Shown here in pieces: positions 1-64,000 of a DNA stretch of 64,000 bases. Position 1 is the first letter of the stretch; each line of letters starts with the position of its first letter. A program made the translations under genes and the position numbers. The notes beneath the pieces were generated by a model that worked only from the letters and a program-made list of their open reading frames with translations, made no database searches and was not told the origin of the DNA. Source of the stretch: Chryseobacterium sp. SNU WT5 (GTDB lineage Bacteria; Bacteroidota; Bacteroidia; Flavobacteriales; Weeksellaceae); NCBI RefSeq assembly GCF_007362475.1, contig NZ_CP041687.1:2108001-2172000 (forward strand), read 5' to 3'.

Positions 1-1
1 A

Positions 2-691
2 ATACGGTTGTTATTTCATTTTGTATCCGTTACGCTATTGCTTTTCTTTGTGAATGCATTTCAATTATTGCCCTTTTGGTCAATTCCAATTTGTTATGTG
101 TTGATCATTGGTATTCTCAATGCTTATAATTTTATGGATGGAATTAACGGAATGTCAGGACTTTACAGTTTGGTGGTTCTTGGTTCACTTTTGTATATCA
201 ATCAATGTGTTTTCAACTTTGTGGAAGCTGACTTTATTGTTTATCCCATTCTTGCGAGTATCGTGTTTCTGTTTTTTAATTTTAGAAATAAGGCCCGGTG
301 TTTTTTAGGTGATATTGGAAGTATGGGTTTAGCTTTTTGGATTATTGCCCTTTTGGCCTTGTTAATGTTAAAAACAGGACAGCTCAAATGGATTCTTTTT
401 TTAACAGTTTACGGGACTGAAACTGTTCTAACAATTATAGAAAGGATAAAGTTAAAGGAGAATATTTTTGATGCTCACCGTCGACATCTATATCAATTGT
501 TTGCTAATGAAAAACAGGTTTCACATCTCTATATTAGTACTTCTTATGCACTTATTCAAATTGTAGTGTGTACAATTGTGATTTTTTCGAAGTGGGCAGA
601 TTGGTTGATTTTTTGTGTAATTTTGTTGCCAGCGATAGCCTTTTATCTATTCATAAAGTCTAACTTAAAAAAACGAATAACCATTTTATAA
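2..691 (+). CDS. Undecaprenyl-phosphate glycosyl-1-phosphate transferase (WecA/MraY-like), 3' part
   Basis: The gene is open at the left edge of the window, so the N-terminus is missing. The visible 227-230 residues are very hydrophobic with several membrane segments. They carry the MraY/WecA family signatures: NFMDGINGMSG (Mg2+/substrate loop), FLGDIGSMG, and a cytoplasmic HRRHLYQ motif near residue 158. Members transfer a sugar-1-phosphate from a UDP-sugar to undecaprenyl phosphate at the inner membrane, starting a surface polysaccharide repeat unit. Its place just upstream of dTDP-sugar genes fits O-antigen or capsule synthesis. The exact sugar donor cannot be read from this fragment. Confidence 0.85.
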   Translation: MRLLFHFVSVTLLLFFVNAFQLLPFWSIPICYVLIIGILNAYNFMDGINGMSGLYSLVVLGSLLYINQCVFNFVEADFIVYPILASIVFLFFNFRNKARCFLGDIGSMGLAFWIIALLALLMLKTGQLKWILFLTVYGTETVLTIIERIKLKENIFDAHRRHLYQLFANEKQVSHLYISTSYALIQIVVCTIVIFSKWADWLIFCVILLPAIAFYLFIKSNLKKRITIL

Positions 692-771
692 ATTATTTTA
701 CTATTTGTGTTTGTGATTTGTAATTCAGCAAAGAATACGTAGGAAGCTGTTAAAATGTCTTTTTTTCAAAA

Positions 772-1794
772 ATGAATAATAAAATTAAAATTGCGGTCTT
801 AGGATATGGAAATATTGGCAAAAGACACGTAGAGGTGATTTTGAATAACGCTGAATTTAAAATAATTGCGGTTATTGAATCTGTGTTTACGGAGTGTCCG
901 CTTCTAGATAAAGCTTCTATTCCTATTTTTGAAGATTTATCAAAGTTTTTCAGTGCAGATTTGAAAGTTGATTTTATCGCCGTCTGTACGCCAAACGGAT
1001 TGCATTTCCAACATGCGAAATCAATTTTGGAGCAGAATATCAATGTGATTATTGAAAAACCGATTACAATTGAATCTAAGCATGCTGAAATTTTAACAAA
1101 AATTGCAAATGAGAAAGATTTGAAGATATTTCCAGTGATGCAGAATCGGTTTTCTCCTCCCGCACTTTGGTTAAAGGATTTGCTAGATTCTAAAAAATTA
1201 GGTAAAATATTTATGGTTCAAGTTTCCTGCTATTGGAATCGGGACGAGCGCTATTACTCAAAAAATTCTTGGAGAGGGACAAAAAACCTGGATGGTGGCA
1301 GTCTCTACACACAATTCTCTCATTATTTGGATATTTTATTTTGGTTGTTCGGCGATATTACCAATATTATCAGCAAACTTAAAGACTTTAATCATCAAAA
1401 ATTGACTGAATTTGAAGATAGTGGTATTATAACTTTTGACTTTCAATCAGGTGGAATTGGTAGTTTTAATTTTTCAACATCGGTTTGGCAAGAAAACCTG
1501 GAAAGTTCAATTACAATAATTTCAGAGTATGGATCTGTGAAAGTAGGCGGACAATATATGGAGCAGGTTGAAAAATGTTTAATAAAGGATTACGAATTAC
1601 CCGCTTTGTCTCAAACAAATGCTTGTAATGATTACGGCACCTATAAAGGCTCCGCTCAAAATCATCATTTTCTTTATCAAAATATTGCAGATATGCTCAA
1701 TAGGAATGTAAAACTTAGAACGCAACTTGATGAAAGTGTCCAACTTATCGAACGCATTGAACAGATATATAGTAATAAAATAGAACGGTATTAA
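772..1794 (+). CDS. Gfo/Idh/MocA family NAD(P)-dependent oxidoreductase
   Basis: A 340-aa protein with an N-terminal Rossmann fold (GYGNIGKRH near residues 11-19) and the EKP motif near residue 95 that is typical of Gfo/Idh/MocA dehydrogenases. The family oxidises or reduces sugar hydroxyl groups. Related enzymes in polysaccharide clusters act on UDP-GlcNAc-type nucleotide sugars. It is followed after 3 nt by rfbC, so it is probably in one operon with the dTDP-sugar genes. The substrate is not decided by sequence. It could modify the keto-sugar made by RfbB/RfbC or an unrelated UDP-sugar. Confidence 0.8.
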   Translation: MNNKIKIAVLGYGNIGKRHVEVILNNAEFKIIAVIESVFTECPLLDKASIPIFEDLSKFFSADLKVDFIAVCTPNGLHFQHAKSILEQNINVIIEKPITIESKHAEILTKIANEKDLKIFPVMQNRFSPPALWLKDLLDSKKLGKIFMVQVSCYWNRDERYYSKNSWRGTKNLDGGSLYTQFSHYLDILFWLFGDITNIISKLKDFNHQKLTEFEDSGIITFDFQSGGIGSFNFSTSVWQENLESSITIISEYGSVKVGGQYMEQVEKCLIKDYELPALSQTNACNDYGTYKGSAQNHHFLYQNIADMLNRNVKLRTQLDESVQLIERIEQIYSNKIERY

Positions 1795-1797
1795 AAT

Positions 1798-2343
1798 ATG
1801 AAAATTAAAGAAACCCCATTAAAAGACTGTTATATAATAGAGCCAATTTTATTCGAAGACGATCGCGGTTATTTTTATGAAAAATTCAATGAAAAGAAAT
1901 TTAATGAATTAACGGGATTAAATGGGCATTTTGTCCAGGATAATGTTTCAAAGTCTAATTACGGTGTAGTAAGAGGATTGCATTTGCAAAAAGCGAATCA
2001 TGCACAGGCAAAATTGGTTTCGTGTTTAGATGGGAAAGTTTGGGATGTTGCAGTAGATTTAAGGAAGGGTTCTCCTACTTTTGGGAAATGGTTTGGCGTG
2101 GAACTTTCGGGTGAAAACAAATTGCAATTCTATGTGCCCAGAGGTTTTGCTCATGGGTTTTCTGTACTTTCAGAAACCGCAGTTTTTGCTTATAAATGTG
2201 ATAATTTTTATTATAAAGAATCAGAAGGTGGTGTTTTGTGGAACGATCAGGAATTAAGAATAGATTGGAAATTACCGACAGCGGATATCCTTCTCTCTGA
2301 CAAAGATAAAATTCAACCTACCTTCGCTGAAGGAAATTTTTAG
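1798..2343 (+). CDS. rfbC: dTDP-4-dehydrorhamnose 3,5-epimerase
   Basis: A 181-aa cupin protein of normal RmlC length. RGLHLQ at residues 59-64 supplies the catalytic histidine, and VPRGFAHGF follows further on. RmlC epimerises C3 and C5 of dTDP-4-keto-6-deoxyglucose in the dTDP-L-rhamnose pathway in the cytoplasm. It starts 3 nt after the oxidoreductase and 11 nt before rfbB, a clear operon arrangement. Sequence recognition is strong. The final product may not be rhamnose, because no rfbD reductase is present in this window. Confidence 0.93.
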   Translation: MKIKETPLKDCYIIEPILFEDDRGYFYEKFNEKKFNELTGLNGHFVQDNVSKSNYGVVRGLHLQKANHAQAKLVSCLDGKVWDVAVDLRKGSPTFGKWFGVELSGENKLQFYVPRGFAHGFSVLSETAVFAYKCDNFYYKESEGGVLWNDQELRIDWKLPTADILLSDKDKIQPTFAEGNF

Positions 2344-2354
2344 AAAATACAGTT

Positions 2355-3446
2355 ATGAAAAATATTTTGATCACCGGTGGAGCTGGTTTTATAGGATCTC
2401 ATGTGGTTCGGGAATTTGTACAGAACAATCCGGAAGCAACTATTATCAACCTCGATGCTTTAACGTACGCTGGAAATCTGGAAAATTTAAAAGATATTGA
2501 AAACGAACCCAATTATGTTTTTGAAAAAGCAGATATCACGGATGTAGATGAGTTAAGAAAAGTTTTTGAGAAATATCATCCCGATGCAATCATCCATTTA
2601 GCTGCAGAAAGTCACGTTGACAGAAGTATTGAGGATCCGAGTTCTTTCATTAATACCAACGTAAATGGAACTGCAAACCTTTTGAATTTAGCCAGAGAAT
2701 TCTGGACGTTAAATCCAGATCATCAACATGGTAATTTTCCGAATGAAACCAGAACTAATTTATTCTATCACGTTTCTACGGATGAGGTTTATGGAAGTTT
2801 GGGCGAAACGGGTTTCTTTTTAGAAACTACCGCCTATGATCCTCAATCTCCGTATTCTGCAAGTAAAGCGGCTTCTGATCATTTGGTTCGAGCGTACGGA
2901 AACACCTACGGAATGCCATTTATTATTTCGAATTGTTCGAATAATTACGGTCCCAATCATTTTCCTGAAAAATTAATTCCATTGTGTATTTCTAATATTT
3001 TAAATGGAAAACCTCTTCCAATTTATGGAGATGGAAAATACACCAGAGATTGGTTGTATGTAATTGACCACGCCAAAGCAATTCATCAAATATTTTTTGA
3101 AGCAAAAACGGGTGAAACTTATAACATCGGTGGTTTTAACGAATGGCAGAACATTGATTTGGTGAAAGAGCTTATCAAGCAAATGGATGAAAAATTAGGA
3201 AATCCAGCAGGTCATTCTGAAAAATTAATTACTTACGTGAAAGACAGACCAGGACACGATTTACGATACGCAATTGATGCAACTAAATTGAATAAAGAAT
3301 TAGGTTGGATGCCAAGTGTAACTTTTGAAGAAGGACTTGGAAAAACAATCAACTGGTTTTTAGAGAATAAAGATTGGCTGGATAATGTGACTTCTGGCGA
3401 TTATCAGAAATATTATGTTTCGCAATATTCGAATGATACGAATTAA
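2355..3446 (+). CDS. rfbB: dTDP-glucose 4,6-dehydratase
   Basis: A 363-aa extended short-chain dehydrogenase. GGAGFIGSH near residues 8-16 binds NAD+. STDEVYG provides the Thr-Asp-Glu catalytic group, and YSASKAASDH contains the Tyr-x3-Lys pair. RmlB converts dTDP-glucose to dTDP-4-keto-6-deoxyglucose, the substrate of the RfbC encoded just upstream. The length and all key residues are normal. The gene belongs to the rfbC-rfbB-rfbA group, here split by a small GxxExxY gene. Confidence 0.95.
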   Translation: MKNILITGGAGFIGSHVVREFVQNNPEATIINLDALTYAGNLENLKDIENEPNYVFEKADITDVDELRKVFEKYHPDAIIHLAAESHVDRSIEDPSSFINTNVNGTANLLNLAREFWTLNPDHQHGNFPNETRTNLFYHVSTDEVYGSLGETGFFLETTAYDPQSPYSASKAASDHLVRAYGNTYGMPFIISNCSNNYGPNHFPEKLIPLCISNILNGKPLPIYGDGKYTRDWLYVIDHAKAIHQIFFEAKTGETYNIGGFNEWQNIDLVKELIKQMDEKLGNPAGHSEKLITYVKDRPGHDLRYAIDATKLNKELGWMPSVTFEEGLGKTINWFLENKDWLDNVTSGDYQKYYVSQYSNDTN

Positions 3447-3463
3447 AACAAATTTCACAAGTT

Positions 3464-3844
3464 GTGGAAGATAAAATTCTTTTCAAAGATGAAAGTTATA
3501 AGATCATTGGCATTTGCATGAATGTTCATTCCTCTTTGGGTACAGGATTTTTAGAAGCTGTTTACAGTGAAGTTTTAGAAATAGAATTCAAAAAGAATAA
3601 TATTCCTTTTGAAAAAGAAAAAAAATTAGAGATCTTCTTCAACGGAGAGAAATTAAATAAAACATATCGAGTAGATTTCCTTTGCTTTAATGAAATAATT
3701 ATTGAGTTAAAGTCTGTAAGCTTTTTACATGATAACTTCTCAAAACAATTGCAAAATTATCTTAAAGCGACCAATAAAAAATTAGGAATACTTATTAACT
3801 TTGGGGAGAAATCTTTAAAATATAAAAGAATTATTAACTTATAA
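3464..3844 (+). CDS. GxxExxY family protein (PD-(D/E)XK-like fold)
   Basis: A 126-aa protein with the family motif GFLEAVY near residue 28 and a later [15 protein letters not shown] segment that matches the Asp...Glu-x-Lys core of PD-(D/E)XK nuclease folds. It starts at GTG (3464), directly after rfbB. No in-frame ATG fits. Its biochemical role is not established. It separates rfbB from rfbA although it has no known part in dTDP-sugar synthesis, and AATTTCAC/GTGAAATT inverted copies flank it (about 3452-3459 and 3878-3887). This suggests that it arrived as a small insertion. Confidence 0.75.
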
Positions 3845-3850
3845 AATCTG

Positions 3851-3890
3851 AGTTAATTCGAGAAATTCGGATAATTCGTGAAATTCAAAA
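3851..3890. repeat. Short direct repeats of an AATTCGnGAAATTC-type motif
   Basis: Between the GxxExxY gene and rfbA the sequence repeats AATTCG-type words (AATTCGAGAAATTC, GATAATTCGTGAAATTC). The 3' copy is inverted relative to AAATTTCAC found just before the GxxExxY start. No gene fits here. It may be the edge of a small mobile unit. Confidence 0.45.
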
Positions 3891-3894
3891 AATT

Positions 3895-4755
3895 ATGAAG
3901 GGAATTATTTTAGCCGGAGGTTCCGGAACAAGATTGTATCCTTTAACGATCGCCGTTAGCAAACAGTTAATGCCAGTATATGATAAGCCGATGATTTACT
4001 ATCCGCTTTCAACTTTGCTATTAGCGGGGATAAAAGATATTTTAATTATTACAACTCCACACGATCAAGAAGGATTCATCAAGCTTTTAGGAGATGGTTC
4101 AGCGATTGGTTGCAATATTCAGTATAAAGTTCAGCCGAGTCCGGATGGTTTAGCTCAAGCATTTATTTTGGGCGAAGAATTTATCGGTGACGATTCTGTA
4201 GCTTTAGTTTTAGGAGATAATATTTTTTATGGAACTGGTTTGGCAAAATTGCTGGAAAGTAAGACCAATGTAAGAGGAGGTTGTGTTTTCGCTTACCAGG
4301 TTTCTGATCCCGAACGATATGGGGTTGTAGAATTTGATGAAAATTTAAAAGCAGTTTCCATTGAAGAAAAACCAGAAAATCCTAAATCAAATTTTGCAGT
4401 TCCTGGCTTATACTTTTATGATAATTCTGTAGTAGAATATGCTAAAAATTTGAAACCATCTGTTCGTGGAGAATTAGAGATTACCGATATTAATAGAATT
4501 TACCTTGAAAAAGAACAGTTGGAAGTAGGAGTAATGTCTCGTGGAACAGCGTGGTTAGATACTGGAACATTTGATTCCTTACATGAAGCTTCAGAATTTG
4601 TGAAAGTTCTGGAAAAAAGACAAGGATTCAAAATTTCTTGTATTGAAGAAATAGCCTACCTAAAAGGATTTATTAATAAAGAACAGTTGCTAAAATCGGC
4701 CGAAAAGTACGGCAAAAGCGGTTACGGAGACTATTTAAAAAAGTTGATTGTTTAA
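3895..4755 (+). CDS. rfbA: Glucose-1-phosphate thymidylyltransferase
   Basis: A 286-aa nucleotidyltransferase with the N-terminal [11 protein letters not shown] signature and [16 protein letters not shown], both typical of RmlA. It makes dTDP-glucose from dTTP and glucose-1-phosphate, the first step of the pathway continued by RfbB and RfbC. The length is normal. It is the last gene of the cluster and is followed by a strong hairpin terminator. The order here (C, B, then A) is reversed relative to the reaction order, and rfbD is absent. Confidence 0.95.
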
Positions 4756-4774
4756 TAGGAATCGAAAAAAATAT

Positions 4775-4803
4775 AAAGAGAGTCAAATAAGGCTCTCTTT
4801 TTT
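4775..4803 (+). terminator. Rho-independent terminator after rfbA
   Basis: A 10-bp stem (AAAGAGAGTC pairing with GGCTCTCTTT, one G.T pair) with an AAATAA loop, followed by a T run. It ends the dTDP-sugar operon. Confidence 0.85.
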
Positions 4804-4897
4804 ATTGATTAAACTCAGGCAGTATATGATTGCGCTGAAGAAAATTGTTTAAAAAATAACTTCAGATCTTTTATTGAAATTTTTATATATTTACTTC

Positions 4898-6115
4898 ATG
4901 GCTGAAATATTTATTATCGGAATTTGTCTCATTTTACTAATATCTTATCTCTTTGATATTTCTACCAAATTTACTAAGATTCCGTCTGTTATTTTATTAT
5001 TAGCGACCGGTTGGCTTTTGAATCAGGTTGGGGGATTGTTTAATGTGATCATTCCAAACCTGAATGTTATTCTGCCAATTTTGGGTACAGTAGGGCTGAT
5101 CTTAATTGTTTTAGAAGGTTCCCTTGAACTCGAATTAAATCAGTCTACAAAGGAAGTTGTGAAAAAATCTGCTGTTATTGCTTTGGTTCCGTTGGTAATT
5201 ATTGCCATAGGATTTTCACTTTTTTTATATCTGGAGTGGAATATTTCCTTTAAGCAAAGTTTAATCAATATTATCCCGTTTTGTATTATCAGTAGTTCAA
5301 TCGCAATTCCCAGCGCGATTAATTTAACAAAACAGAAACGTCAGTTCATCACTTATGAAAGTAGTCTGTCAGATATTATAGGAGTACTGTTTTTTAACTT
5401 CGCTACGTTTGGAACTGCAATTACATTAAGTGGAGCAGTTCATTTTGCCGGCCAGTTTCTGCTGATGTTGTTAATTTCCGTAGTAGCATCTTTAGTTCTT
5501 GCATTTCTATTGGCCAAGATCGATCATCATATTAAATACGGGCCGATAATTATTCTTAATATTTTAATTTATCAAGTTTCAAAGATTTACCATCTTCCCG
5601 CTTTGATTTTTATCCTGTTTTTCGGATTGGTTTTGGGTAATATTGACGAGTTACGAAATGTGAAATTCTTACGGAATATTCGGTTTACAAAACTAACCAG
5701 AGAAGTGAGGCATTTTAAAGATGTGGTAATAGAAGCTACTTTTATTGTCAGAACGCTCTTTTTTATCGTATTCGGATTTGTACTAAAAACGGAGGATATT
5801 ATTAATCAAGATTCTTTAATTTGGTCTATTTCAATAGTTATTGCCATTTACATCTTACGTGCAGCTTTCTTAAAATTAGGTAAAATGGATATGCAACCTC
5901 TTTTTTATATTGCACCGCGTGGTTTAATTACGGTGCTTTTATTTTTAAGTATTACGCCCGAGCAGCGTTTTGCGTATCTTAATGAATCTGTTGTGATCCA
6001 GGTCATTCTAATGACAACCTTTATAATGATGATCGGCCTTTTATTTGAGAAAAAAGGTAAACCGGAGATGCTGAGATTTCCAAATTTCCGTAAAGACAAA
6101 TCAGAACAAGAATAA
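4898..6115 (+). CDS. Cation:proton antiporter (CPA family)
   Basis: About 405 residues with 11-12 hydrophobic segments, rich in small residues, in the arrangement of Na+/H+ or K+/H+ antiporters of the CPA superfamily. The ATG at 4898 is preferred over an in-frame TTG 24 nt upstream because it gives a normal first membrane helix (MAEIFIIGICLILL). No C-terminal TrkA-N domain is present. A C-terminal charged tail ends near KDKSEQE. It probably exchanges monovalent cations for protons at the inner membrane. The ion specificity cannot be told. It is monocistronic, between the rfbA terminator and rimO. Confidence 0.8.
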   Translation: MAEIFIIGICLILLISYLFDISTKFTKIPSVILLLATGWLLNQVGGLFNVIIPNLNVILPILGTVGLILIVLEGSLELELNQSTKEVVKKSAVIALVPLVIIAIGFSLFLYLEWNISFKQSLINIIPFCIISSSIAIPSAINLTKQKRQFITYESSLSDIIGVLFFNFATFGTAITLSGAVHFAGQFLLMLLISVVASLVLAFLLAKIDHHIKYGPIIILNILIYQVSKIYHLPALIFILFFGLVLGNIDELRNVKFLRNIRFTKLTREVRHFKDVVIEATFIVRTLFFIVFGFVLKTEDIINQDSLIWSISIVIAIYILRAAFLKLGKMDMQPLFYIAPRGLITVLLFLSITPEQRFAYLNESVVIQVILMTTFIMMIGLLFEKKGKPEMLRFPNFRKDKSEQE

Positions 6116-6134
6116 TTTTTTGCGATAATATCCT

Positions 6135-6142
6135 TACCTTTG
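6135..6142 (+). promoter_or_regulatory. Bacteroidetes -7 element (TAccTTTG) upstream of rimO
   Basis: TACCTTTG matches the TAnnTTTG -7 consensus and lies 18 nt before the rimO ATG. No well-spaced TTG -33 box is seen. It supports the ATG at 6161 as the start, because the in-frame TTG at 6140 lies inside the -7 element. Confidence 0.6.
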
Positions 6143-6160
6143 CGGCCAATAAATTTTATA

Positions 6161-7462
6161 ATGCGCACAAAATCAGTCGGAAAAAAGAAAATAAACATCG
6201 TTACTTTAGGATGTTCCAAAAATGTATATGATTCGGAAGTGTTGATGGGACAGCTAAAAGCCAATGGTAAGGAAGTAGTTCACGAAGATAAGGGCGATAT
6301 CGTTGTTATTAATACTTGTGGTTTTATTGATAATGCAAAAGAAGAATCTATTAATACGATCTTAGAATTTGTAGAAGCTAAAAACCGTGGCGAAGTAGAG
6401 CAGGTTTTTGTTACAGGTTGTCTTTCAGAAAGATATAAGCCCGATTTAATTAGAGAAATTCCCGATGTTGATCAGTATTTCGGAACCCGTGATTTACCTT
6501 TGTTATTAAAGCATTTAGGTGCAGATTATAAACATGAGTTGGTTGGTGAAAGAATGGTTACTACTCCAAGACATTACGCTTACCTTAAAATTTCTGAAGG
6601 ATGCGACCGCCCATGTTCTTTCTGCGCAATACCTTTAATGAGAGGAAAAAATATTTCTACACCAATTGAAAATTTAGTTATTGAAGCAGAGAAATTGGCG
6701 AAAAAAGGGGTGAAGGAATTAATCTTAATTGCCCAGGATCTAACCTATTACGGCTTAGATTTATATAAAAAGCGTGCTTTAGGTGATTTGCTTTTACGTT
6801 TGGTGAAAGTAGAAGGAATAGAGTGGATTCGTTTACATTATGCTTTTCCAACAGGCTTTCCAGAAGATGTTTTAGAAATTATCAAGAACGAACCGAAAGT
6901 TTGTAACTATATCGATATCCCATTACAGCATATCAATTCTGATCTTTTAAAAGCGATGAAGCGTGGAACTTCACACGAGAAAACCAACGCTTTATTAGCC
7001 AAGTTCAGACAAATGGTTCCGGATATGGCTATCAGAACGACTTTAATCGTAGGTTTTCCAGGTGAAACAGAGGAGAAATTCCAGGAGATGAAAGAATGGG
7101 TTCGTGAGCAGCGATTTGACCGTTTGGGATGTTTTACCTATTCACACGAAGAAAATACAACTGCTTATGTTTTAGAGGACAACGTGCCTCAAGACGTAAA
7201 AGAAGCTCGGGTAGAAGAGATCATGGAATTGCAGTCACATATTTCTTGGGAGAAAAATCAAGAGAGAATAGGTAAAACTTACCGCTGTATTTTTGATCGT
7301 AAAGAGGGTAATTATTTTGTAGGACGAACAGAATTCGATTCTCCGGATGTTGATAATACTGTTTTAGTTTCTGCAGAAAATACCTACTTATCCATTGGTG
7401 AGTTTGCAGATATTAAAATTACTTCAGCTGAAGAGTTTGATTTATACGGAGAACTCGTTTAA
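6161..7462 (+). CDS. rimO: Ribosomal protein S12 methylthiotransferase
   Basis: A 433-aa radical SAM protein. The N-terminal UPF0004 domain has three cysteines (LGCSKN, NTCGFI, TGCLSERY) for one 4Fe-4S cluster. The central radical-SAM motif CDRPCSFC binds the second cluster, and a TRAM-like C-terminus follows. RimO adds a methylthio group to the conserved Asp of ribosomal protein S12. The length and motifs are complete. The ATG at 6161 is chosen because an upstream TTG lies within the promoter. It ends before a strong terminator. Confidence 0.93.
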   Translation: MRTKSVGKKKINIVTLGCSKNVYDSEVLMGQLKANGKEVVHEDKGDIVVINTCGFIDNAKEESINTILEFVEAKNRGEVEQVFVTGCLSERYKPDLIREIPDVDQYFGTRDLPLLLKHLGADYKHELVGERMVTTPRHYAYLKISEGCDRPCSFCAIPLMRGKNISTPIENLVIEAEKLAKKGVKELILIAQDLTYYGLDLYKKRALGDLLLRLVKVEGIEWIRLHYAFPTGFPEDVLEIIKNEPKVCNYIDIPLQHINSDLLKAMKRGTSHEKTNALLAKFRQMVPDMAIRTTLIVGFPGETEEKFQEMKEWVREQRFDRLGCFTYSHEENTTAYVLEDNVPQDVKEARVEEIMELQSHISWEKNQERIGKTYRCIFDRKEGNYFVGRTEFDSPDVDNTVLVSAENTYLSIGEFADIKITSAEEFDLYGELV

Positions 7463-7515
7463 GAATCAGCAGGTTTTAAGGCTATAATTATCAAAATAGC
7501 AATAATAAATAGTAA

Positions 7516-7548
7516 AAAAATACTTTCGGAATTTCTGAAAGTATTTTT
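7516..7548 (+). terminator. Rho-independent terminator after rimO
   Basis: A 12-bp stem, AAAAATACTTTC pairing with GAAAGTATTTTT around a 9-nt loop. It lies 53 nt past the rimO stop and could act on both strands. Confidence 0.85.
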
Positions 7549-7745
7549 GGTTTAAGATGCTGATTGAAAGATGGTTAAATGATAGGATTGGTTGGCGTTA
7601 TGCAGTGTTTAGTTAAATTAATTAACATTTGGGACTCTTTTTTAACACAATTTATGAATCTTTGTCAGCTACCGCTATTAGCAAGCAGACACGTGTTGTT
7701 AACAAAAAATTAACAATTCCTTAAGAGAGTTTAACTTATCAAATG

Positions 7746-7774
7746 TTGTGTAAGTCAATTTCGGAATAAATTTG
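7746..7774 (+). promoter_or_regulatory. Bacteroidetes promoter of the rlpA-like gene
   Basis: TTG (7746-7748), an 18-nt spacer, then TAAATTTG (7767-7774) is a full match to the -33/-7 Bacteroidetes sigma consensus. Transcription would start near 7780, leaving a leader of about 25 nt. Confidence 0.8.
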
Positions 7775-7804
7775 CAGAGTCAAAACCAATAAAAATAATT
7801 CAAA

Positions 7805-8182
7805 ATGATGAAAAGAGGAATACTCCTAATCATAATGATGATTTCAACACTCGGTATTTATTCATTCAACAAGTATGATGCCGATGATGCCAAAACTAGT
7901 TTTGCATCGTTCTACCACGATAAGTTTAACGGTAGGAAAACAGCAAGCGGAGAGATTTTCAGTAATGCAAAGTTAACCGCAGCTAACAGAACCCTTCCTT
8001 TCGGGACGATGGTGAAAGTCACCAACCTGAGAACGGGGAAAAGTGTAATCGTAGAAATAAATGACCGAGGTCCTTTTCATTCTTCCCGAGCACTTGACCT
8101 CACCAAGGCAGCCTTTAAGGCCATAGGAAATACCGCAAGAGGTACTATGCCCGTAGAATACGAAATTATCGACAACGACTAA
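7805..8182 (+). CDS. RlpA-like septal ring lytic transglycosylase / double-psi beta-barrel protein
   Basis: A 125-aa secreted protein. An N-terminal hydrophobic signal (residues 3-20) is followed by a double-psi beta-barrel with the RlpA signatures ASFYHDKFNGRKTASGE, LPFGTMVKVTNL and INDRGPF. RlpA enzymes cleave denuded glycan strands of peptidoglycan. The conserved Asp of the NDRGP motif is present. It lacks a SPOR domain, so it is the short form of the family. ATG at 7805 or 7808 is possible. It has its own promoter and terminator. Confidence 0.85.
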   Translation: MMKRGILLIIMMISTLGIYSFNKYDADDAKTSFASFYHDKFNGRKTASGEIFSNAKLTAANRTLPFGTMVKVTNLRTGKSVIVEINDRGPFHSSRALDLTKAAFKAIGNTARGTMPVEYEIIDND

Positions 8183-8201
8183 CATTTACGTTTCAAAAAC
8201 C

Positions 8202-8229
8202 AAAGCCGATTCTCTAGAGTCGGCTTTTT
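8202..8229 (+). terminator. Terminator after the rlpA-like gene
   Basis: The stem AAAGCCGA/TCGGCTTT around a CTAG-containing loop is followed by a T run. It lies 20 nt past the stop and is probably shared by the convergent xth gene. Confidence 0.8.
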
Positions 8230-8404
8230 ATTTGCTTATTTGATCGGTCCAAAACCTGTCCTGAATTTCTCAAAATATTAAGGCTTTCTTTTTCCACGAC
8301 GTTTCACAAAAAAGTGCTTTTTTCCGGCCAGATCTGCAACGATTGATGCGATAAAGTGAATCAGGTATTTACACGAACTTTTATTGTTGAAAAAAGTCCT
8401 TTAG

Positions 8405-9166
8405 TTACGAAAGTTCTACCATCACAGGACAGTGATCAGAGTGTACCGCTTCTTTTAAAATAGCAGCTCTTGACAGCTTTTCTTTCAATGAATACGATAC
8501 GAAGTTATAATCTAATCTCCATCCTTTATTTCGGGCTCTGGAATTCTGGCGATAGCTCCACCAGGAATAATTATCCGGTTGATCGTTGAAGAATCTAAAA
8601 CTGTCAATCAGCTCACATTCTTCGATAAATTGAGTCATCCATTCTCTTTCCATCGGTAGGAAGCCAGAGGTGTTCTTTAAGCCTTCTGGATTGTGAATGT
8701 CGATTGCGTTATGACAAATATTAAAATCACCACTTATAATAAGGTTAGGAATCGTTTTCTTTAATTCTTTGATGTAATTCAGGAAATCATAACAAAACTT
8801 CATTTTGAAATCTAATCTTTCAATGTTGGATGCAGAAGGAACATATACCGAAATCACTGAAAATTTTTCAAAGTCAGCACGCATAATTCGACCTTCAGAA
8901 TCATAATGTTCAATTCCGCAGCCGTATTCTACATGAATAGGTTTTATTTTAGAAGCGATTCCAACTCCCGAATACCCTTTTTTCTGTGCAGAATGCCAAT
9001 AACTGAAATAGCCATTATTTTCCAGGCTTTCCATGTCGATTTGATCATTTCCGGCCTTACTTTCCTGGATACAGATCACGTCGGGATTGGCAACGGTAAG
9101 CCATCCTAAAAAATCTTTGGTAAAAGCTGCACGGATTCCGTTTACATTATAAGAGATGATTTTCAT
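8405..9166 (-). CDS. xth: Exodeoxyribonuclease III
   Basis: A 253-aa endonuclease/exonuclease/phosphatase-fold protein. The recognisable motifs run in order: NVNGIRAA at the N-terminus, the metal-binding Glu in IQESKA, SGDFNICHNAIDIHNP (Asp/Asn catalytic core), WWSYR, DYNFVS and the C-terminal SDHCPV (catalytic Asp-His). It cleaves AP sites and degrades duplex DNA 3' to 5' in base excision repair. The length is normal. It lies 3 nt after the membrane protein gene at 9170-9667, so the two may be cotranscribed. Confidence 0.93.
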   Translation of the reverse strand: MKIISYNVNGIRAAFTKDFLGWLTVANPDVICIQESKAGNDQIDMESLENNGYFSYWHSAQKKGYSGVGIASKIKPIHVEYGCGIEHYDSEGRIMRADFEKFSVISVYVPSASNIERLDFKMKFCYDFLNYIKELKKTIPNLIISGDFNICHNAIDIHNPEGLKNTSGFLPMEREWMTQFIEECELIDSFRFFNDQPDNYSWWSYRQNSRARNKGWRLDYNFVSYSLKEKLSRAAILKEAVHSDHCPVMVELS

Positions 9167-9169
9167 TGA

Positions 9170-9667
9170 TTAAAATTTTTCGTAAATAAGATACATTAGA
9201 AGGAGAAGAGCTGCAATAATAATAACAATTTTTCTTTTAGTAAACGTACTTTCTTCAATAAATAGGGTGCTTTTTTTAGAATTCTTAATTTCATTCTCTA
9301 AAAAGCACTTTTCATATTCTATTATATGGGGGTTATTACCTATCGATTTTTTAACTTTTATCCAGTCAAGATCATTTGGGTAAACAACTTTTTCCAAGGC
9401 GCTTCCTTCTTTTAATTTAACGGTTATTATTCCATCATGATTTTCAAAACTCACTTTCAGAGCACTTTTGTTTGCCTCCGGTTGAAATACAAATTGTTCT
9501 TCTCCATTTTTAATGGCACCCAATAAGCTCATCGTTGTCTCTAAATTTAATCGGGACTTTTGTTCAAATATTCTTACAGCCTCTAATAGTTGATCTTGTT
9601 CTAGAAGTCTAAGAATTACTGTTTTATCAATTCCCAAATCTTCTAAAGTAGTTTTTACGTCTTGCAT
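9170..9667 (-). CDS. Uncharacterised tail-anchored membrane protein
   Basis: A 165-aa protein I do not recognise. It has a soluble, mixed-charge N-terminal part and a single C-terminal membrane helix (IVIIIAALLLLMYLIYEKF). The ATG at 9667 is chosen. The reading frame stays open further upstream, but that stretch overlaps the porX terminator hairpin and encodes an implausible leader. The repeated short helical segments near residues 10-60 (LEDLGIDKTVILRLLEQ) resemble a helix-rich interaction domain. It is followed after 3 nt by xth. The function is unknown. Confidence 0.6.
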   Translation of the reverse strand: MQDVKTTLEDLGIDKTVILRLLEQDQLLEAVRIFEQKSRLNLETTMSLLGAIKNGEEQFVFQPEANKSALKVSFENHDGIITVKLKEGSALEKVVYPNDLDWIKVKKSIGNNPHIIEYEKCFLENEIKNSKKSTLFIEESTFTKRKIVIIIAALLLLMYLIYEKF

Positions 9668-9710
9668 GAATAGTAGGATTAAGAGCTTTATTTTTGGAAA
9701 CAATTTAAAT

Positions 9711-9743
9711 AAAAAAGCGGGAAAAATCAAAGATTTTTCCCGC
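9711..9743 (-). terminator. Terminator after porX
   Basis: A perfect 12-bp stem, GCGGGAAAAATC/GATTTTTCCCGC with a 3-nt loop, followed on the minus strand by TTTTTT. It lies 35 nt past the porX stop. Confidence 0.9.
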
Positions 9744-9777
9744 ATCAGAACCTAAACGAAATAAACTATGAAAAAAA

Positions 9778-11319
9778 CTATTTAGGTTCCAGAATACTGA
9801 TAGGGATGATGCACTCCTCTAAAGAAATTCCACCGTGTTGGTAGGTTTCTTTGTAGTAATTTACAAAATGATTGTAATTTTTTGGATACGCCAAAAATGT
9901 ATTGTTCTTGGCGAAAATATACTTTGAACTTAAATTCCCTTTTGGTAAAAAAAGTTTCTCTGGATTGGATATTGCCCACACATCACTTTTGTCGTACGTT
10001 AAACTTCTGCCAGTTTTATAACGGATATTTGTAGATGTTTCTCTGTCGCCAACTACTTTACTCGGTTTCTTTACATAGATCGTTCCATGATCTGTAGTAA
10101 TTACCAGTTTGAAGCCATTTTCTGCTGCCTGCTTGATAATTTTTAATAAAGATGAATTTTCAAACCAAGTATAAGTTAAAGATCTAAAAGTTTTATCATC
10201 TCTAATTAATTGATTAACGATTACATTGTCCGTTTTTGCATGAGATAAAATATCTATAAAATTATAAACGATAACCAATAAGTCATTATTTTTATGCTGA
10301 TTGAAATCATCTAAAACTTTACGTTCAAAATCGGCATTCAGAATCTTGAGATATTTCATGGATTTGTCAGATAATCCAAGACGTTTCATCTGATCTTCTA
10401 AAAAATCACGTTCATGCTCATTTTTGTTCCCTTCTTCGTTATCATTGATCCAGTATTCGGGAAATCTCTTTTCGATTTCAGAAGGCATCAATCCCGCAAA
10501 AAAGGAATTTCTTGCATACTGAGTAGCCGTAGGTAAAATACTGTAATAATAATCTTCTGATGTTTTATTATAGAATTTCGTGAACAAAGGTTCAATGACT
10601 TTCCATTGATCATACCGGAGATTATCGATCATTAATAAAAGAACTTTCTCTTTTTCAACAACTGTTTTTACTTTGTCTTTAAATAAAGTGTGACTCATCA
10701 TCGGTTTCTCAGAGGAGTTCAGCCAATCTTCGTAATTATTTTCAATAAACTTAGAGAATTGAATATTCGCTTCCTCTTTTTGAGATTGTAGCAAATCGGC
10801 AAATTCATTGTCAAAAACTTTGTCAAATTTAACTTCCCAACTTACTATTTTCTTGTAATACTCGGCCCATTCCTGGTAGGTTTTTAAATACGAGAGTTCC
10901 ATAGAAAGATTTCGAAACTCTTGTTGGTATTCTAAAATGGTTTTCTGCTCTATTAAAGTTTCCTCTTGCAAATTCTTTTTTAGAGACAGTAAAATCTGAT
11001 TAGGATTTACGGGCTTCAAAATGTAATCTGCAATTTGAGAACCAATTGCTTGCTCCATGATCAGTTCCTCTTCATTTTTGGTCACCATTACAATTTTAAT
11101 GGCAGAATCAATATTTTTAATCATAGGAATCGCTTCCAAACCAGAAATACCAGGCATGTTCTCATCTAATAACGCCAACTGATAATTCTGTTTTTCGATC
11201 ATTTCCAAAGCTTCGTTGACGTTATTTACCGGAGAAACTTTGTAGCCCTTACTTTCTAAAAATACAATATGAGGTTTCAGTAAATCTACTTCATCATCAA
11301 TCCAAATTACTTTTGACAT
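9778..11319 (-). CDS. porX: T9SS response regulator PorX (receiver + PglZ domain)
   Basis: A 513-aa protein. The N-terminal receiver domain (residues 1-120) contains acidic residues DDE near 8-10 and the phospho-acceptor Asp52 in LLDENMPG. A helical linker follows, then a C-terminal PglZ/alkaline-phosphatase-like domain (ITTDHGTIYVKKPSKV near residue 415). In Porphyromonas and Flavobacterium PorX controls expression and function of the type IX secretion system. The length and domain order match PorX. No PorY kinase lies in this window. Other T9SS-linked genes here are the large secreted protein at 61752 and possibly barrel proteins. Confidence 0.9.
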   Translation of the reverse strand: MSKVIWIDDEVDLLKPHIVFLESKGYKVSPVNNVNEALEMIEKQNYQLALLDENMPGISGLEAIPMIKNIDSAIKIVMVTKNEEELIMEQAIGSQIADYILKPVNPNQILLSLKKNLQEETLIEQKTILEYQQEFRNLSMELSYLKTYQEWAEYYKKIVSWEVKFDKVFDNEFADLLQSQKEEANIQFSKFIENNYEDWLNSSEKPMMSHTLFKDKVKTVVEKEKVLLLMIDNLRYDQWKVIEPLFTKFYNKTSEDYYYSILPTATQYARNSFFAGLMPSEIEKRFPEYWINDNEEGNKNEHERDFLEDQMKRLGLSDKSMKYLKILNADFERKVLDDFNQHKNNDLLVIVYNFIDILSHAKTDNVIVNQLIRDDKTFRSLTYTWFENSSLLKIIKQAAENGFKLVITTDHGTIYVKKPSKVVGDRETSTNIRYKTGRSLTYDKSDVWAISNPEKLFLPKGNLSSKYIFAKNNTFLAYPKNYNHFVNYYKETYQHGGISLEECIIPISILEPK

Positions 11320-11367
11320 TCAGTTATTAATTTTATGTTTTTATTCGCTGTAATAAATCTCGTGTAT

Positions 11368-11398
11368 CAAATTTATTTCGCTTCTTTATGAACATCAA
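11368..11398 (-). promoter_or_regulatory. Bacteroidetes promoter of porX
   Basis: On the minus strand TTG (11398-11396), a 20-nt spacer and TAAATTTG (11375-11368) match the -33/-7 consensus. The leader would be roughly 40 nt. Confidence 0.65.
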
Positions 11399-11565
11399 AA
11401 ATACAACCATTAAATGCCAACTTTAATTTAAAATCAAGTTAAACTTGAGTTAAATTTAAATAGAATTAATTAAAATAATTCTGTTTAAAAATAAATCATG
11501 TCCTTATTATATAGCGATTTTATTAAATTAATAAAATCGTCATTTTATCACTGCAAACAAAAGAG

Positions 11566-11573
11566 TAAATTTG
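11566..11573 (+). promoter_or_regulatory. -7 element (TAAATTTG) upstream of the HD hydrolase gene
   Basis: TAAATTTG lies 18 nt before the ATG at 11592. No convincing TTG box is seen at the expected distance. Confidence 0.5.
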
Positions 11574-11591
11574 CATTTTAGAATAATTTAG

Positions 11592-12803
11592 ATGACCAAC
11601 AAATTCAAAATAATCAATGATCCAGTTCACGGGTTTATTAATATACCACATGAAATTCTTTTTGATGTTATAGAGCATCCTTACTTTCAGCGATTGCGAA
11701 GAATTTCGCAGACAGGCTTGCTTAATTTGATTTTCCCTGGTGCAACACATAACCGTTTTCATCATGCTTTAGGAGCAATGCATTTAATGTTCACGGCGTT
11801 GGAGACTTTAAGACTCAAAGGAACTGTAATTTCAAAAGAAGAGGAAAAAGCAGCCCTGCTGGCAATTTTGTTGCATGATGTAGGACATGGGCCATTTTCT
11901 CACGCACTCGAAAATATGTTGATGGATGATTGGCATCATGAGAAGCTGTCGTTATTATTAATGAACAAGATGAACGAAGAGTTTAATGGCGAGCTTTCTA
12001 TGGCGATAGAAATGTTTAAAGGTCAATATCATCGTAAATTTTTTAATCAATTGATATCTTCCCAATTGGATGTGGACCGACTGGATTATTTAAAAAGAGA
12101 TAGTTTTTACACTGGAGTAGCGGAAGGGAATGTCAACACTCAAAGAATCATCTCCATGATGAATGTGAGTGGAGATGAATTGGTGATCGATGCGAAAGGG
12201 ATTTACTCAATTGAAAACTTTCTTACCGCTAGAATGTTTATGTATTGGCAAGTTTATTACCATAAAACGGCTGCTATCGCTGAATATTTATTAGTGAAAA
12301 TTTTAAGTCGTGCAAAGTTTTTAATTGCGCACGGAAATGAACTTCCCGCTTCTGAAAATTTATGGTATTTCTTACACCGCGATCAGGATCAGAAGGCTTC
12401 CGAAGAAGATATTGCCCGTTTCACCGAGTTAGATGACAATGATATTATTCAAGCCATTAAATTATGGTCGAAAAATGAAGATGTTGTGCTTTCTTACCTC
12501 TGTCAGTGCATTATAAAAAGAAAGTTCCCTAAAACTATTATTTCATCCAAACCATTTGATAAAGCTTTCATTAATGAAAAAATCAAGAAAACAGATGAGC
12601 GATATGGCGAAGGTTGTGGACTTGAGTTGGTTGATGAAATATCCCGGCATTTACTTCCTTATAATTCAGAAGTTCAACCCATTTATTTGTTGCAGAAATC
12701 AGGAGATAAGATTACTTTGGATCAATCAGAGAATCAAATTCTTTCTTCCTTTATCAACCAATTGAACACCAAGTATATTTTATCCTTCCCACGAGAAATC
12801 TAG
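11592..12803 (+). CDS. HD domain phosphohydrolase (SAMHD1/dGTPase-like)
   Basis: A 403-aa protein of the HD superfamily. The metal-binding set is visible: THNRFHHALGAMHL near residues 56-70 and LLHDVGHGPFSHALE near 93-107 contain the His...His-Asp pattern, and SQLDVDRLDYLKRD near 157 supplies the final Asp. Relatives hydrolyse dNTPs (dGTPase, SAMHD1) or other phosphomonoesters. The actual substrate in flavobacteria is not known to me. It is divergent from porX, with a 272-nt intergenic region that holds both promoters, and is probably monocistronic. Confidence 0.85.
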   Translation: MTNKFKIINDPVHGFINIPHEILFDVIEHPYFQRLRRISQTGLLNLIFPGATHNRFHHALGAMHLMFTALETLRLKGTVISKEEEKAALLAILLHDVGHGPFSHALENMLMDDWHHEKLSLLLMNKMNEEFNGELSMAIEMFKGQYHRKFFNQLISSQLDVDRLDYLKRDSFYTGVAEGNVNTQRIISMMNVSGDELVIDAKGIYSIENFLTARMFMYWQVYYHKTAAIAEYLLVKILSRAKFLIAHGNELPASENLWYFLHRDQDQKASEEDIARFTELDDNDIIQAIKLWSKNEDVVLSYLCQCIIKRKFPKTIISSKPFDKAFINEKIKKTDERYGEGCGLELVDEISRHLLPYNSEVQPIYLLQKSGDKITLDQSENQILSSFINQLNTKYILSFPREI

Positions 12804-12828
12804 GATTATTTTTCTAAGCGAAAATGAT

Positions 12829-12857
12829 TTGCGATATTTATGAAATTGCTATATTTG
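12829..12857 (+). promoter_or_regulatory. Bacteroidetes promoter of the lpxD-lpxC/fabZ-lpxA operon
   Basis: TTG (12829-12831), an 18-nt spacer and TATATTTG (12850-12857) form a complete consensus promoter. The ATG at 12840 lies between the two boxes, so it cannot be in the transcript. The ATG at 12864 would be at or within a few bases of the RNA start. Confidence 0.75.
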
Positions 12858-12863
12858 CAAGAT

Positions 12864-13895
12864 ATGGAGTTTACCGCATCGCAGATTGCAAATTTTATTA
12901 ACGGACGCATCATTGGAGATGAGCACGCATTGATCAAAGGGGTTTCCCCAATTGAAAATGGAGAGGAGAATTACCTTTCATTCGTTGCTCAAGATCGGTT
13001 TGTACATCATATTCAGAATTCAAAATGCTCTGTAATCATCGTTTCAGAAAAGCTTTTGACGGAAGAGAAGTATAATCCTACCATCATTGTGGTAGAAGAT
13101 GCCTATCTTTCTTTTCAGATATTGATGAATTTATATCAGGAAATGAAAGGACGTAGAACCGGAATCGAAGATGGAGCTGTTTTTCATGAATCTGCAACCG
13201 TGGGCGAAAATGTTTATGTTGGAGCTTTTACTTGTGTATCAGAGAAAGTGATTATAGGCGAAGATTCTCAGATTTATCCTCAGGTTTTTATAGGCAGAAA
13301 TGTTAAGATTGGTAAAAACTGTGTCATATATAGTGGCGTTAGAATTTATGATTATTGTGTGATTGGTGATAATTGTATCATCCATTCCAACACTGTGATT
13401 GGTTCAGATGGTTTTGGTTTTCAGCCTACTAAAGATGGTTATCAAAAAATTCCACAATTAGGGAATGTAATTTTAGAGGACGATGTAGAAATAGGTTCTA
13501 ATTGCAGCATTGACCGCGGAACGATAGGATCAACTATTATTGGAAAAGGAACCAAAATAGATAATTTAATTCAGATTGCCCATAATGTAAAATTGGGACA
13601 GCATAATGTGATTGCTGCACAGGCAGGAATTGCAGGTTCCACCGTTATTGGTAACTGGAATCAAATAGGTGGTCAGGCAGGAATTGCCGGTCATATCCAA
13701 ATAGGAAATCAGGTGAAAATTCAGGCGCAAAGTGGCGTGAATAAAAAACCAAAAGATGGGGTAAGCCTTTATGGTTCACCCGCTATTAATGCCAGTGATT
13801 ATCGCCGTAATTATGTGCATTTCAGAAATTTTAGTGACATCGTAAAACGTATAAATAATCTTGAGATAAACTCAAAAGATAAAACTAATGAGTGA
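12864..13895 (+). CDS. lpxD: UDP-3-O-(3-hydroxyacyl)glucosamine N-acyltransferase
   Basis: About 343 residues. An N-terminal uridine-binding domain (from MEFTASQIANFI) is followed by a left-handed beta-helix of hexapeptide repeats. The catalytic-His region IQIAHNVKLGQHNVIAAQ lies near residue 240, and IGSDGFGFQ is also typical. LpxD adds the second acyl chain in lipid A synthesis. The ATG at 12864 is preferred because the in-frame ATG at 12840 sits inside the promoter. The 3' end overlaps lpxC/fabZ by 8 nt, indicating translational coupling. Confidence 0.93.
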   Translation: MEFTASQIANFINGRIIGDEHALIKGVSPIENGEENYLSFVAQDRFVHHIQNSKCSVIIVSEKLLTEEKYNPTIIVVEDAYLSFQILMNLYQEMKGRRTGIEDGAVFHESATVGENVYVGAFTCVSEKVIIGEDSQIYPQVFIGRNVKIGKNCVIYSGVRIYDYCVIGDNCIIHSNTVIGSDGFGFQPTKDGYQKIPQLGNVILEDDVEIGSNCSIDRGTIGSTIIGKGTKIDNLIQIAHNVKLGQHNVIAAQAGIAGSTVIGNWNQIGGQAGIAGHIQIGNQVKIQAQSGVNKKPKDGVSLYGSPAINASDYRRNYVHFRNFSDIVKRINNLEINSKDKTNE

Positions 13896-15285
13896 TAAAC
13901 AAAAAACACTAAAGGAAGAGGTTTCTCTTTCTGGAATAGGATTGCATACCGGTAGAGAAGTAACACTTACCATAAAACCAGGAAAAGAAAATTCTGGATT
14001 TGTATTTGTAAGAACTGATCTTGAAGGTCATCCTCACATCGAAGCAGATGTTAATTATGTAACTACAACCGAGCGTGGGACTACCCTGGAGAAATTAGGT
14101 GTAAGAATTCATACTTGTGAGCATTTACTTGCTGCCTTAGTGGGTTGCGATATTGATAATGCTGTTTTAGAAATGAACAGTGCAGAACCACCAATATTAG
14201 ATGGTTCTTCTAAGTTTTTCGTAGAAGCCATCGAAAAAGCAGGAATTGAGGAACAAAATGTTGCTCGCGAGTATTTGGTGGTAAAAGAAGTGCTAAGTTA
14301 CAGTGATCCTGCAACGGGGTCCGAAATTACAATCATTCCTTCTGATACTTATGAAGTAACTACAATGGTTGACTTTGGGACAAAAGTGTTAGGAACTCAA
14401 AATGCTACTTTGAAAGATATTTCAGAATTCAAAAATGAAATATCCTCTGCAAGAACATTTAGCTTCCTCCATGAATTGGAAATGCTTTTAGATGCAGGTC
14501 TTATTAAAGGTGGTGATATTTCTAATGCGATTGTATATGTAGATAAAGAGCTGACACCAGAAACAGCAGATAAATTAAAGAAGGCTTTTGCTAAAGACGA
14601 TATCGCCATTCGACCGAATGGTATTTTAGATAATCTTACCTTAAATTATCCTAATGAAGCGGCTCGCCACAAATTACTCGATGTAATTGGTGATTTAGCT
14701 TTAGTTGGAGTTAAAATAAAAGGAAAAGTTATTGCTAATAAACCAGGACATTTTGTAAATACCCAGTTTGCCAAGAAATTGAACAGACAGTGGAAATTAC
14801 AGCGAAAGAAAAATGTTCCGGATATCGATATATATAAGGAACCCGTTTATGATATCAATGGTATCATGCGTTTGATGCCTCATAGACCACCGTTTTTGTT
14901 AATCGATAAGATTTTAGAGTTGTCGGACACTCATGTAGTTGGATTGAAAAATGTAACGATGAATGAACCTTTCTTTGTAGGTCATTTTCCAAAGGAACCA
15001 GTTATGCCTGGAGTGTTACAGGTAGAAGCGCTGGCGCAAACCGGTGGAATTTTGGTTTTGGCGAGCGTGCCTGATCCGGAGAACTACTCTACTTATTTCA
15101 TCAAAATGGATAAGGTTAAGTTTAAAAAGAAAGTAGTACCGGGCGACACTATGGTATTTAAAATAGAATTGATATCACCTATCAGAAGAGGAATAGTACA
15201 TATGCAAGGTTACGGCTACGTAGGCGACAGTGTAGTCGTTGAGGCAGAACTAATGGCGCAGGTGGCAAAAAATAAACCTGATTAA
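13888..15285 (+). CDS. lpxC/fabZ: Bifunctional LpxC deacetylase / FabZ 3-hydroxyacyl-ACP dehydratase
   Basis: A 465-aa fusion. Residues 1-305 are LpxC (UDP-3-O-acyl-GlcNAc deacetylase, with the zinc-site HTCEHLLA near residue 75 and the later DVIGDLAL/HF segments). Residues 315-465 are FabZ (LMPHRPPFLLIDKI, then GHFPKEPVMPGVLQVEALAQ with the catalytic His and Glu). The fusion ties the committed step of lipid A synthesis to fatty acid elongation, which competes for the same hydroxyacyl-ACP. This fusion is usual in Bacteroidetes. The stop codon is directly followed by the lpxA ATG. Confidence 0.95.
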   Translation: MSDKQKTLKEEVSLSGIGLHTGREVTLTIKPGKENSGFVFVRTDLEGHPHIEADVNYVTTTERGTTLEKLGVRIHTCEHLLAALVGCDIDNAVLEMNSAEPPILDGSSKFFVEAIEKAGIEEQNVAREYLVVKEVLSYSDPATGSEITIIPSDTYEVTTMVDFGTKVLGTQNATLKDISEFKNEISSARTFSFLHELEMLLDAGLIKGGDISNAIVYVDKELTPETADKLKKAFAKDDIAIRPNGILDNLTLNYPNEAARHKLLDVIGDLALVGVKIKGKVIANKPGHFVNTQFAKKLNRQWKLQRKKNVPDIDIYKEPVYDINGIMRLMPHRPPFLLIDKILELSDTHVVGLKNVTMNEPFFVGHFPKEPVMPGVLQVEALAQTGGILVLASVPDPENYSTYFIKMDKVKFKKKVVPGDTMVFKIELISPIRRGIVHMQGYGYVGDSVVVEAELMAQVAKNKPD

Positions 15286-16074
15286 ATGATTCATCAACTA
15301 GCGGCCGTAGATAAGCGTGCAAAAATCAGCAAGAGTGTTACCGTAGAACCATTTACAACCATTGCCGGAGATGTCGAAATCGGTGAAGGAACCTGGATCG
15401 GGAGTAACGTTACTATTATGGACGGAGCGAGAATTGGTAAAAATTGTAGAATTTTTCCCGGTACCGTAATATCTGCAATTCCTCAGGATTTAAAATTTGA
15501 TGGTGAAGATACACAAGTCATCATCGGCGACGGAACTACGCTTAGAGAATGTGTAACCGTTAATCGCGGTACAAAAGCTTTAGGTTATACGAAAGTTGGA
15601 AGTGAATGTCTTATAATGGCCACTTCTCATATTGCTCACGACTGTGTTTTAGGAAATAATGTAATCATTGCAAATGGCTGTGGTATCGCCGGACACGTAG
15701 AAATTGGTGATTATGTGGTCATGGGAGGACTTTCTGCCATTCAACAATTCGGTAAAATTGGAAAACATGCGATGATTTCTGGCGGATCGCTAATTAGAAA
15801 AGATGTTCCACCTTATGTAAAAGTAGGTAGAGACCCGATATCTTATGCAGGAATTAATTCTGTAGGACTAAGACGAAGAGGTTTTACCAATGATAAAATT
15901 TTTGAAATTCAAAAGATCTACCGAGCAATTTTCCAGATGAAAATGAATGTGTCCCAAGCCTCAAGCTATGTGGAAAAAGAAATGCTTCCTACTGCAGAAC
16001 GTGATGAAATTTTAGAATTCATCAAAAATTCTCCAAGTGGAATTGTCAAAGGATATGGTACTGGAAAAGAATAA
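15286..16074 (+). CDS. lpxA: UDP-N-acetylglucosamine acyltransferase
   Basis: A 262-aa beta-helix acyltransferase. Hexapeptide repeats run from about residue 15 to 180. The catalytic His is in MATSHIAHDCVLG, and a C-terminal helical domain (GLRRRGFTNDKIFEIQKIYRAIF) is typical of LpxA. It transfers 3-hydroxyacyl from ACP to UDP-GlcNAc, the first lipid A step. It begins immediately after the lpxC/fabZ stop with no spacer, so it is coupled to it. The length is normal. Confidence 0.95.
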   Translation: MIHQLAAVDKRAKISKSVTVEPFTTIAGDVEIGEGTWIGSNVTIMDGARIGKNCRIFPGTVISAIPQDLKFDGEDTQVIIGDGTTLRECVTVNRGTKALGYTKVGSECLIMATSHIAHDCVLGNNVIIANGCGIAGHVEIGDYVVMGGLSAIQQFGKIGKHAMISGGSLIRKDVPPYVKVGRDPISYAGINSVGLRRRGFTNDKIFEIQKIYRAIFQMKMNVSQASSYVEKEMLPTAERDEILEFIKNSPSGIVKGYGTGKE

Positions 16075-16133
16075 ATAAACAAAACAATAACCGGTTAAGC
16101 TAATAATAAGTCTTGACTTCAATAAATATTTAA

Positions 16134-16697
16134 ATGGCTACAAGCAACGATATTAAAAAAGGAATGTGTATCGAATTTAGTAATGATATTTTCAAAATCA
16201 TTGAATTTATGCATGTTAAACCTGGTAAAGGCCCCGCATTCGTACGTACAAAAATGAAATCTGTTACCAATGGTAAAGTTTTAGACAATACCTTTTCTGC
16301 AGGTCACAAAATCGATGAGGTTAAAGTAATCACCAGAAAATTCCAGTATTTGTACGAAGATGATAATGGGTATCACTTTATGAATAATGACGATTTTTCG
16401 CAAATTTATCTTGATAAAGTGATGATCGAGAACTCACAGTTTATGAAAGCTGGCGAAGAAATTACCATTATCTTGAAAGATTCTGATGAATCGCCATTAT
16501 CAGCTGAAATTCCACCTACCGTTTATCTTGATGTAATCGAAGCAGATCCAGGTGTAAAAGGTAATACTGCAACGAATGCTCTTAAAAATGCAATTGTAGA
16601 AACCGGAGCTCGAGTAATGGTGCCTTTGTTTATTGAAGCTGGTGACAAAATTAAAGTAAATACCGAAGATGGTTCTTACTTAGAAAGAGTAAAATAA
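16134..16697 (+). CDS. efp: Translation elongation factor P
   Basis: A 187-aa protein with the EF-P three-barrel layout. The tip of domain I is [10 protein letters not shown], with a lysine (K32) at the position modified in many bacteria. The C-terminal [29 protein letters not shown] is the OB-fold signature. It relieves ribosome stalling at polyproline. It lies 59 nt after lpxA and 23 nt before a second lpxD-like gene, so it is probably cotranscribed with lipid A genes. The modification enzyme is not seen here. Confidence 0.95.
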
Positions 16698-16720
16698 AGC
16701 ATTATAGAAAACATTTGCAT

Positions 16721-17623
16721 ATGACTTTCGCAAAACCTCAAACTCTTCAATCTATTTCAGAAATTATCGGTGCTAAGATGATTGGTAACGCTGATTTTCC
16801 TGTTTTAGGAACCAACGAGATTCATCGAGTTAAGGAGGGCGAAATTGTCTTTGTGAATCATCCAAAATATTACGATAAAGCACTGAACTCTGCAGCAACT
16901 GTCATTCTAATTGATAAAGAGGTTGCTTGTCCAGAGGGTAAAGTTTTGTTAGTTTCTAAAGATCCTTTTGGAGATTTTAATAAAATTAATAAACATTTTA
17001 CAAAAATCACCAATTTTGGGGAAACACTACATGAATTGGAGGTTGGTGACAATACCCAAATTCATTCATCTGTTGTCATTGGTAATAACGTAACGATAGG
17101 GAGCAACTGTATTATTTTTCCTAATGTAGTCATTGGAGATCGAACAGTAATTGGTGATCATGTAATCATTCAGTCGAATACCGTTTTAGGAGGTGAGGCT
17201 TTTTATTACAGGAAATTAGACGGGAATTTTGACCGATTAGTTTCAATAGGGAATGTTATCATTGAAAATAACGTAGAAATTGGTAATAATTGTACGATTG
17301 ATCGTGGAGTTACCGATTCAACGATTATTGGTGAAGGCTCAGTTTTAGACAATCAGATTCAAATTGGTCATGATACCATTATAGGTAAGAAGTGTCTGAT
17401 TGCTTCCCAAACAGGAATAGCAGGTTGTTGCGTGATAGAAGATGAGGTTACTATTTGGGGACAAGTAGGAATGGCTTCGGGAGTTCGTGTTGAAAGTGGC
17501 ACTGTTCTCCTGGCAAAATGCGGAGTCAATCGAGATCTAAAGAAAGGAACTTATTTCGGTTCCATTGCAGAGGAATTCAAGCAATATTTAAGAAAAGAAG
17601 TGAAACTTAAAAATTTGAAATAG
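16721..17623 (+). CDS. Second LpxD-like N-acyltransferase (hexapeptide repeat)
   Basis: About 300 residues with the same architecture as LpxD. A short N-terminal domain ([23 protein letters not shown]) is followed by a hexapeptide beta-helix and [25 protein letters not shown], which corresponds to the catalytic-His loop. It is shorter than the lpxD product (343 aa) and has more Cys. The ATG at 16721 is preferred over the TTG at 16715. It may be a paralogue with another acyl-chain or sugar specificity. Its position behind efp in the lipid A operon supports an envelope role. Confidence 0.75.
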
Positions 17624-17659
17624 CAGTTGTAGATGCTCTTTATTTCAAATTTTATTAAG

Positions 17660-17667
17660 TAATTTTG
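17660..17667 (+). promoter_or_regulatory. -7-like element (TAATTTTG) upstream of sucD
   Basis: TAATTTTG matches TAnnTTTG and lies 40 nt before the sucD ATG. No properly spaced -33 TTG is visible, so this is a weak call. Confidence 0.4.
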
Positions 17668-17707
17668 TAGATAGTAAAGATTTAAAAATAAATTTAAAAA
17701 ATAAGCA

Positions 17708-18580
17708 ATGTCAGTATTAGTAAACAAAGATTCAAAAGTAATCGTACAGGGTTTTACCGGAAATGAAGGAACTTTCCATGCCGGACAAATGATTGAATAC
17801 GGAACCAATGTAGTTGGGGGAGTTACTCCAGGTAAAGGTGGTTCTGAGCATTTAGGAAAACCAGTATTTAATACGGTTGCTGATGCAGTAGAAAAAGCTG
17901 GTGCTAACGTAAGTATTATTTTCGTACCTCCTGCGTTTGCAGCAGATGCAATTATGGAAGCTGCTGAAGCTGGTATTAAGGTAATCGTTTGTATTACAGA
18001 AGGAATCCCAGTTGAAGATATGGTGAAAGTGAAAGCATATCTTGCTGACAAAGATAGCAGATTGATCGGACCTAACTGCCCGGGAATTATCACATCTGAT
18101 GAAGCAAAAATTGGTATTATGCCAGGTTTTGTTTTCAAAAAAGGAAAAGTTGGAATTGTTTCTAAATCTGGAACTTTAACTTATGAAGCAGCTGACCAAG
18201 TAGTGAAAGCTGGATACGGAGTTTCTACCGCAATCGGAATTGGTGGTGATCCAATCATCGGAACAACAACTAAGGAAGCTTTGGAATTATTCATTAATGA
18301 CCCAGAAACTGAAGCAGTCGTTATGATTGGTGAAATCGGGGGTAACTTAGAAGCTGAAGCTGCAAGATGGTATAAAGAAAGTGGTTCTAAAAAACCAGTT
18401 GTAGGATTTATAGCAGGACAAACTGCTCCTAAAGGTAGAACAATGGGTCACGCAGGTGCAATTGTTGGTGGAGATGATGATACCGCGCAAGCGAAAATGG
18501 CTATTATGAGAGAAAACGGAATCAACGTTGTAGACTCACCAGCAGAAATAGGTGCGACTGTTGCGAAGATTTTAGGATAA
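17708..18580 (+). CDS. sucD: Succinyl-CoA synthetase, alpha subunit
   Basis: A 290-aa protein. The N-terminal CoA-binding Rossmann fold starts with [22 protein letters not shown] and continues to GVTPGKGG. The phospho-His loop GHAGAIVGG lies near residue 245. The subunit is phosphorylated during interconversion of succinyl-CoA and succinate with NTP synthesis in the TCA cycle. The length is normal. The beta subunit (sucC) is not in this window. Confidence 0.95.
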
Positions 18581-18597
18581 AACCAAAATCATTGATT

Positions 18598-19278
18598 ATG
18601 AAAAAAATAATTTTCAGTTCTTTACTTTTAGCGTCATTATCAGTATCTGCTCAGATCGATTTCAGCAGTACCCGTTATGGACTTACTGGTGGCGGCACCT
18701 ATTCTAGGATTACCAACGCCCACAATCCTTCAGGTGCTAGAATTTCTGGTTATGGTGGGGTATTAGCACTTATTCCGTTGGATAGTAACTATCAGTTTTA
18801 TCTACAACCACAAGTGGAGTACTACGGCGCAGGTGAATCTGGTAAGGATAAAAATGCTAAAGGGAAGAGCGGATATAATGCGGTATATGCTAATAACTAT
18901 ATTAGTGTGCCCATTTATTTCAAAGGTTATTTTTCGGAAAATGAATCTGAGTTTTTTGCCATGGCAGGCCCTCGATTCAATTTTCTAATTAATCAAAAAG
19001 TAGAAGGTGAACCAGCAAATAGACCTTATTATAAAGTAGAGCAGTCTCCATTACCGCAATATGCAGGAGTTAATGGTAAAGCCAGTTCTTTCAATTTCGC
19101 ATTGGGCTTTGGACTTGGATTTTCTTATAAAAGACAGTTAGAAATTACTGGCCGCTACGATCTTGGTTTAGGGAATGTTTATAAAAATTTAATGAGCGAG
19201 CCTGGTACTGATCCGAATATTGCCAAAAAGAAGACAGAACAAGTCATAAGTCTTGGTCTAAGTTATATTTTTGAATAA
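18598..19278 (+). CDS. Outer membrane beta-barrel protein (PorT/OmpW-like size)
   Basis: A 226-aa secreted protein. A signal peptide (MKKIIFSSLLLASLSVSAQ) is followed by alternating hydrophobic/polar strands and a C-terminal aromatic end (GLSYIFE), as in small outer-membrane barrels of the 'porin family/PorT-like' type in Bacteroidetes. The start is the ATG at 18598, since an in-frame TTG 6 nt upstream adds nothing. The specific function is unknown. It is the last backbone gene before the cassette array and ends in a strong terminator. Confidence 0.7.
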   Translation: MKKIIFSSLLLASLSVSAQIDFSSTRYGLTGGGTYSRITNAHNPSGARISGYGGVLALIPLDSNYQFYLQPQVEYYGAGESGKDKNAKGKSGYNAVYANNYISVPIYFKGYFSENESEFFAMAGPRFNFLINQKVEGEPANRPYYKVEQSPLPQYAGVNGKASSFNFALGFGLGFSYKRQLEITGRYDLGLGNVYKNLMSEPGTDPNIAKKKTEQVISLGLSYIFE

Positions 19279-19302
19279 TATTCTTTTATAGATAACAAAA
19301 AG

Positions 19303-19333
19303 TTCCATCAATTAATATTGATGGAATTTTTTT
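19303..19333 (+). terminator. Terminator after the barrel protein gene; left border of the array
   Basis: TTCCATCAAT/ATTGATGGAA (10 bp, TAAT loop) is followed by seven Ts. It insulates the backbone operon from the cassette array that begins just beyond. Confidence 0.9.
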
Positions 19334-19489
19334 GTGAGGAATGAGCTGGATTATATTGCTATATTGGCAATACGGTTTTATCTCCTGTATTTTATTATTT
19401 CAATCGTTGGGTTAATCCAGTTTTTACTTATCTCGAGTTTAATATTCGGAATTATATCTTTCTCTTCATATTTCAAATATTGTCGACAG

Positions 19490-19554
19490 TTGACCGTACA
19501 TAAGATGGCGAAACGCGTACTCCACCCAATTATGATCGGAGCCATTTATTCGAT
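19490..19554 (+). mobile_element. Decayed 3' end of a group II intron (domain V/VI remnant)
   Basis: This segment aligns with the last about 65 nt of the six full introns. It contains ACCGTACaTA, then GCGTACTCC, an AATTATG, CGGAGCC and a final TCGAT, with scattered substitutions (for example CATTTATTCGAT instead of CGTCTACTCGAT). It ends at the same core position as the intact introns, directly before TTGTG-like cassette end sequence. The rest of the intron is deleted. An open frame of 75 codons through here (19334-19561) is not believed to be a gene. Confidence 0.75.
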
Positions 19555-19563
19555 TGTGTGATG

Positions 19564-20328
19564 TTATTTTTCAATTTTGATGGTAATAGTGTTACTTTCG
19601 ATTTTATTTACATATAAACTATTAAATTTTTCAATAATTAGACTTAGTTCTTCGTCAGTAGTGTTTATTCTATTTGCTTTATAATTTTTTTCAAAATCTG
19701 CTAAATATTTATTTTGATCAACCACTTTCATGCTTTCTAAACTTGGACTTGTGGATAATGCTGTAATATCTTTTTTCAGTATAGCTTCCTCACTATCCGT
19801 CAATTTAGTCTTAAAATTTTTTGTTATAAAATAACTATCTCTTGTATAATTATGTGTTTCTTCGTCTTCATTGTAAATTAAATTAAATTTAATTTTATCT
19901 TCCTTGATAGTTTCATCACTATAAAATTGGGTTAGATAAGCATCTCCATTTATATGTAAAACGATAGTTTGATTTGGTAATATTGTAACAAAATCATCAT
20001 TTTTTCTGCTTCCTGGTATTTCTGGATTTCCTTCGTAATTGAGTTTTCTCCCTTGAGTGAAATTTACAGTAAAGTAATCAGTAGTTATTTTTGAAGATGT
20101 TTTCGGTTTTAGGATTGTAATTGGAATTGGTGATTTATTAGTCAGATTTGCCTCTAAAGATAAGAACTCTCCTTTTTTCCAAATAAAATTTTCTTTGGGA
20201 TTAATTAAAATTAACTCTATGATTTTCGCATTGTTCTGTACAATTTTTGATTCTTTCTCACCTATATTATTCGTGGAACAACTTATGAAAAGTAAAAATA
20301 TTGATAGAAGTAATAGCGTTTTTTTCAT
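19564..20328 (-). CDS. Predicted lipoprotein, unknown function (cassette gene)
   Basis: A 254-aa protein with a lipoprotein signal (MKKTLLLLSIFLLFISCS, lipobox Cys near residue 17) and a beta-rich body. I do not recognise a family. Segments such as GEFLSLEANLTNKSPIPITILKP resemble an Ig-like or DUF-type periplasmic domain. It is the last unit of the array in reading direction. The gene begins about 40 nt after a TTGTGCG cassette start, and its stop codon lies 9 nt from the cassette end. No promoter is visible inside the unit. Confidence 0.65.
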   Translation of the reverse strand: MKKTLLLLSIFLLFISCSTNNIGEKESKIVQNNAKIIELILINPKENFIWKKGEFLSLEANLTNKSPIPITILKPKTSSKITTDYFTVNFTQGRKLNYEGNPEIPGSRKNDDFVTILPNQTIVLHINGDAYLTQFYSDETIKEDKIKFNLIYNEDEETHNYTRDSYFITKNFKTKLTDSEEAILKKDITALSTSPSLESMKVVDQNKYLADFEKNYKANRINTTDEELSLIIEKFNSLYVNKIESNTITIKIEK

Positions 20329-20368
20329 TTTTTTTATTTTTTACAGAGTGCTGTTATATGACGCACAA

Positions 20369-20489
20369 CGGCTACGTATTAGTGATGGTGCGCCTTTAAC
20401 GGGGAAACTTTCTTATTTATTGTGAATTAATCTTCGGAACATCTAAAATGGATAAGCTTTTGATTCCTCCTCACTCCTGCCAATACGAT
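20369..20489. repeat. attC-like hairpin site (type A), without intron
   Basis: The left arm CAACGGCTACGTATT and the right arm AATACGATGTTG are imperfect inverted copies about 120 bp apart. The left core reads CGCACAAC (minus GTTGTGCG) and is continuous with the start of the lipoprotein unit. The right end GATGT/TGAAC has the same core as intron target sites but is not occupied. Confidence 0.65.
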
Positions 20490-20680
20490 GTTGAACTAAA
20501 CCTCCGGTAGCTTTCCCTGATGCTGTTTTATTGCCTTTGTTTTTATTCAACCAAAAATAAAATCTCTAAATGGCTACAAAAAAATTTTCGGAGGACTTAA
20601 GAACGAACAAAATTTAGAATCGCGCTTCGGGCGAAGTTAATGGTTTTTCGGAACTGATACAACGTTATGAAAGAAATATT

Positions 20681-20932
20681 TCAATCTAAGGAAAGAGTCT
20701 CAGAATCTTTGATAATTCTTGCAGGCATTTTGCTACCGTAGCGCTTCATTTCGGTAAAATGTCGGTGTTGTAAAGAAGGAAACTTGATTACCCATCTCCC
20801 TTTTCGGACAGAGAGGACCGCCACAGGATTTCTTGCCGTTTTCACTACTTCATCTGCAAAATAAACTTTGCGGTTAAGGGATTTTATATCTGTAAAGTCA
20901 AAAAAGCCTGTGAGTGCTTCAAAAAACTTCAC
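20681..20932 (-). CDS. Possible small protein, unknown (doubtful)
   Basis: An open frame of about 83 codons from a GTG at 20932, or 87 from a TTG at 20944. There is no ATG and no recognised family. The product is basic and aromatic (KGRWVIKFPSLQHRHF). It lies between a type A site and the type B repeat, where a cassette gene would be expected, but the weak start and lack of a signal leave it uncertain. The neighbouring 20490-20680 stretch shows no gene. Confidence 0.25.
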   Translation of the reverse strand: MKFFEALTGFFDFTDIKSLNRKVYFADEVVKTARNPVAVLSVRKGRWVIKFPSLQHRHFTEMKRYGSKMPARIIKDSETLSLD

Positions 20933-20944
20933 TTCAGTTCCCAA

Positions 20945-21110
20945 AAAAAGCAGTCCTTCTAAAAAACTGCTCTAATATCCTAAATTCTAGAAACGATAAC
21001 TCCATAAGGGTGGGGAGTAAAGCCACCGGAGGTGAGCCTGTCCAGAGCGTAGCGAAAGGATCTAACAGGCTTTCATTTCTTGTCTTTCAGACAAAACGAA
21101 AGCTTAGTTA
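20945..21110. repeat. Type B site, right part (AGCAGTCC... to ...AGCTTAGTTA)
   Basis: The sequence shares long blocks with 33890-34043, 35390-35520 and 46565-46785: AGCAGTCCTTCT plus its inverted AAAACTGCT, AACTCCATAA, CAGACAAAACGAAAGC and the terminal CTTAGTTA. The next bases (TTACCTGCAG) begin the end motif of the unit with the 117-aa gene. The far part of the full-length repeat is missing or diverged here. Confidence 0.6.
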
Positions 21111-21193
21111 TTACCTGCAGTATTTTTCTATTCTAATTTAACATTCAGTTCAGATCTAATTTATAATTCTGAAATATTTCTTACTTTATATTT

Positions 21194-21547
21194 TTATGTC
21201 TCATAACATTTATATGTATGTGTAATAACAGTATCCTTTTTAACTATTTGTAAAAATAAATCACCTTTCTTTTTAATAAAATAATCTCCCTCCTTCATTT
21301 CATTTTTATATTCTTGCCACCATCTGTTACCATGTTCACATTCGCAAGGTTCAGAGGTTTTAGGGTTTTCACCTATAATTTTAAAAGAACTTAAATGCTC
21401 GACTCTTTTAATTCTTATTTCACAGTTTTCCTCACGGATGTTATTTGTCGAATCTTCGCAATTAGGTTTCCAGATTTTGGGAACCAAAATGTAGAGTCCA
21501 AAAATTGAGAAAATAGTTATTAAAAAATTTCTAGTTATTCGATTCAT
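21194..21547 (-). CDS. Small membrane-anchored protein, unknown (cassette gene)
   Basis: A 117-aa protein. One N-terminal membrane helix (ITRNFLITIFSIFGLYILVP) is followed by a Cys-containing exported domain with a CECEHGNRWWQEY segment. I recognise no family. The ATG at 21547 is chosen because upstream codons run into the attC-like hairpin. The start codon is only 17 nt from the cassette core, so the unit carries no promoter of its own. Confidence 0.6.
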   Translation of the reverse strand: MNRITRNFLITIFSIFGLYILVPKIWKPNCEDSTNNIREENCEIRIKRVEHLSSFKIIGENPKTSEPCECEHGNRWWQEYKNEMKEGDYFIKKKGDLFLQIVKKDTVITHTYKCYET

Positions 21548-21564
21548 TGTAATATTGAAGGTAA

Positions 21565-21685
21565 CGTTTTGGGTATTGCCGAAGGCGGGGATTTTTAGCA
21601 CAAAAGTTCAATCGAAGAACGAAAGTCGAACCTTGCAAAAATGTCCAATCGAAGCCGTTCAGCCCCGCTTTTGGCAATACCTTGT
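21565..21685. repeat. attC-like hairpin site (type A) hosting intron 1
   Basis: GGGTATTGCCGAAGGCGGGG and CCCCGCTTTTGGCAATACC form a 19-bp imperfect stem separated by about 75 nt. The inner region contains AGTTCAATCGAAGAAC, shared with other type A sites. It ends in TTGT, directly before the intron GTGTG start. On the plus strand the arm differences are G.T wobbles; on the minus strand they are A.C mismatches. Confidence 0.8.
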
Positions 21686-23605
21686 GTGTGCCCAGCATGG
21701 GCATCTTTCTCTTACGAAAGTAGGAAATTAATCTAGAGGGTGCAAGTCCCTTATGGGCGAGGGTAACGCCTTGAACCATTAGTAAGTCGCAAGGGTGGTA
21801 ACCGTGAGGTTACATCTGAAGAAATGCAAAGCATTCATGAATACCTTAAAAAAACAATAAAAAGGAATGAATAAAGCGCGACTACAATCCCGATAGCTAT
21901 CGGGACGGTACTGACGAACAGGAACCGTATAGGAGGCATTTATGCATGGGTAAGCAAGCACATCATTGTAACGCCCTAAGATTACAAAAGTGCATAAATG
22001 TAGATACGGCAGGAATTGAGTGAAAGAAGATGCCATTACCTGGGGAGATCTTCGTAGCCACGAGTTGGCAAAACGAAGAAGTCAGCAGAAGTCATAGTAC
22101 TTAGGAGTAACGAGCCGATGAATAAATCGGAGGACTCACAACCCAAGGAAGGACTGAACGTATTTTGGTTCTTAATTCACAATGGAATTCCCGTTAAACG
22201 GAATAGCCTTGGGAAAGCGGAACAGGTTAAAGTAAAAGAACAAGAATGATTGAAAGAGTATTACATCCTCGTAACATGCAACGAGCCTTACAGCAAGTAA
22301 TTGCGAATAAAGGCAGTGCTGGCGTGGACGGAATGAACGTGCAAGAACTATCTGATTATCTTCGGAAAGAGAAAACACGACTTTATTCTTCCATAAAAGA
22401 GAGGTGTTATCTTCCTCAACCCATTCTTGGAGTAGAGATTCCTAAAGGAAATGGTAAAACCCGACTTTTAGGAATACCAACAGTAACCGATAGAGTGTTA
22501 CAACAAGCGGTATCACAAGTTTTGATGCCACATTACGAGAAGGAATTTAGTGTTCACAGTTATGGATTCAGACCCAACAAAAACGCCCGCCAAGCAGTTG
22601 GTAAAGCGTTGGAGCATATCCATGAAGGTTATCCATTTATTGTAGACATTGATCTAAAGACCTTCTTTGATGAAGTAGACCACTGCATTCTTCTGAACTT
22701 ACTTTATCGAAAGGTAAAATGTCCAGTAACCATGCGCTTAATCCGCAAATGGTTACGAGCCCCAATTCTAATCAATGGTCAATTACAGAAACGAAGAAAA
22801 GGAGTTCCGCAAGGTTCGCCTTTAAGTCCGTTATTGTCGAATATCCTGCTCAATGAGTTGGATAAAGAATTGACAAAACGTAAACTTCGATTTGTGCGCT
22901 ACGCAGATGATTTTAGTATTTATACCCAGTATAAAAGCCACGCAACTGCAACGCTAAAAGCCATAGAGAAGTACTTGAAAACGAAACTCAAACTCACTAT
23001 TAATGGTGAGAAAAGTGGAGTTAGAAAGCCAGTACAATTTGAACTACTGGGATTCGGATTCGAATCTACATATAAGAAAGGGGACAAGGGAAAATACCAA
23101 TTGGTAGTAGGTAAGAAAGCGTGGACACGATTGAAAGAGCGACTAAAATCCCTCACCCGAAAAACCGCTCCGATAAGTTTTGATGAGCGTATCCAAAAGA
23201 TTAACGAAGTTCAGCGTGGATGGTTAAACTATTTTCGAGGAACAAGTATCAAAGGAAAACTCCTCAGCTTTGACGGATGGCTGAGAAACCGACTGCGGTA
23301 TTGCATTTGGCATGATTGGAAGAAGCCCGAACGGAAGAGGAAAAACCTCATTCGATTAGGAATCGACCAAAGCCTTGCGTATGCATATAGCCGAACTCGG
23401 AAAGGAGGATGGGCAGTCGCACAAAGTCCTATTTTAGGAACAACAATCACTATTTCAAGGCTAAAGAAACGTGCATACATCGCCATGTTAGAACTTCATC
23501 TATCACTTAACCCATCAAGATACGAACCGCCGTATACGAGACCCGTACGTACGGTGGTGTGAGAGGCGTACTCCGTTCAATTATGGGCGGAGCCGTCTAC
23601 TCGAT
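21686..23605 (+). mobile_element. Group II intron copy 1 (1920 nt, class C type)
   Basis: It begins GTGTGCCCAGC (GUGYG rule) after TTGT and ends CTACTCGAT before TATCTG. It contains a 438-codon reverse transcriptase frame and a domain V hairpin (ACCGCCGTA...TACGGTGGT). It is inserted in a hairpin site in the direction opposite to the cassette genes, as reported for group IIC-attC introns. Unlike the other five copies it has about 65 extra nt near 21818-21905, including a CCCGATAGCTATCGGGA palindrome. RNA-level boundaries are inferred from comparing six copies. Confidence 0.9.
22246..23562 (+). CDS. ltrA: Group II intron reverse transcriptase/maturase (copy 1)
   Basis: A 438-aa protein. RT blocks include GVDGMNVQEL (N-terminus), GIPTVTDRVLQQAV, SYGFRPNKNARQAV, DIDLKTFFDEVDH, KGVPQGSPLSPLLSNI and the catalytic Y219-A-D-D222. 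A maturase (GIIM) domain follows (INEVQRGWLNYFRG) near residue 310. No HNH endonuclease domain is present, as in class C introns. The last about 12 codons (EPPYTRPVRTVV) are encoded by the domain V hairpin itself. The protein should promote splicing and reverse-splice its intron into DNA hairpin targets. It is nearly identical to copy 3 (variants QQVIANK, YEKEF, CPVTM, LQKRR). Confidence 0.95.
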   Translation: MIERVLHPRNMQRALQQVIANKGSAGVDGMNVQELSDYLRKEKTRLYSSIKERCYLPQPILGVEIPKGNGKTRLLGIPTVTDRVLQQAVSQVLMPHYEKEFSVHSYGFRPNKNARQAVGKALEHIHEGYPFIVDIDLKTFFDEVDHCILLNLLYRKVKCPVTMRLIRKWLRAPILINGQLQKRRKGVPQGSPLSPLLSNILLNELDKELTKRKLRFVRYADDFSIYTQYKSHATATLKAIEKYLKTKLKLTINGEKSGVRKPVQFELLGFGFESTYKKGDKGKYQLVVGKKAWTRLKERLKSLTRKTAPISFDERIQKINEVQRGWLNYFRGTSIKGKLLSFDGWLRNRLRYCIWHDWKKPERKRKNLIRLGIDQSLAYAYSRTRKGGWAVAQSPILGTTITISRLKKRAYIAMLELHLSLNPSRYEPPYTRPVRTVV

Positions 23606-23617
23606 TATCTGTGGTTT

Positions 23618-24103
23618 TTATTCCACTAGTTTTCCATCCTTGTAATTTTGGATAATTTTTTCTTTTCCATCTTCATTATACATTTCCCATATTCCATCAT
23701 AAACCCCAACTTTCCAATTTCCAATTCCTCTTAATTGTCCGTTTTCATACCAATATTTATGAGTTCCATTTGGTTTTCCGTCGATAAATTCTCCCTCACG
23801 GGCTTTTATTCCGTTAGAATGCCAATATTCCCAAATTCCATTCTCTTTATGATTTTTCATCAGACCTTTAGAATAGACATTTCCATTAAAATAATAAGAT
23901 GTTTTATTTCCGTCAGTTATTGGTTTAAACTGAAGTTTTTCTGCTTTTTCGGGTGATAAATTTTGTCCGTTTTTCAAAAAGTCAGATTTTCCAATCAATG
24001 TGTCTCCGACATAAATTTCATATTCATCCAAATTTATATTTTGAGAAAATAAATTTCCAAAAGTTAGTATTGAGAGAGTTAATGTCAGTAATATTTTTTT
24101 CAT
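23618..24103 (-). CDS. MORN-repeat/YwqK-like exported protein (cassette gene)
   Basis: A 161-aa protein with a signal peptide (MKKILLTLTLSILTFGNLFSQ). The C-terminal half has MORN-type repeats (NGIWEYWHSNGIKAREGEF, PNGTHKYWYENGQLRGIGNW, GIWEMYNEDG), as in 'toxin-antitoxin system YwqK family antitoxin' annotations. That name is only a family label, and no toxin gene is beside it. The ATG at 24103 follows the cassette core after about 27 nt. The unit's two ends match (TTATCTGTG-A/G-TTTT). Confidence 0.7.
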   Translation of the reverse strand: MKKILLTLTLSILTFGNLFSQNINLDEYEIYVGDTLIGKSDFLKNGQNLSPEKAEKLQFKPITDGNKTSYYFNGNVYSKGLMKNHKENGIWEYWHSNGIKAREGEFIDGKPNGTHKYWYENGQLRGIGNWKVGVYDGIWEMYNEDGKEKIIQNYKDGKLVE

Positions 24104-24130
24104 CGGGGTCTTGTTTAAAATCACAGATAA

Positions 24131-24251
24131 CGTTTCGGGGCTTTGCGATGGTGGGGCAATCGAAGCACAAATCTTCAATTTTGCACATAAGTTTAATCGA
24201 AGAACTACCGTTGAACTTTGCAGTTTCGCCCCACTATTGCAAAACCCTTGT
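24131..24251. repeat. attC-like hairpin site (type A) hosting intron 2
   Basis: The arms CTTTGCGATGGTGGGGC and GCCCCACTATTGCAAAA frame an inner region with AATCGAAGAAC. It ends TTGT before the intron. The minus-strand core CGTTATCTG starts the MORN unit. Confidence 0.8.
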
Positions 24252-26106
24252 GTGTGCCCAGCATGGGCATCTTTCTCTTACGAAAGTAGGAAATTAATCT
24301 AGAGGGTGCAAGTCCCTTATGGGCGAGGGTAACGCCTTGAACCATTAGTAAGTCGCAAGGGTGGTAACCGTGAGGTTACATCTGAAGGAAGCGAGACTAC
24401 AAAACTCGGTACTGACGAACAGGAACCGTATAGGAGGCATTTATGCATGGGTAAGCAAGCACATCATTGTAACGCCCTAAGATTACAAAAGTGCATAAAT
24501 GTAGATACGGCAGGAATTGAGTGAAAGAAGATGCCATTACCTGGGGAGATCTTCGTAGCCACGAGTTGGCAAAACGAAGAAGTCAGCAGAGGTCATAGTA
24601 CTTAGGAGCAACGAGCCGATGAATAAATCGGAGGACTCACAACCCAAGGAAGGACTGAACGTATTTTGGTTCTTAATTCACAATGGAATTCCCGTTAAAC
24701 GGAATAGCCTTGGGAAAGCGGAACAGGTTAAAGTAAAAGAACAAGAATGATTGAAAGAGTATTACATCCTCGCAACATGCAACGAGCCTTAGAGCAAGTA
24801 ATTGCGAATAAAGGCAGTGCTGGCGTGGACGGAATGAACGTGCAAGAACTATCTGATTATCTTCGGAAAGAGAAAACACGACTTTATTCTTCCATAAAAG
24901 AGAGGTGTTATCTTCCTCAACCCATTCTTGGAGTAGAGATTCCTAAAGGAAATGGTAAAACCCGACTTTTAGGAATACCAACAGTAACCGATAGAGTGTT
25001 ACAACAAGCGGTGTCACAAGTTCTGATGCCACACTATGAGAATGAATTTAGTGTTCACAGTTATGGATTCAGACCCAACAAAAACGCCCGCCAAGCAGTT
25101 GGTAAAGCGTTGGAGCATATCCATGAAGGTTATCCATTTATTGTAGACATTGATCTAAAGACCTTCTTTGATGAAGTAGACCACTGCATTCTTCTGAACT
25201 TACTTTATCGAAAGGTAAAATGCCCAATAACCATGCGCTTAATCCGCAAATGGTTACGAGCTCCAATTCTAATCAATGGTCAATTACACAAACGAAGAAA
25301 AGGAGTTCCGCAAGGTTCACCTTTAAGTCCGTTGTTGTCGAATATCCTGCTCAACGAGTTGGATAAAGAATTGACAAAACGTAAACTTCGATTTGTACGT
25401 TACGCAGATGATTTTAGTATTTATACCCAGTATAAAAGCCATGCAACTGCCACGCTAAAAGCCATAGAAAAGTACTTGAAAACGAAACTCAAACTCACTA
25501 TTAATGGTGAGAAAAGTGGCGTTAGAAAGCCAGTACAATTTGAACTACTGGGATTCGGATTCGAATCTACATATAAGAAAGGGGACAAGGGAAAATACCA
25601 ATTGGTAGTAGGTAAGAAAGCGTGGACACGATTGAAAGAGCGACTAAAATCCCTCACCCGCAAAACCGCTCCGATAAGTTTTGATGAGCGTCTCCAAAAG
25701 ATTAACGAAGTTCAGCGTGGATGGTTAAACTATTTTCGAGGAACAAGTATCAAAGGAAAACTCCTCAGCTTTGACGGATGGCTGAGAAACCGACTGCGGT
25801 ATTGCATTTGGCATGATTGGAAGAAGCCCGAACGGAAGAGGAAAAACCTCATTCGATTAGGAATCGACCAAAGCCTTGCGTATGCATATAGCCGAACTCG
25901 GAAAGGAGGATGGGCAGTCGCACAAAGTCCTATTTTAGGAACAACAATCACTATTTCAAGGCTAAAGAAACGTGCATACATCGCCATGTTAGAACTTCAT
26001 CTATCACTTAACCCATCAAGATACGAACCGCCGTATACGAGACCCGTACGTACGGTGGTGTGAGAGGCGTACTCCGTTCGATTATGAGCGGAGCCGTCTA
26101 CTCGAT
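24252..26106 (+). mobile_element. Group II intron copy 2 (1855 nt)
   Basis: It has the same ends as copy 1 (GTGTGCCC...CTCGAT), flanked by TTGT and TACCCA. It lacks the 65-nt extra segment. Its frame is intact. It lies in the end core of the arsenic unit. Confidence 0.92.
24747..26063 (+). CDS. ltrA: Group II intron reverse transcriptase/maturase (copy 2)
   Basis: A 438-aa protein, intact and of the second sequence type shared with copies 4 and 5 (EQVIANK, YENEF, CPITM, LHKRR). A private change in this copy is FDERLQK for FDERIQK. The YADD active site and maturase domain are as in copy 1. Confidence 0.95.
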   Translation: MIERVLHPRNMQRALEQVIANKGSAGVDGMNVQELSDYLRKEKTRLYSSIKERCYLPQPILGVEIPKGNGKTRLLGIPTVTDRVLQQAVSQVLMPHYENEFSVHSYGFRPNKNARQAVGKALEHIHEGYPFIVDIDLKTFFDEVDHCILLNLLYRKVKCPITMRLIRKWLRAPILINGQLHKRRKGVPQGSPLSPLLSNILLNELDKELTKRKLRFVRYADDFSIYTQYKSHATATLKAIEKYLKTKLKLTINGEKSGVRKPVQFELLGFGFESTYKKGDKGKYQLVVGKKAWTRLKERLKSLTRKTAPISFDERLQKINEVQRGWLNYFRGTSIKGKLLSFDGWLRNRLRYCIWHDWKKPERKRKNLIRLGIDQSLAYAYSRTRKGGWAVAQSPILGTTITISRLKKRAYIAMLELHLSLNPSRYEPPYTRPVRTVV

Positions 26107-26124
26107 TACCCACTGGCTTTCTTT

Positions 26125-27180
26125 CTATTTATTATGACATCTTATACTTTCATTGGGATAATATTTTTTCTTTAACCAAAATGAAACTCGAACTAAAAAG
26201 ATAAGAACTGGAACTTCAACTAATGGTCCAACTACACCCGCAAAAGCCTGTCCGGAATTTAGTCCAAATACTGCTATAGCAACAGCAATCGCCAATTCAA
26301 AGTTATTTCCTGCTGCCGTAAATGAGACGGCTGCATTTTCCTTATAGGAAGCTCCCAGTGCTTTAGTAAAGAAAAAACTGATGACAAACATTAAACTAAA
26401 ATACAAAATTAAAGGAACTGCAATAATTAAAACGTCCATTGGAATTTCAACAATTAACTCTCCTTTGAGCGAGAACATAATGACAATGGTAAATAATAAC
26501 GCAATTAGCGTTATTGGTGAAATGGCAGGTATAAACTTTTCTGTGTACCACTTATCTCCTTTTAACCTTACCAAAATCACTCTACTTAAAATTCCCATTA
26601 AAAAGGGTAGTCCCAAATAGATTGCTACACTTTCTGCCACCGTACCAATTGAGATATCGACAATAGCTCCTTCAAATCCGAAATATGGTGGAAGCACCGT
26701 TATAAAAATCCAAGCATAGAAACTATAGGCAAAAACTTGGAAAATACTATTTAAAGCGACCAAACCTGCTCCATATTCGCTATCTCCTTCAGCAAGGTCG
26801 TTCCAAACCAAAACCATTGCGATACAGCGAGCCAATCCAATTAAAATAACGCCTACCATATATTCTGGATAATCACGTAAAAAAGTAATTGCCAAAACAA
26901 ACATTAAAACAGGGGCAATTATCCAATTTAGAAAAAGTGAAATGGAAAGAATTTTAGTGTTTCTAAAAACTTTTGGCAAAAGAGCATAATTCACTTTAGC
27001 CAAAGGTGGATACATCATTAAGATTAATCCTATGGCTATGGGAATGTTAGTGGTGCCTCGACTCATGGAATCAATAATGCTTGGAAAAGATGGGAAAAAA
27101 TATCCGATTCCCACGCCTAATAGCATAGCAATGAAAATCCATAGCGTTAAATAATTATTGAGAAAACTTATTTTTTTCAT
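26125..27180 (-). CDS. arsB: ACR3-family arsenite efflux permease
   Basis: A 351-aa protein with about ten membrane helices. The ACR3 signature [16 protein letters not shown] near residue 115 contains the conserved Cys required for arsenite transport, and a further helix has [15 protein letters not shown]. It exports As(III) (and possibly Sb(III)) from the cell using the proton gradient. It is the last gene of the ars cassette, after arsR, DUF6428, the phosphatase-type reductase and OsmC. Its stop is about 18 nt from the cassette end. ACR3 and the older ArsB family share the gene symbol in many annotations. Confidence 0.92.
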
Positions 27181-27193
27181 ATACTTCTTGTAT

Positions 27194-27610
27194 TCAATTA
27201 TTTAAAATGTCTTTTTGCTGCTCAATTACTCCGTTTATATTGCACGATAACTTTACCGTATTGTAGATTGTGCCAAATTTTTCAATATTCTTTTTTAGCA
27301 ATGGGATATTTAAATTTTCATCAGAACTGTAAATAGTTAGTCTATAATCTATGTTATCCATTTTCAAAGGTTTTTCCGTTCGTTTGGCTGACACATTTAC
27401 TATGGCTTTTGAATAAGTAAACTTCATCATAGCAGAAAATCGCTCAATATTTTTTAGCATACACGCAGCAAAAGCTCCTAAAAAAAGCTCGGCAGGATTA
27501 GGTAAAGTTTCAGCAGATTTTGAAGTTGTTCCAAAAGCTATATCATTTTGCTTTATTTGTATAGCAGCGTTTTTATTTGAAATGGATGCGGCCTTAATTT
27601 GGTATTCCAT
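27194..27610 (-). CDS. OsmC/Ohr-family protein
   Basis: A 138-aa OsmC-like protein. The N-terminal strands ([21 protein letters not shown]) are followed by the family helix with a Cys ([19 protein letters not shown] near residue 45). The usual second redox Cys of Ohr may be the one in [14 protein letters not shown]. OsmC proteins reduce organic hydroperoxides. In arsenic cassettes one may deal with oxidative stress, which is an inference. It is 13 nt upstream of the ACR3 gene and in the same transcript. Confidence 0.75.
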
Positions 27611-27647
27611 AATTATTTCTATTTTGAATTAGTAGTTTTGAAAATAG

Positions 27648-28283
27648 TTAATAAGCTTTTATCTGAGAGAAAATGTAAAATAGTTCGGTTGCAATTTGCA
27701 GACTTCTTTCTTTATACTTTTCTGCTTGTTGTGGTGTATTGTCAAAAACTTTTGGGTCTTCAAAGGTTATCGGAATGCGTTTTTCAGCACCTGAAACAAA
27801 TGGACACGCTTCATTTGCTGAATCGCAAGTCATAATCGCAACAAATTCGGATTTTGGGTTGAAATCGTCATCCAATCTTTTTGAAAATCCGATTATTGGA
27901 TGCTGGTTGTCCGCATATTTAATGTTATAAACAGGGTTCTCGTTTTTTGAAATAGTTTTAATTTGAAAACCCGAATTTTGCAAAGTTTCTGCAACCATTG
28001 GGAAAAGTGCTGTAGCCTCTGTACCGCCAGAATAACAAAACACATTTTTGATATTGAAATGATAAGCCAAAGTTTGTGCCCAAACCTGTGATAAATGACT
28101 TCTTCGTGAATTGTGAGTACAGATAAAGTTGATTCTAATTTCTTGATGGCTTGAAACTTTAGACTGAATAAAATCCATTAACGGCTGTAAAATTGCTTTA
28201 CGTTCAGTTGAAATTGTTTTAGGATTTAAGGCCTTGATTACTTGTTCAATTTCTGAAAACATTGTTGATTTTGTTATTGACAT
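27648..28283 (-). CDS. arsC: Arsenate reductase-like low-molecular-weight phosphatase
   Basis: A 211-aa protein. After about 50 residues of extension comes the LMW-PTP P-loop C55-THNSR-R61 (CX5R) in INFICTHNSRRSH. A CDSANEACPFVSGAEKR region supplies the further cysteines and Asp used in thioredoxin-coupled ArsC enzymes. The role is reduction of arsenate to arsenite before export by ACR3. The position in the ars operon agrees with this. Some databases name such proteins protein-tyrosine-phosphatase, but the operon favours arsenate reductase. Confidence 0.85.
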   Translation of the reverse strand: MSITKSTMFSEIEQVIKALNPKTISTERKAILQPLMDFIQSKVSSHQEIRINFICTHNSRRSHLSQVWAQTLAYHFNIKNVFCYSGGTEATALFPMVAETLQNSGFQIKTISKNENPVYNIKYADNQHPIIGFSKRLDDDFNPKSEFVAIMTCDSANEACPFVSGAEKRIPITFEDPKVFDNTPQQAEKYKERSLQIATELFYIFSQIKAY

Positions 28284-28306
28284 TTTCTTAATGTTAAATT
28301 ATTATT

Positions 28307-28774
28307 TTAGCAACAGCCACTGCCTGGTGTACAAGAAGATCCATTATTAAATTCAGATAATTTAACTTTTGGTTTTTCACTTGGTATGTCGCATTTATCT
28401 TTCGCCAAACAATCGGTTTGTTTATTAGTCAACAAAAAGTTTTTACCGTCAAAATCAAGTCCGAATTTCCCAATCGTATTACCTTGATATTCCACTTCGA
28501 TATCTAAATCTTCAATTCCTAAAATGCGTTCGGATAATTCAATGATGCTTAATAGTTTTTCTGGATGCAATCTGTGATCATAGTCATTGGCGTTCCAAAG
28601 TTGGAAGTTCACTACCTTCTCGTTTCTCACAGTTCCGCCACAATCAATGAAGTGTTTTGTAACTTTTCCAACTTCTGTTACGTGAAAGTGGTTGGGTACT
28701 AATTCCCCATTTGGTAATTGGAAAGCGATCTTATCCAGTTTATTCAATTTGTTTTTAATTTCTGATAACTTCAT
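28307..28774 (-). CDS. DUF6428 family protein (ars operon)
   Basis: A 155-aa protein typical of Bacteroidetes arsenic operons, with LPNGELVPNHFHVTEVG near residue 20 and a Cys-rich end (SCTPGSGCC). The paired cysteines at the C-terminus suggest binding of arsenite or metal, but the family has no proven function that I know of. It sits between arsR and the arsenate reductase gene, 55 nt after arsR. Confidence 0.75.
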   Translation of the reverse strand: MKLSEIKNKLNKLDKIAFQLPNGELVPNHFHVTEVGKVTKHFIDCGGTVRNEKVVNFQLWNANDYDHRLHPEKLLSIIELSERILGIEDLDIEVEYQGNTIGKFGLDFDGKNFLLTNKQTDCLAKDKCDIPSEKPKVKLSEFNNGSSCTPGSGCC

Positions 28775-28829
28775 TTCTCTATATTTATTTGTTTATTGCG
28801 ATTTAACGATTGATATAATGAAAAAATAA

Positions 28830-29138
28830 TTAGCAACAATCTGCTTTAGGAATGTCCTGATCTAAAAATTGATGCATTAACATTTTCATTTTAGTCCAGT
28901 TTTCACTGTCTATACAATAGCAGACTTTGACACCTTCGACTGTTCCTTTAATAAGGCCTAAATTCCTTAATTCTTTTAAATGTTGGGATATAGTAGGTTG
29001 AGCAAGACCAATTTCTTCGGATAAATCTCCGCAATAGCAAGCATCAATTTTAAACAACTGCTGTAAAATAGCGACTCTAGCAGGATGGCTGAAAACCTTA
29101 GCGAATAAAGCGATTTCTTTTTGCTGATCTGTGTACAT
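28830..29138 (-). CDS. arsR: ArsR-family metalloregulatory repressor
   Basis: A 102-aa winged-helix repressor. The CYCGDL pair of cysteines in the sensor helix lies near residue 33, and the recognition helix region QPTISQHLKEL near 48. A further CYC and a terminal CC may also bind As(III). It should repress the operon until arsenite binds. It is the first gene of the ars cassette, and the region in front holds a dyad that may be its operator. Confidence 0.9.
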   Translation of the reverse strand: MYTDQQKEIALFAKVFSHPARVAILQQLFKIDACYCGDLSEEIGLAQPTISQHLKELRNLGLIKGTVEGVKVCYCIDSENWTKMKMLMHQFLDQDIPKADCC

Positions 29139-29166
29139 ATTTTATATTCAATTCATTGTTTAATTG

Positions 29167-29187
29167 CAATATTACGATTAATATTTG
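29167..29187. promoter_or_regulatory. Possible ArsR operator (CAATATT-n6-AATATTTG dyad)
   Basis: An imperfect inverted repeat 28 nt upstream of arsR. The size and AT-rich half-sites fit ArsR-type operators, but this is an inference from position and symmetry. Confidence 0.4.
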
Positions 29188-29302
29188 AATTAGCAATTCC
29201 TTTTTAAAGTTTTGATAGACATTGATAATCTTTTATTGGAAATGGTTTTTGGGGAAAGAAAACATTTTTGTTGTAATGGTAATTTTTTTAGCTTGTGGGT
29301 AA

Positions 29303-29476
29303 CGACCAGCTCGGCTTTGTCGTCGTTCTGAAAAAGGAGTTGAAAACTTCTTTTTCGGAATGCGTCAAAGGCGACTGTTGGGAGAACGTCGTGCGAATGC
29401 AACGATGGTTTCACAACAGTTGGCGGAGCCGAGCTGGTCGTTGGGAAAAATCGTCCCAAAGGGCGATTTTTCCCAA
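29303..29476. mobile_element. Minimal cassette without a gene (copy 1)
   Basis: CGACCAGCTCGGCT at 29303 is inverted at 29427-29440 (AGCCGAGCTGGTCG), forming an attC-like hairpin. Beside it a 36-nt spacer (29441-29476) is itself a hairpin, TTGGGAAAAATCG/CGATTTTTCCCAA. The whole block has cassette start and end motifs but no reading frame. A second copy is at 53115-53286, about 90% similar by eye. Confidence 0.65.
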
Positions 29477-29598
29477 CGGTGCTGGGCTTGCCGAAGGCGG
29501 GGATTTTTAGCAACTAAAGTTCAATAGAAATACTACTGTTGAACTTTGCAAAAATGTTCAATCGAAGAACTTAAGCCCCGCTTTTGGCAAACCCTTGT
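29477..29598. repeat. attC-like hairpin site (type A) hosting intron 3
   Basis: The arms GGGCTTGCCGAAGGCGGGG and CCCCGCTTTTGGCAAACCC frame an inner region with AGTTCAAT and AATCGAAGAAC words. It ends TTGT before the intron. It belongs to the FAD monooxygenase unit. Confidence 0.8.
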
Positions 29599-31453
29599 GT
29601 GTGCCCAGCATGGGCATCTTTCTCTTACGAAAGTAGGAAATTAATCTAGAGGGTGCAAGTCCCTTATGGGCGAGGGTAACGCCTTGAACCATTAGTAAGT
29701 CGCAAGGGTGGTAACCGTGAGGTTACATCTGAAGGAAGCGAGACTACAAAACTCGGTACTGACGAACAGGAACCGTATAGGAGGCATTTATGCATGGGTA
29801 AGCAAGCACATCATTGTAACGCCCTAAGATTACAAAAGTGCATAAATGTAGATACGGCAGGAATTGAGTGAAAGAAGATGCCATTACCTGGGGAGATCTT
29901 CGTAGCCACGAGTTGGCAAAACGAAGAAGTCAGCAGAAGTCATAGTACTTAGGAGTAACGAGCCGATGAATAAATCGGAGGACTCACAACCCAAGGAAGG
30001 ACTGAACGTATTTTGGTTCTTAATTCACAATGGAATTCCCGTTAAACGGAATAGCCTTGGGAAAGCGGAACAGGTTAAAGTAAAAGAACAAGAATGATTG
30101 AAAGAGTATTACATCCTCGTAACATGCAACGAGCCTTACAGCAAGTAATTGCGAATAAAGGCAGTGCTGGCGTGGACGGAATGAACGTGCAAGAACTATC
30201 TGATTATCTTCGGAAAGAGAAAACACGACTTTATTCTTCCATAAAAGAGAGGTGTTATCTTCCTCAACCCATTCTTGGAGTAGAGATTCCTAAAGGAAAT
30301 GGTAAAACCCGACTTTTAGGAATACCAACAGTAACCGATAGAGTGTTACAACAAGCGGTATCACAAGTTTTGATGCCACATTACGAGAAGGAATTTAGTG
30401 TTCACAGTTATGGATTCAGACCCAACAAAAACGCCCGCCAAGCAGTTGGTAAAGCGTTGGAGCATATCCATGAAGGTTATCCATTTATTGTAGACATTGA
30501 TCTAAAGACCTTCTTTGATGAAGTAGACCACTGCATTCTTCTGAACTTACTTTATCGAAAGGTAAAATGTCCAGTAACCATGCGCTTAATCCGCAAATGG
30601 TTACGAGCCCCAATTCTAATCAATGGTCAATTACAGAAACGAAGAAAAGGAGTTCCGCAAGGTTCGCCTTTAAGTCCGTTATTGTCGAATATCCTGCTCA
30701 ATGAGTTGGATAAAGAATTGACAAAACGTAAACTTCGATTTGTGCGCTACGCAGATGATTTTAGTATTTATACCCAGTATAAAAGCCACGCAACTGCAAC
30801 GCTAAAAGCCATAGAGAAGTACTTGAAAACGAAACTCAAACTCACTATTAATGGTGAGAAAAGTGGAGTTAGAAAGCCAGTACAATTTGAACTACTGGGA
30901 TTCGGATTCGAATCTACATATAAGAAAGGGGACAAGGGAAAATACCAATTGGTAGTAGGTAAGAAAGCGTGGACACGATTGAAAGAGCGACTAAAATCCC
31001 TCACCCGAAAAACCGCTCCGATAAGTTTTGATGAGCGTATCCAAAAGATTAACGAAGTTCAGCGTGGATGGTTAAACTATTTTCGAGGAACAAGTATCAA
31101 AGGAAAACTCCTCAGCTTTGACGGATGGCTGAGAAACCGACTGCGGTATTGCATTTGGCATGATTGGAAGAAGCCCGAACGGAAGAGGAAAAACCTCATT
31201 CGATTAGGAATCGACCAAAGCCTTGCGTATGCATATAGCCGAACTCGGAAAGGAGGATGGGCAGTCGCACAAAGTCCTATTTTAGGAACAACAATCACTA
31301 TTTCAAGGCTAAAGAAACGTGCATACATCGCCATGTTAGAACTTCATCTATCACTTAACCCATCAAGATACGAACCGCCGTATACGAGACCCGTACGTAC
31401 GGTGGTGTGAGAGGCGTACTCCGTTAGATTATGAGCGGAGCCGTCTACTCGAT
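29599..31453 (+). mobile_element. Group II intron copy 3 (1855 nt)
   Basis: Ends GTGTGCCC...CTCGAT, flanked by TTGT and TAGCAG. It is closest to copy 1 but without its 65-nt extra segment. Confidence 0.92.
30094..31410 (+). CDS. ltrA: Group II intron reverse transcriptase/maturase (copy 3)
   Basis: A 438-aa intact frame. I see no residue differing from copy 1. The YADD site, GIIM domain and domain V-encoded C-terminus are present. Confidence 0.95.
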   Translation: MIERVLHPRNMQRALQQVIANKGSAGVDGMNVQELSDYLRKEKTRLYSSIKERCYLPQPILGVEIPKGNGKTRLLGIPTVTDRVLQQAVSQVLMPHYEKEFSVHSYGFRPNKNARQAVGKALEHIHEGYPFIVDIDLKTFFDEVDHCILLNLLYRKVKCPVTMRLIRKWLRAPILINGQLQKRRKGVPQGSPLSPLLSNILLNELDKELTKRKLRFVRYADDFSIYTQYKSHATATLKAIEKYLKTKLKLTINGEKSGVRKPVQFELLGFGFESTYKKGDKGKYQLVVGKKAWTRLKERLKSLTRKTAPISFDERIQKINEVQRGWLNYFRGTSIKGKLLSFDGWLRNRLRYCIWHDWKKPERKRKNLIRLGIDQSLAYAYSRTRKGGWAVAQSPILGTTITISRLKKRAYIAMLELHLSLNPSRYEPPYTRPVRTVV

Positions 31454-31466
31454 TAGCAGAAGTTTT

Positions 31467-31895
31467 TTATTTTGTCAGTTCTAAAATTATTGTCAATATT
31501 CCAATTATCAAGCATAATGGTGAAAAATATTTCGTGTCATTTTTGCTAAATTTTGTTTGTTTTATTCTCTTGAAAAAACCAACATAATTAAAATCTCCAA
31601 TTGCTCTCAAAGTAAAAATACCTGCAATTATCCAAAGTCCATATTTAGAAAGCCATTGAGGAGTGTCAAAAGTTATCAGTCCCGACATTACGAAAATAAA
31701 AAGTCCAAAACCCAATAAGCCAAACGCAACAATTAATGTTGCTATAATAGTGGGATTTAATGTCTTTGTATTGTTATCTTCTTTTGTTGGCAATACAGCA
31801 TCGCTTCCCCATTTTCCTCCAAATACCCAATAAAAGTGAATGGAAGAGATAAACAAGAAAATTAAAATTAATGTAATGGCAATTATTGTTGTCAT
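31467..31895 (-). CDS. DUF3995 membrane protein (cassette gene)
   Basis: A 142-aa protein with four predicted membrane helices, an SSIHFYWVFGGKWGSDAVLP segment and a late RAIGDFNYVGFFKR motif, as in DUF3995 proteins. The function is unknown. Its start overlaps the stop of the FAD monooxygenase gene by 4 nt, so the two are translationally coupled. It is the last gene of a three-gene cassette. Confidence 0.75.
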   Translation of the reverse strand: MTTIIAITLILIFLFISSIHFYWVFGGKWGSDAVLPTKEDNNTKTLNPTIIATLIVAFGLLGFGLFIFVMSGLITFDTPQWLSKYGLWIIAGIFTLRAIGDFNYVGFFKRIKQTKFSKNDTKYFSPLCLIIGILTIILELTK

Positions 31896-33025
31896 ATTTG
31901 GTTTAGATTAAAGATTGCATTTAGTTGTTTTTTGTTTACTGATTTAGGCATATTCCTAATTGTCAAATTACGCAACCAAACTCCAAAATTATTTTCTATG
32001 TGTGCAATTTTTCCGAATGTCCAACTTGTGTTTACAATCATATGTGCCTTTTTTCGTCTTAGGCTTTCATATTCTGAAATAGCTTTTTCTATGCTTAGAC
32101 CTTTATCAAGAAGTTTTCCCAACACATAAGCATCTTCAATGGCTTGACAAGCCCCTTGCCCTAAATTTGGTGTGGTAGCGTGAGCCGCATCTCCAATTAA
32201 ACAAACATTATCTTTTTGCCATTTATCAATAGGCTTTAAGTCAAAAATGTCGCTTACAATTATTTGTTCTTTTTGAGTAGCCGAAATAATATTTAAAATA
32301 TCAATATGAAATTCGTCATAAAATTTTGTCAAGCTTATATCGTTTACTTTTACATTTTTTGAGTTTGCCAAGGCATACCAATATACTTTTCTATCACTGA
32401 TTTTTACAAATCCAAAGCGTTTACCTTTTCCCCAGGCTTCATTCAATTCGTTATGATATTTTTGAGGTAAATCAATTTCACAAATGCCTCTCCAACATAT
32501 TTGGTCTGCATTTCGTAATGAGCTTTCTGCAAATAATTGATTTCTAACTACAGACTTTATGCCGTCTGCACCAATCACAACTTTACCTACAAAAGTAGAA
32601 TGGTCTTCAAAAGTTAGCTTCAAAAATTCAGTCTTCTCAATTTGAGTTAATCGTTTGGAAAGATATATATGGTCATAGCCAATTTCGTCAACTAAAATTT
32701 TTTGTAATTCTCCTCTATGAATAGCAATATTATGAACACCATACTTTTTTTCGAATTCAGATAACTCAGATACTGAAATATTTTTAAGTTGTTCATCAGT
32801 AATTTTTATATAGGAAATCCTATTTCCCACTTTTTCAATTTTTTCTTGAAGTCCTAATTTTTGAAAAACTTGCATTGCATTATTTGCCAAAATAATTCCC
32901 GCACCAACTGGTTTTATTTCTGTCGAGCTTTCAAAAATATTCACATTTATTCCTCTTTGTTTTGCTATCAAAGCGGTTGTTAAACCTCCAATTCCTGCTC
33001 CAATTATGTTTATTGTTTCTGTCAT
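31892..33025 (-). CDS. FAD-dependent aromatic-type monooxygenase (cassette gene)
   Basis: A 377-aa group A flavin monooxygenase. The N-terminal dinucleotide fold GAGIGGLTTALIAKQRG is followed by VGADGIKSVVR (DG motif) near residue 150 and CLIGDAAHATTPNLGQGACQAIEDA (GD motif) near 280. It should hydroxylate or epoxidise a small aromatic or similar substrate with NAD(P)H. TetX-type tetracycline oxidation was considered, but the sequence lacks close similarity. It is encoded between a Crp/Fnr regulator and DUF3995, which probably form one regulated unit. Confidence 0.82.
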   Translation of the reverse strand: MTETINIIGAGIGGLTTALIAKQRGINVNIFESSTEIKPVGAGIILANNAMQVFQKLGLQEKIEKVGNRISYIKITDEQLKNISVSELSEFEKKYGVHNIAIHRGELQKILVDEIGYDHIYLSKRLTQIEKTEFLKLTFEDHSTFVGKVVIGADGIKSVVRNQLFAESSLRNADQICWRGICEIDLPQKYHNELNEAWGKGKRFGFVKISDRKVYWYALANSKNVKVNDISLTKFYDEFHIDILNIISATQKEQIIVSDIFDLKPIDKWQKDNVCLIGDAAHATTPNLGQGACQAIEDAYVLGKLLDKGLSIEKAISEYESLRRKKAHMIVNTSWTFGKIAHIENNFGVWLRNLTIRNMPKSVNKKQLNAIFNLNQI

Positions 33026-33085
33026 TGCTATTCTGTTTTATAATGTAAAATTATAGAACGAGATTTGAAGAAACGTTCGCTTAAG

Positions 33086-33670
33086 TTAATTAATTCGGTT
33101 TCGAATTCTACTTAATGACTGGGGAGTGATTCCCAGATAGCTTGCTATATACTTTTGTGGTATCTTTTGGAATATTTGAGGATTTTCTTTTAAAAGTTTT
33201 AAATATCTATTTTCGGGAGAATAATAAAGTAAATCCTCTACTCTTTTTTTAGCAGACAAATAGACTTTTTCAGTCATCTTTTTTGAAAAATACAGCCAAA
33301 ATGCGTTTTTATTAAATAAGTTATTCCAATCATCCTTATCAATGAAATACACTTTAGAATTTTCAAGTGCTTGAATATTTAGTTTTGATTTTGTACCCAA
33401 TAGAAAACCCTCATAATCTGTAAAAACAATATCTTCAATTTGTTGATTAAAATGAAACAGGAAACTCACATCTTCTCCATTTTCATTTACATAAAATGTC
33501 CTCATTGAGCCTTCTTCCAATAATCCTATAAATTTACACGTATCGTTTTCCCTTAACACAAAATCATTTTTCTTTATTTCCTTAAATTTTAATAATGAAT
33601 ACAACTCGTTAAATGCGGGGTTCTCAATTTCAAGTAGTCTTTGTAATTTATTATAAAATGGGTTGTCCAT
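33086..33670 (-). CDS. Crp/Fnr-family regulator (cassette gene)
   Basis: A 194-aa protein with an N-terminal cyclic-nucleotide-binding fold (LLEEGSMRTFYVNENGEDVSFLFHF) and a C-terminal helix-turn-helix (IPQKYIASYLGITPQSLSRIRNRI). No Cys cluster for an Fe-S centre and no canonical cAMP-binding Arg-Ser pair are seen. The ATG is only 14 nt after the cassette core, so the gene must be transcribed from outside or from within the hairpin site. It probably controls the FAD monooxygenase/DUF3995 pair next to it. Confidence 0.8.
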   Translation of the reverse strand: MDNPFYNKLQRLLEIENPAFNELYSLLKFKEIKKNDFVLRENDTCKFIGLLEEGSMRTFYVNENGEDVSFLFHFNQQIEDIVFTDYEGFLLGTKSKLNIQALENSKVYFIDKDDWNNLFNKNAFWLYFSKKMTEKVYLSAKKRVEDLLYYSPENRYLKLLKENPQIFQKIPQKYIASYLGITPQSLSRIRNRIN

Positions 33671-33684
33671 AAAATTTCTGCTAA

Positions 33685-34043
33685 CTCGTTTATATGTCTT
33701 ACTCCGTTAGACAAATACAACGTATTTGGTAGGTATTTGTCTGATATTCGTAAGACTTATTTCTAATCACTAAGATATGTTTTTTCCGACTATTGTTTTC
33801 CGCAATTGTAATTAAATTTTTCCTGAAAGCGTTAAATATCTTAAATAACTTCGTCTTTTTAGACCACTTCTAAAGGCTACCATACGCCATAAAAAAAGCA
33901 GTCCTTCTCAAAAACTGCTTTGATGATCTCTATTCTAAAAACGACAACTCCATAAAAGACCATAACGCTATTGAAAAGCTACCGGAGCTTCCGTTCAACG
34001 GGCTTTCATTTCTTGGCTTGCAGACAAAACGAAAGCTTAGTTA
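33685..34043. repeat. Type B site, full length (359 bp)
   Basis: It begins CTCGTTTATATGTCTTAC and includes a double hairpin (GTCTTAC...GTAAGAC enclosing AGACAAATAC...GTATTTGTCT). It then shows AGCAGTCCTTCT...AAAACTGCTT and ends CAAAACGAAAGCTTAGTTA. The left end abuts the start of the FAD unit, and the right end abuts the end motif of the SRPBCC unit. It is nearly repeated at 46357-46785. Confidence 0.75.
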
Positions 34044-34056
34044 TTAGCGGTAGTGT

Positions 34057-34545
34057 TTATTTCTGTTCAGCTATTTCTTTCAATTTTTTATTCATTTCTT
34101 CAAATCCTTTTTTTGTATTGTTGTCAAGTTGTTTTTTGAAAAGTGGAACAAGAATTCCTTTAAATTTTTCACTTTGTATAAATGTTGTTGTACCATTTCC
34201 GTTGTCGATAAGTTCAAATTTATGTTCACCGTCAAAAAGTCCCGCAAACAATAAATGTCCACGCCATTTTAATTCTTTGTTAATTTCATAGGTCAAAACT
34301 TTTGGTTTAAAAGTCATTCCTTCTGCTTCTGGTGGTTCAATTCTTGCCGTGATTTTATTTCCAACTTTCACTTCTCCTTTTATTGATTTTATAAATGGGT
34401 TCCAATTCGGATAATTTTCAAAGTTTGTAAGAATTGCCCAAACTTTTTCAGGTGTTGCATTAATTAGAATTTCTGTTTTGATTTCTTTTGCCATTGCTGT
34501 TACTTTTAAAAATGTGATTAAAATAATTGTTGTTAAGTATTTCAT
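34057..34545 (-). CDS. SRPBCC (START-like) domain protein (cassette gene)
   Basis: A 162-aa protein. A short hydrophobic N-terminal segment (MKYLTTIILITFLKVTAMA) is followed by a polyketide-cyclase/START-like fold with INATPEKVWAILTNFENYPNWNPFIKSI, the family hallmark. Such proteins bind hydrophobic ligands. The role here is unknown. The ATG at 34545 is used, and an alternative ATG (MAKEIKTE) would give a cytoplasmic form. It shares a cassette with the Crp/Fnr regulator at 34618. Confidence 0.75.
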   Translation of the reverse strand: MKYLTTIILITFLKVTAMAKEIKTEILINATPEKVWAILTNFENYPNWNPFIKSIKGEVKVGNKITARIEPPEAEGMTFKPKVLTYEINKELKWRGHLLFAGLFDGEHKFELIDNGNGTTTFIQSEKFKGILVPLFKKQLDNNTKKGFEEMNKKLKEIAEQK

Positions 34546-34617
34546 TTGTTTCGTTTTTGAATTACGATACAAAGGTCTAACAGAACAAGTATTTTGCTCT
34601 TGACAAAAATCAAGAAA

Positions 34618-35190
34618 TTATAATAGTTGCCTTTTCCTAATTCTACTGAATGTTTCGGGTGTCATTCCAATCATTGAAGCAATGTATTGCAAAGGAACTT
34701 GGTTAAAAAGTTCTCGGTTATTTTCAAAGAAGTATTCATATCTTTCTGCCGCTGTCATCGATAAATGACTAAAAATTCTTTCTTCTAAAATTATAAAGCA
34801 ACGTACAATAAATAATTTTTCCAATTCGTGCCATTTTGGAACTAATTCGCTAATTAATTTATAATCTTCCTTTGAAATAGTAAAAACTTCAGTGTCAACT
34901 AATGCCTGGATTGATAAACGAGAAGGTGTCTCAAATACAAAACTTGATAAATCTGTCGAAAAATAACCCTTTGTCGAAATCCATTGTGTTATTTCTTTGT
35001 CATCTGTTGTGATAAACATTCTTAAAAGTCCTGATTGAACAAAACTTAATTTGTCGCAACGTTTTCCATTTTTTAATAAAAAATCATTCTTTTTAATAGT
35101 TGTCAATTTGAATAATGAAACTATTGTTTTCAAGTCGTCAGTATTGACTACTCCAAAGTATGATTTTATGTATTGTTCAAGTTCTGTCAT
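34618..35190 (-). CDS. Crp/Fnr-family regulator (cassette gene)
   Basis: A 190-aa protein with a cNMP-binding-like domain (FLLKNGKRCDKLSFVQSGLLRMF) and a C-terminal helix-turn-helix (VPLQYIASMIGMTPETFSRIRKRQLL). It is distantly similar to the regulator at 33086. It precedes the SRPBCC gene in the same unit and starts about 30 nt from the cassette core. The unit ends match exactly (TTAGCGGTA-A/G-TGTT). Confidence 0.8.
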   Translation of the reverse strand: MTELEQYIKSYFGVVNTDDLKTIVSLFKLTTIKKNDFLLKNGKRCDKLSFVQSGLLRMFITTDDKEITQWISTKGYFSTDLSSFVFETPSRLSIQALVDTEVFTISKEDYKLISELVPKWHELEKLFIVRCFIILEERIFSHLSMTAAERYEYFFENNRELFNQVPLQYIASMIGMTPETFSRIRKRQLL

Positions 35191-35221
35191 ATTTCGTGGT
35201 GTCTCGCAACATTACCGCTAA

Positions 35222-35520
35222 CGTCAGTCTGTGAAAAAACCTCTGTTTATTACTTTCAAAAGTAGCTAAATTATTTCAATGATACGGGAGTAAATTCGTA
35301 TATTTAGTAATGCAACACATCATTGGAATAGCCCGCAATCAAATGGTCTTTTCTAGTTTTCTGGAAAAGGCTCTAATAACAAAAATGCAGTCCTTCTAAA
35401 AACTGCTTTGTGTATCTAATTTCAAAAAAAGGGGTACAGACATGCTGGTGAAAAGCTATCGAAGGTTCCGTTCGACTGGCTTTCAGTTTTTATCTTTCAG
35501 ACAAAACGAAAGCTTAGTTA
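35222..35520. repeat. Type B site, divergent copy
   Basis: The right part matches other type B copies (GCAGTCCTTCTAAAAACTGC and CAGACAAAACGAAAGCTTAGTTA). The left part (CGTCAGTCTGTGAAAA) differs. The stop codon and last two codons of the abortive-infection frame lie inside its right end. Confidence 0.6.
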
Positions 35521-36333
35521 TTTAGCTTGTTTTTCTTTCTCTCATTTAATACGTCGATTAAAAAGTCGCATAATGTCATTGTTGAGTTTACTGCAAGTTT
35601 AGCGTGATGTCGTTTAGTGTTAAATTTATTTGCGTGTCTGTCACCTGCATTATTACTTAATCCTGCAAGTCCATTTATTGTTGTGTCAAGTCCTGATAAA
35701 ATTTGAAATACAAAATCTGGTATTTCGGCTTTTTTTAGATCAAGTTTTAACACTTTTTTTGCTTTTGACCATAGATTGATAAGATTTCCGTCGTTTTTAA
35801 TATGACCGTTATCAATTGTTTCAATTATATGAATCAGAATTGCTTCACATAAAGTTCTTGCATTAGTAATTGCACCATTGAAGTCATCCGACGCAATTTT
35901 TTGTTGACATTTTTCAATTTGTTCATTCACGAATTCGTGTCCTATTGTTGAAATAGTTTCAGGATTAATAAAGTTTCCTTGTATGTCAGCAACTTTATAG
36001 ATTTCTCCCCTTTTAATTAAAGCAAATCCATCATATTTTATTAATTGATTAAATTCATTTACTATTTTGTCTATAATTTGCTCGTCACCTCCATATCTTC
36101 TCGGGTCGACGAAATCTTCTAAAATATTTTTTAGTCGTTGCGTTCCGTTACTTTCTACAATTTTGTCAGTTGAATATCTCCACCTCGAAGGAAAACCTTC
36201 TCCATAAACGTCATCAAATCCGCATTCGTTATAAAAAATCCACCAGTTTTGGACCAGTTAAATAAGGTGCAGAACCTGTGTCTCCTGCAATCAGTTTCCC
36301 GATCTGTTCTGTTATTTTATTTGAAATCTTCAC
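35514..36333 (-). pseudogene. Abortive-infection-type protein (Abi_C domain), frameshifted
   Basis: Read from a GTG at 36333, the frame encodes KISNKITEQIGKLIAG and continues to GPKLVDF near codon 35. It then hits a stop just after a run of six T (plus-strand A run 36233-36238). In the next frame the protein continues without a break (YNECGFDDVYGEGF...) for about 240 codons to an Abi_C-like end (GLSNNAGDRHANKF, RHHAKLAVNSTMTLCDFLIDV). Removing one T restores a single about 270-aa protein. It may be a true inactivation, phase variation at a homopolymer, or a sequencing error. A C-terminal piece alone could start at 35930. Confidence 0.75.
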
Positions 36334-36366
36334 TTTCGAATCGTAATTTTTTAAAATGTCGTACAA

Positions 36367-36483
36367 CGTCCGGGTATTTCTGCAGGCGGGCTAAAAATAC
36401 AAAAACTTTCTATTTGCTAAAAACTGAATTAAGCGCTAAAATCTTCAATGAAAACTTCATACCCGCTTGTAGAAATATCTTGT
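36367..36483. repeat. attC-like hairpin site (type A) hosting intron 4
   Basis: GGGTATTTCTGCAGGCGGG and its imperfect inverse ACCCGCTTGTAGAAATATC frame an AT-rich centre. It ends TTGT before the intron. The minus core CGTTGTACGAC begins the abortive-infection unit. Confidence 0.75.
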
Positions 36484-38338
36484 GTGTGCCCAGCATGGGC
36501 ATCTTTCTCTTACGAAAGTAGGAAATTAATCTAGAGGGTGCAAGTCCCTTATGGGCGAGGGTAACGCCTTGAACCATTAGTAAGTCGCAAGGGTGGTAAC
36601 CGTGAGGTTACATCTGAAGGAAGCGAGACTACAAAACTCGGTACTGACGAACAGGAACCGTATAGGAGGCATTTATGCATGGGTAAGCAAGCACATCATT
36701 GTAACGCCCTAAGATTACAAAAGTGCATAAATGTAGATACGGCAGGAATTGAGTGAAAGAAGATGCCATTACCTGGGGAGATCTTCGTAGCCACGAGTTG
36801 GCAAAACGAAGAAGTCAGCAGAGGTCATAGTACTTAGGAGCAACGAGCCGATGAATAAATCGGAGGACTCACAACCCAAGGAAGGACTGAACGTATTTTG
36901 GTTCTTAATTCACAATGGAATTCCCGTTAAAGGGAATAGCCTTGGGAAAGCGGAACAGGTTAAAGTAAAAGAACAAGAATGATTGAAAGAGTATTACATC
37001 CTCGCAACATGCAACGAGCCTTAGAGCAAGTAATTGCGAATAAAGGCAGCGCTGGCGTAGACGGAATGAACGTGCAAGAACTATCTGATTATCTTCGGAA
37101 AGAGAAAACACGACTTTATTCTTCCATAAAAGAGAGGTGTTATCTTCCTCAACCCATTCTTGGAGTAGAGATTTCTAAAGGAAACGGTAAAACCCGACTT
37201 TTAGGAATACCTACAGTAACCGATAGAGTGTTACAACAAGCGGTATCACAAGTTCTGATGCCACACTATGAGAATGAATTTAGTGTTCACAGTTATGGAT
37301 TCAGACCCAACAAAAACGCCCGCCAAGCAGTTGGTAAAGCGTTGGAGCATATCCATGAAGGTTATCCATTTATTGTAGATATTGATCTAAAGACCTTCTT
37401 TGATGAAGTAGACCACTGCATCCTTCTTAACTTACTTTATCGAAAGGTAAAATGCCCAATAACCATGCGCTTAATCCGCAAATGGTTACGAGCTCCAATT
37501 CTAATCAATGGTCAATTACACAAACGAAGAAAAGGAGTTCCGCAAGGTTCACCTTTAAGTCCGTTGTTGTCGAATATCCTGCTCAATGAGTTGGATAAAG
37601 AATTGACAAAACGTAAACTTCGATTTGTGCGCTACGCAGATGATTTTAGTATTTATACCCAGTATAAAAGCCACGCAACTGCAACGCTAAAAGCCATAGA
37701 GAAGTACTTGAAAACGAAACTCAAACTCACTATTAATGGTGAGAAAAGTGGAGTTAGAAAGCCAGTACAATTTGAACTACTGGGATTCGGATTCGAATCT
37801 ACATATAAGAAAGGGGACAAGGGAAAATACCAATTGGTAGTAGGTAAGAAAGCGTGGACACGATTGAAAGAGCGACTAAAATCCCTCACCCGAAAAACCG
37901 CTCCGATAAGTTTTGATGAGCGTATCCAAAAGATTAACGAAGTTCAGCGTGGATGGTTAAACTATTTTCGAGGAACAAGTATCAAAGGAAAACTCCTCAA
38001 CTTTGACGGATGGCTGAGAAACCGACTGCGGTATTGCATTTGGCATGATTGGAAGAAGCCCGAACGGAAGAGGAAAAACCTCATTCGATTAGGAATCGAC
38101 CAAAGCCTTGCGTATGCATATAGCCGAACTCGGAAAGGAGGATGGGCAGTCGCACAAAGTCCTATTTTAGGAACAACAATCACTATTTCAAGGCTAAAGA
38201 AACGTGCATACATCGCCATGTTAGAACTTCATCTATCACTTAACCCATCAAGATACGAACCGCCGTATACGAGACCCGTACGTACGGTGGTGTGAGAGGC
38301 GTACTCCGTTCGATTATGAGCGGAGCCGTCTACTCGAT
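36484..38338 (+). mobile_element. Group II intron copy 4 (1855 nt)
   Basis: Same ends, between TTGT and TATCGA, inside the end core of the methionine unit. Small private changes lie in the 5' region (AAAGGGAATAGCC) and in the frame. Confidence 0.92.
36979..38295 (+). CDS. ltrA: Group II intron reverse transcriptase/maturase (copy 4)
   Basis: A 438-aa intact frame of the copy 2 sequence type. Variants are GVEISKGNG (others GVEIPKGNG) and LLNFDGW (shared with copy 6). All active-site motifs are intact. Confidence 0.95.
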   Translation: MIERVLHPRNMQRALEQVIANKGSAGVDGMNVQELSDYLRKEKTRLYSSIKERCYLPQPILGVEISKGNGKTRLLGIPTVTDRVLQQAVSQVLMPHYENEFSVHSYGFRPNKNARQAVGKALEHIHEGYPFIVDIDLKTFFDEVDHCILLNLLYRKVKCPITMRLIRKWLRAPILINGQLHKRRKGVPQGSPLSPLLSNILLNELDKELTKRKLRFVRYADDFSIYTQYKSHATATLKAIEKYLKTKLKLTINGEKSGVRKPVQFELLGFGFESTYKKGDKGKYQLVVGKKAWTRLKERLKSLTRKTAPISFDERIQKINEVQRGWLNYFRGTSIKGKLLNFDGWLRNRLRYCIWHDWKKPERKRKNLIRLGIDQSLAYAYSRTRKGGWAVAQSPILGTTITISRLKKRAYIAMLELHLSLNPSRYEPPYTRPVRTVV

Positions 38339-38339
38339 T

Positions 38340-38703
38340 ATCGATAGTGGTTCTGTCGGTCGTGTCGTTTTTCATGTCTTATTGATGTGTTGGCTAATCC
38401 GGTTTTGTCTTGTAGTGTTCTGTCTGCACTTTTTCTGTCATAATACGTTTCCGTTACCAATGTCACGCTCCGTTTACTTGAAATGTTAGTTGTAGTTCCG
38501 GTACAGCCCTGCAAATCCAAAAATGGGAAATAACAAGGCAAATTCTGCTTCGTCAAAACCCAAAACGGAAGTTATTCAGTTAAAAGTATACAATAACTAT
38601 TATGGTTGGAAAGCCCAGTGCTGAAACCGCACATCAAAAAAACTCGGTTGCAACAGTATTGCTTACAATTTTCTTTATCATTATTAAATTGGTTTGTTTG
38701 GTG
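38340..38703. other. Gene-free 3' part of the methionine cassette
   Basis: 364 nt between the intron end and the metQ stop. I see no credible gene here. The first bases (TATCGATAGTGG) are the unit's end motif, matching its start at 43337. Confidence 0.5.
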
Positions 38704-39522
38704 TTACCAACCTTTTACCGCACCGCCTTTAAATAATTTTTCAACTGCCTTTTCAACGGCTTCCGATTGATACGCTTTCACGAAGTTTTTTACTTTTTCC
38801 GAATCTTTATTGTTTTTTCTTGACACAATTACATTTACATAAGGCGATTGTTTATCTTCTTTCAAAATACCGTATTCCTCAGCGTTTAATCCTGCTTGTG
38901 CCGCAAAATTGTTGTTGATAATGGCAATGGTTACTTGTTTGTCGTCCAGTACTGTTGGCAATTGTGGTGCTTCTATTTCCATAATTTTTAACTGCTTCGG
39001 ATTTTCAAGAATGTCGGTAACTTTCGGTAAAAGCCCAATGCTTTTTTTTAGTTTCAACAAGCCATTTTTTTGCAATAACAATAATGAACGTCCGCCATTG
39101 GTAGGGTCGTTGGGAATGACAATCGTGCTGCCGTTTTGCAGTTCGGAAATGTTTTTAATTTTCTTGGAATACGCCACAATCGGGTAAACAAATGTATTGC
39201 CAACAACCGCTAGTTTGTATCCTCTTTGTTTGGATTGTTCCTCTAAATATGGAACGTGTTGAAAAGCGTTTACATCAATTTCGCCATTGTTCAGGGCTTC
39301 GTTCGGAATTACATAATCGTTGAACACAACCAATTCCACAACTAAGTTGTATTTTTCTTTTGCTTCCTTTTTTGCTGCTTCGGCTATCTGTTGTTCTAAG
39401 CCCGAAGTAATGCCAACTCTGATATAATTCGGGTCGTTTTCTCTTGAATTTCCGCAAGAGTTAAGCAATAGCAAACCTGCAGTAATTACACTTAAAAATC
39501 CTATTTTTTTCATCTGTTTCAT
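38704..39522 (-). CDS. metQ: Methionine ABC transporter substrate-binding lipoprotein
   Basis: A 272-aa NlpA/MetQ-family lipoprotein. The signal ends in a lipobox (GLLLLNSCG near residue 22). The family segments YIRVGITSGLEQQIAEAA, VVFNDYVIPNEALNNGEIDVNAFQH and VIPNDPTNGGRSLLLLQKNGL are clear. It captures D/L-methionine outside the inner membrane and delivers it to MetNI. It is the last gene of the five-gene operon, 14 nt after metI. Confidence 0.92.
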   Translation of the reverse strand: MKQMKKIGFLSVITAGLLLLNSCGNSRENDPNYIRVGITSGLEQQIAEAAKKEAKEKYNLVVELVVFNDYVIPNEALNNGEIDVNAFQHVPYLEEQSKQRGYKLAVVGNTFVYPIVAYSKKIKNISELQNGSTIVIPNDPTNGGRSLLLLQKNGLLKLKKSIGLLPKVTDILENPKQLKIMEIEAPQLPTVLDDKQVTIAIINNNFAAQAGLNAEEYGILKEDKQSPYVNVIVSRKNNKDSEKVKNFVKAYQSEAVEKAVEKLFKGGAVKGW

Positions 39523-39536
39523 CTGTTTTATTTGTT

Positions 39537-40193
39537 TTATCTGTGATTGATTTTTTTTGAAAGTTTATCGCCCGAAAACTGAATAACGAATACCAATGCT
39601 ATCAGCAAAAGTAAAACCGTATTCATAATAAACGGATTGTAACCGACATAACCGTATTGATAACCGATTTGTCCTAATCCGCCTGCACCCACCGCACCGC
39701 CCATTGCGGAATATCCCACTAAGGTGATCAATGTAATGGTTGCATTATTGATAAGTGAAGGTAGCGCTTCGGGAAGCAATACTTTTTTGATGACTTGTAA
39801 TGGACTTGCACCCAGAGCTCTTGCTGTTTCTATTAATCCGTTTGGTACTTCAAGTAAACTGTTTTCTACTAAGCGCGCTATGAACGGTGCTGCACCAATA
39901 CTCAACGGCACAAGTGCCGCGTACACACCAATGGAAGTACCTATCAATGCTCGTGTGAACGGAATGAGCCACACAATTAAAATGATAAAAGGAATGGAAC
40001 GAAACACATTTACAAAAACTGATAAAATGCGGTTATAAAAACGGTTTTCTAGCAGTTGGTCTTTTTGGGTAAGAAACAAAATTATCCCTAAAGGAAGTCC
40101 AATTACAAACCCGAAAAAGCCCGATGTTAAAGTCATAAAAACAGTTTCCCAAAGTCCTTTAAGCAATAATGAAATAGTAGTTTGATCAAGCAT
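39537..40193 (-). CDS. metI: Methionine ABC transporter permease
   Basis: A 218-aa permease with about five membrane helices and the inner-membrane EAA loop IETARALGASPLQVIKKVLLPEALPSLI that docks on MetN. It forms the membrane channel of methionine import. It overlaps the metN 3' end by 8 nt, showing translational coupling. Confidence 0.93.
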   Translation of the reverse strand: MLDQTTISLLLKGLWETVFMTLTSGFFGFVIGLPLGIILFLTQKDQLLENRFYNRILSVFVNVFRSIPFIILIVWLIPFTRALIGTSIGVYAALVPLSIGAAPFIARLVENSLLEVPNGLIETARALGASPLQVIKKVLLPEALPSLINNATITLITLVGYSAMGGAVGAGGLGQIGYQYGYVGYNPFIMNTVLLLLIALVFVIQFSGDKLSKKINHR

Positions 40194-41214
40194 AGCCTCT
40201 TATGGTATTTTGAATGTTGTTTTGATTGAAATACTGAATGGCTTGTGTATTTTCTTCTAAACTCCCTTGCAGATGAAGCAATAATTTCCCAAAACTTGCT
40301 TTACTTAAATATTCTACATCTGCCGTTATGATTTTGTACGGAATGCTGTAATCGCTATAAAGTACCGATAGTAATTTCTCAAACGGAATGTTGCCATTCA
40401 GCTCTATTTCCAGCAAAGGAAATAATCCTGCTGCTGGTTGTTGCTGTAACTTACTGCTTAATGATTGTGGTAGATTCATTGTTTTTGAAATAGTAAATTG
40501 TTTAATAATCGGATGTTCTTTATCATAAATAATATCTTCCAACGTTCCTTTTGCAATCAGTTTTCCTTTGTCTATTACGGCAACGTGGTTGCAGATTGCT
40601 TTTATTACGTCCATTTCGTGGGTAATAAGCAAAATTGTAATGCCTAACCGTTGGTTGATGTCTTTCAACAGCTGTAAAATAGAATGCGTTGTGGCAGGGT
40701 CAAGGGCACTTGTGGCTTCATCACACAACAACAGATAAGGGTCATTTGCCAAAGATCTTGCAATGGCTACTCGTTGTTTTTGTCCTCCTGAAAGACTTTT
40801 TGGATAGCTGTTTACTTTGTCTTCCAGCCCTACAATTTTCAAAAGTTCATTTACTTTTTTGCTGATTTCTGTTTTGCTTGCATTATCCAATTCCAATGGT
40901 AAAGCCACATTGTCAAAAACGGTTCTTGATGAAAGTAGATTGAAATGTTGGAAAATCATTCCTATTTTTTTTCGCTCTTTCGACAATTCCCTATTGCTTA
41001 ATTTCGTTAAATCTTTTCCGTTTATAATAACCTGTCCGCTATCAGGTCGTTCAAGTAGGTTGAGGCATCTAATTAAAGTACTTTTTCCTGCTCCCGAACT
41101 TCCTATTATTCCGACAATATCACCTTGTTCGGCTGTCAGATTTACACTATCAAGTGCCTTGAAATGCTGCTGTTTTTGGCGAAATATTTTCGAAATATTT
41201 TTAATGACTATCAT
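40186..41214 (-). CDS. metN: Methionine ABC transporter ATPase (with NIL domain)
   Basis: A 342-aa protein. It has the Walker A GSSGAGKS at residues 38-45, signature LSGGQKQR and Walker B LLLCDEATS. The C-terminal about 90 residues (FPLLEIELNGNIPFEKLLSVL) form the NIL domain that binds methionine and causes transinhibition. It powers uptake by MetI/MetQ. It overlaps the upstream DUF4395 gene by 4 nt, so the whole set is one coupled operon. Confidence 0.95.
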   Translation of the reverse strand: MIVIKNISKIFRQKQQHFKALDSVNLTAEQGDIVGIIGSSGAGKSTLIRCLNLLERPDSGQVIINGKDLTKLSNRELSKERKKIGMIFQHFNLLSSRTVFDNVALPLELDNASKTEISKKVNELLKIVGLEDKVNSYPKSLSGGQKQRVAIARSLANDPYLLLCDEATSALDPATTHSILQLLKDINQRLGITILLITHEMDVIKAICNHVAVIDKGKLIAKGTLEDIIYDKEHPIIKQFTISKTMNLPQSLSSKLQQQPAAGLFPLLEIELNGNIPFEKLLSVLYSDYSIPYKIITADVEYLSKASFGKLLLHLQGSLEENTQAIQYFNQNNIQNTIRGYA

Positions 41215-41666
41215 AGATTTTTAGTTTTAGCGTTTTGTTTACCTGCTATCGGTGCCAGCAACCAATTATATACATAACATCCAACACAGATTTTAAAAAC
41301 CGCTTCCAAAAGGGCAAAAAGAATCAATGTGACGCTTACTATATATGCCACTTTTGTAAGGTTCAGCAACAACAAAACTGTAATTGAAAGCGAAAACACA
41401 AAGCCTACTGCTGCCGCAAATTTTTTAGGTGCTGCAAAAATGGGTTTGGGTTTTAGCCTAAAAAGATTAACCACTAATTTAGCAACAAATGTCAATGGCG
41501 AAGGCAGAAAAGTAAATGCACGAATGGCAAAATCTGCCGTTAAAATAAATATCAAAAACGTGCTAATGTTGAAAAACACCAAAAGCAAAATAGTGATTAC
41601 TTGAAATGCTATCAGCCGGGTAACGTTTTCGTCTGTTTGGTATTTTGAAATGTCTTTTTTGGTCAT
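41211..41666 (-). CDS. DUF4395 membrane protein
   Basis: A 151-aa integral membrane protein with about four helices and the family-like start DENVTRLIAFQV. FILTADFAIRAFTFLPSPL and a C-terminal CVGCYVY pair follow. DUF4395 has no settled function, though members often accompany sulfur-related genes. The ATG at 41666 is preferred because it starts after the upstream gene's stop. A longer form from 41711 would overlap that gene by 32 nt. It is coupled to metN by a 4-nt overlap. Confidence 0.75.
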   Translation of the reverse strand: MTKKDISKYQTDENVTRLIAFQVITILLLVFFNISTFLIFILTADFAIRAFTFLPSPLTFVAKLVVNLFRLKPKPIFAAPKKFAAAVGFVFSLSITVLLLLNLTKVAYIVSVTLILFALLEAVFKICVGCYVYNWLLAPIAGKQNAKTKNL

Positions 41667-41679
41667 ACTAATTGAAATT

Positions 41680-42687
41680 TTAAAGTGAACTATATTTATA
41701 GGGTTGGCCAATACTTACCAAAACCCTGACGTTTCTTCTAATCTGTACTTTTTTGCGATTAGACAGTTTGAAATAAGTGGTTACGTTAGTGAGCAACACA
41801 CCAAACAAAATGATAAACAAACCAATCAACTGATTGCCGTTGATCACTTCGTTTGAAATAAACCAACCTGCAATAACTGCAACAATAGGATTGATGTAAG
41901 TATGTGTGCTTACCAAAGCAGCGTCTTTTACGGAAAGCAACCATATATAAGAAATGTAAGCGACAAGTGAGCCGAAGAAAATCAAAAACAACAAACCTAA
42001 CCAAGCGGAAGTAGGAACGGTTGTAAAAGAAAATTCGCTCCATTCGCCTCTGAACAGCGCAATCAAAAACGAAGCAATTCCTGCCGTAATAAGCTGTTGA
42101 GCAATATTCATAAAGTTAGAATGACTTGCAGCGTTGTTTTTAGAGTATAGTGAACCCAAAACCCACGCAACGGAACTCAATCCTAAAACCACAAAAGCAA
42201 CAATCTTGATAGATGAAGATGCGGTATGATGGCTGTTGTTGCCCGAAATACTTCCACCCAAAAACAAAATCAATCCTACAAACCCGATAATAAGACCTAT
42301 CGGTATCCATTTGTCGGAAAAATATTTTTTCCAGTTTTTTTTATCAATAGCGATAAACCAAATAGGTCCTGTTGCTAAGACAATGGCAGCTTCGGGAGCG
42401 GTTACATACTGTTCGGCCCAACCGACAAGTCCTGTTCCGCTTGTGAGAATGAGTATTCCTGTAATGGCATTTTTTCGCCAATTTACAAGAGAATCGGCTT
42501 TTTCGCCTTTTGTTCGCAAGTATCCGATCAGCAGTAAACCTGCAGCAAGAAATCGTAAACCCGAAAGAATGAAAGGCGGAAAGCCACTTAAACCAAATGA
42601 AATGGCTATAAATGTCAAGCCCCAAATGATGTATATGTTGGCGAATGCCACAGGCACAAACCAATTTTTGTTTTTATTTTTACTCAT
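41680..42687 (-). CDS. EamA/DMT-family transporter
   Basis: A 335-aa protein with ten predicted membrane helices in two EamA repeats (IYIIWGLTFIAISFGLSGFPPFILSGLRF in the first, INPIVAVIAGWFISNEVINGNQLIGLFIILFGVLLTN-type in the second). Members export amino acids and metabolites. Being first in a methionine-regulated operon, it may export or import a sulfur metabolite, which is an inference. It lies directly after two leader peptide/terminator modules. Confidence 0.85.
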   Translation of the reverse strand: MSKNKNKNWFVPVAFANIYIIWGLTFIAISFGLSGFPPFILSGLRFLAAGLLLIGYLRTKGEKADSLVNWRKNAITGILILTSGTGLVGWAEQYVTAPEAAIVLATGPIWFIAIDKKNWKKYFSDKWIPIGLIIGFVGLILFLGGSISGNNSHHTASSSIKIVAFVVLGLSSVAWVLGSLYSKNNAASHSNFMNIAQQLITAGIASFLIALFRGEWSEFSFTTVPTSAWLGLLFLIFFGSLVAYISYIWLLSVKDAALVSTHTYINPIVAVIAGWFISNEVINGNQLIGLFIILFGVLLTNVTTYFKLSNRKKVQIRRNVRVLVSIGQPYKYSSL

Positions 42688-42730
42688 TGTTTTATTTTTT
42701 TAATTGTTATTACTATTGTTGTGAAAATAA

Positions 42731-42762
42731 AAAAGGCGTTACGATGTGTCGTAACGCCTTTT
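42731..42762 (-). terminator. Attenuator terminator 2 (before the methionine operon)
   Basis: A perfect 14-bp stem, AAAAGGCGTTACGA/TCGTAACGCCTTTT with a 4-nt loop, followed on the minus strand by T residues. It lies between leader peptide 2 and the first structural gene, the place expected for transcription attenuation. Confidence 0.85.
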
Positions 42763-42783
42763 ATAAAAGATTTAAATTAAGGT

Positions 42784-42840
42784 TTATATACGACAACACC
42801 GTTGCATTTTCATACGGTAGCACATCATCATTTTATTCAT
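42784..42840 (-). CDS. Leader peptide 2, Met/Cys-rich (18 aa)
   Basis: The minus-strand frame encodes MNKMMMCYRMKMQRCCRI and then stops. Six of the 18 residues are Met and three are Cys. A hairpin terminator follows 21 nt after the stop. It fits a ribosome-mediated attenuator: stalling on scarce methionine or cysteine codons would alter RNA folding and allow read-through into the transporter genes. The peptide is recognised by composition and position, not by homology. Confidence 0.75.
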   Translation of the reverse strand: MNKMMMCYRMKMQRCCRI

Positions 42841-42905
42841 ATCCTTACTATTCTTCATTGTCTTATTTTTTACTTCTGTTTGCATTTTTAAACTGTTTTA
42901 AACAA

Positions 42906-42938
42906 AAAAAATCCACCGAGTTGTATCGGTGGATTTTT
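42906..42938 (-). terminator. Attenuator terminator 1
   Basis: The stem AAAAATCCACCGA/TCGGTGGATTTTT is followed by a T run on the minus strand. It lies 28 nt after the stop of leader peptide 1 and upstream of leader peptide 2. Confidence 0.85.
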
Positions 42939-42966
42939 CAAATTATTTTATTTAATCTCTTTGATT

Positions 42967-43065
42967 TTACCCAATACAACCTACATCTGACGACATACAC
43001 TTACAGTAAGACATCATCTTTGAAGTCTTGTTTATGTTGCTGTATTTGATAAAATTACTGTTCAT
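42967..43065 (-). CDS. Leader peptide 1, Met/Cys-containing (32 aa)
   Basis: The minus-strand frame from ATG 43065 encodes a 32-residue peptide with a central KMMSYCKCMSSD cluster and a later Cys before the stop (DVGCIG). It is the first frame after a full promoter and is followed by a terminator. With leader 2 it gives two attenuator modules in series. No homologue is claimed. Confidence 0.7.
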   Translation of the reverse strand: MNSNFIKYSNINKTSKMMSYCKCMSSDVGCIG

Positions 43066-43105
43066 ATTTTTCTTAATTCAGTTCTTGTTGTTTGATACAA
43101 GGGTG

Positions 43106-43134
43106 CAAATATAGCACTTATTTTTATTACGCAA
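43106..43134 (-). promoter_or_regulatory. Bacteroidetes promoter of the methionine operon
   Basis: On the minus strand TTG (43134-43132), an 18-nt spacer and TATATTTG (43113-43106) match the consensus fully. Transcription would begin near 43099, about 35 nt before leader peptide 1. The promoter is inside the cassette, so the unit is self-sufficient. Confidence 0.8.
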
Positions 43135-43337
43135 TAAACTTGGTAGATATTTTTTTATGCCTCAATGAAAACGTACGATTGAGAAGTCCGTTTTTGGGTC
43201 GTGGCTTGGCTTCGGTCGCAAGCACTTTTTTTGATTTCGCGAAAAACAACCAAACAACTTTGCGAGAAAATTGTCTGTCGCTCGTTTGTCAGTCCGAATG
43301 TTGATGTTTAGCAGGATCGTCCTACCATTATCGATAA

Positions 43338-43460
43338 CGGTTCTCAGCTATACGCAGGCAGGGTATTTTACCACTGTACTTCCTACGAAGAACTGAACTT
43401 CAAATATACCACTTTCCTGTCCTACGAAGCACGAAACCCCTGCTTGCGTATAGCTGATGT
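43338..43460. repeat. attC-like hairpin site (type A) hosting intron 5
   Basis: CAGCTATACGCAGGCAGGG and CCCTGCTTGCGTATAGCTG are almost perfect inverted arms about 75 nt apart. It ends ATGT before the intron. The minus core CGTTATCGATAATGG starts the methionine unit. Confidence 0.8.
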
Positions 43461-45315
43461 GTGTGCCCAGCATGGGCATCTTTCTCTTACGAAAGTAGGA
43501 AATTAATCTAGAGGGTGCAAGTCCCTTATGGGCGAGGGTAACGCCTTGAACCATTAGTAAGTCGCAAGGGTGGTAACCGTGAGGTTACATCTGAAGGAAG
43601 CGAGACTACAAAACTCGGTACTGACGAACAGGAACCGTATAGGAGGCATTTATGCATGGGTAAGCAAGCACATCATTGTAACGCCCTAAGATTACAAAAG
43701 TGCATAAATGTAGATACGGCAGGAATTGAGTGAAAGAAGATGCCATTACCTGGGGAGATCTTCGTAGCCACGAGTTGGCAAAACGAAGAAGTCAGCAGAG
43801 GTCATAGTACTTAGGAGCAACGAGCCGATGAATAAATCGGAGGACTCACAACCCAAGGAAGGACTGAACGTATTTTGGTTCTTAATTCACAATGGAATTC
43901 CCGTTAAACGGAATAGCCTTGGGAAAGCGGAACAGGTTAAAGTAAAAGAACAAGAATGATTGAAAGAGTATTACATCCTCGCAACATGCAACGAGCCTTA
44001 GAGCAAGTAATTGCGAATAAAGGCAGCGCTGGCGTGGACGGAATGAACGTGCAAGAACTATCTGATTATCTTCGGAAAGAGAAAACACGACTTTATTCTT
44101 CCATAAAAGAGAGGTGTTATCTTCCTCAACCCATTCTTGGAGTAGAGATTCCTAAAGGAAATGGTAAAACCCGACTTTTAGGAATACCAACAGTAACCGA
44201 TAGAGTGTTACAACAAGCGGTGTCACAAGTTCTGATGCCACACTATGAGAATGAATTTAGTGTTCACAGTTATGGATTCAGACCCAACAAAAACGCCCGC
44301 CAAGCAGTTGGTAAAGCGTTGGAGCATATCCATGAAGGTTATCCATTTATTGTAGATATTGATCTAAAGACCTTCTTTGATGAAGTAGACCACTGCATCC
44401 TTCTTAACTTACTTTATCGAAAGGTAAAATGCCCAATAACCATGCGCTTAATCCGCAAATGGTTACGAGCTCCAATTCTAATCAATGGTCAATTACACAA
44501 ACGAAGAAAAGGAGTTCCGCAAGGTTCGCCTTTAAGTCCGTTATTGTCGAATATCCTGCTCAATGAGTTGGATAAAGAATTGACAAAACGTAAACTTCGA
44601 TTTGTGCGCTACGCAGATGATTTTAGTATTTATACCCAGTATAAAAGCCACGCAACTGCAACGCTAAAAGCCATAGAGAAGTACTTGAAAACGAAACTCA
44701 AACTCACTATTAATGGTGAGAAAAGTGGAGTTAGAAAGCCAGTACAATTTGAACTACTGGGATTCGGATTCGAATCTACATATAAGAAAGGGGACAAGGG
44801 AAAATACCAATTGGTAGTAGGTAAGAAAGCGTGGACACGATTGAAAGAGCGACTAAAATCCCTCACCCGAAAAACCGCTCCGATAAGTTTTGATGAGCGT
44901 ATCCAAAAGATTAACGAAGTTCAGCGTGGATGGTTAAACTATTTTCGAGGAACAAGTATCAAAGGAAAACTCCTCAGCTTTGACGGATGGCTGAGAAACC
45001 GACTGCGGTATTGCATTTGGCATGATTGGAAGAAGCCCGAACGGAAGAGGAAAAACCTCATTCGATTAGGAATCGACCAAAGCCTTGCGTATGCATATAG
45101 CCGAACTCGGAAAGGAGGATGGGCAGTCGCACAAAGTCCTATTTTAGGAACAACAATCACTATTTCAAGGCTAAAGAAACGTGCATACATCGCCATGTTA
45201 GAACTTCATCTATCACTTAACCCATCAAGATACGAACCGCCGTATACGAGACCCGTACGTACGGTGGTGTGAGAGGCGTACTCCGTTCGATTATGAGCGG
45301 AGCCGTCTACTCGAT
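43461..45315 (+). mobile_element. Group II intron copy 5 (1855 nt)
   Basis: Same ends, flanked by ATGT and TAGCGG. The target has A instead of T four bases before the insertion point, as at copy 6. Confidence 0.92.
43956..45272 (+). CDS. ltrA: Group II intron reverse transcriptase/maturase (copy 5)
   Basis: A 438-aa intact frame of the copy 2 type without the private changes of copies 2, 4 or 6. It is therefore a good reference for that type. YADD and the maturase motifs are present. Confidence 0.95.
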   Translation: MIERVLHPRNMQRALEQVIANKGSAGVDGMNVQELSDYLRKEKTRLYSSIKERCYLPQPILGVEIPKGNGKTRLLGIPTVTDRVLQQAVSQVLMPHYENEFSVHSYGFRPNKNARQAVGKALEHIHEGYPFIVDIDLKTFFDEVDHCILLNLLYRKVKCPITMRLIRKWLRAPILINGQLHKRRKGVPQGSPLSPLLSNILLNELDKELTKRKLRFVRYADDFSIYTQYKSHATATLKAIEKYLKTKLKLTINGEKSGVRKPVQFELLGFGFESTYKKGDKGKYQLVVGKKAWTRLKERLKSLTRKTAPISFDERIQKINEVQRGWLNYFRGTSIKGKLLSFDGWLRNRLRYCIWHDWKKPERKRKNLIRLGIDQSLAYAYSRTRKGGWAVAQSPILGTTITISRLKKRAYIAMLELHLSLNPSRYEPPYTRPVRTVV

Positions 45316-45332
45316 TAGCGGTTCGGGCTTCT

Positions 45333-46325
45333 TTATTTAGTTGTCTCAAATACATTGTCAACGATTGTTTCTACTGCATTTTTTGTTCTCGGTACACTGT
45401 CAACAAGTAAATATTCACGAAGTCTGTTAGCAATGATTTCAGGTCTTGGATTATCAATAAGTCTTGGGTTTAATTGTCGTAACCAAAGTGATTGGTTTAA
45501 TCTTTCGCCTATTGTTGTGCAATAAATTAAACTGTCAAGTGCTATCAAACTCAAAGGTCGTCCAAGTGTCAACCACTTGTTTGCTCTGTTCCAAGTGAAC
45601 TGCGAACTTGCGGCAAGTTGTCCCCAGCTAGAAGAAATATTTTTTATTCTTTTACTAACTTTTTCAATCCAGTCAAGTGTCTGGTCGCTTTTGAAATAGA
45701 GAAGTGCGGAAACATTTTCGGATAAAAATTTATCGTCTCCGCTTTCTAGTTCAATTGTTAGAATTTTAAATGCTTCGTCAAAATCCAAACACTTTGCTAT
45801 TGGTTCTGCAAATATTTGAAGTTCATTTTCTCGTCTGTTAATCCATTCTTTCTTTATCCATTCTTCTGCTGTTTTACCAACTACCTTCCCAGCAATTTCA
45901 TAGGCTTTGTAATTGATAGCTCGATTATAATCTACCTTTTCTTTAAGTCTTTTAAGAACTTCCAATTTGTCGAACTCTTGAAGCTCGTTGATAACAAAAT
46001 CGTCCGTGAAATACTGAACAAATGAAAAGTCAATAAGTCTGTTTAAATCATTTCTGATTTGTTCAAAGCTTGGAAATGGAAATTTTTCAGCGTCAATTAC
46101 TTCAATGTCCGATTGTGTAGCTTCTCCTGTGTCGTAATCGTAAAAGTCATCGTGTAAATAGTAACCGTGTCCGTGAATTGCAGTTAAGTTAAAAAACTCT
46201 AAAGGTCTTAATGCTTTGTTTAATAGTCTGTCGTGACAAGGCAAACACAAACGAAAAGGATTTTGTCCTTCGTCCGCAAGTTCTTCAACTTCAATTTCTC
46301 TTATGTTGCAACTTTCACATTTCAT
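45333..46325 (-). CDS. Uncharacterised protein with N-terminal zinc-binding CxxC pairs (cassette gene)
   Basis: A 330-aa protein of no family I recognise. The N-terminus has CESCNIRE and CLPCHDRL (two CxxC pairs near residues 3-6 and 27-30), likely a zinc ribbon. The rest is acidic and helix-rich (HGHGYYLHDDFYDYDTG near 51, and later repeated Leu/Trp-containing helices). The unit's ends match with one base inserted (TTAGCGGT). A sensing or defence role is possible but not shown. Confidence 0.65.
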   Translation of the reverse strand: MKCESCNIREIEVEELADEGQNPFRLCLPCHDRLLNKALRPLEFFNLTAIHGHGYYLHDDFYDYDTGEATQSDIEVIDAEKFPFPSFEQIRNDLNRLIDFSFVQYFTDDFVINELQEFDKLEVLKRLKEKVDYNRAINYKAYEIAGKVVGKTAEEWIKKEWINRRENELQIFAEPIAKCLDFDEAFKILTIELESGDDKFLSENVSALLYFKSDQTLDWIEKVSKRIKNISSSWGQLAASSQFTWNRANKWLTLGRPLSLIALDSLIYCTTIGERLNQSLWLRQLNPRLIDNPRPEIIANRLREYLLVDSVPRTKNAVETIVDNVFETTK

Positions 46326-46356
46326 TGTCTGTGTCGTTTTTTAGCCTGACCGCTAA

Positions 46357-46785
46357 CTCGTTTATATGTCTTACTCCGTTAGACAAATACAACGTATTTG
46401 GTAGGTATTTGTCTGATATTGGTAAGACTTATTTCTAATCACTAAGATATGTTTTTTCCGACTATTGTTTTCCGCAATTGTAATTAAATTTTTCCTGGAG
46501 ACGTAATTATATCTTAAATAACTCCGTCTTTTTAGACCACTCTTAAAGGCTGTCAAAAGCCACAAAAAAAGCAGTCCTTCTCAAAAACTGCTTTGATGAT
46601 CTCTATTCTAAAAACGACAACTCCATAAGGTTATAAATATGGTGTTTAAAGGTCTCTGAAGCTTCCGTTCAACAGGCTTTACTTCGTAATTTTTATTTTT
46701 TAAAGGTCTCGGTGATTTATCAATTCATTTCTTGCAGACAAAACGACCCGAACGAAGTGAACAGAGCGCAGCTAAAGCTTAGTTA
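46357..46785. repeat. Type B site, full length (429 bp)
   Basis: Nearly the same sequence as 33685-34043 in its first 160 bp (CTCGTTTATATGTCTTACTC with a double hairpin) and in the AGCAGTCC...ACTGCTT and GCTTAGTTA parts. About 70 nt are extra in the middle, including CGACCCGAACGAAGTGAACA. It joins the starts and ends of two cassettes. Confidence 0.75.
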
Positions 46786-46914
46786 TTGTGTGCTGGGTTT
46801 CTTCGTCAGTCTAAGCTTAATTTATTATCAAGCTGTTTTGTAAACAAAGGCAACCTGTCCAAATTCCTTTACAGAACTTTGACAGGCAGCCATTTTATAA
46901 TAATTGTGGTGTAT

Positions 46915-47208
46915 TTATTTAGCCGCTAAAACATCCAATTTCTCAATAGATGGTGCAGTAGCCAACAATTCAGGTGCATTTTCCATTAACGCCTTTGCAA
47001 TCTTACCACCAAGATGTGCTTCTCTGCCCTCTTCATCTGAAAAAGTGTCAAAAATGCCAAATGTAGAAGCGTCAATACGGAACGCATACCATGTAATAGT
47101 ACCCGCTTCTTCATTAGCAAGTGGCAATGCACTTGTAATAAACTCTTCAACATTTTTTTCTTTTCCTGCTTTTGCTTCTAGTCGAACTAATAATCCTAAT
47201 TTTTTCAT
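46915..47208 (-). CDS. Antibiotic biosynthesis monooxygenase-domain (ABM) protein
   Basis: A 97-aa dimeric alpha/beta-barrel protein with the ABM pattern: VRLEAKAGKEKNVEEFI at the start, ALPLANEEAGTITWYAFRID in the middle, then FSDEEGREAHLGGKIAKAL. Members act as small quinol or metabolite monooxygenases. It is encoded 100 nt after an AraC regulator in the same unit, which probably controls it. Confidence 0.8.
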   Translation of the reverse strand: MKKLGLLVRLEAKAGKEKNVEEFITSALPLANEEAGTITWYAFRIDASTFGIFDTFSDEEGREAHLGGKIAKALMENAPELLATAPSIEKLDVLAAK

Positions 47209-47308
47209 GTCTTTTTATTTTTAAATTAAACCAATTTTGTTTTAACAAATGTAGCACCTTTAAACTTGTGGTGCTTTTTTATTTAGTTCAAAAACTTATG
47301 AAAAAAGG

Positions 47309-48169
47309 TCAAGTTTTCATCATGTTTTTTGGACTGTAACCAAATTCATTTTTAAAGGCTGTGCTAAAATTTGATAAGCTATCATAACCAAAGTCCATAT
47401 AGATTTCTGATGGGTTTGCTTCATTATTAAGCAATAATTTTTTGGCTTTGTTGAGCCGTTTTAGTTGAAACCATTTTCCTGGAGACTCTTGATATAATTG
47501 TAAAAATTTCCGCTTAAAAGTAGACAGACTCATATTGCACAGAAAAGCGACCTCGTCAATATTCAAACTCGTGTACAGATTTTTTTCAATGACCATTTTA
47601 AAAGATAATTCTCTTTCATTGATTAATAATGAATGTAGATAAACAAAAAAACTTTGCCCATACTTATCAGCCAGATACAGCATAATTTCTTCAAATTTCA
47701 ATTCCAGAATCTTTTGAGAGATTGTTTGATTCAAACCATAAATTTGTTGAATAGAATTAATAAAATGGATAATAAAATTGTCTTTTTCCATAAGGAAATA
47801 GGGACTACTGGCCGCTGATTTATTTAAGTCATTTGGGTTAAATAAATGCCCATATTTCAATAAAAAATCATTAATGTTTTTTTGAGAAAAGAAAAAGAGT
47901 AGGCAACTATAACTATTTGCCCCTACAATTTCTGTTGTTAAAAAATTCCCCGATGCAAGAAGCAAGGATTGTGTATCATCGATCGAAACGATGTCATTAG
48001 AAAAGTGAATGTCCTTTTGTCCGTCCAACAAAAAACTGAATACATTTTTGTTTAGGTTAATCTTATTTTTGGAAACAAGTTTATACGCCTCGTAGTTAGC
48101 AATTTGCAGGTCTGAAGTGTCCGTGTAGTTATTTTCAAATAAATCTTCTGGCAAATTTGTAATGTCCAT
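47309..48169 (-). CDS. AraC-family transcriptional regulator (cassette gene)
   Basis: A 286-aa protein. The C-terminal 100 residues hold two helix-turn-helix motifs (LNIDEVAFLCNMSLSTFKRKFLQLYQESPGKWF and PSEIYMDFGYDSLSNFSTAFKNEFGYSPKNM). The N-terminal part looks like a cupin sensor domain. It probably activates the ABM gene downstream, or genes elsewhere, in answer to a small molecule. It starts about 100 nt after the cassette core, leaving room for a promoter. Confidence 0.85.
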   Translation of the reverse strand: MDITNLPEDLFENNYTDTSDLQIANYEAYKLVSKNKINLNKNVFSFLLDGQKDIHFSNDIVSIDDTQSLLLASGNFLTTEIVGANSYSCLLFFFSQKNINDFLLKYGHLFNPNDLNKSAASSPYFLMEKDNFIIHFINSIQQIYGLNQTISQKILELKFEEIMLYLADKYGQSFFVYLHSLLINERELSFKMVIEKNLYTSLNIDEVAFLCNMSLSTFKRKFLQLYQESPGKWFQLKRLNKAKKLLLNNEANPSEIYMDFGYDSLSNFSTAFKNEFGYSPKNMMKT

Positions 48170-48277
48170 GATAGTGTTGTTTTAAAAAACATTTTGGCAT
48201 TGTAAATATATTACATTTCTATTTCAAAAATTGTTTGCTAAAGTTTGGATGAATAGGTCGTTTAGCCTTGCACACAA

Positions 48278-48396
48278 CGTTTTGAGGCTTTGCGAGGTTG
48301 CGAACTTCGTAACCGAGTATTTTCGGCTAAGATAAAATTTCTTGCGAAACGAAAACGTGAATTAACTACAAAATTCGCAATCTTGCAAAGCCGCTG
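48278..48396. repeat. attC-like hairpin site (type A), no intron
   Basis: GAGGCTTTGCGAGGTTGCGAA and TTCGCAATCTTGCAAAGCC are imperfect inverted arms. The left core CACACAACG and right core TGTTGTGCG are visible. The base before the core is CTGT rather than TTGT/ATGT, which may explain the lack of an intron. Confidence 0.75.
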
Positions 48397-48410
48397 TTGT
48401 GCGATGTTTT

Positions 48411-49367
48411 TTATTTTTCAAATGTTTCAATTATCCAATTCAGGCAAACTTCAGAATCCATAATTGACCAAGAATGTGGGTTTATAGTTCCGTCTAATCT
48501 AACTCCTTTTCCTTGACTAACGATTACTCTAGCGTTTTCATTTCCCATTATTCTTAATTGGTTTATCATTGAGATTATATCAATTCCATTCCAATCATTT
48601 AAGTCACGATGCCTTTGATTAATTAACCAATCTGTATCTAAATCAGTAAACATTAAAAGAGGCATTTTTTTTAAATACGTTGCGTTTCCGCCATCTTTTG
48701 CTCCATAAGAATAAATAGAATTTTCTATATATTTTTCTGGAAATTTTTCTGGTGATCCTCCATAAATACTGTCCCAATTATTCTTCATCCATTTTGCTTC
48801 ATCTACCGCAGGTTTATAAATATTTCTTTCGATTTCTCTTTCGCAATATTTATAAAATCTTGCTTGGTCTAAAGGTGCGTCTAATGCAAAAACCCCTTTT
48901 GGTATTAGAAAAAACTTTTCGGGATTTTTAGTTGCCTTTTCAGCGTAAGTTAATGAAATCATTGCGCCACTTGAAAGTCCACCGATTATAAATTTATCTT
49001 TCGATACTTTATGCTTTCCTACAATTTCACTGAAAATTTTATCAAGTAATTTGAATTCTGCTTCTCGATTATCTGTTCCCCAATTTATTGATGGAACAAT
49101 TACTATAATTCCTTTTTCAACTGCTATTTTTTGAAGAGTTATTTGTTTTAATGTATTTTCAACGAGTTCTCCACCAGAAGGAATAATAACTAAAACGCCT
49201 TTGATACTAATTTTTGGTAAATATTTATAATAAAATAATTCTGTAGAATTTTCATCATTAATGTACAGTTCGGAATTATCTGTTTTTGAAACATATATTT
49301 TTTCAAATTCTTGTGCTTTACAAGATAAAAAATTAAAAATTAGAGCAAAAATTAATATGTTTTTCAT
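48411..49367 (-). CDS. Secreted alpha/beta-hydrolase (cassette gene)
   Basis: A 318-aa protein with a signal sequence (MKNILIFALIFNFLSCKAQ, possible lipobox SCK). The nucleophile-elbow motif GGLSSGAMISLTYA (GLSSG) lies near residue 125, and NPHSWSIMD near the C-terminus could supply the catalytic His. It resembles a peptidase/esterase of the alpha/beta hydrolase group. The substrate is unknown. The ATG at 49367 is about 32 nt from the cassette core. The unit ends match (TTGTGCGAT-A/G-TTTT). Confidence 0.7.
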   Translation of the reverse strand: MKNILIFALIFNFLSCKAQEFEKIYVSKTDNSELYINDENSTELFYYKYLPKISIKGVLVIIPSGGELVENTLKQITLQKIAVEKGIIVIVPSINWGTDNREAEFKLLDKIFSEIVGKHKVSKDKFIIGGLSSGAMISLTYAEKATKNPEKFFLIPKGVFALDAPLDQARFYKYCEREIERNIYKPAVDEAKWMKNNWDSIYGGSPEKFPEKYIENSIYSYGAKDGGNATYLKKMPLLMFTDLDTDWLINQRHRDLNDWNGIDIISMINQLRIMGNENARVIVSQGKGVRLDGTINPHSWSIMDSEVCLNWIIETFEK

Positions 49368-49399
49368 TTTTCGGTTTTTTCGGTCAAAATATCGCACAA

Positions 49400-49520
49400 C
49401 GTGCCGCGTATTGGCGATGGGCGGGATTTTTAGCACTGAACTTCAATCGAAGAACGGAAGTTGAATTTTGCACTTCCGTTGATACGAAGCCGTTCAGCCC
49501 GCCTATTGCCAATACGATGT
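49400..49520. repeat. attC-like hairpin site (type A) hosting intron 6
   Basis: CGTATTGGCGATGGGCGGG and CCCGCCTATTGCCAATACG frame the inner AACTTCAATCGAAGAACGG. It ends ATGT before the intron. The minus core CGTTGTGCGATA starts the hydrolase unit. Confidence 0.8.
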
Positions 49521-51375
49521 GTGTGCCCAGCATGGGCATCTTTCTCTTACGAAAGTAGGAAATTAATCTAGAGGGTGCAAGTCCCTTATGGGCGAGGGTA
49601 ACGCCTTGAACCATTAGTAAGTCGCAAGGGTGGTAACCGTGAGGTTACATCTGAAGGAAGCGAGACTACAAAACTCGGTACTGACGAACAGGAACCGTAT
49701 AGGAGGCATTTATGCATGGGTAAGCAAGCACATCATTGTAACGCCCTAAGATTACAAAAGTGCATAAATGTAGATACGGCAGGAATTGAGTGAAAGAAGA
49801 TGCCATTACCTGGGGAGATCTTCGTAGCCACGAGTTGGCAAAACGAAGAAGTCAGCAGAGGTCATAGTACTTAGGAGCAACGAGCCGATGAATAAATCGG
49901 AGGACTCACAACCCAAGGAAGGACTGAACGTATTTTGGTTCTTAATTCACAATGGAATTCCCGTTAAACGGAATAGCCTTGGGAAAGCGGAACAGGTTAA
50001 AGTAAAAGAACAAGAATGATTGAAAGAGTATTACATCCTCGCAACATGCAACGAGCCTTAGAGCAAGTAATTGCGAATAAAGGCAGCGCTGGCGTGGACG
50101 GAATGAACGTGCAAGAACTATCTGATTATCTTCGGAAAGAGAAAACACGACTTTATTCTTCCATAAAAGAGAGGTGTTATCTTCCTCAACCCATTCTTGG
50201 AGTAGAGATTCCTAAAGGAAATGGTAAAACCCGACTTTTAGGAATACCAGCAGTAACCGATAGAGTGTTACAACAAGCGGTATCACAAGTTTTGATGCCA
50301 CATTACGAGAAGGAATTTAGTGTTCACAGTTATGGATTCAGACCCAACAAAAACGCCCGCCAAGCAGTTGGTAAAGCGTTGGAGCATATCCATGAAGGTT
50401 ATCCATTTATTGTAGATATTGATCTAAAGACCTTCTTTGATGAAGTAGACCACTGCATCCTTCTTAACTTACTTTATCGAAAGGTAAAATGCCCAATAAC
50501 CATGCGCTTAATCCGCAAATGGTTACGAGCTCCAATTCTAATCAATGGTCAATTACACAAACGAAGAAAAGGAGTTCCGCAAGGTTCACCTTTAAGTCCG
50601 TTGTTGTCGAATATCCTGCTCAATGAGTTGGATAAAGAATTGACAAAACGTAAACTTCGATTTGTGCGCTACGCAGATGATTTTAGTATTTATACCCAGT
50701 ATAAAAGCCACGCAACTGCAACGCTAAAAGCCATAGAGAAGTACTTGAAAACGAAACTCAAACTCACTATTAATGGTGAGAAAAGTGGAGTTAGAAAGCC
50801 AGTACAATTTGAACTACTGGGATTCGGATTCGAATCTACATATAAGAAAGGGGACAAGGGAAAATACCAATTGGTAGTAGGTAAGAAAGCGTGGACACGA
50901 TTGAAAGAGCGACTAAAATCCCTCACTCGAAAAACCGCTCCGATAAGTTTTGATGAGCGCATCCAAAAGATTAACGAAGTTCAGCGTGGATGGTTAAACT
51001 ATTTTCGAGGAACAAGTATCAAAGGAAAACTCCTCAACTTTGACGGATGGCTGAGAAACCGACTGCGGTATTGCATTTGGCATGATTGGAAGAAGCCCGA
51101 ACGGAAGAGGAAAAACCTCATTCGATTAGGAATCGACCAAAGCCTTGCGTATGCATATAGCCGAACTCGGAAAGGAGGATGGGCAGTCGCACAAAGTCCT
51201 ATTTTAGGAACAACAATCACTATTTCAAGGCTAAAGAAACGTGCATACATCGCCATGTTAGAACTTCATCTATCACTTAACCCATCAAGATACGAACCGC
51301 CGTATACGAGACCCGTACGTACGGTGGTGTGAGAGGCGTACTCCGTTAGATTATGAGCGGAGCCGTCTACTCGAT
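49521..51375 (+). mobile_element. Group II intron copy 6 (1855 nt, mosaic)
   Basis: Same ends, flanked by ATGT and TGGCTG. The sequence is a patchwork. A stretch near 50280-50325 has the copy 1/3 variants, while the flanks have copy 2/4/5 variants. Confidence 0.9.
50016..51332 (+). CDS. ltrA: Group II intron reverse transcriptase/maturase (copy 6)
   Basis: A 438-aa intact frame. It combines EQVIANK, CPITM and LHKRR (copies 2/4/5) with YEKEF (copies 1/3). A private IPAVTDR change and LLNFDGW shared with copy 4 are also present. Catalytic motifs are unchanged, so it is probably active. Confidence 0.95.
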   Translation: MIERVLHPRNMQRALEQVIANKGSAGVDGMNVQELSDYLRKEKTRLYSSIKERCYLPQPILGVEIPKGNGKTRLLGIPAVTDRVLQQAVSQVLMPHYEKEFSVHSYGFRPNKNARQAVGKALEHIHEGYPFIVDIDLKTFFDEVDHCILLNLLYRKVKCPITMRLIRKWLRAPILINGQLHKRRKGVPQGSPLSPLLSNILLNELDKELTKRKLRFVRYADDFSIYTQYKSHATATLKAIEKYLKTKLKLTINGEKSGVRKPVQFELLGFGFESTYKKGDKGKYQLVVGKKAWTRLKERLKSLTRKTAPISFDERIQKINEVQRGWLNYFRGTSIKGKLLNFDGWLRNRLRYCIWHDWKKPERKRKNLIRLGIDQSLAYAYSRTRKGGWAVAQSPILGTTITISRLKKRAYIAMLELHLSLNPSRYEPPYTRPVRTVV

Positions 51376-51390
51376 TGGCTGTAGTTTTTT

Positions 51391-51759
51391 TTATTCGGTT
51401 TTGTGTTTTTTGTTTCTCAATAAGTAATGATAAACATTTTGATTTCCAACCGAAATTGCATAGGCATTTACAAATTCGTAGCCATTTTTCGACATAAAAT
51501 TCAAAGCGTCAATCATTGAATTAAAATCGACAGCTTTTCCGTCAAAATCTTTTACAATCGTTTCTTTACCAGAAGAAAAGAATTTTGTTTTTTGTCCAAA
51601 GTCAATTTCGATGGTTAATTTGGTACTTAAAAGTTTGGAAGTTCCAACAATTTGTACGTATTCAACATCAATGTCTTTTAGTGGAGTGTCATTTACAGTT
51701 TGAGCTTTCATTGTTAAGCTACAAACAAGAATTACTGCAGAAAGTAATAATTTCTTCAT
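51391..51759 (-). CDS. Small exported protein, unknown (cassette gene)
   Basis: A 122-aa protein with a signal peptide (MKKLLLSAVILVCSLTMKAQ). The mature part is a short alpha/beta domain with DVEYVQIVGTSK near residue 31 and GYEFVNAYAISVG near 94. It has no named family that I recognise. It is 5 nt after the 184-aa gene in the same unit and ends 15 nt from the cassette end. Confidence 0.6.
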   Translation of the reverse strand: MKKLLLSAVILVCSLTMKAQTVNDTPLKDIDVEYVQIVGTSKLLSTKLTIEIDFGQKTKFFSSGKETIVKDFDGKAVDFNSMIDALNFMSKNGYEFVNAYAISVGNQNVYHYLLRNKKHKTE

Positions 51760-51764
51760 TTTGT

Positions 51765-52319
51765 TTATTTTTTAAGTTCGTCTATTTTATTTTTTGCATC
51801 TGTAAAAGCGGTTTCAATAGTATCTCCGTTGTCAATAAATAAGGTGTTATCTGAACCATATTTTTCAAGTTTTATGTACCAACTGGCTTTTCCGCCACTT
51901 ATAAAATAACCAACTTGAAAACCATCAACAGTAACAAATTTATTTTCCATATAGTCAGGATTTGCAGAAACATCATTTGCTACATCGGTTTTTAAAACTT
52001 TCAAAGCTTTCAGAATTTCTGTCAAATCACTGTATTCAATTGAAGCAGTATTGCTACTATATTTTCCTTCTTTTTCTATTTGATAAAAGAATGCGGAAGT
52101 TGTTCCATTTGTGATTTTTCTAATTCTAGTTTGAGCTGAACCATAAGTTGCTTTTAGATTTGGAAGTTTTGTGTCTACAAATTTTGTTATGCTTCCTGTT
52201 TTGGATGCAAAAACGTCCATTTTTGTTTTTACATTTTCAGCTTCTTTTTTTACGTCTTGCCCGTAAGTTGCAACTGACATAATTGTCAATGTTGAAATAA
52301 GGAAAAATTTTCTTACCAT
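51765..52319 (-). CDS. Exported protein, unknown (cassette gene)
   Basis: A 184-aa protein with a signal peptide (MVRKFFLISTLTIMSVATYGQ) and a helix-then-sheet mature part. I recognise no family. It contains regularly spaced charged helices (KKEAENVKTKMDVFASK) and an end rich in Asp/Lys. It is the first gene of a two-gene unit, with about 110 nt before it that could hold a promoter. The unit's two ends match (TTGGCTGTA-A/G-TTTT). Confidence 0.6.
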   Translation of the reverse strand: MVRKFFLISTLTIMSVATYGQDVKKEAENVKTKMDVFASKTGSITKFVDTKLPNLKATYGSAQTRIRKITNGTTSAFFYQIEKEGKYSSNTASIEYSDLTEILKALKVLKTDVANDVSANPDYMENKFVTVDGFQVGYFISGGKASWYIKLEKYGSDNTLFIDNGDTIETAFTDAKNKIDELKK

Positions 52320-52431
52320 CTGTTTTTTTGATTAGTTAATTATTTATTTGGCTAATGTAAAACTAAAATTCTGTGCTTCATTACGGGAAACCGTAATTGG
52401 TTACGAAGTTTTGTTTTAAAATTACAGCCAA

Positions 52432-52615
52432 CGAAAAGGTATTTGCGAAGAACGGGCTACTGCAAACCAAAAAGTGATAAGGAAAACCGCCTGGAGCAAA
52501 ATGCTTTTTCAGATTTCTAAATTACTGAAAATTGAAATATGAAAAGCATTTTTGCGGATATTAAAAACCAAATTTTCAAAGGAAAAACTCAACCCCGTTT
52601 TTTGCAAATACACTG
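52432..52615. repeat. attC-like hairpin site (type A), no intron
   Basis: AGGTATTTGCGAAGAACGGG and CCCCGTTTTTTGCAAATAC form the arms of a longer (184 bp) site, with an inner AAATGCTTTT/AAAAGCATTT palindrome. The end reads CTGT before TAGC, not TTGT/ATGT, and it has no intron. Confidence 0.75.
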
Positions 52616-52626
52616 TTAGCAGAAGT

Positions 52627-53088
52627 TTATTTTAATTTTCTTAAGAGTATGTTCCTATTTCTTTCATTGCTAATCAAAATGCCATTTTTTGTCTTTGTAA
52701 AACTATAATTAGCATCTACATATCTCGGTATTCCACTACCTGCTTTACGATTATATTTTGCTTTTCTCAGTTTTGAATAAATTTTATTATTGTACTGATC
52801 TACTTCATACAGGTAATAACCTCCTCTAGTTGAGTCAATGACCAGCTTCCTTTTATTTTTATATATAACAGGAATTTTACTCAATATCGATTTATTTTGA
52901 GTGATATTTAGTGTTAATTTATAATACACTTGATTTTTCTGTAAATGGATTTTTCCATAATCTATATTACATGTATCTGAATAGCAGAATGGATTTTGTT
53001 CAAAACCAACGTAAGTTCCATTTTCAATATATTGGGCTTGAACAGAATTAAAGATTAAGAACAATAATGTAAAGGTCAATCTATTCAT
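52627..53088 (-). CDS. Exported protein, unknown (cassette gene)
   Basis: A 153-aa protein with a signal peptide (MNRLTFTLLFLIFNSVQAQ) and a beta-rich mature part (YIENGTYVGFEQNPFCYSDTCNIDYGKIHL with a Cys pair). It has no recognised family. The ATG at 53088 is used, because upstream codons lie in the attC-like site. It starts 26 nt from its cassette core. The unit ends match (TTAGCAGAA-A/G-TTTA). Confidence 0.6.
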   Translation of the reverse strand: MNRLTFTLLFLIFNSVQAQYIENGTYVGFEQNPFCYSDTCNIDYGKIHLQKNQVYYKLTLNITQNKSILSKIPVIYKNKRKLVIDSTRGGYYLYEVDQYNNKIYSKLRKAKYNRKAGSGIPRYVDANYSFTKTKNGILISNERNRNILLRKLK

Positions 53089-53114
53089 GGTAATTTTAAT
53101 TAAATTTCTGCTAA

Positions 53115-53286
53115 CGGCCAGCTCGGCTTTGTCGTCGTTCTGAAAAGAAGTTGTAAACTTCTTTTCGGAATGCGTCAAAGGCGACTGTTGGGAGAACGTC
53201 GTGCGAAAGCAACGATGGTTTCCCGGCAGTCGGCGAAGCCGAGCTGGCCGTTGGGAAAAATCGTCCCAAAGGGCGATTTTTCCCAA
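53115..53286. mobile_element. Minimal cassette without a gene (copy 2)
   Basis: The same design as 29303-29476: CGGCCAGCTCGGCT pairs with AGCCGAGCTGGCCG, and a 36-nt spacer (53251-53286) folds as TTGGGAAAAATCG/CGATTTTTCCCAA. The spacer is identical in both copies, and the arms differ by compensated changes (GACCAGC versus GGCCAGC). Confidence 0.65.
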
Positions 53287-53480
53287 CTTGTTTATATGTC
53301 TTACTTCGTCAGACAAATACAACGTATTTGGTAGGTATTTGTCTGATATTCGTAAGACTTATTTCTAATCACTAAGATATATATTTTTTCTTTATAAATC
53401 ATCAAACGGACTTTTGATGTGTTATAAACTTTTGGTGCTTACATGGGTGTAAATTTCCGCTACTCTGCCGCTGTTAGGTC
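53287..53480. repeat. Last (right-end) cassette site, type B-like
   Basis: It starts with TTGTTTATATGTCTTACT and the double hairpin known from 33685 and 46357, then diverges after ACTAAGATAT. Near 53470 GCTGTTAGGTCCC has a core-like GTTAG. It is the right border of the array. The rest of the gap (53481-53630) shows no gene and no integrase. Confidence 0.5.
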
Positions 53481-53630
53481 CCACTAATTCTTGAATATAA
53501 CACAAATCGTTGTCGCAACTGTAAGCCCAAAAATGCCAGATAACCTCTTTTGTTTATTTCACTTTTTCTAAGACCGATTTTAGTAAATGATGAAAGCTGT
53601 ATTAAGAATAGAATTTTTTTTTTGAGAAAT

Positions 53631-53664
53631 AAAAATTCCCTTCAAATCATTGAAAGGAATTTTT
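53631..53664 (-). terminator. Terminator after the ABC-2 permease gene
   Basis: AAAAATTCC-c-TTCAA pairs with TTGAA-a-GGAATTTTT, with a T tail on the minus strand. It is the right counterpart of the terminator at 19303, so the array lies between two terminators. Confidence 0.8.
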
Positions 53665-53695
53665 ATTAAATAACTTAGTCACCTATTAATCTAGC

Positions 53696-55009
53696 CTAAC
53701 TTCTAATCCACTTCCATAACTCCTTGGCCGTCGCTTTATTACCATACATTAAAATTCCAACACGGTAAACTTTCGCCGCGATGTAAACCATGAATAAAGT
53801 TGATAGTAAAAGAAGGAAAATGGACAGGAAAATTTGCCATGGCGGTACTCCGAAAGGAATTCTTGCAATCATGGCCACAGGTGAAGTAAATGGGATCATG
53901 GACAGCCAGAATCCTAAAGGACCCTCCGGATTATTCATTATGGTGAAGCTTCCATACATTCCCAACATCAAGGGGATGATCGCAAACATTGTAAACTGTT
54001 GGGTTTCAGTTTCATTATCAACGGCAGAACCAATTGCGGCATACATTGAACTGTAAAACACATACCCGAGCAAAAAGAAAACGATAAAAACACCGATAAT
54101 TACAGGAACATTCATATCCAATAAGATATGAGAAATTTCTCCGGCAGTTTGTTTAAAATCGAATTTCTGGATCATTTCTGTAGATTGTCCACCAGGGATC
54201 TGATCCTTCATCGCACTAAAACCCGTGTTTAGAAATAGCGCTCCTACCACTGCCATTGTGATCCATACTGTAAACTGTGTTAGTGCCACTAAAGTTACAC
54301 CAAGAATTTTGCCCATCATCAACTCAAATGGTTTCACCGACGAGATAATTATTTCTACCACACGATTATTTTTCTCTTCTAAAACACTTCTCATCACTCG
54401 AACTCCGTAGATGATGATAAACATGAAAACAGCGTACATTAAAACCATGGCTAAACCCGATTTTACGCCAAAAGACAAATCACTGTCTGAGCTTTTATTA
54501 TCTACAATATTCTGGGTATTCAGTTCGAAATTTTGATCTAGATTTCTCATCTGATCTTCTGAAATCCCCAGTGTTTTAATCTTTTCTTGTCGAATGATTT
54601 TAGAAAGATCGGACGCTACTTTTGTTTTCGTATCAAATCCTATCTTTTTGTTGATCAGCAGCTTGGCGTTATTTTGTAAGGCATCGTAATTTTCATTGTC
54701 CAATTTGGGAATTACAAGTAAACCTTCAATACCGTCCATTTCTTTTAAAGTTGCCGTAAGAGATTTCTCATTTTCTGCAGGAACAAAAACGTATTTTACC
54801 TGTTTTGTGCTTTTTAAATTGCCTACAAAAAGGCCACTTTTATCAACCACGTTAAAGGTACTCGAGCTTTCATTCGCTTTGAACATAAAGGCAATAACAG
54901 CGCCGAACGCAATCATTAGAATTGGCGCCAGGAGCGTTAGAAGAACAAAAGATTTTTTCTTGACCTGCGTGAGATATTCTCTTTTAGTAATCAGAAATAT
55001 ATTTTTCAT
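53696..55009 (-). CDS. ABC-2 type exporter permease (NatB-like)
   Basis: A 437-aa membrane protein. The first helix (SFVLLTLLAPILMIAFGAVIAFMF) is followed by a large extracytoplasmic domain (residues 45-180). Five or six C-terminal helices include VLEEKNNRVVEIIISSVKPFELMMGKILG, the signature of NatB/YhaP-like permeases. It works with the ATPase encoded 28 nt upstream. The substrate is unknown (Na+ in B. subtilis NatAB, otherwise drugs or lipids). Confidence 0.85.
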   Translation of the reverse strand: MKNIFLITKREYLTQVKKKSFVLLTLLAPILMIAFGAVIAFMFKANESSSTFNVVDKSGLFVGNLKSTKQVKYVFVPAENEKSLTATLKEMDGIEGLLVIPKLDNENYDALQNNAKLLINKKIGFDTKTKVASDLSKIIRQEKIKTLGISEDQMRNLDQNFELNTQNIVDNKSSDSDLSFGVKSGLAMVLMYAVFMFIIIYGVRVMRSVLEEKNNRVVEIIISSVKPFELMMGKILGVTLVALTQFTVWITMAVVGALFLNTGFSAMKDQIPGGQSTEMIQKFDFKQTAGEISHILLDMNVPVIIGVFIVFFLLGYVFYSSMYAAIGSAVDNETETQQFTMFAIIPLMLGMYGSFTIMNNPEGPLGFWLSMIPFTSPVAMIARIPFGVPPWQIFLSIFLLLLSTLFMVYIAAKVYRVGILMYGNKATAKELWKWIRS

Positions 55010-55037
55010 GAATGTTTAATTAAATTTTAATTCAGAA

Positions 55038-55973
55038 TTAAAGAACCAATGTTGGTCTCTCACTTTGATTCCCACTAACTGCATTGATGAAAACTTCATT
55101 CATACTTGGGATTTTTTCATCAAAAGAACGGATTTTTCCGATGGTCATCAGTTGATTAAGCAGCAGGTTTTGGTCGCTGTCATTTTTTAAATCAAAAGAA
55201 ATCAATTCATTTTCAGTTTTGTAGTTATTGATTTGAAATTGATTTTTAAACTGGTCAAATAAATCCATATTAACGTCTGCCAAAGTCACATTGAAGATAT
55301 TCTTCTTGAATTGCTCGCGCACATCAAACACTTTTCCATCCAAAACCTTCTTTGCCTGGTTGATCAAAGCTACATAATCACACATTTCCTCCACACTTTC
55401 CATCCGGTGAGTAGAAAGGATAATGGTGGTTCCGTTCCTTTTCAAATTCAGGATTTGATCTTTAATCATATTTGCATTTACAGGGTCGAAACCCGAAAAC
55501 GGTTCATCTAGAATTAGCAATTTTGGACGGTGCAAAACCGTAACCACAAACTGAATTTTCTGCGCCATTCCTTTCGAAAGTTCACTTAGTTTTTTCTTCC
55601 ACCATTGATCAATGTCTAACTGCTCAAACCAATATTTTGCCTGCGTCAATGCATCACTTTTAGTCATTCCTTTCAGTTCACCAAAGTATAAAAGCTGATC
55701 TCCAACCGTCATATTTTTATACAAACCGCGTTCTTCCGGCATATAACCGATCTGTCGGATATGTTCAGGATTCAGTTTCTGATTATTGATATAGACCTCA
55801 CCAGAATCAGCTTGGGTAATTTGGTTGATAATCCGAATGAAAGTGGTTTTTCCAGCACCATTTGGACCTAGAAGTCCATAAATACTACCTTCGGGAACAT
55901 CTATAGAGAAATCCTCTAAGGCGATTTTTTTTCCCGCGTTATAGGTTTTAGTTACATTTTCTGCTTTTAGCAT
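55038..55973 (-). CDS. ABC transporter ATPase (NatA-like)
   Basis: A 311-aa protein with Walker A GPNGAGKT at residues 36-43, signature LSKGMAQKIQ near 132, Walker B LLILDEPFSGFDP and switch His in LSTHRMES. A C-terminal DUF4162-like region follows, as in exporter ATPases. It forms the motor of the permease gene downstream, with which it is cotranscribed. Confidence 0.9.
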   Translation of the reverse strand: MLKAENVTKTYNAGKKIALEDFSIDVPEGSIYGLLGPNGAGKTTFIRIINQITQADSGEVYINNQKLNPEHIRQIGYMPEERGLYKNMTVGDQLLYFGELKGMTKSDALTQAKYWFEQLDIDQWWKKKLSELSKGMAQKIQFVVTVLHRPKLLILDEPFSGFDPVNANMIKDQILNLKRNGTTIILSTHRMESVEEMCDYVALINQAKKVLDGKVFDVREQFKKNIFNVTLADVNMDLFDQFKNQFQINNYKTENELISFDLKNDSDQNLLLNQLMTIGKIRSFDEKIPSMNEVFINAVSGNQSERPTLVL

Positions 55974-56035
55974 CGAATTAATTTTATATGATTAGTCCTT
56001 TAAAGATGGGAAAAGTTACGGAAATTATGATTGAT

Positions 56036-56270
56036 TTTTAGGAGCCGGGAACCTGCTTTCACTACTCGCTTTTTTCCAGATTTTCCCACACCCATATTCC
56101 ACACAAAAAATCTGCAAAAAGAGCTCAAACAGGCCGTTCAATCAGGGCTAAGTTTAATACCGGAATTTTTGAATACGACTAATTGAGTCAATGAAGAGTA
56201 TCAGCCGACATTTGCTTCGAATTCCGAAGGTAAACGCTACTTCTTATTTTTTCTTGGCTCCTAAAATAGA
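56036..56270. repeat. Intergenic element with inverted ends (TAGGAGCC...GGCTCCTA)
   Basis: The gap between the ATPase gene and dusB starts with TTTTTAGGAGCCGGGAAC and ends TTGGCTCCTAAAATAG. The 10-bp ends are inverted with about 210 nt between. It holds no open frame. From memory similar elements occur between genes in Chryseobacterium, but this was not searched. Confidence 0.4.
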
Positions 56271-56278
56271 GGTTTAAA

Positions 56279-57274
56279 TTAATTCACAAATTCAAAATTT
56301 TTGTAAAACTGATTGGTTTCTTCGATCACTCCATCCATTTCTTCTAAAGTAAAAACTTCCAGAAACTTCCGGCGGAAATCTTTAAAATGAGGAATGCCAC
56401 GGAAGTAATTACCGTAATGTTGTCGCATTTCTATTAAGCCTAAGCGTTCGCCTTTCCAGTCTTTACTCCATTCTGCGTGTTGTCTTACGGCTTCTAATCT
56501 TTGTGCAATGGTAGGTTCTGGTAATATTTCACCTGTTTTAAAGAAATGTTTCACTTCATTGAAAATCCAGGGATAGCCAATAGCTCCACGGCCAATCATG
56601 ATGCCGTCACAATCAAATTTATTTTTATATTCCCAGGCTTTTTGCGCTGAATCAATATCTCCATTTCCAAAGATTGGAATTTCAATATTTGGATTGTTTT
56701 TTACCGCGTGAATATAATTCCAGTCAGCTTCACCTTTGTACATTTGCGCGCGGGTTCGGGCATGAATGGTTAAAGCTTTTACCCCAGCATCTTGAAGCCG
56801 CTCTGCAACCTCCATGATGTTGATGCTTTCTGTATCCCAACCTAATCTGGTTTTTACAGTTACCGGAAGATGGGTAGAATTTACTACCGCTTTGGTCAGG
56901 CGGATCATCAGATCAATATCTTTCAAAACTCCAGCGCCAGCTCCTTTGCAAACCACTTTTTTAACAGGACATCCGAAATTGATATCTACTAAATCTGGAT
57001 TTACAGCTTCTACGATCTTTGCGGAAAGTGCCATTGCTTCTTCGTCCCCGCCGAAAATCTGAATTCCAACTGGTCTTTCATAATCGAAAATATCCAGTTT
57101 CTTCATGCTTTTCATGGCGTCACGTATAAGTCCTTCAGAAGAAATAAATTCCGAATACATCATGTCTGCGCCATGCAAATTACATAATCGTCGAAAAGGT
57201 GGATCCGAAACATCTTCCATCGGTGCAAGCAACAACGGAAATTCGGGCAGTTCGATATTGCCAATTTTTACCAT
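56279..57274 (-). CDS. dusB: tRNA-dihydrouridine synthase
   Basis: A 331-aa TIM-barrel flavoprotein. The FMN-binding start PLLLAPMEDVSDPPFR is followed by the catalytic Cys in DINFGCPVKKVVCKGAG near residue 100, TVKTRLGWD and MIGRGAIGYPWIF near 225. It reduces uridines of the tRNA D-loop. The length is normal. The start codon is only a few bases from a -7 promoter box. Confidence 0.92.
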   Translation of the reverse strand: MVKIGNIELPEFPLLLAPMEDVSDPPFRRLCNLHGADMMYSEFISSEGLIRDAMKSMKKLDIFDYERPVGIQIFGGDEEAMALSAKIVEAVNPDLVDINFGCPVKKVVCKGAGAGVLKDIDLMIRLTKAVVNSTHLPVTVKTRLGWDTESINIMEVAERLQDAGVKALTIHARTRAQMYKGEADWNYIHAVKNNPNIEIPIFGNGDIDSAQKAWEYKNKFDCDGIMIGRGAIGYPWIFNEVKHFFKTGEILPEPTIAQRLEAVRQHAEWSKDWKGERLGLIEMRQHYGNYFRGIPHFKDFRRKFLEVFTLEEMDGVIEETNQFYKNFEFVN

Positions 57275-57278
57275 GGTG

Positions 57279-57286
57279 CAAAGATA
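57279..57286 (-). promoter_or_regulatory. -7 element (TATCTTTG) directly before dusB
   Basis: TATCTTTG on the minus strand ends 4 nt before the dusB start codon. Transcription would begin at or inside the first codons, so the mRNA may be leaderless. No -33 box is clear. Confidence 0.5.
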
Positions 57287-57355
57287 TTAATAATGCGATA
57301 AAAAATAGAAGAGTTTACGATAGAATAAAAGAGACCATGTGCAGGGTCCGTTGCC

Positions 57356-57559
57356 TCAGTCAAAGTCGTGATGGGTATCATCTTTGGAGTTTCTATGAAC
57401 GAACCACATTCCAATAGTTAATCCAATTACGCCAGCAAAGGCAGTCATTAAAGCTCTTTCAATTTTATCAGGCATTGGATTTCCTATATAGTTATATAGA
57501 AATAAGATGATGAAAGTGATTATTGCAATGATTGCGTATCGGGTACTTTTTATATTCAT
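57356..57559 (-). CDS. Small two-helix membrane protein
   Basis: A 67-aa protein with two hydrophobic helices (YAIIAIITFIILFLYNYI and ALMTAFAGVIGLTIGMWFV) and a charged His/Asp-rich tail. It has no recognised family. It lies 2 nt after the DUF3575 gene and is probably cotranscribed with it. Confidence 0.6.
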   Translation of the reverse strand: MNIKSTRYAIIAIITFIILFLYNYIGNPMPDKIERALMTAFAGVIGLTIGMWFVHRNSKDDTHHDFD

Positions 57560-57561
57560 AA

Positions 57562-58149
57562 TTATAGTTTATAGCCAATCATTACGCCACCGCGGTAGGG
57601 GATCCATTCGCCACTTTTATTCCATTTTCTGTCATCATTGTAATAAATAAATACATGATCCGGATCAGATTCGTCATAACCGTGATAGAATCCCTGTGAG
57701 GTACCGCCACCTAAATAAACATCAATGTTCCAGCGGTCACTCAGGTGGAACTGATAGCCAACGGTAGCTCCAGCGAGAATGGCGAAGCCTCTCTGAAATT
57801 TATTGGTGTTGATATAATTCCACTTCTGCATGTCAAAAACGGCACTTCCTATATTTACTCCAACATAAAAGTGATGGAAAGCTTCTTTAAAATAGTAACG
57901 ACCTTCCAAATTTCCCATATAGATTTGGGCATGATTTCCCATAAGGGATTTCCAGGGAGATATAAATACATCTGCTTGAAGCGTAATCTTATCTTTTAAC
58001 TGGTATTCTAATCCGGCATTCAGCATTCCAAGCGGAAGGAAAAGGGCGTTACCCTTAATATACAATTGATTTTTGGGAACGGAATCCTGACTTTGTGCAT
58101 TCACAAAAACACTGCAGATGATGGCGAAAAGAACAATTGGATTTTTCAA
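57562..58149 (-). CDS. DUF3575-type outer membrane barrel protein
   Basis: A 195-aa protein with a signal peptide (MKNPIVLFAIICSVFVNAQ) and a barrel-like body. The order of strands (NALFLPLGMLNAGLEYQL, VFISPWKSLMGNH, GRYYFKEAFHHFYVGVNIG, GVMIGYKL at the end) agrees with DUF3575 proteins of Bacteroidetes. It is presumably in the outer membrane with unknown function. It starts 3 nt after the thioredoxin-like gene. Confidence 0.7.
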   Translation of the reverse strand: MKNPIVLFAIICSVFVNAQSQDSVPKNQLYIKGNALFLPLGMLNAGLEYQLKDKITLQADVFISPWKSLMGNHAQIYMGNLEGRYYFKEAFHHFYVGVNIGSAVFDMQKWNYINTNKFQRGFAILAGATVGYQFHLSDRWNIDVYLGGGTSQGFYHGYDESDPDHVFIYYNDDRKWNKSGEWIPYRGGVMIGYKL

Positions 58150-58152
58150 AAT

Positions 58153-59325
58153 TTATTTCAGTGTTTCCAGAAGTTGAATGGCTGGAGATGCATCGATACC
58201 TTGTTGTTGCGATAGGTTCTTAGACATTTCGGCGTACATTATTGCTCCATCTTTATTTCCTGTCTTAGCATACAGTTTTGCCAGGATATAAGTATTCTCA
58301 GCAGATTCTGAGTTCATGACTGATTTTTCAGCCCACTCTTCTGCTTTTTTCAAAGAACTTCTCGTTTCGATATGTTCACTGAAGATAAAAGCGGGTTTTA
58401 ATAGTTCTTGAGGATCGAAATCTTCTGAATTTTTATAATAAGCTAAAGCCGCTTTTTCATACTCTTTGTAATTTCCGGCATTAGCGTAGTAGATCACTTT
58501 CATTCTGTTAAGAGCGGTTTCGGCTTCTTTCTGATTCACCAAAGGAACAGCATTTTTGTAAAAATAAGCCTCATCGATCAATCCTGATTTTTGATCCAAA
58601 GAGTTTTCCATAATCTTTGAGATCTTAATATTTACATCGAATTGCTGGTAAATATCCTCCGACATTACTTTGACAATATCTGCTTTTTTATTTTTAAAAA
58701 CTTGGTAGTTAAGATCTGCTGGAGATTTTAGAAAATACAAAAGCATTCCAACATCATCTCTGGTGAGTTCACGGTCTTTTTTTACGTTAAAATAGCGCTC
58801 CGAAACTTTTTTAGCCAAATCATAATCGCTTTGGGCATAAAGTCGCATCATATTTAATAAGAAATCGGGATCACTTTCACCCTTCTCAAAAAGTTCTTTG
58901 GTAGAAGCATTGGCAAATTTTGGATTATTAGCTTCTTTCGCTATGGTAAGAAAATCCTGTTCTCCCATATATCCTCTGTTTTGCAACACTAATTCTCCAT
59001 CACCATTGATGAACAGGAAAGAAGGGTAGGAGCGAACTCCGTATTTTAAAGCAATATCGCGACCTTCTCCTTTCTCCATGTCGAATCTTGCATTGATAAA
59101 ATTAGCGTTGTAATATTCCTTCACTGCAGGAAGTGGAAAAATATTTTTTTCCATCAATTTGCAAGGACCGCACCACGAAGCATAAGCATCCATAAATACG
59201 AGTTTCTTTTCTTTTTTTGCCTTCGCTAAAATTTCCTTGAAACTGGTATTTTGAAAATCAATTGTTTCCTGTGAATATGACAGTAGAAACAGGAACAAAA
59301 ATAGAATGGCAGTGATTTTTTTCAT
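58153..59325 (-). CDS. Exported thioredoxin-fold protein with helical repeat domain
   Basis: A 390-aa protein with a signal peptide (residues 1-18) and a thioredoxin domain with W51-CGPC-K (AYASWCGPCKLMEKNIF), and VRSYPSFLFINGDGE as the cis-Pro region. The C-terminal 230 residues are helical, with TPR-like units (ILAKLYAKTGNKDGAIMYAEMS). It probably acts as a periplasmic thiol-disulfide protein. Similar proteins occur in Bacteroidetes as 'thioredoxin family protein'. It heads a three-gene operon. Confidence 0.82.
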   Translation of the reverse strand: MKKITAILFLFLFLLSYSQETIDFQNTSFKEILAKAKKEKKLVFMDAYASWCGPCKLMEKNIFPLPAVKEYYNANFINARFDMEKGEGRDIALKYGVRSYPSFLFINGDGELVLQNRGYMGEQDFLTIAKEANNPKFANASTKELFEKGESDPDFLLNMMRLYAQSDYDLAKKVSERYFNVKKDRELTRDDVGMLLYFLKSPADLNYQVFKNKKADIVKVMSEDIYQQFDVNIKISKIMENSLDQKSGLIDEAYFYKNAVPLVNQKEAETALNRMKVIYYANAGNYKEYEKAALAYYKNSEDFDPQELLKPAFIFSEHIETRSSLKKAEEWAEKSVMNSESAENTYILAKLYAKTGNKDGAIMYAEMSKNLSQQQGIDASPAIQLLETLK

Positions 59326-59495
59326 GATGATATAAATTCCGTGCGAAGATAATTATAAAATTATAACCTCTTTGTATAGACCTTTTATTTTTATAATAGA
59401 TTAGGATTGTTTACAGGTAATTAACATAAAATTCTGCTTTCGCTAGAAAATCTATGTCTTTTATATCAATTAGTTGAAAACCGCAGATACAATAA

Positions 59496-59521
59496 AAAAC
59501 TCCGAATAATTTCGGAGTTTT
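59496..59521 (-). terminator. Terminator after glnS
   Basis: An 11-bp perfect stem, AAAACTCCGAA/TTCGGAGTTTT with a 4-nt loop, followed by T residues on the minus strand. It lies 20 nt past the glnS stop. Confidence 0.9.
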
Positions 59522-59540
59522 GATTGTAATTTATAGAAAC

Positions 59541-61214
59541 CTATTCAGGTTTGTAACCATCTTTTAGAGTAACGGTTCGGTTAAAAACTAATTGTTCTGC
59601 AGAAGAGTCTCTATCTTTGGTAAAATAGCCAATTCTTTGAAATTGATACGGGTGTCCGATCTCTGCGTTTTTTAAGCTAGGCTCGGCAAATCCCTGTACC
59701 AGCTTCAAGCTTTCCGGGTTGATAAACTGCATGAAATCAATTTCCTTTTCTGCATCAGGTTGCGGTGTTGTAAACAATCGGTCGTACACTCTTACTTCCA
59801 CCGGAATCGCATGTTTTGCCGAAACCCAATGCAAGGTGCCTTTTACTTTTCGCAAACTTTCTTCTGTTCCACTCCCTGATTTACTTTTTTCATCGTAGGT
59901 TGCATAAATAGTAGTAATTTCTCCATTTTCATCTTTATCTACGCTTTCTGCCTTAATAATGTAAGCAGATTTCAGCCGAACTTCTCCGCCCAATTTCAAA
60001 CGGAAGAATTTTTTGTTTCCTTCTTCTTTAAAATCCTCCCTTTCGATGTAAAGTTCTCTGGAAAACGGTACTTCTCTGGTTCCTGCATTTTCATCCTCAG
60101 GATTATTTTCCGTTTCCAGCCATTCTTCATTATTTTCAGGATAGTTGGTAATCACAAGCTTTACTGGATCTACAACAGCCATTACTCTTGTGGCAATTTT
60201 GTTAAGGTCTTCTCTTACGAAGAATTCAAGCAATTGCACATCGATAAGGTTTTCTCTTTTCGCAACACCAACTCTTTCAATAAAGTTTTTAATAGAAGTA
60301 GGGGTAAAGCCTAATCTTCGCATTCCCGAAATGGTAGGCATTCTTGGATCGTCCCAACCTGTAACTGCTTTCTCTGCAACTAATCGTTGTAATTTTCTTT
60401 TGGAGGTGATCATGTAAGAAACATTCATTCTTGCGAATTCTCTTTGTTTGTTTCTTAGAGACTTCTCATCATAAATTTGATCGAGATACCAATCGTATAA
60501 CGGTCGGTGATTTTCAAATTCCAACGAGCATAAGGAATGAGAGATTTGTTCGATATAATCGGATTCTCCGTGGGCCCAATCATACATAGGATAGATTTTC
60601 CATTTTTCACCGGTCCTGTGATGTGGTCTTTTTAAGATTCGATACATGACGGGATCACGCATATTCATGTTAGGAGAGGTCATATCGATTTTTGCTCGAA
60701 GTGACATCGCGCCTTCTTCGAATTCTCCATTTTTCATTTTTTCGAAAAGCGCCAGGCTTTCTTCCATAGGGCGGTTTCTAAAAGGAGAATCTATTCCGTC
60801 CTCGAAAGGGTTTTTCCGCTGAGCCGAAATTTCTTCAGACGGCTGCTCATCTACATAAGCTTTACCATCTCTGATCATTTGAACAGCCCAGTCATACAAT
60901 TGCTCAAAATAATCAGAAGTATATAATTCCTGATCATATTTAAACCCTAACCAATCAATATCTGCTTTAATGGAATCGACAAATTCCTGTTCTTCTTTCT
61001 CAGGGTTGGTATCATCAAAACGAAGATTTACAGGAGCTCCATACTTTTCGCCTAAACCGAAATTAATGCAAATTGCCTTGGTGTGACCAACGTGCAAATA
61101 ACCATTAGGTTCCGGTGGAAAGCGAAAACGCAGTTTCTCCTTCGGTAAACCATTGGCTAAATCTTCTTCTATAATATGCTCAATAAAATTAAGGGATTTT
61201 TTATCTTCTTCCAT
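59541..61214 (-). CDS. glnS: Glutaminyl-tRNA synthetase
   Basis: About 557 residues, a class I synthetase. NFIEHIIEEDLANG opens the protein. The HIGH-type motif is in PPEPNGYLHVGHTKA near residue 35, and the KMSKS-type motif is MITSKRKLQ near 270. The C-terminal beta-barrel anticodon domain is complete. It charges tRNA-Gln directly. The ATG at 61214 is preferred over 61226 because the promoter's -7 box would put the RNA start at about 61225. Bacteroidetes carry GlnRS of this type. Confidence 0.93.
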   Translation of the reverse strand: MEEDKKSLNFIEHIIEEDLANGLPKEKLRFRFPPEPNGYLHVGHTKAICINFGLGEKYGAPVNLRFDDTNPEKEEQEFVDSIKADIDWLGFKYDQELYTSDYFEQLYDWAVQMIRDGKAYVDEQPSEEISAQRKNPFEDGIDSPFRNRPMEESLALFEKMKNGEFEEGAMSLRAKIDMTSPNMNMRDPVMYRILKRPHHRTGEKWKIYPMYDWAHGESDYIEQISHSLCSLEFENHRPLYDWYLDQIYDEKSLRNKQREFARMNVSYMITSKRKLQRLVAEKAVTGWDDPRMPTISGMRRLGFTPTSIKNFIERVGVAKRENLIDVQLLEFFVREDLNKIATRVMAVVDPVKLVITNYPENNEEWLETENNPEDENAGTREVPFSRELYIEREDFKEEGNKKFFRLKLGGEVRLKSAYIIKAESVDKDENGEITTIYATYDEKSKSGSGTEESLRKVKGTLHWVSAKHAIPVEVRVYDRLFTTPQPDAEKEIDFMQFINPESLKLVQGFAEPSLKNAEIGHPYQFQRIGYFTKDRDSSAEQLVFNRTVTLKDGYKPE

Positions 61215-61230
61215 GGGGTTGTTCATTCAG

Positions 61231-61238
61231 CAAATTTA
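61231..61238 (-). promoter_or_regulatory. -7 element (TAAATTTG) directly upstream of glnS
   Basis: TAAATTTG on the minus strand, 4 nt before the first possible ATG and 16 nt before the preferred one. No well-spaced TTG box is visible. Confidence 0.5.
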
Positions 61239-61751
61239 GGCAAAAGTGTGCAAAATAAAAAGCAAGAGTTGTCTGGGAATATTTTTATAAAACATTAGTT
61301 GATGAAATTTCTTAGGAGGATTGTTTTATTGATTTTATTCGGAGAATTCATTGTTATTTTAAATGAAATATCTTGAATCTTCTGCTTACAAAATAATTGG
61401 AGGTCTTTAATTTATTTAAAAATGATTTGGTTAGCAATATTTGATTATTGCTATATAATCATTAAAAATTCATCTTTGTGATTACTGATATTGGCATGAA
61501 TTATGTATTTTTATGAAAATAAATATATTTTTTAACAATAAATTGCCGCATATTTTATTAAATAGTAGTAATTTCCCCACCTACATGAACTATTAAAGAA
61601 AAATGATGAACGGGTGATTGGTTATTTTTAATAACCATTGATCTTCTTTAATTTCCATATCAGATGAGGTTTGAAATATATTCAGGCGTGTCTTAAAAAA
61701 ACAGAACACAAATTTTGAAAGCTAACCAACTAAAAAAAATGCCTGTATCAA
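61239..61751. other. Intergenic region between divergent glnS and the secreted protein gene
   Basis: About 510 AT-rich nt. I see no gene of convincing length and no clear promoter for the gene at 61752, although TATTTG-like words occur near 61438. Confidence 0.5.
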
Positions 61752-64000
61752 ATGCGGAGATTATTATTTTTTTTATTATGCACTTTCATGCTCTTTACCT
61801 CATCTTTAGAGGGTCAAGATTTTTGCAATGTCCCAAAAATAACAGATATTCTTGGGAACGAAGATGTTATAATCGATTGTGCCTATCCTTTAAATAATGG
61901 AGCTTGTCTACCTCTGAAAGTAGCGTATCCCTCATTTAAAGAAACAACATCTTACAGCGTAGATCCTGCGAATTTTTCACCTTATGCTGCCTTCAATTCT
62001 GGAACTCCCCTAAATGCAAATGCAGATGATCTTTTTACGGATAAATTAAAATTACCATTCAATTTCTGTTATTTTGGAACGAATTATAATGAAGTAATCA
62101 TTGGCAGCAATGGTGTGATAACTTTCGATATCGCACAATTGGGAAAAGTAAATTATCCGAATGTAGATGAATTAAATCCAAGTATTAGTCTTCCCAAAAG
62201 TGCCATTTTTGGTGTATTCAGCGATATGGTTTTTTCAAACAGTAATGATTCAGAGATTTATTACAGTGTTATCGGAACAGCACCTTGCCGAAAATTTATT
62301 GTTAATTTTTATAAAGGAAGACTTTTAGGTTGTGATCAAACCGTTACCTCGCAAATCGTATTGTCTGAAGGGTCGAACAACGTAGAGATTTTTATCGAAA
62401 ATAAACCGCTAATTTGTTCAGATGCAAAATTTAACAAATCACTTGTAGGAATTATCAATACAGACAGAGATTTAGGGTATTCTCCTCCAGATCGAAATTC
62501 TGGTGTATGGGAGACTCAAAATGAAGCATGGATCTTTGCTCCGAATGGCGCAACAGTAGTTCCGCAAATTGCCTGGTTTAATTCCAGTAATCAACAAGTG
62601 GGAACTGGAGATCAAGTGAATGTGTGCCCTGAGAAAAATGAAATTTATACCGCGAAAATTACCTATCCAATTTGTGGAAATGAAAATTTAGTACTTCAAG
62701 ACACAGCCTCCGTAACATTTGCACCCGATTATCCTTTAGCAAAAAATCATACTGAGGTTTTTTGTGGTTCCAATTCAGTAAACGTTAATCTTGACGCCTA
62801 CATCGCACAGCTGACCCCTCAGAATCCTGCGAATTTAAAATTCAGTTTTCATAATTCACTTGCAGATGCACAAAATAACGTCAATGAACAGCCAAAAACT
62901 TTTAATTTAACTGCAAATAAGGTTTTTTATGTTCGGGTGCAAAATCCTTCTGATCCAACGTGTTTTCGGACCGCTATTTTAAATCTAAACTTAATAACGA
63001 AAAGCTTACTTGCGACAAGAGTTAGTATTTGTGATGTAGATAATAATGGGGTAGAAAATAATTTTCAGCTTTCACCCTTAAATTCAAAATTATTTGCATC
63101 GCCTATTAATGGGACAATCCACTATTTTCTTAATCAGGCTGATGCAGATAATAATTTAAATGAAATCTTTACCACAAATATTGTTGATAATTCACAGTAT
63201 TATGTCAATTATAAAACAGCGTCCTGTACCCAGACTTTCGGACCGATAACGATCAATCTTGTACCTGCTCCGGTTTTAAATACTCCTATAAGTTTCAGTT
63301 ATACCACTTGCGATTACAAACGTGATTTGACTGAGCCTTTCGAATTTGAGGTAATTATAGGTCCTTTAATTACTAAAGATCCAACTGTTACTTTGAGGTT
63401 TTATAAAACATACGAACAAGCTTATTCAGGAACAGGAGCAACAGTTAGCACGGTGAAAGAAGGGCAGTATCCTATTTTTGTCCGGGCAGAATTCCCTGGT
63501 GGGTGTTTTAGTGTCGCTACAGTGAATTTAAATATCACTTTTACTAAAGTTGAAGCCATCGATAGAACCGCTTATATTTGTTTTGATGGGAAACAGGATA
63601 TCAGCATCAATATCGATGATTACGCACCAAAGATGTTAATTGATTCGCCAGTGGGAATTGTAACAACATATTTCGCAAGTAGTAAAGATGCAGATGACAA
63701 TGTAAATCCAATTTCTAATAGTCAGATTATTGATACAAATGGGAATTTTGTAACTAAAACCTTTTATGTTCGATTTGAAGATGCAACAGGATGCTATGCG
63801 ATAAAGGCATTGACCATTAATTTAGTTCATGTTATTATTGCTAAAACTCAGTTTGAAATTTGTGACTTCTATAACAATGGAGAAGAGGTAATCACCCTAT
63901 CATCCATAAGCAAAGAGATTGCTGGAAATCAGAACGCAACCGTTTCTTATTTTACGACTTTAGCTGATGCTCAGAAAAACTTAAATGCTATCAGTATTTT
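61752..64000 (+). CDS. Large secreted adhesin-like protein, 5' part (probable T9SS substrate)
   Basis: Open to the window end (749 codons). It starts at ATG 61752 with a signal peptide (MRRLLFFLLCTFMLFTSSLEGQ). An N-terminal domain with FGTNYNEVIIGSNGVITF and GVFSDMVFSN follows, then repeats of about 90 residues such as ISFSYTTCDYKRDL, AYICFDGKQDISIN and EICDFYNNGEEVIT, each with a Cys-containing 'CD/CF' start and a YF-x-A-D-A-Q-N-like motif. This design is common in flavobacterial proteins with T9SS type B or gliding-motility C-terminal sorting domains. That end is outside the window. A 60-codon frame at 61715 in another frame is false. Confidence 0.75.
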   Translation, partial: MRRLLFFLLCTFMLFTSSLEGQDFCNVPKITDILGNEDVIIDCAYPLNNGACLPLKVAYPSFKETTSYSVDPANFSPYAAFNSGTPLNANADDLFTDKLKLPFNFCYFGTNYNEVIIGSNGVITFDIAQLGKVNYPNVDELNPSISLPKSAIFGVFSDMVFSNSNDSEIYYSVIGTAPCRKFIVNFYKGRLLGCDQTVTSQIVLSEGSNNVEIFIENKPLICSDAKFNKSLVGIINTDRDLGYSPPDRNSGVWETQNEAWIFAPNGATVVPQIAWFNSSNQQVGTGDQVNVCPEKNEIYTAKITYPICGNENLVLQDTASVTFAPDYPLAKNHTEVFCGSNSVNVNLDAYIAQLTPQNPANLKFSFHNSLADAQNNVNEQPKTFNLTANKVFYVRVQNPSDPTCFRTAILNLNLITKSLLATRVSICDVDNNGVENNFQLSPLNSKLFASPINGTIHYFLNQADADNNLNEIFTTNIVDNSQYYVNYKTASCTQTFGPITINLVPAPVLNTPISFSYTTCDYKRDLTEPFEFEVIIGPLITKDPTVTLRFYKTYEQAYSGTGATVSTVKEGQYPIFVRAEFPGGCFSVATVNLNITFTKVEAIDRTAYICFDGKQDISINIDDYAPKMLIDSPVGIVTTYFASSKDADDNVNPISNSQIIDTNGNFVTKTFYVRFEDATGCYAIKALTINLVHVIIAKTQFEICDFYNNGEEVITLSSISKEIAGNQNATVSYFTTLADAQKNLNAISI

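What the first reader, a model, noticed from the sequence alone, without database searches (positions are those of the whole stretch)
42691..43134. Two Met/Cys leader peptides, each followed by a terminator, before a methionine import operon
A full promoter (43134-43106) is followed by a 32-aa frame with KMMSYCKCM, a hairpin terminator (42938-42906), an 18-aa frame MNKMMMCYRMKMQRCCRI, a second 14-bp terminator (42762-42731), then the EamA-DUF4395-metN-metI-metQ operon. Six Met and three Cys in 18 residues is far above chance. This fits tandem ribosome-mediated attenuation responding to charged tRNA-Met or tRNA-Cys. Classical methionine control in other phyla uses SAM riboswitches, T-boxes or MetJ. 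I know no described system of this exact form.
Basis: partly seen in the sequence, partly recalled or inferred. Interest (0 to 1): 0.85.

Follow-up and report, generated by a model that had tools for sequence, protein, structure and literature searches.

The report
Tandem methionine/cysteine leader-peptide attenuators before metNIQ
Before its methionine-import genes this flavobacterium carries two tiny methionine- and cysteine-rich reading frames, each followed by a transcription stop signal, and sequence comparison across related bacteria strongly indicates that a ribosome stalling for lack of these amino acids cancels the stop, a control known for other amino acids but apparently not described for methionine or in this phylum.

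Summary
Both frames, both terminators and the operon EamA-DUF4395-metN-metI-metQ are there.

Comparison turns this into a strong case for ribosome-mediated transcription attenuation. 84 of 106 distinct metNIQ upstream regions (Chryseobacterium, Flavobacterium, Epilithonimonas type, Elizabethkingia, Pedobacter) have a Met/Cys-rich leader, and all 84 have a terminator after it; 19 have neither. In 54 aligned Chryseobacterium leaders one Met and an adjacent Cys-Met pair never vary. The last leader codons pair with the 5' arm of the terminator. This antiterminator is clade-specific (own pairing best in 5 of 5 groups) and shows a compensatory change. The Met/Cys codons lie 15-43 nt before it, where a stalled ribosome would leave it free. 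The exact tandem recurs in Pedobacter montanisoli, another order.

The same genome uses SAM-I riboswitches for methionine biosynthesis genes, but none before metNIQ. The mechanism is an inferred attenuator of the trp/his kind with unusual control amino acids, phylum and serial layout. I found no Met leader-peptide attenuation in the papers held. In-vivo proof is missing; whether Met, Cys or both are sensed is open.

The parts
43106..43134 (-). Promoter, Bacteroidota type: TTG (43134-43132), 18-nt spacer, TATATTTG (43113-43106)
   Evidence: sequence; a TAnnTTTG box recurs upstream of the leaders of relatives
42967..43065 (-). Leader peptide 1, 32 codons, control codons M17 M18 C21 C23 M24
   Evidence: homologue in Pedobacter montanisoli L106; leader-profile E 1.6e-8 (this row was itself in the profile)
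42971..42980 (-). Antiterminator strand 1, GUUGUAUUGG, in the last codons of leader 1
   Evidence: 10 contiguous pairs with 42929-42920, -13.3 kcal/mol, shuffle p 0.02; own terminator preferred over those of other clades
42906..42939 (-). Intrinsic terminator 1; its 5' arm and loop (CCGAUACAAC, 42929-42920) is the partner of antiterminator strand 1
42784..42885 (-).
   Evidence: homologue in L106; leader-profile E 1.5e-8 (this row was itself in the profile)
42789..42795 (-). Antiterminator strand 2, UGUCGUA, helped by CCUU just after the stop codon
   Evidence: pairs with 42753-42747 (UACGACA) and AAGG, -11.2 kcal/mol, shuffle p 0.10
42731..42762 (-). Intrinsic terminator 2
41680..42687 (-). 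EamA-family transporter, first gene of the operon
   Evidence: PF00892; also lies between leader and metN in many Chryseobacterium
41211..41711 (-). DUF4395 membrane protein
   Evidence: PF14340; not found in the relatives' operons
40186..41214 (-). metN, methionine ABC transporter ATPase with NIL domain
   Evidence: TIGR02314, below its curated cut-off, and PF09383
39537..40193 (-). metI, methionine ABC transporter permease
   Evidence: NF008049
38704..39522 (-). metQ, methionine-binding lipoprotein
   Evidence: NF008285, PF03180

Best explanation
Two ribosome-mediated transcription attenuators in series control the methionine-import operon. RNA polymerase makes leader 1 while a ribosome translates it. 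If Met-tRNA and Cys-tRNA are plentiful, the ribosome runs to the stop codon, covers the last codons of the leader, and the downstream hairpin forms and terminates transcription. If either charged tRNA is scarce, the ribosome stalls on the cluster of Met/Cys codons 15-43 nt upstream. The last codons then stay free, pair with the 5' arm and loop of the terminator before its 3' arm is made, and polymerase reads on. The same test is repeated in unit 2 before the structural genes are reached, so both must pass (a serial AND gate). Shown by sequence and comparison: frames under coding constraint, terminators, mutually exclusive antiterminators with compensatory change, spacing, presence/absence coupling, conservation of the tandem. 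Inferred: translation of the frames, stalling, termination in vivo, and which tRNA is sensed (I favour both).
For: Leader and terminator occur together in 84 distinct regions and are both absent in 19. Terminator 17-41 nt after the leader stop in all 83 leaders listed. Leader tail x terminator swap matrix: own pairing best for all 5 groups, e.g. unit1 -13.1 against -6.1 to -8.0. Antiterminator 91% paired in 56 Chryseobacterium sequences, against 35-61% when slid, with GUGGU/ACCAC replaced by GGAGU/ACUCC. RNAalifold gives the antiterminator when the terminator's 3' arm is left out and the terminator when it is present. pN/pS 0.61 in frame against 0.95-1.03 out of frame; M19, C23, M24 invariant in 54 of 54. 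Control codons 15-43 nt before the antiterminator. Full tandem conserved in Pedobacter montanisoli, alignment score 356 against 176 +- 9 for shuffles. Cargo is a methionine importer. No known riboswitch or T-box there.
Against: No expression or ribosome data. Unit 2's antiterminator is weaker (shuffle p 0.10 in the window, 0.42 in L106). The final pair of the Chryseobacterium antiterminator stem forms in only 27 of 56 sequences, and compensatory changes are few. The terminators are more stable than the antiterminators, so the switch must be kinetic. Scarce Met also hampers initiation on the leader itself. In about 20 of the 106 operons neither part exists, so the device is not essential to metNIQ. 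One genus (Chishuiella, L176) has a terminator without such a leader. 84 regions are not 84 independent events; there are about five leader groups.
Confidence: 0.86

Rival explanations
1. Same device, but it senses only cysteine (as in mycobacterial poly-Cys leaders and the CysS uORF motif); the Met codons are incidental.
For: Cys-Cys or Cys is present in every leader group; the Epilithonimonas-type leaders (e.g. MIMLRFVCCIRFI) have Cys-Cys but few Met.
Against: Met is the commoner control residue in Chryseobacterium, Flavobacterium and the window; M19 and M24 are invariant in 54 of 54, and the cargo is a methionine importer.
Confidence: 0.12
2. Nascent-chain sensing: the Met/Cys-rich peptide binds a ligand such as Cu(I) or a thiol/redox signal while in the ribosome, and the resulting arrest or release controls the terminator.
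For: Met/Cys clusters resemble Cu(I)-binding motifs; C23-M24-P25 is conserved at fixed positions, Pro included, in 53 of 54 Chryseobacterium leaders.
Against: Spacing and order of Met/Cys differ between groups (MMMYCCMP, MMCCxxVM, VCC, KMMSYCKCM) while the codon content stays; the cargo fits tRNA sensing; the conserved CCU codon may be an RNA pairing constraint.
Confidence: 0.06
3. The frames encode small functional proteins, or are spurious, and the hairpins are ordinary terminators of a short RNA; no attenuation.
For: No expression data; intrinsic terminators are common.
Against: Tight leader-terminator association, antiterminators and positional constraint; peptide outside the core varies freely.
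Confidence: 0.03

Closest known systems
Classical ribosome-mediated transcription attenuators (trp, his, thr, ilv, pheST leaders)
   Same: Short ORF with control codons for the operon's amino acid, antiterminator starting in the last codons, intrinsic terminator, race between ribosome and polymerase (model in PMC1183508).
   Different: Control amino acids are Met and Cys; Bacteroidota; two complete units in series; a protector (1:2) hairpin is weak or absent.
uORFC-8-2 motif before cysS (PMC8632094)
   Same: Proposed ribosome-mediated attenuation with two tandem Cys codons and an intrinsic terminator.
   Different: Controls a synthetase, no Met codons, single unit; a different RNA motif.
Cysteine-responsive poly-Cys leaders of Actinobacteria (PMC1262725; Canestrari 2020 as cited in PMC9094748)
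   Same: Leader ORF with Cys codons before sulfur genes.
   Different: No conserved terminator hairpin there (PMC1262725); here an intrinsic terminator and antiterminator are present, and Met codons are included.
Tandem attenuators of the Salmonella mgtCBR leader (PMC3641672)
   Same: Two short ORFs with attenuators in one leader, one of them codon-based (Pro).
   Different: The two mgt units sense different signals; here both units carry the same Met/Cys code.
SAM-I (S-box) riboswitch
   Same: Controls sulfur-amino-acid genes by attenuation; present in this genome before metX-homoserine dehydrogenase-metH and before a metY-like gene.
   Different: No SAM-I or any other Rfam match before metNIQ; senses SAM, not charged tRNA.

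Membership tests
Ribosome-mediated transcription attenuator | short translatable ORF in the 5' leader | tested here: met
   coding constraint pN/pS 0.61 against about 1 out of frame; conserved start and length; translation itself not observed
Ribosome-mediated transcription attenuator | cluster of control codons matching the operon's metabolite | tested here: met
   Met/Cys clusters before a methionine importer; M19, C23, M24 invariant in 54 of 54
Ribosome-mediated transcription attenuator | intrinsic terminator before the first structural gene | tested here: met
Ribosome-mediated transcription attenuator | antiterminator that excludes the terminator and starts in the leader's last codons | tested here: met
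   swap matrix, compensatory change, RNAalifold switch
Ribosome-mediated transcription attenuator | control codons placed so that a stalled ribosome leaves the antiterminator free and a ribosome at the stop covers it | tested here: met
   15-43 nt in the window units and relatives examined, assuming a footprint of about 13 nt downstream of the A-site codon
Ribosome-mediated transcription attenuator | protector (1:2) hairpin that terminates when the leader is not translated | tested here: inconclusive
   only a weak UG-GCC/GGU-CA pairing in the Chryseobacterium consensus, about -5 kcal/mol
Ribosome-mediated transcription attenuator | response to charged tRNA in vivo | not testable with these tools
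   needs reporters or RNA data
SAM riboswitch or T-box | match to the covariance model upstream of the operon | tested here: not met
   no gathering-level match in the window region or in 14 related loci

The most novel reading that the evidence does not exclude
A ribosome-mediated attenuator family of Bacteroidota that reads charged Met-tRNA together with Cys-tRNA, spread among Flavobacteriia and Sphingobacteriia with the metNIQ operon, in places as a serial two-gate device, and working beside SAM-I riboswitches in the same cell, so that import is set by charged tRNA and biosynthesis by SAM.
Probability: 0.65. Interest if true: 0.7.

Novelty: new variant of a known kind. Interest (0 to 1): 0.64.

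Why it matters
Methionine control in bacteria is described through SAM riboswitches, T-boxes and MetJ (established knowledge). A codon-reading attenuator for methionine is peculiar because the same amino acid starts every leader: lack of Met would also slow initiation, and with little protector hairpin both failure modes point to read-through. It also implies that ribosome and RNA polymerase are coupled closely enough in Bacteroidota to run such a race, for which I found no paper in the held library. The split between SAM sensing for synthesis and tRNA sensing for import in one genome is directly testable.

Tried and rejected
A SAM riboswitch or another Rfam family before the operon: no match. 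A wider regulon with the same leader in the same genomes: a profile of 16 leaders finds only metNIQ sites in the 12 genomes searched; weaker hits lie out of frame inside genes or lack any leader layout. Phylum-wide scan: 7 of 395 genomes, the window's own plus one genus, so the profile reaches Chryseobacterium-type leaders only. Plasmid or viral spread: no match. BLASTN of the leader region against 197 genomes of the family: mostly chance AT-rich hits. His leaders as a sign of attenuation elsewhere in the lineage: the six-His-codon pattern gave only chance hits.

Full report
What is there. The minus strand from 43134 to 42687 reads promoter, leader 1, terminator 1, leader 2, terminator 2, then EamA-DUF4395-metN-metI-metQ. 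Leader 1 is 32 codons (43065-42967). Among 520 short ORFs of the window leader 2 is the most Met/Cys-rich, and leader 1 has the second densest local cluster; simulated windows never reach leader 2's cluster.

Homologues. MetQ (PF03180) occurs in 44 of 296 genomes of the order; the window's genome is the only one of the six of its genus listed there that has it. In the relatives search the window's MetN has no close match in 35 congeners (best 40-45% identity, as for general ABC ATPases). The operon was probably acquired horizontally; the nearest named MetI is from Elizabethkingia occulta (87%). Upstream of metN, or of eamA where present, relatives carry leaders of four kinds: Chryseobacterium MMMYCCMP, Flavobacterium MMCCxxVM, an Epilithonimonas type with Cys-Cys, and Elizabethkingia MCYQMAMP. 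Over 106 distinct upstream regions, 84 have leader and terminator, 19 neither, none a leader without terminator, and 3 a terminator without a flagged leader; two of those three are the short Epilithonimonas type (FVCCIRFI or FVYCIRFI), the third is Chishuiella.

The tandem. Pedobacter montanisoli (another order) has both units in the same order. Its leader region aligns with the window over the whole 410 nt with score 356 against 176 +- 9 for shuffles; indels within the frames are almost all of 3 nt. Leader 1 pairs up as KTSKMMSYCKCM...CIG with KTSKMMAYCCMMM...CIG, leader 2 as NKMMMCYRM with NKMMMCRYM. Thus the tandem was kept as a unit. The two units of the window are only weakly alike at DNA level (score 59 against 45 +- 6), so an origin by duplication is possible but not shown.

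Coding constraint. In 54 Chryseobacterium leaders aligned by codon, M19, C23 and M24 never change, M18 is kept in 51 and P25 in 53. pN/pS is 0.61 in frame and 0.95-1.03 in the other frames.

Switch. In each unit the last leader codons pair with the 5' arm or loop of the terminator: GUUGUAUUGG with CCGAUACAAC in unit 1 (10 pairs), UGUCGUA with UACGACA in unit 2. In Chryseobacterium GUGGU..CCUU pairs with AAGG..ACCAC: 91% of cells are paired, against 35-61% when slid, and two sequences swap to GGAGU/ACUCC. The terminator is paired in 99% of cells with 16 double changes. The tail of every group prefers its own terminator over all others, 5 of 5. Consensus folding gives the antiterminator when the 3' arm is not yet made and the terminator afterwards. 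Main control codons lie 15-43 nt before the antiterminator, the distance at which a stalled ribosome would leave it free. The footprint length is established knowledge, not measured here.

Not a riboswitch. No Rfam family matches this region or 14 related loci. The same genome has two SAM-I riboswitches. By reading of the translated ORFs, one precedes genes that look like metX, a fused homoserine dehydrogenase and metH, the other an O-acetylhomoserine sulfhydrylase. Synthesis thus appears to be under SAM control and import under another sensor.

How it most likely works. Charged Met- and Cys-tRNA let the ribosome reach the stop codon, hide the antiterminator strand and cause termination; scarcity stalls it upstream and lets polymerase pass. 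Two units in series make both tests necessary and should lower the basal level. The protector hairpin of classical attenuators is weak here, so failure to initiate would also give read-through, which is sensible for a sensor of methionine. This paragraph is inference.

Literature. In the held papers I found no Met leader-peptide attenuator and none in Bacteroidota. Subscription journals are mostly missing, so novelty is provisional. From memory, unverified: comparative studies of the early 2000s may have listed candidate attenuators for other amino acids in Bacteroidetes. Closest are the cysS uORF motif (PMC8632094), the Cys leaders of Actinobacteria without terminators (PMC1262725), and tandem attenuators of mgtCBR (PMC3641672).

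Limits. No expression data; about five leader groups rather than 84 independent cases; unit 2's antiterminator is the weaker one (p 0.10; 0.42 in Pedobacter).

Noticed in passing
upstream of metNIQ in Chryseobacterium and Pedobacter loci (e.g. L081, L112, L163, L168): A 21-bp palindrome AGTCTA-N9-TAGACT overlaps the -33 region of the promoter in many metNIQ operons, with or without leader, and a related AACCTA...TAGGTT occurs in some Flavobacterium; it looks like an operator of an unidentified repressor or activator and is not evident in the window.
   Followed up: partly
21798-51375, + strand: Six group II intron D1-D4 copies, five scoring identically, surround the operon; one lies just upstream (from 43573) and one downstream (from 36596).
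   Followed up: no
41211-41711: A DUF4395 membrane protein sits between EamA and metN only here; it was not found in 80 related loci.
   Followed up: partly
L176 upstream of metN: Chishuiella has a terminator before metN but no Met/Cys leader; its control is unexplained.
   Followed up: no
A2 columns 16-24 (TGTATGCCT): The Pro codon CCU after Cys-Met is almost invariant in Chryseobacterium down to the third base; possibly an RNA pairing (protector stem) or a translation-slowing Pro.
   Followed up: partly
G000:C1:967742-967845 and 602642-602747: SAM-I riboswitches before a metX/homoserine dehydrogenase/metH operon and a metY-like gene in the window's own genome.
   Followed up: yes
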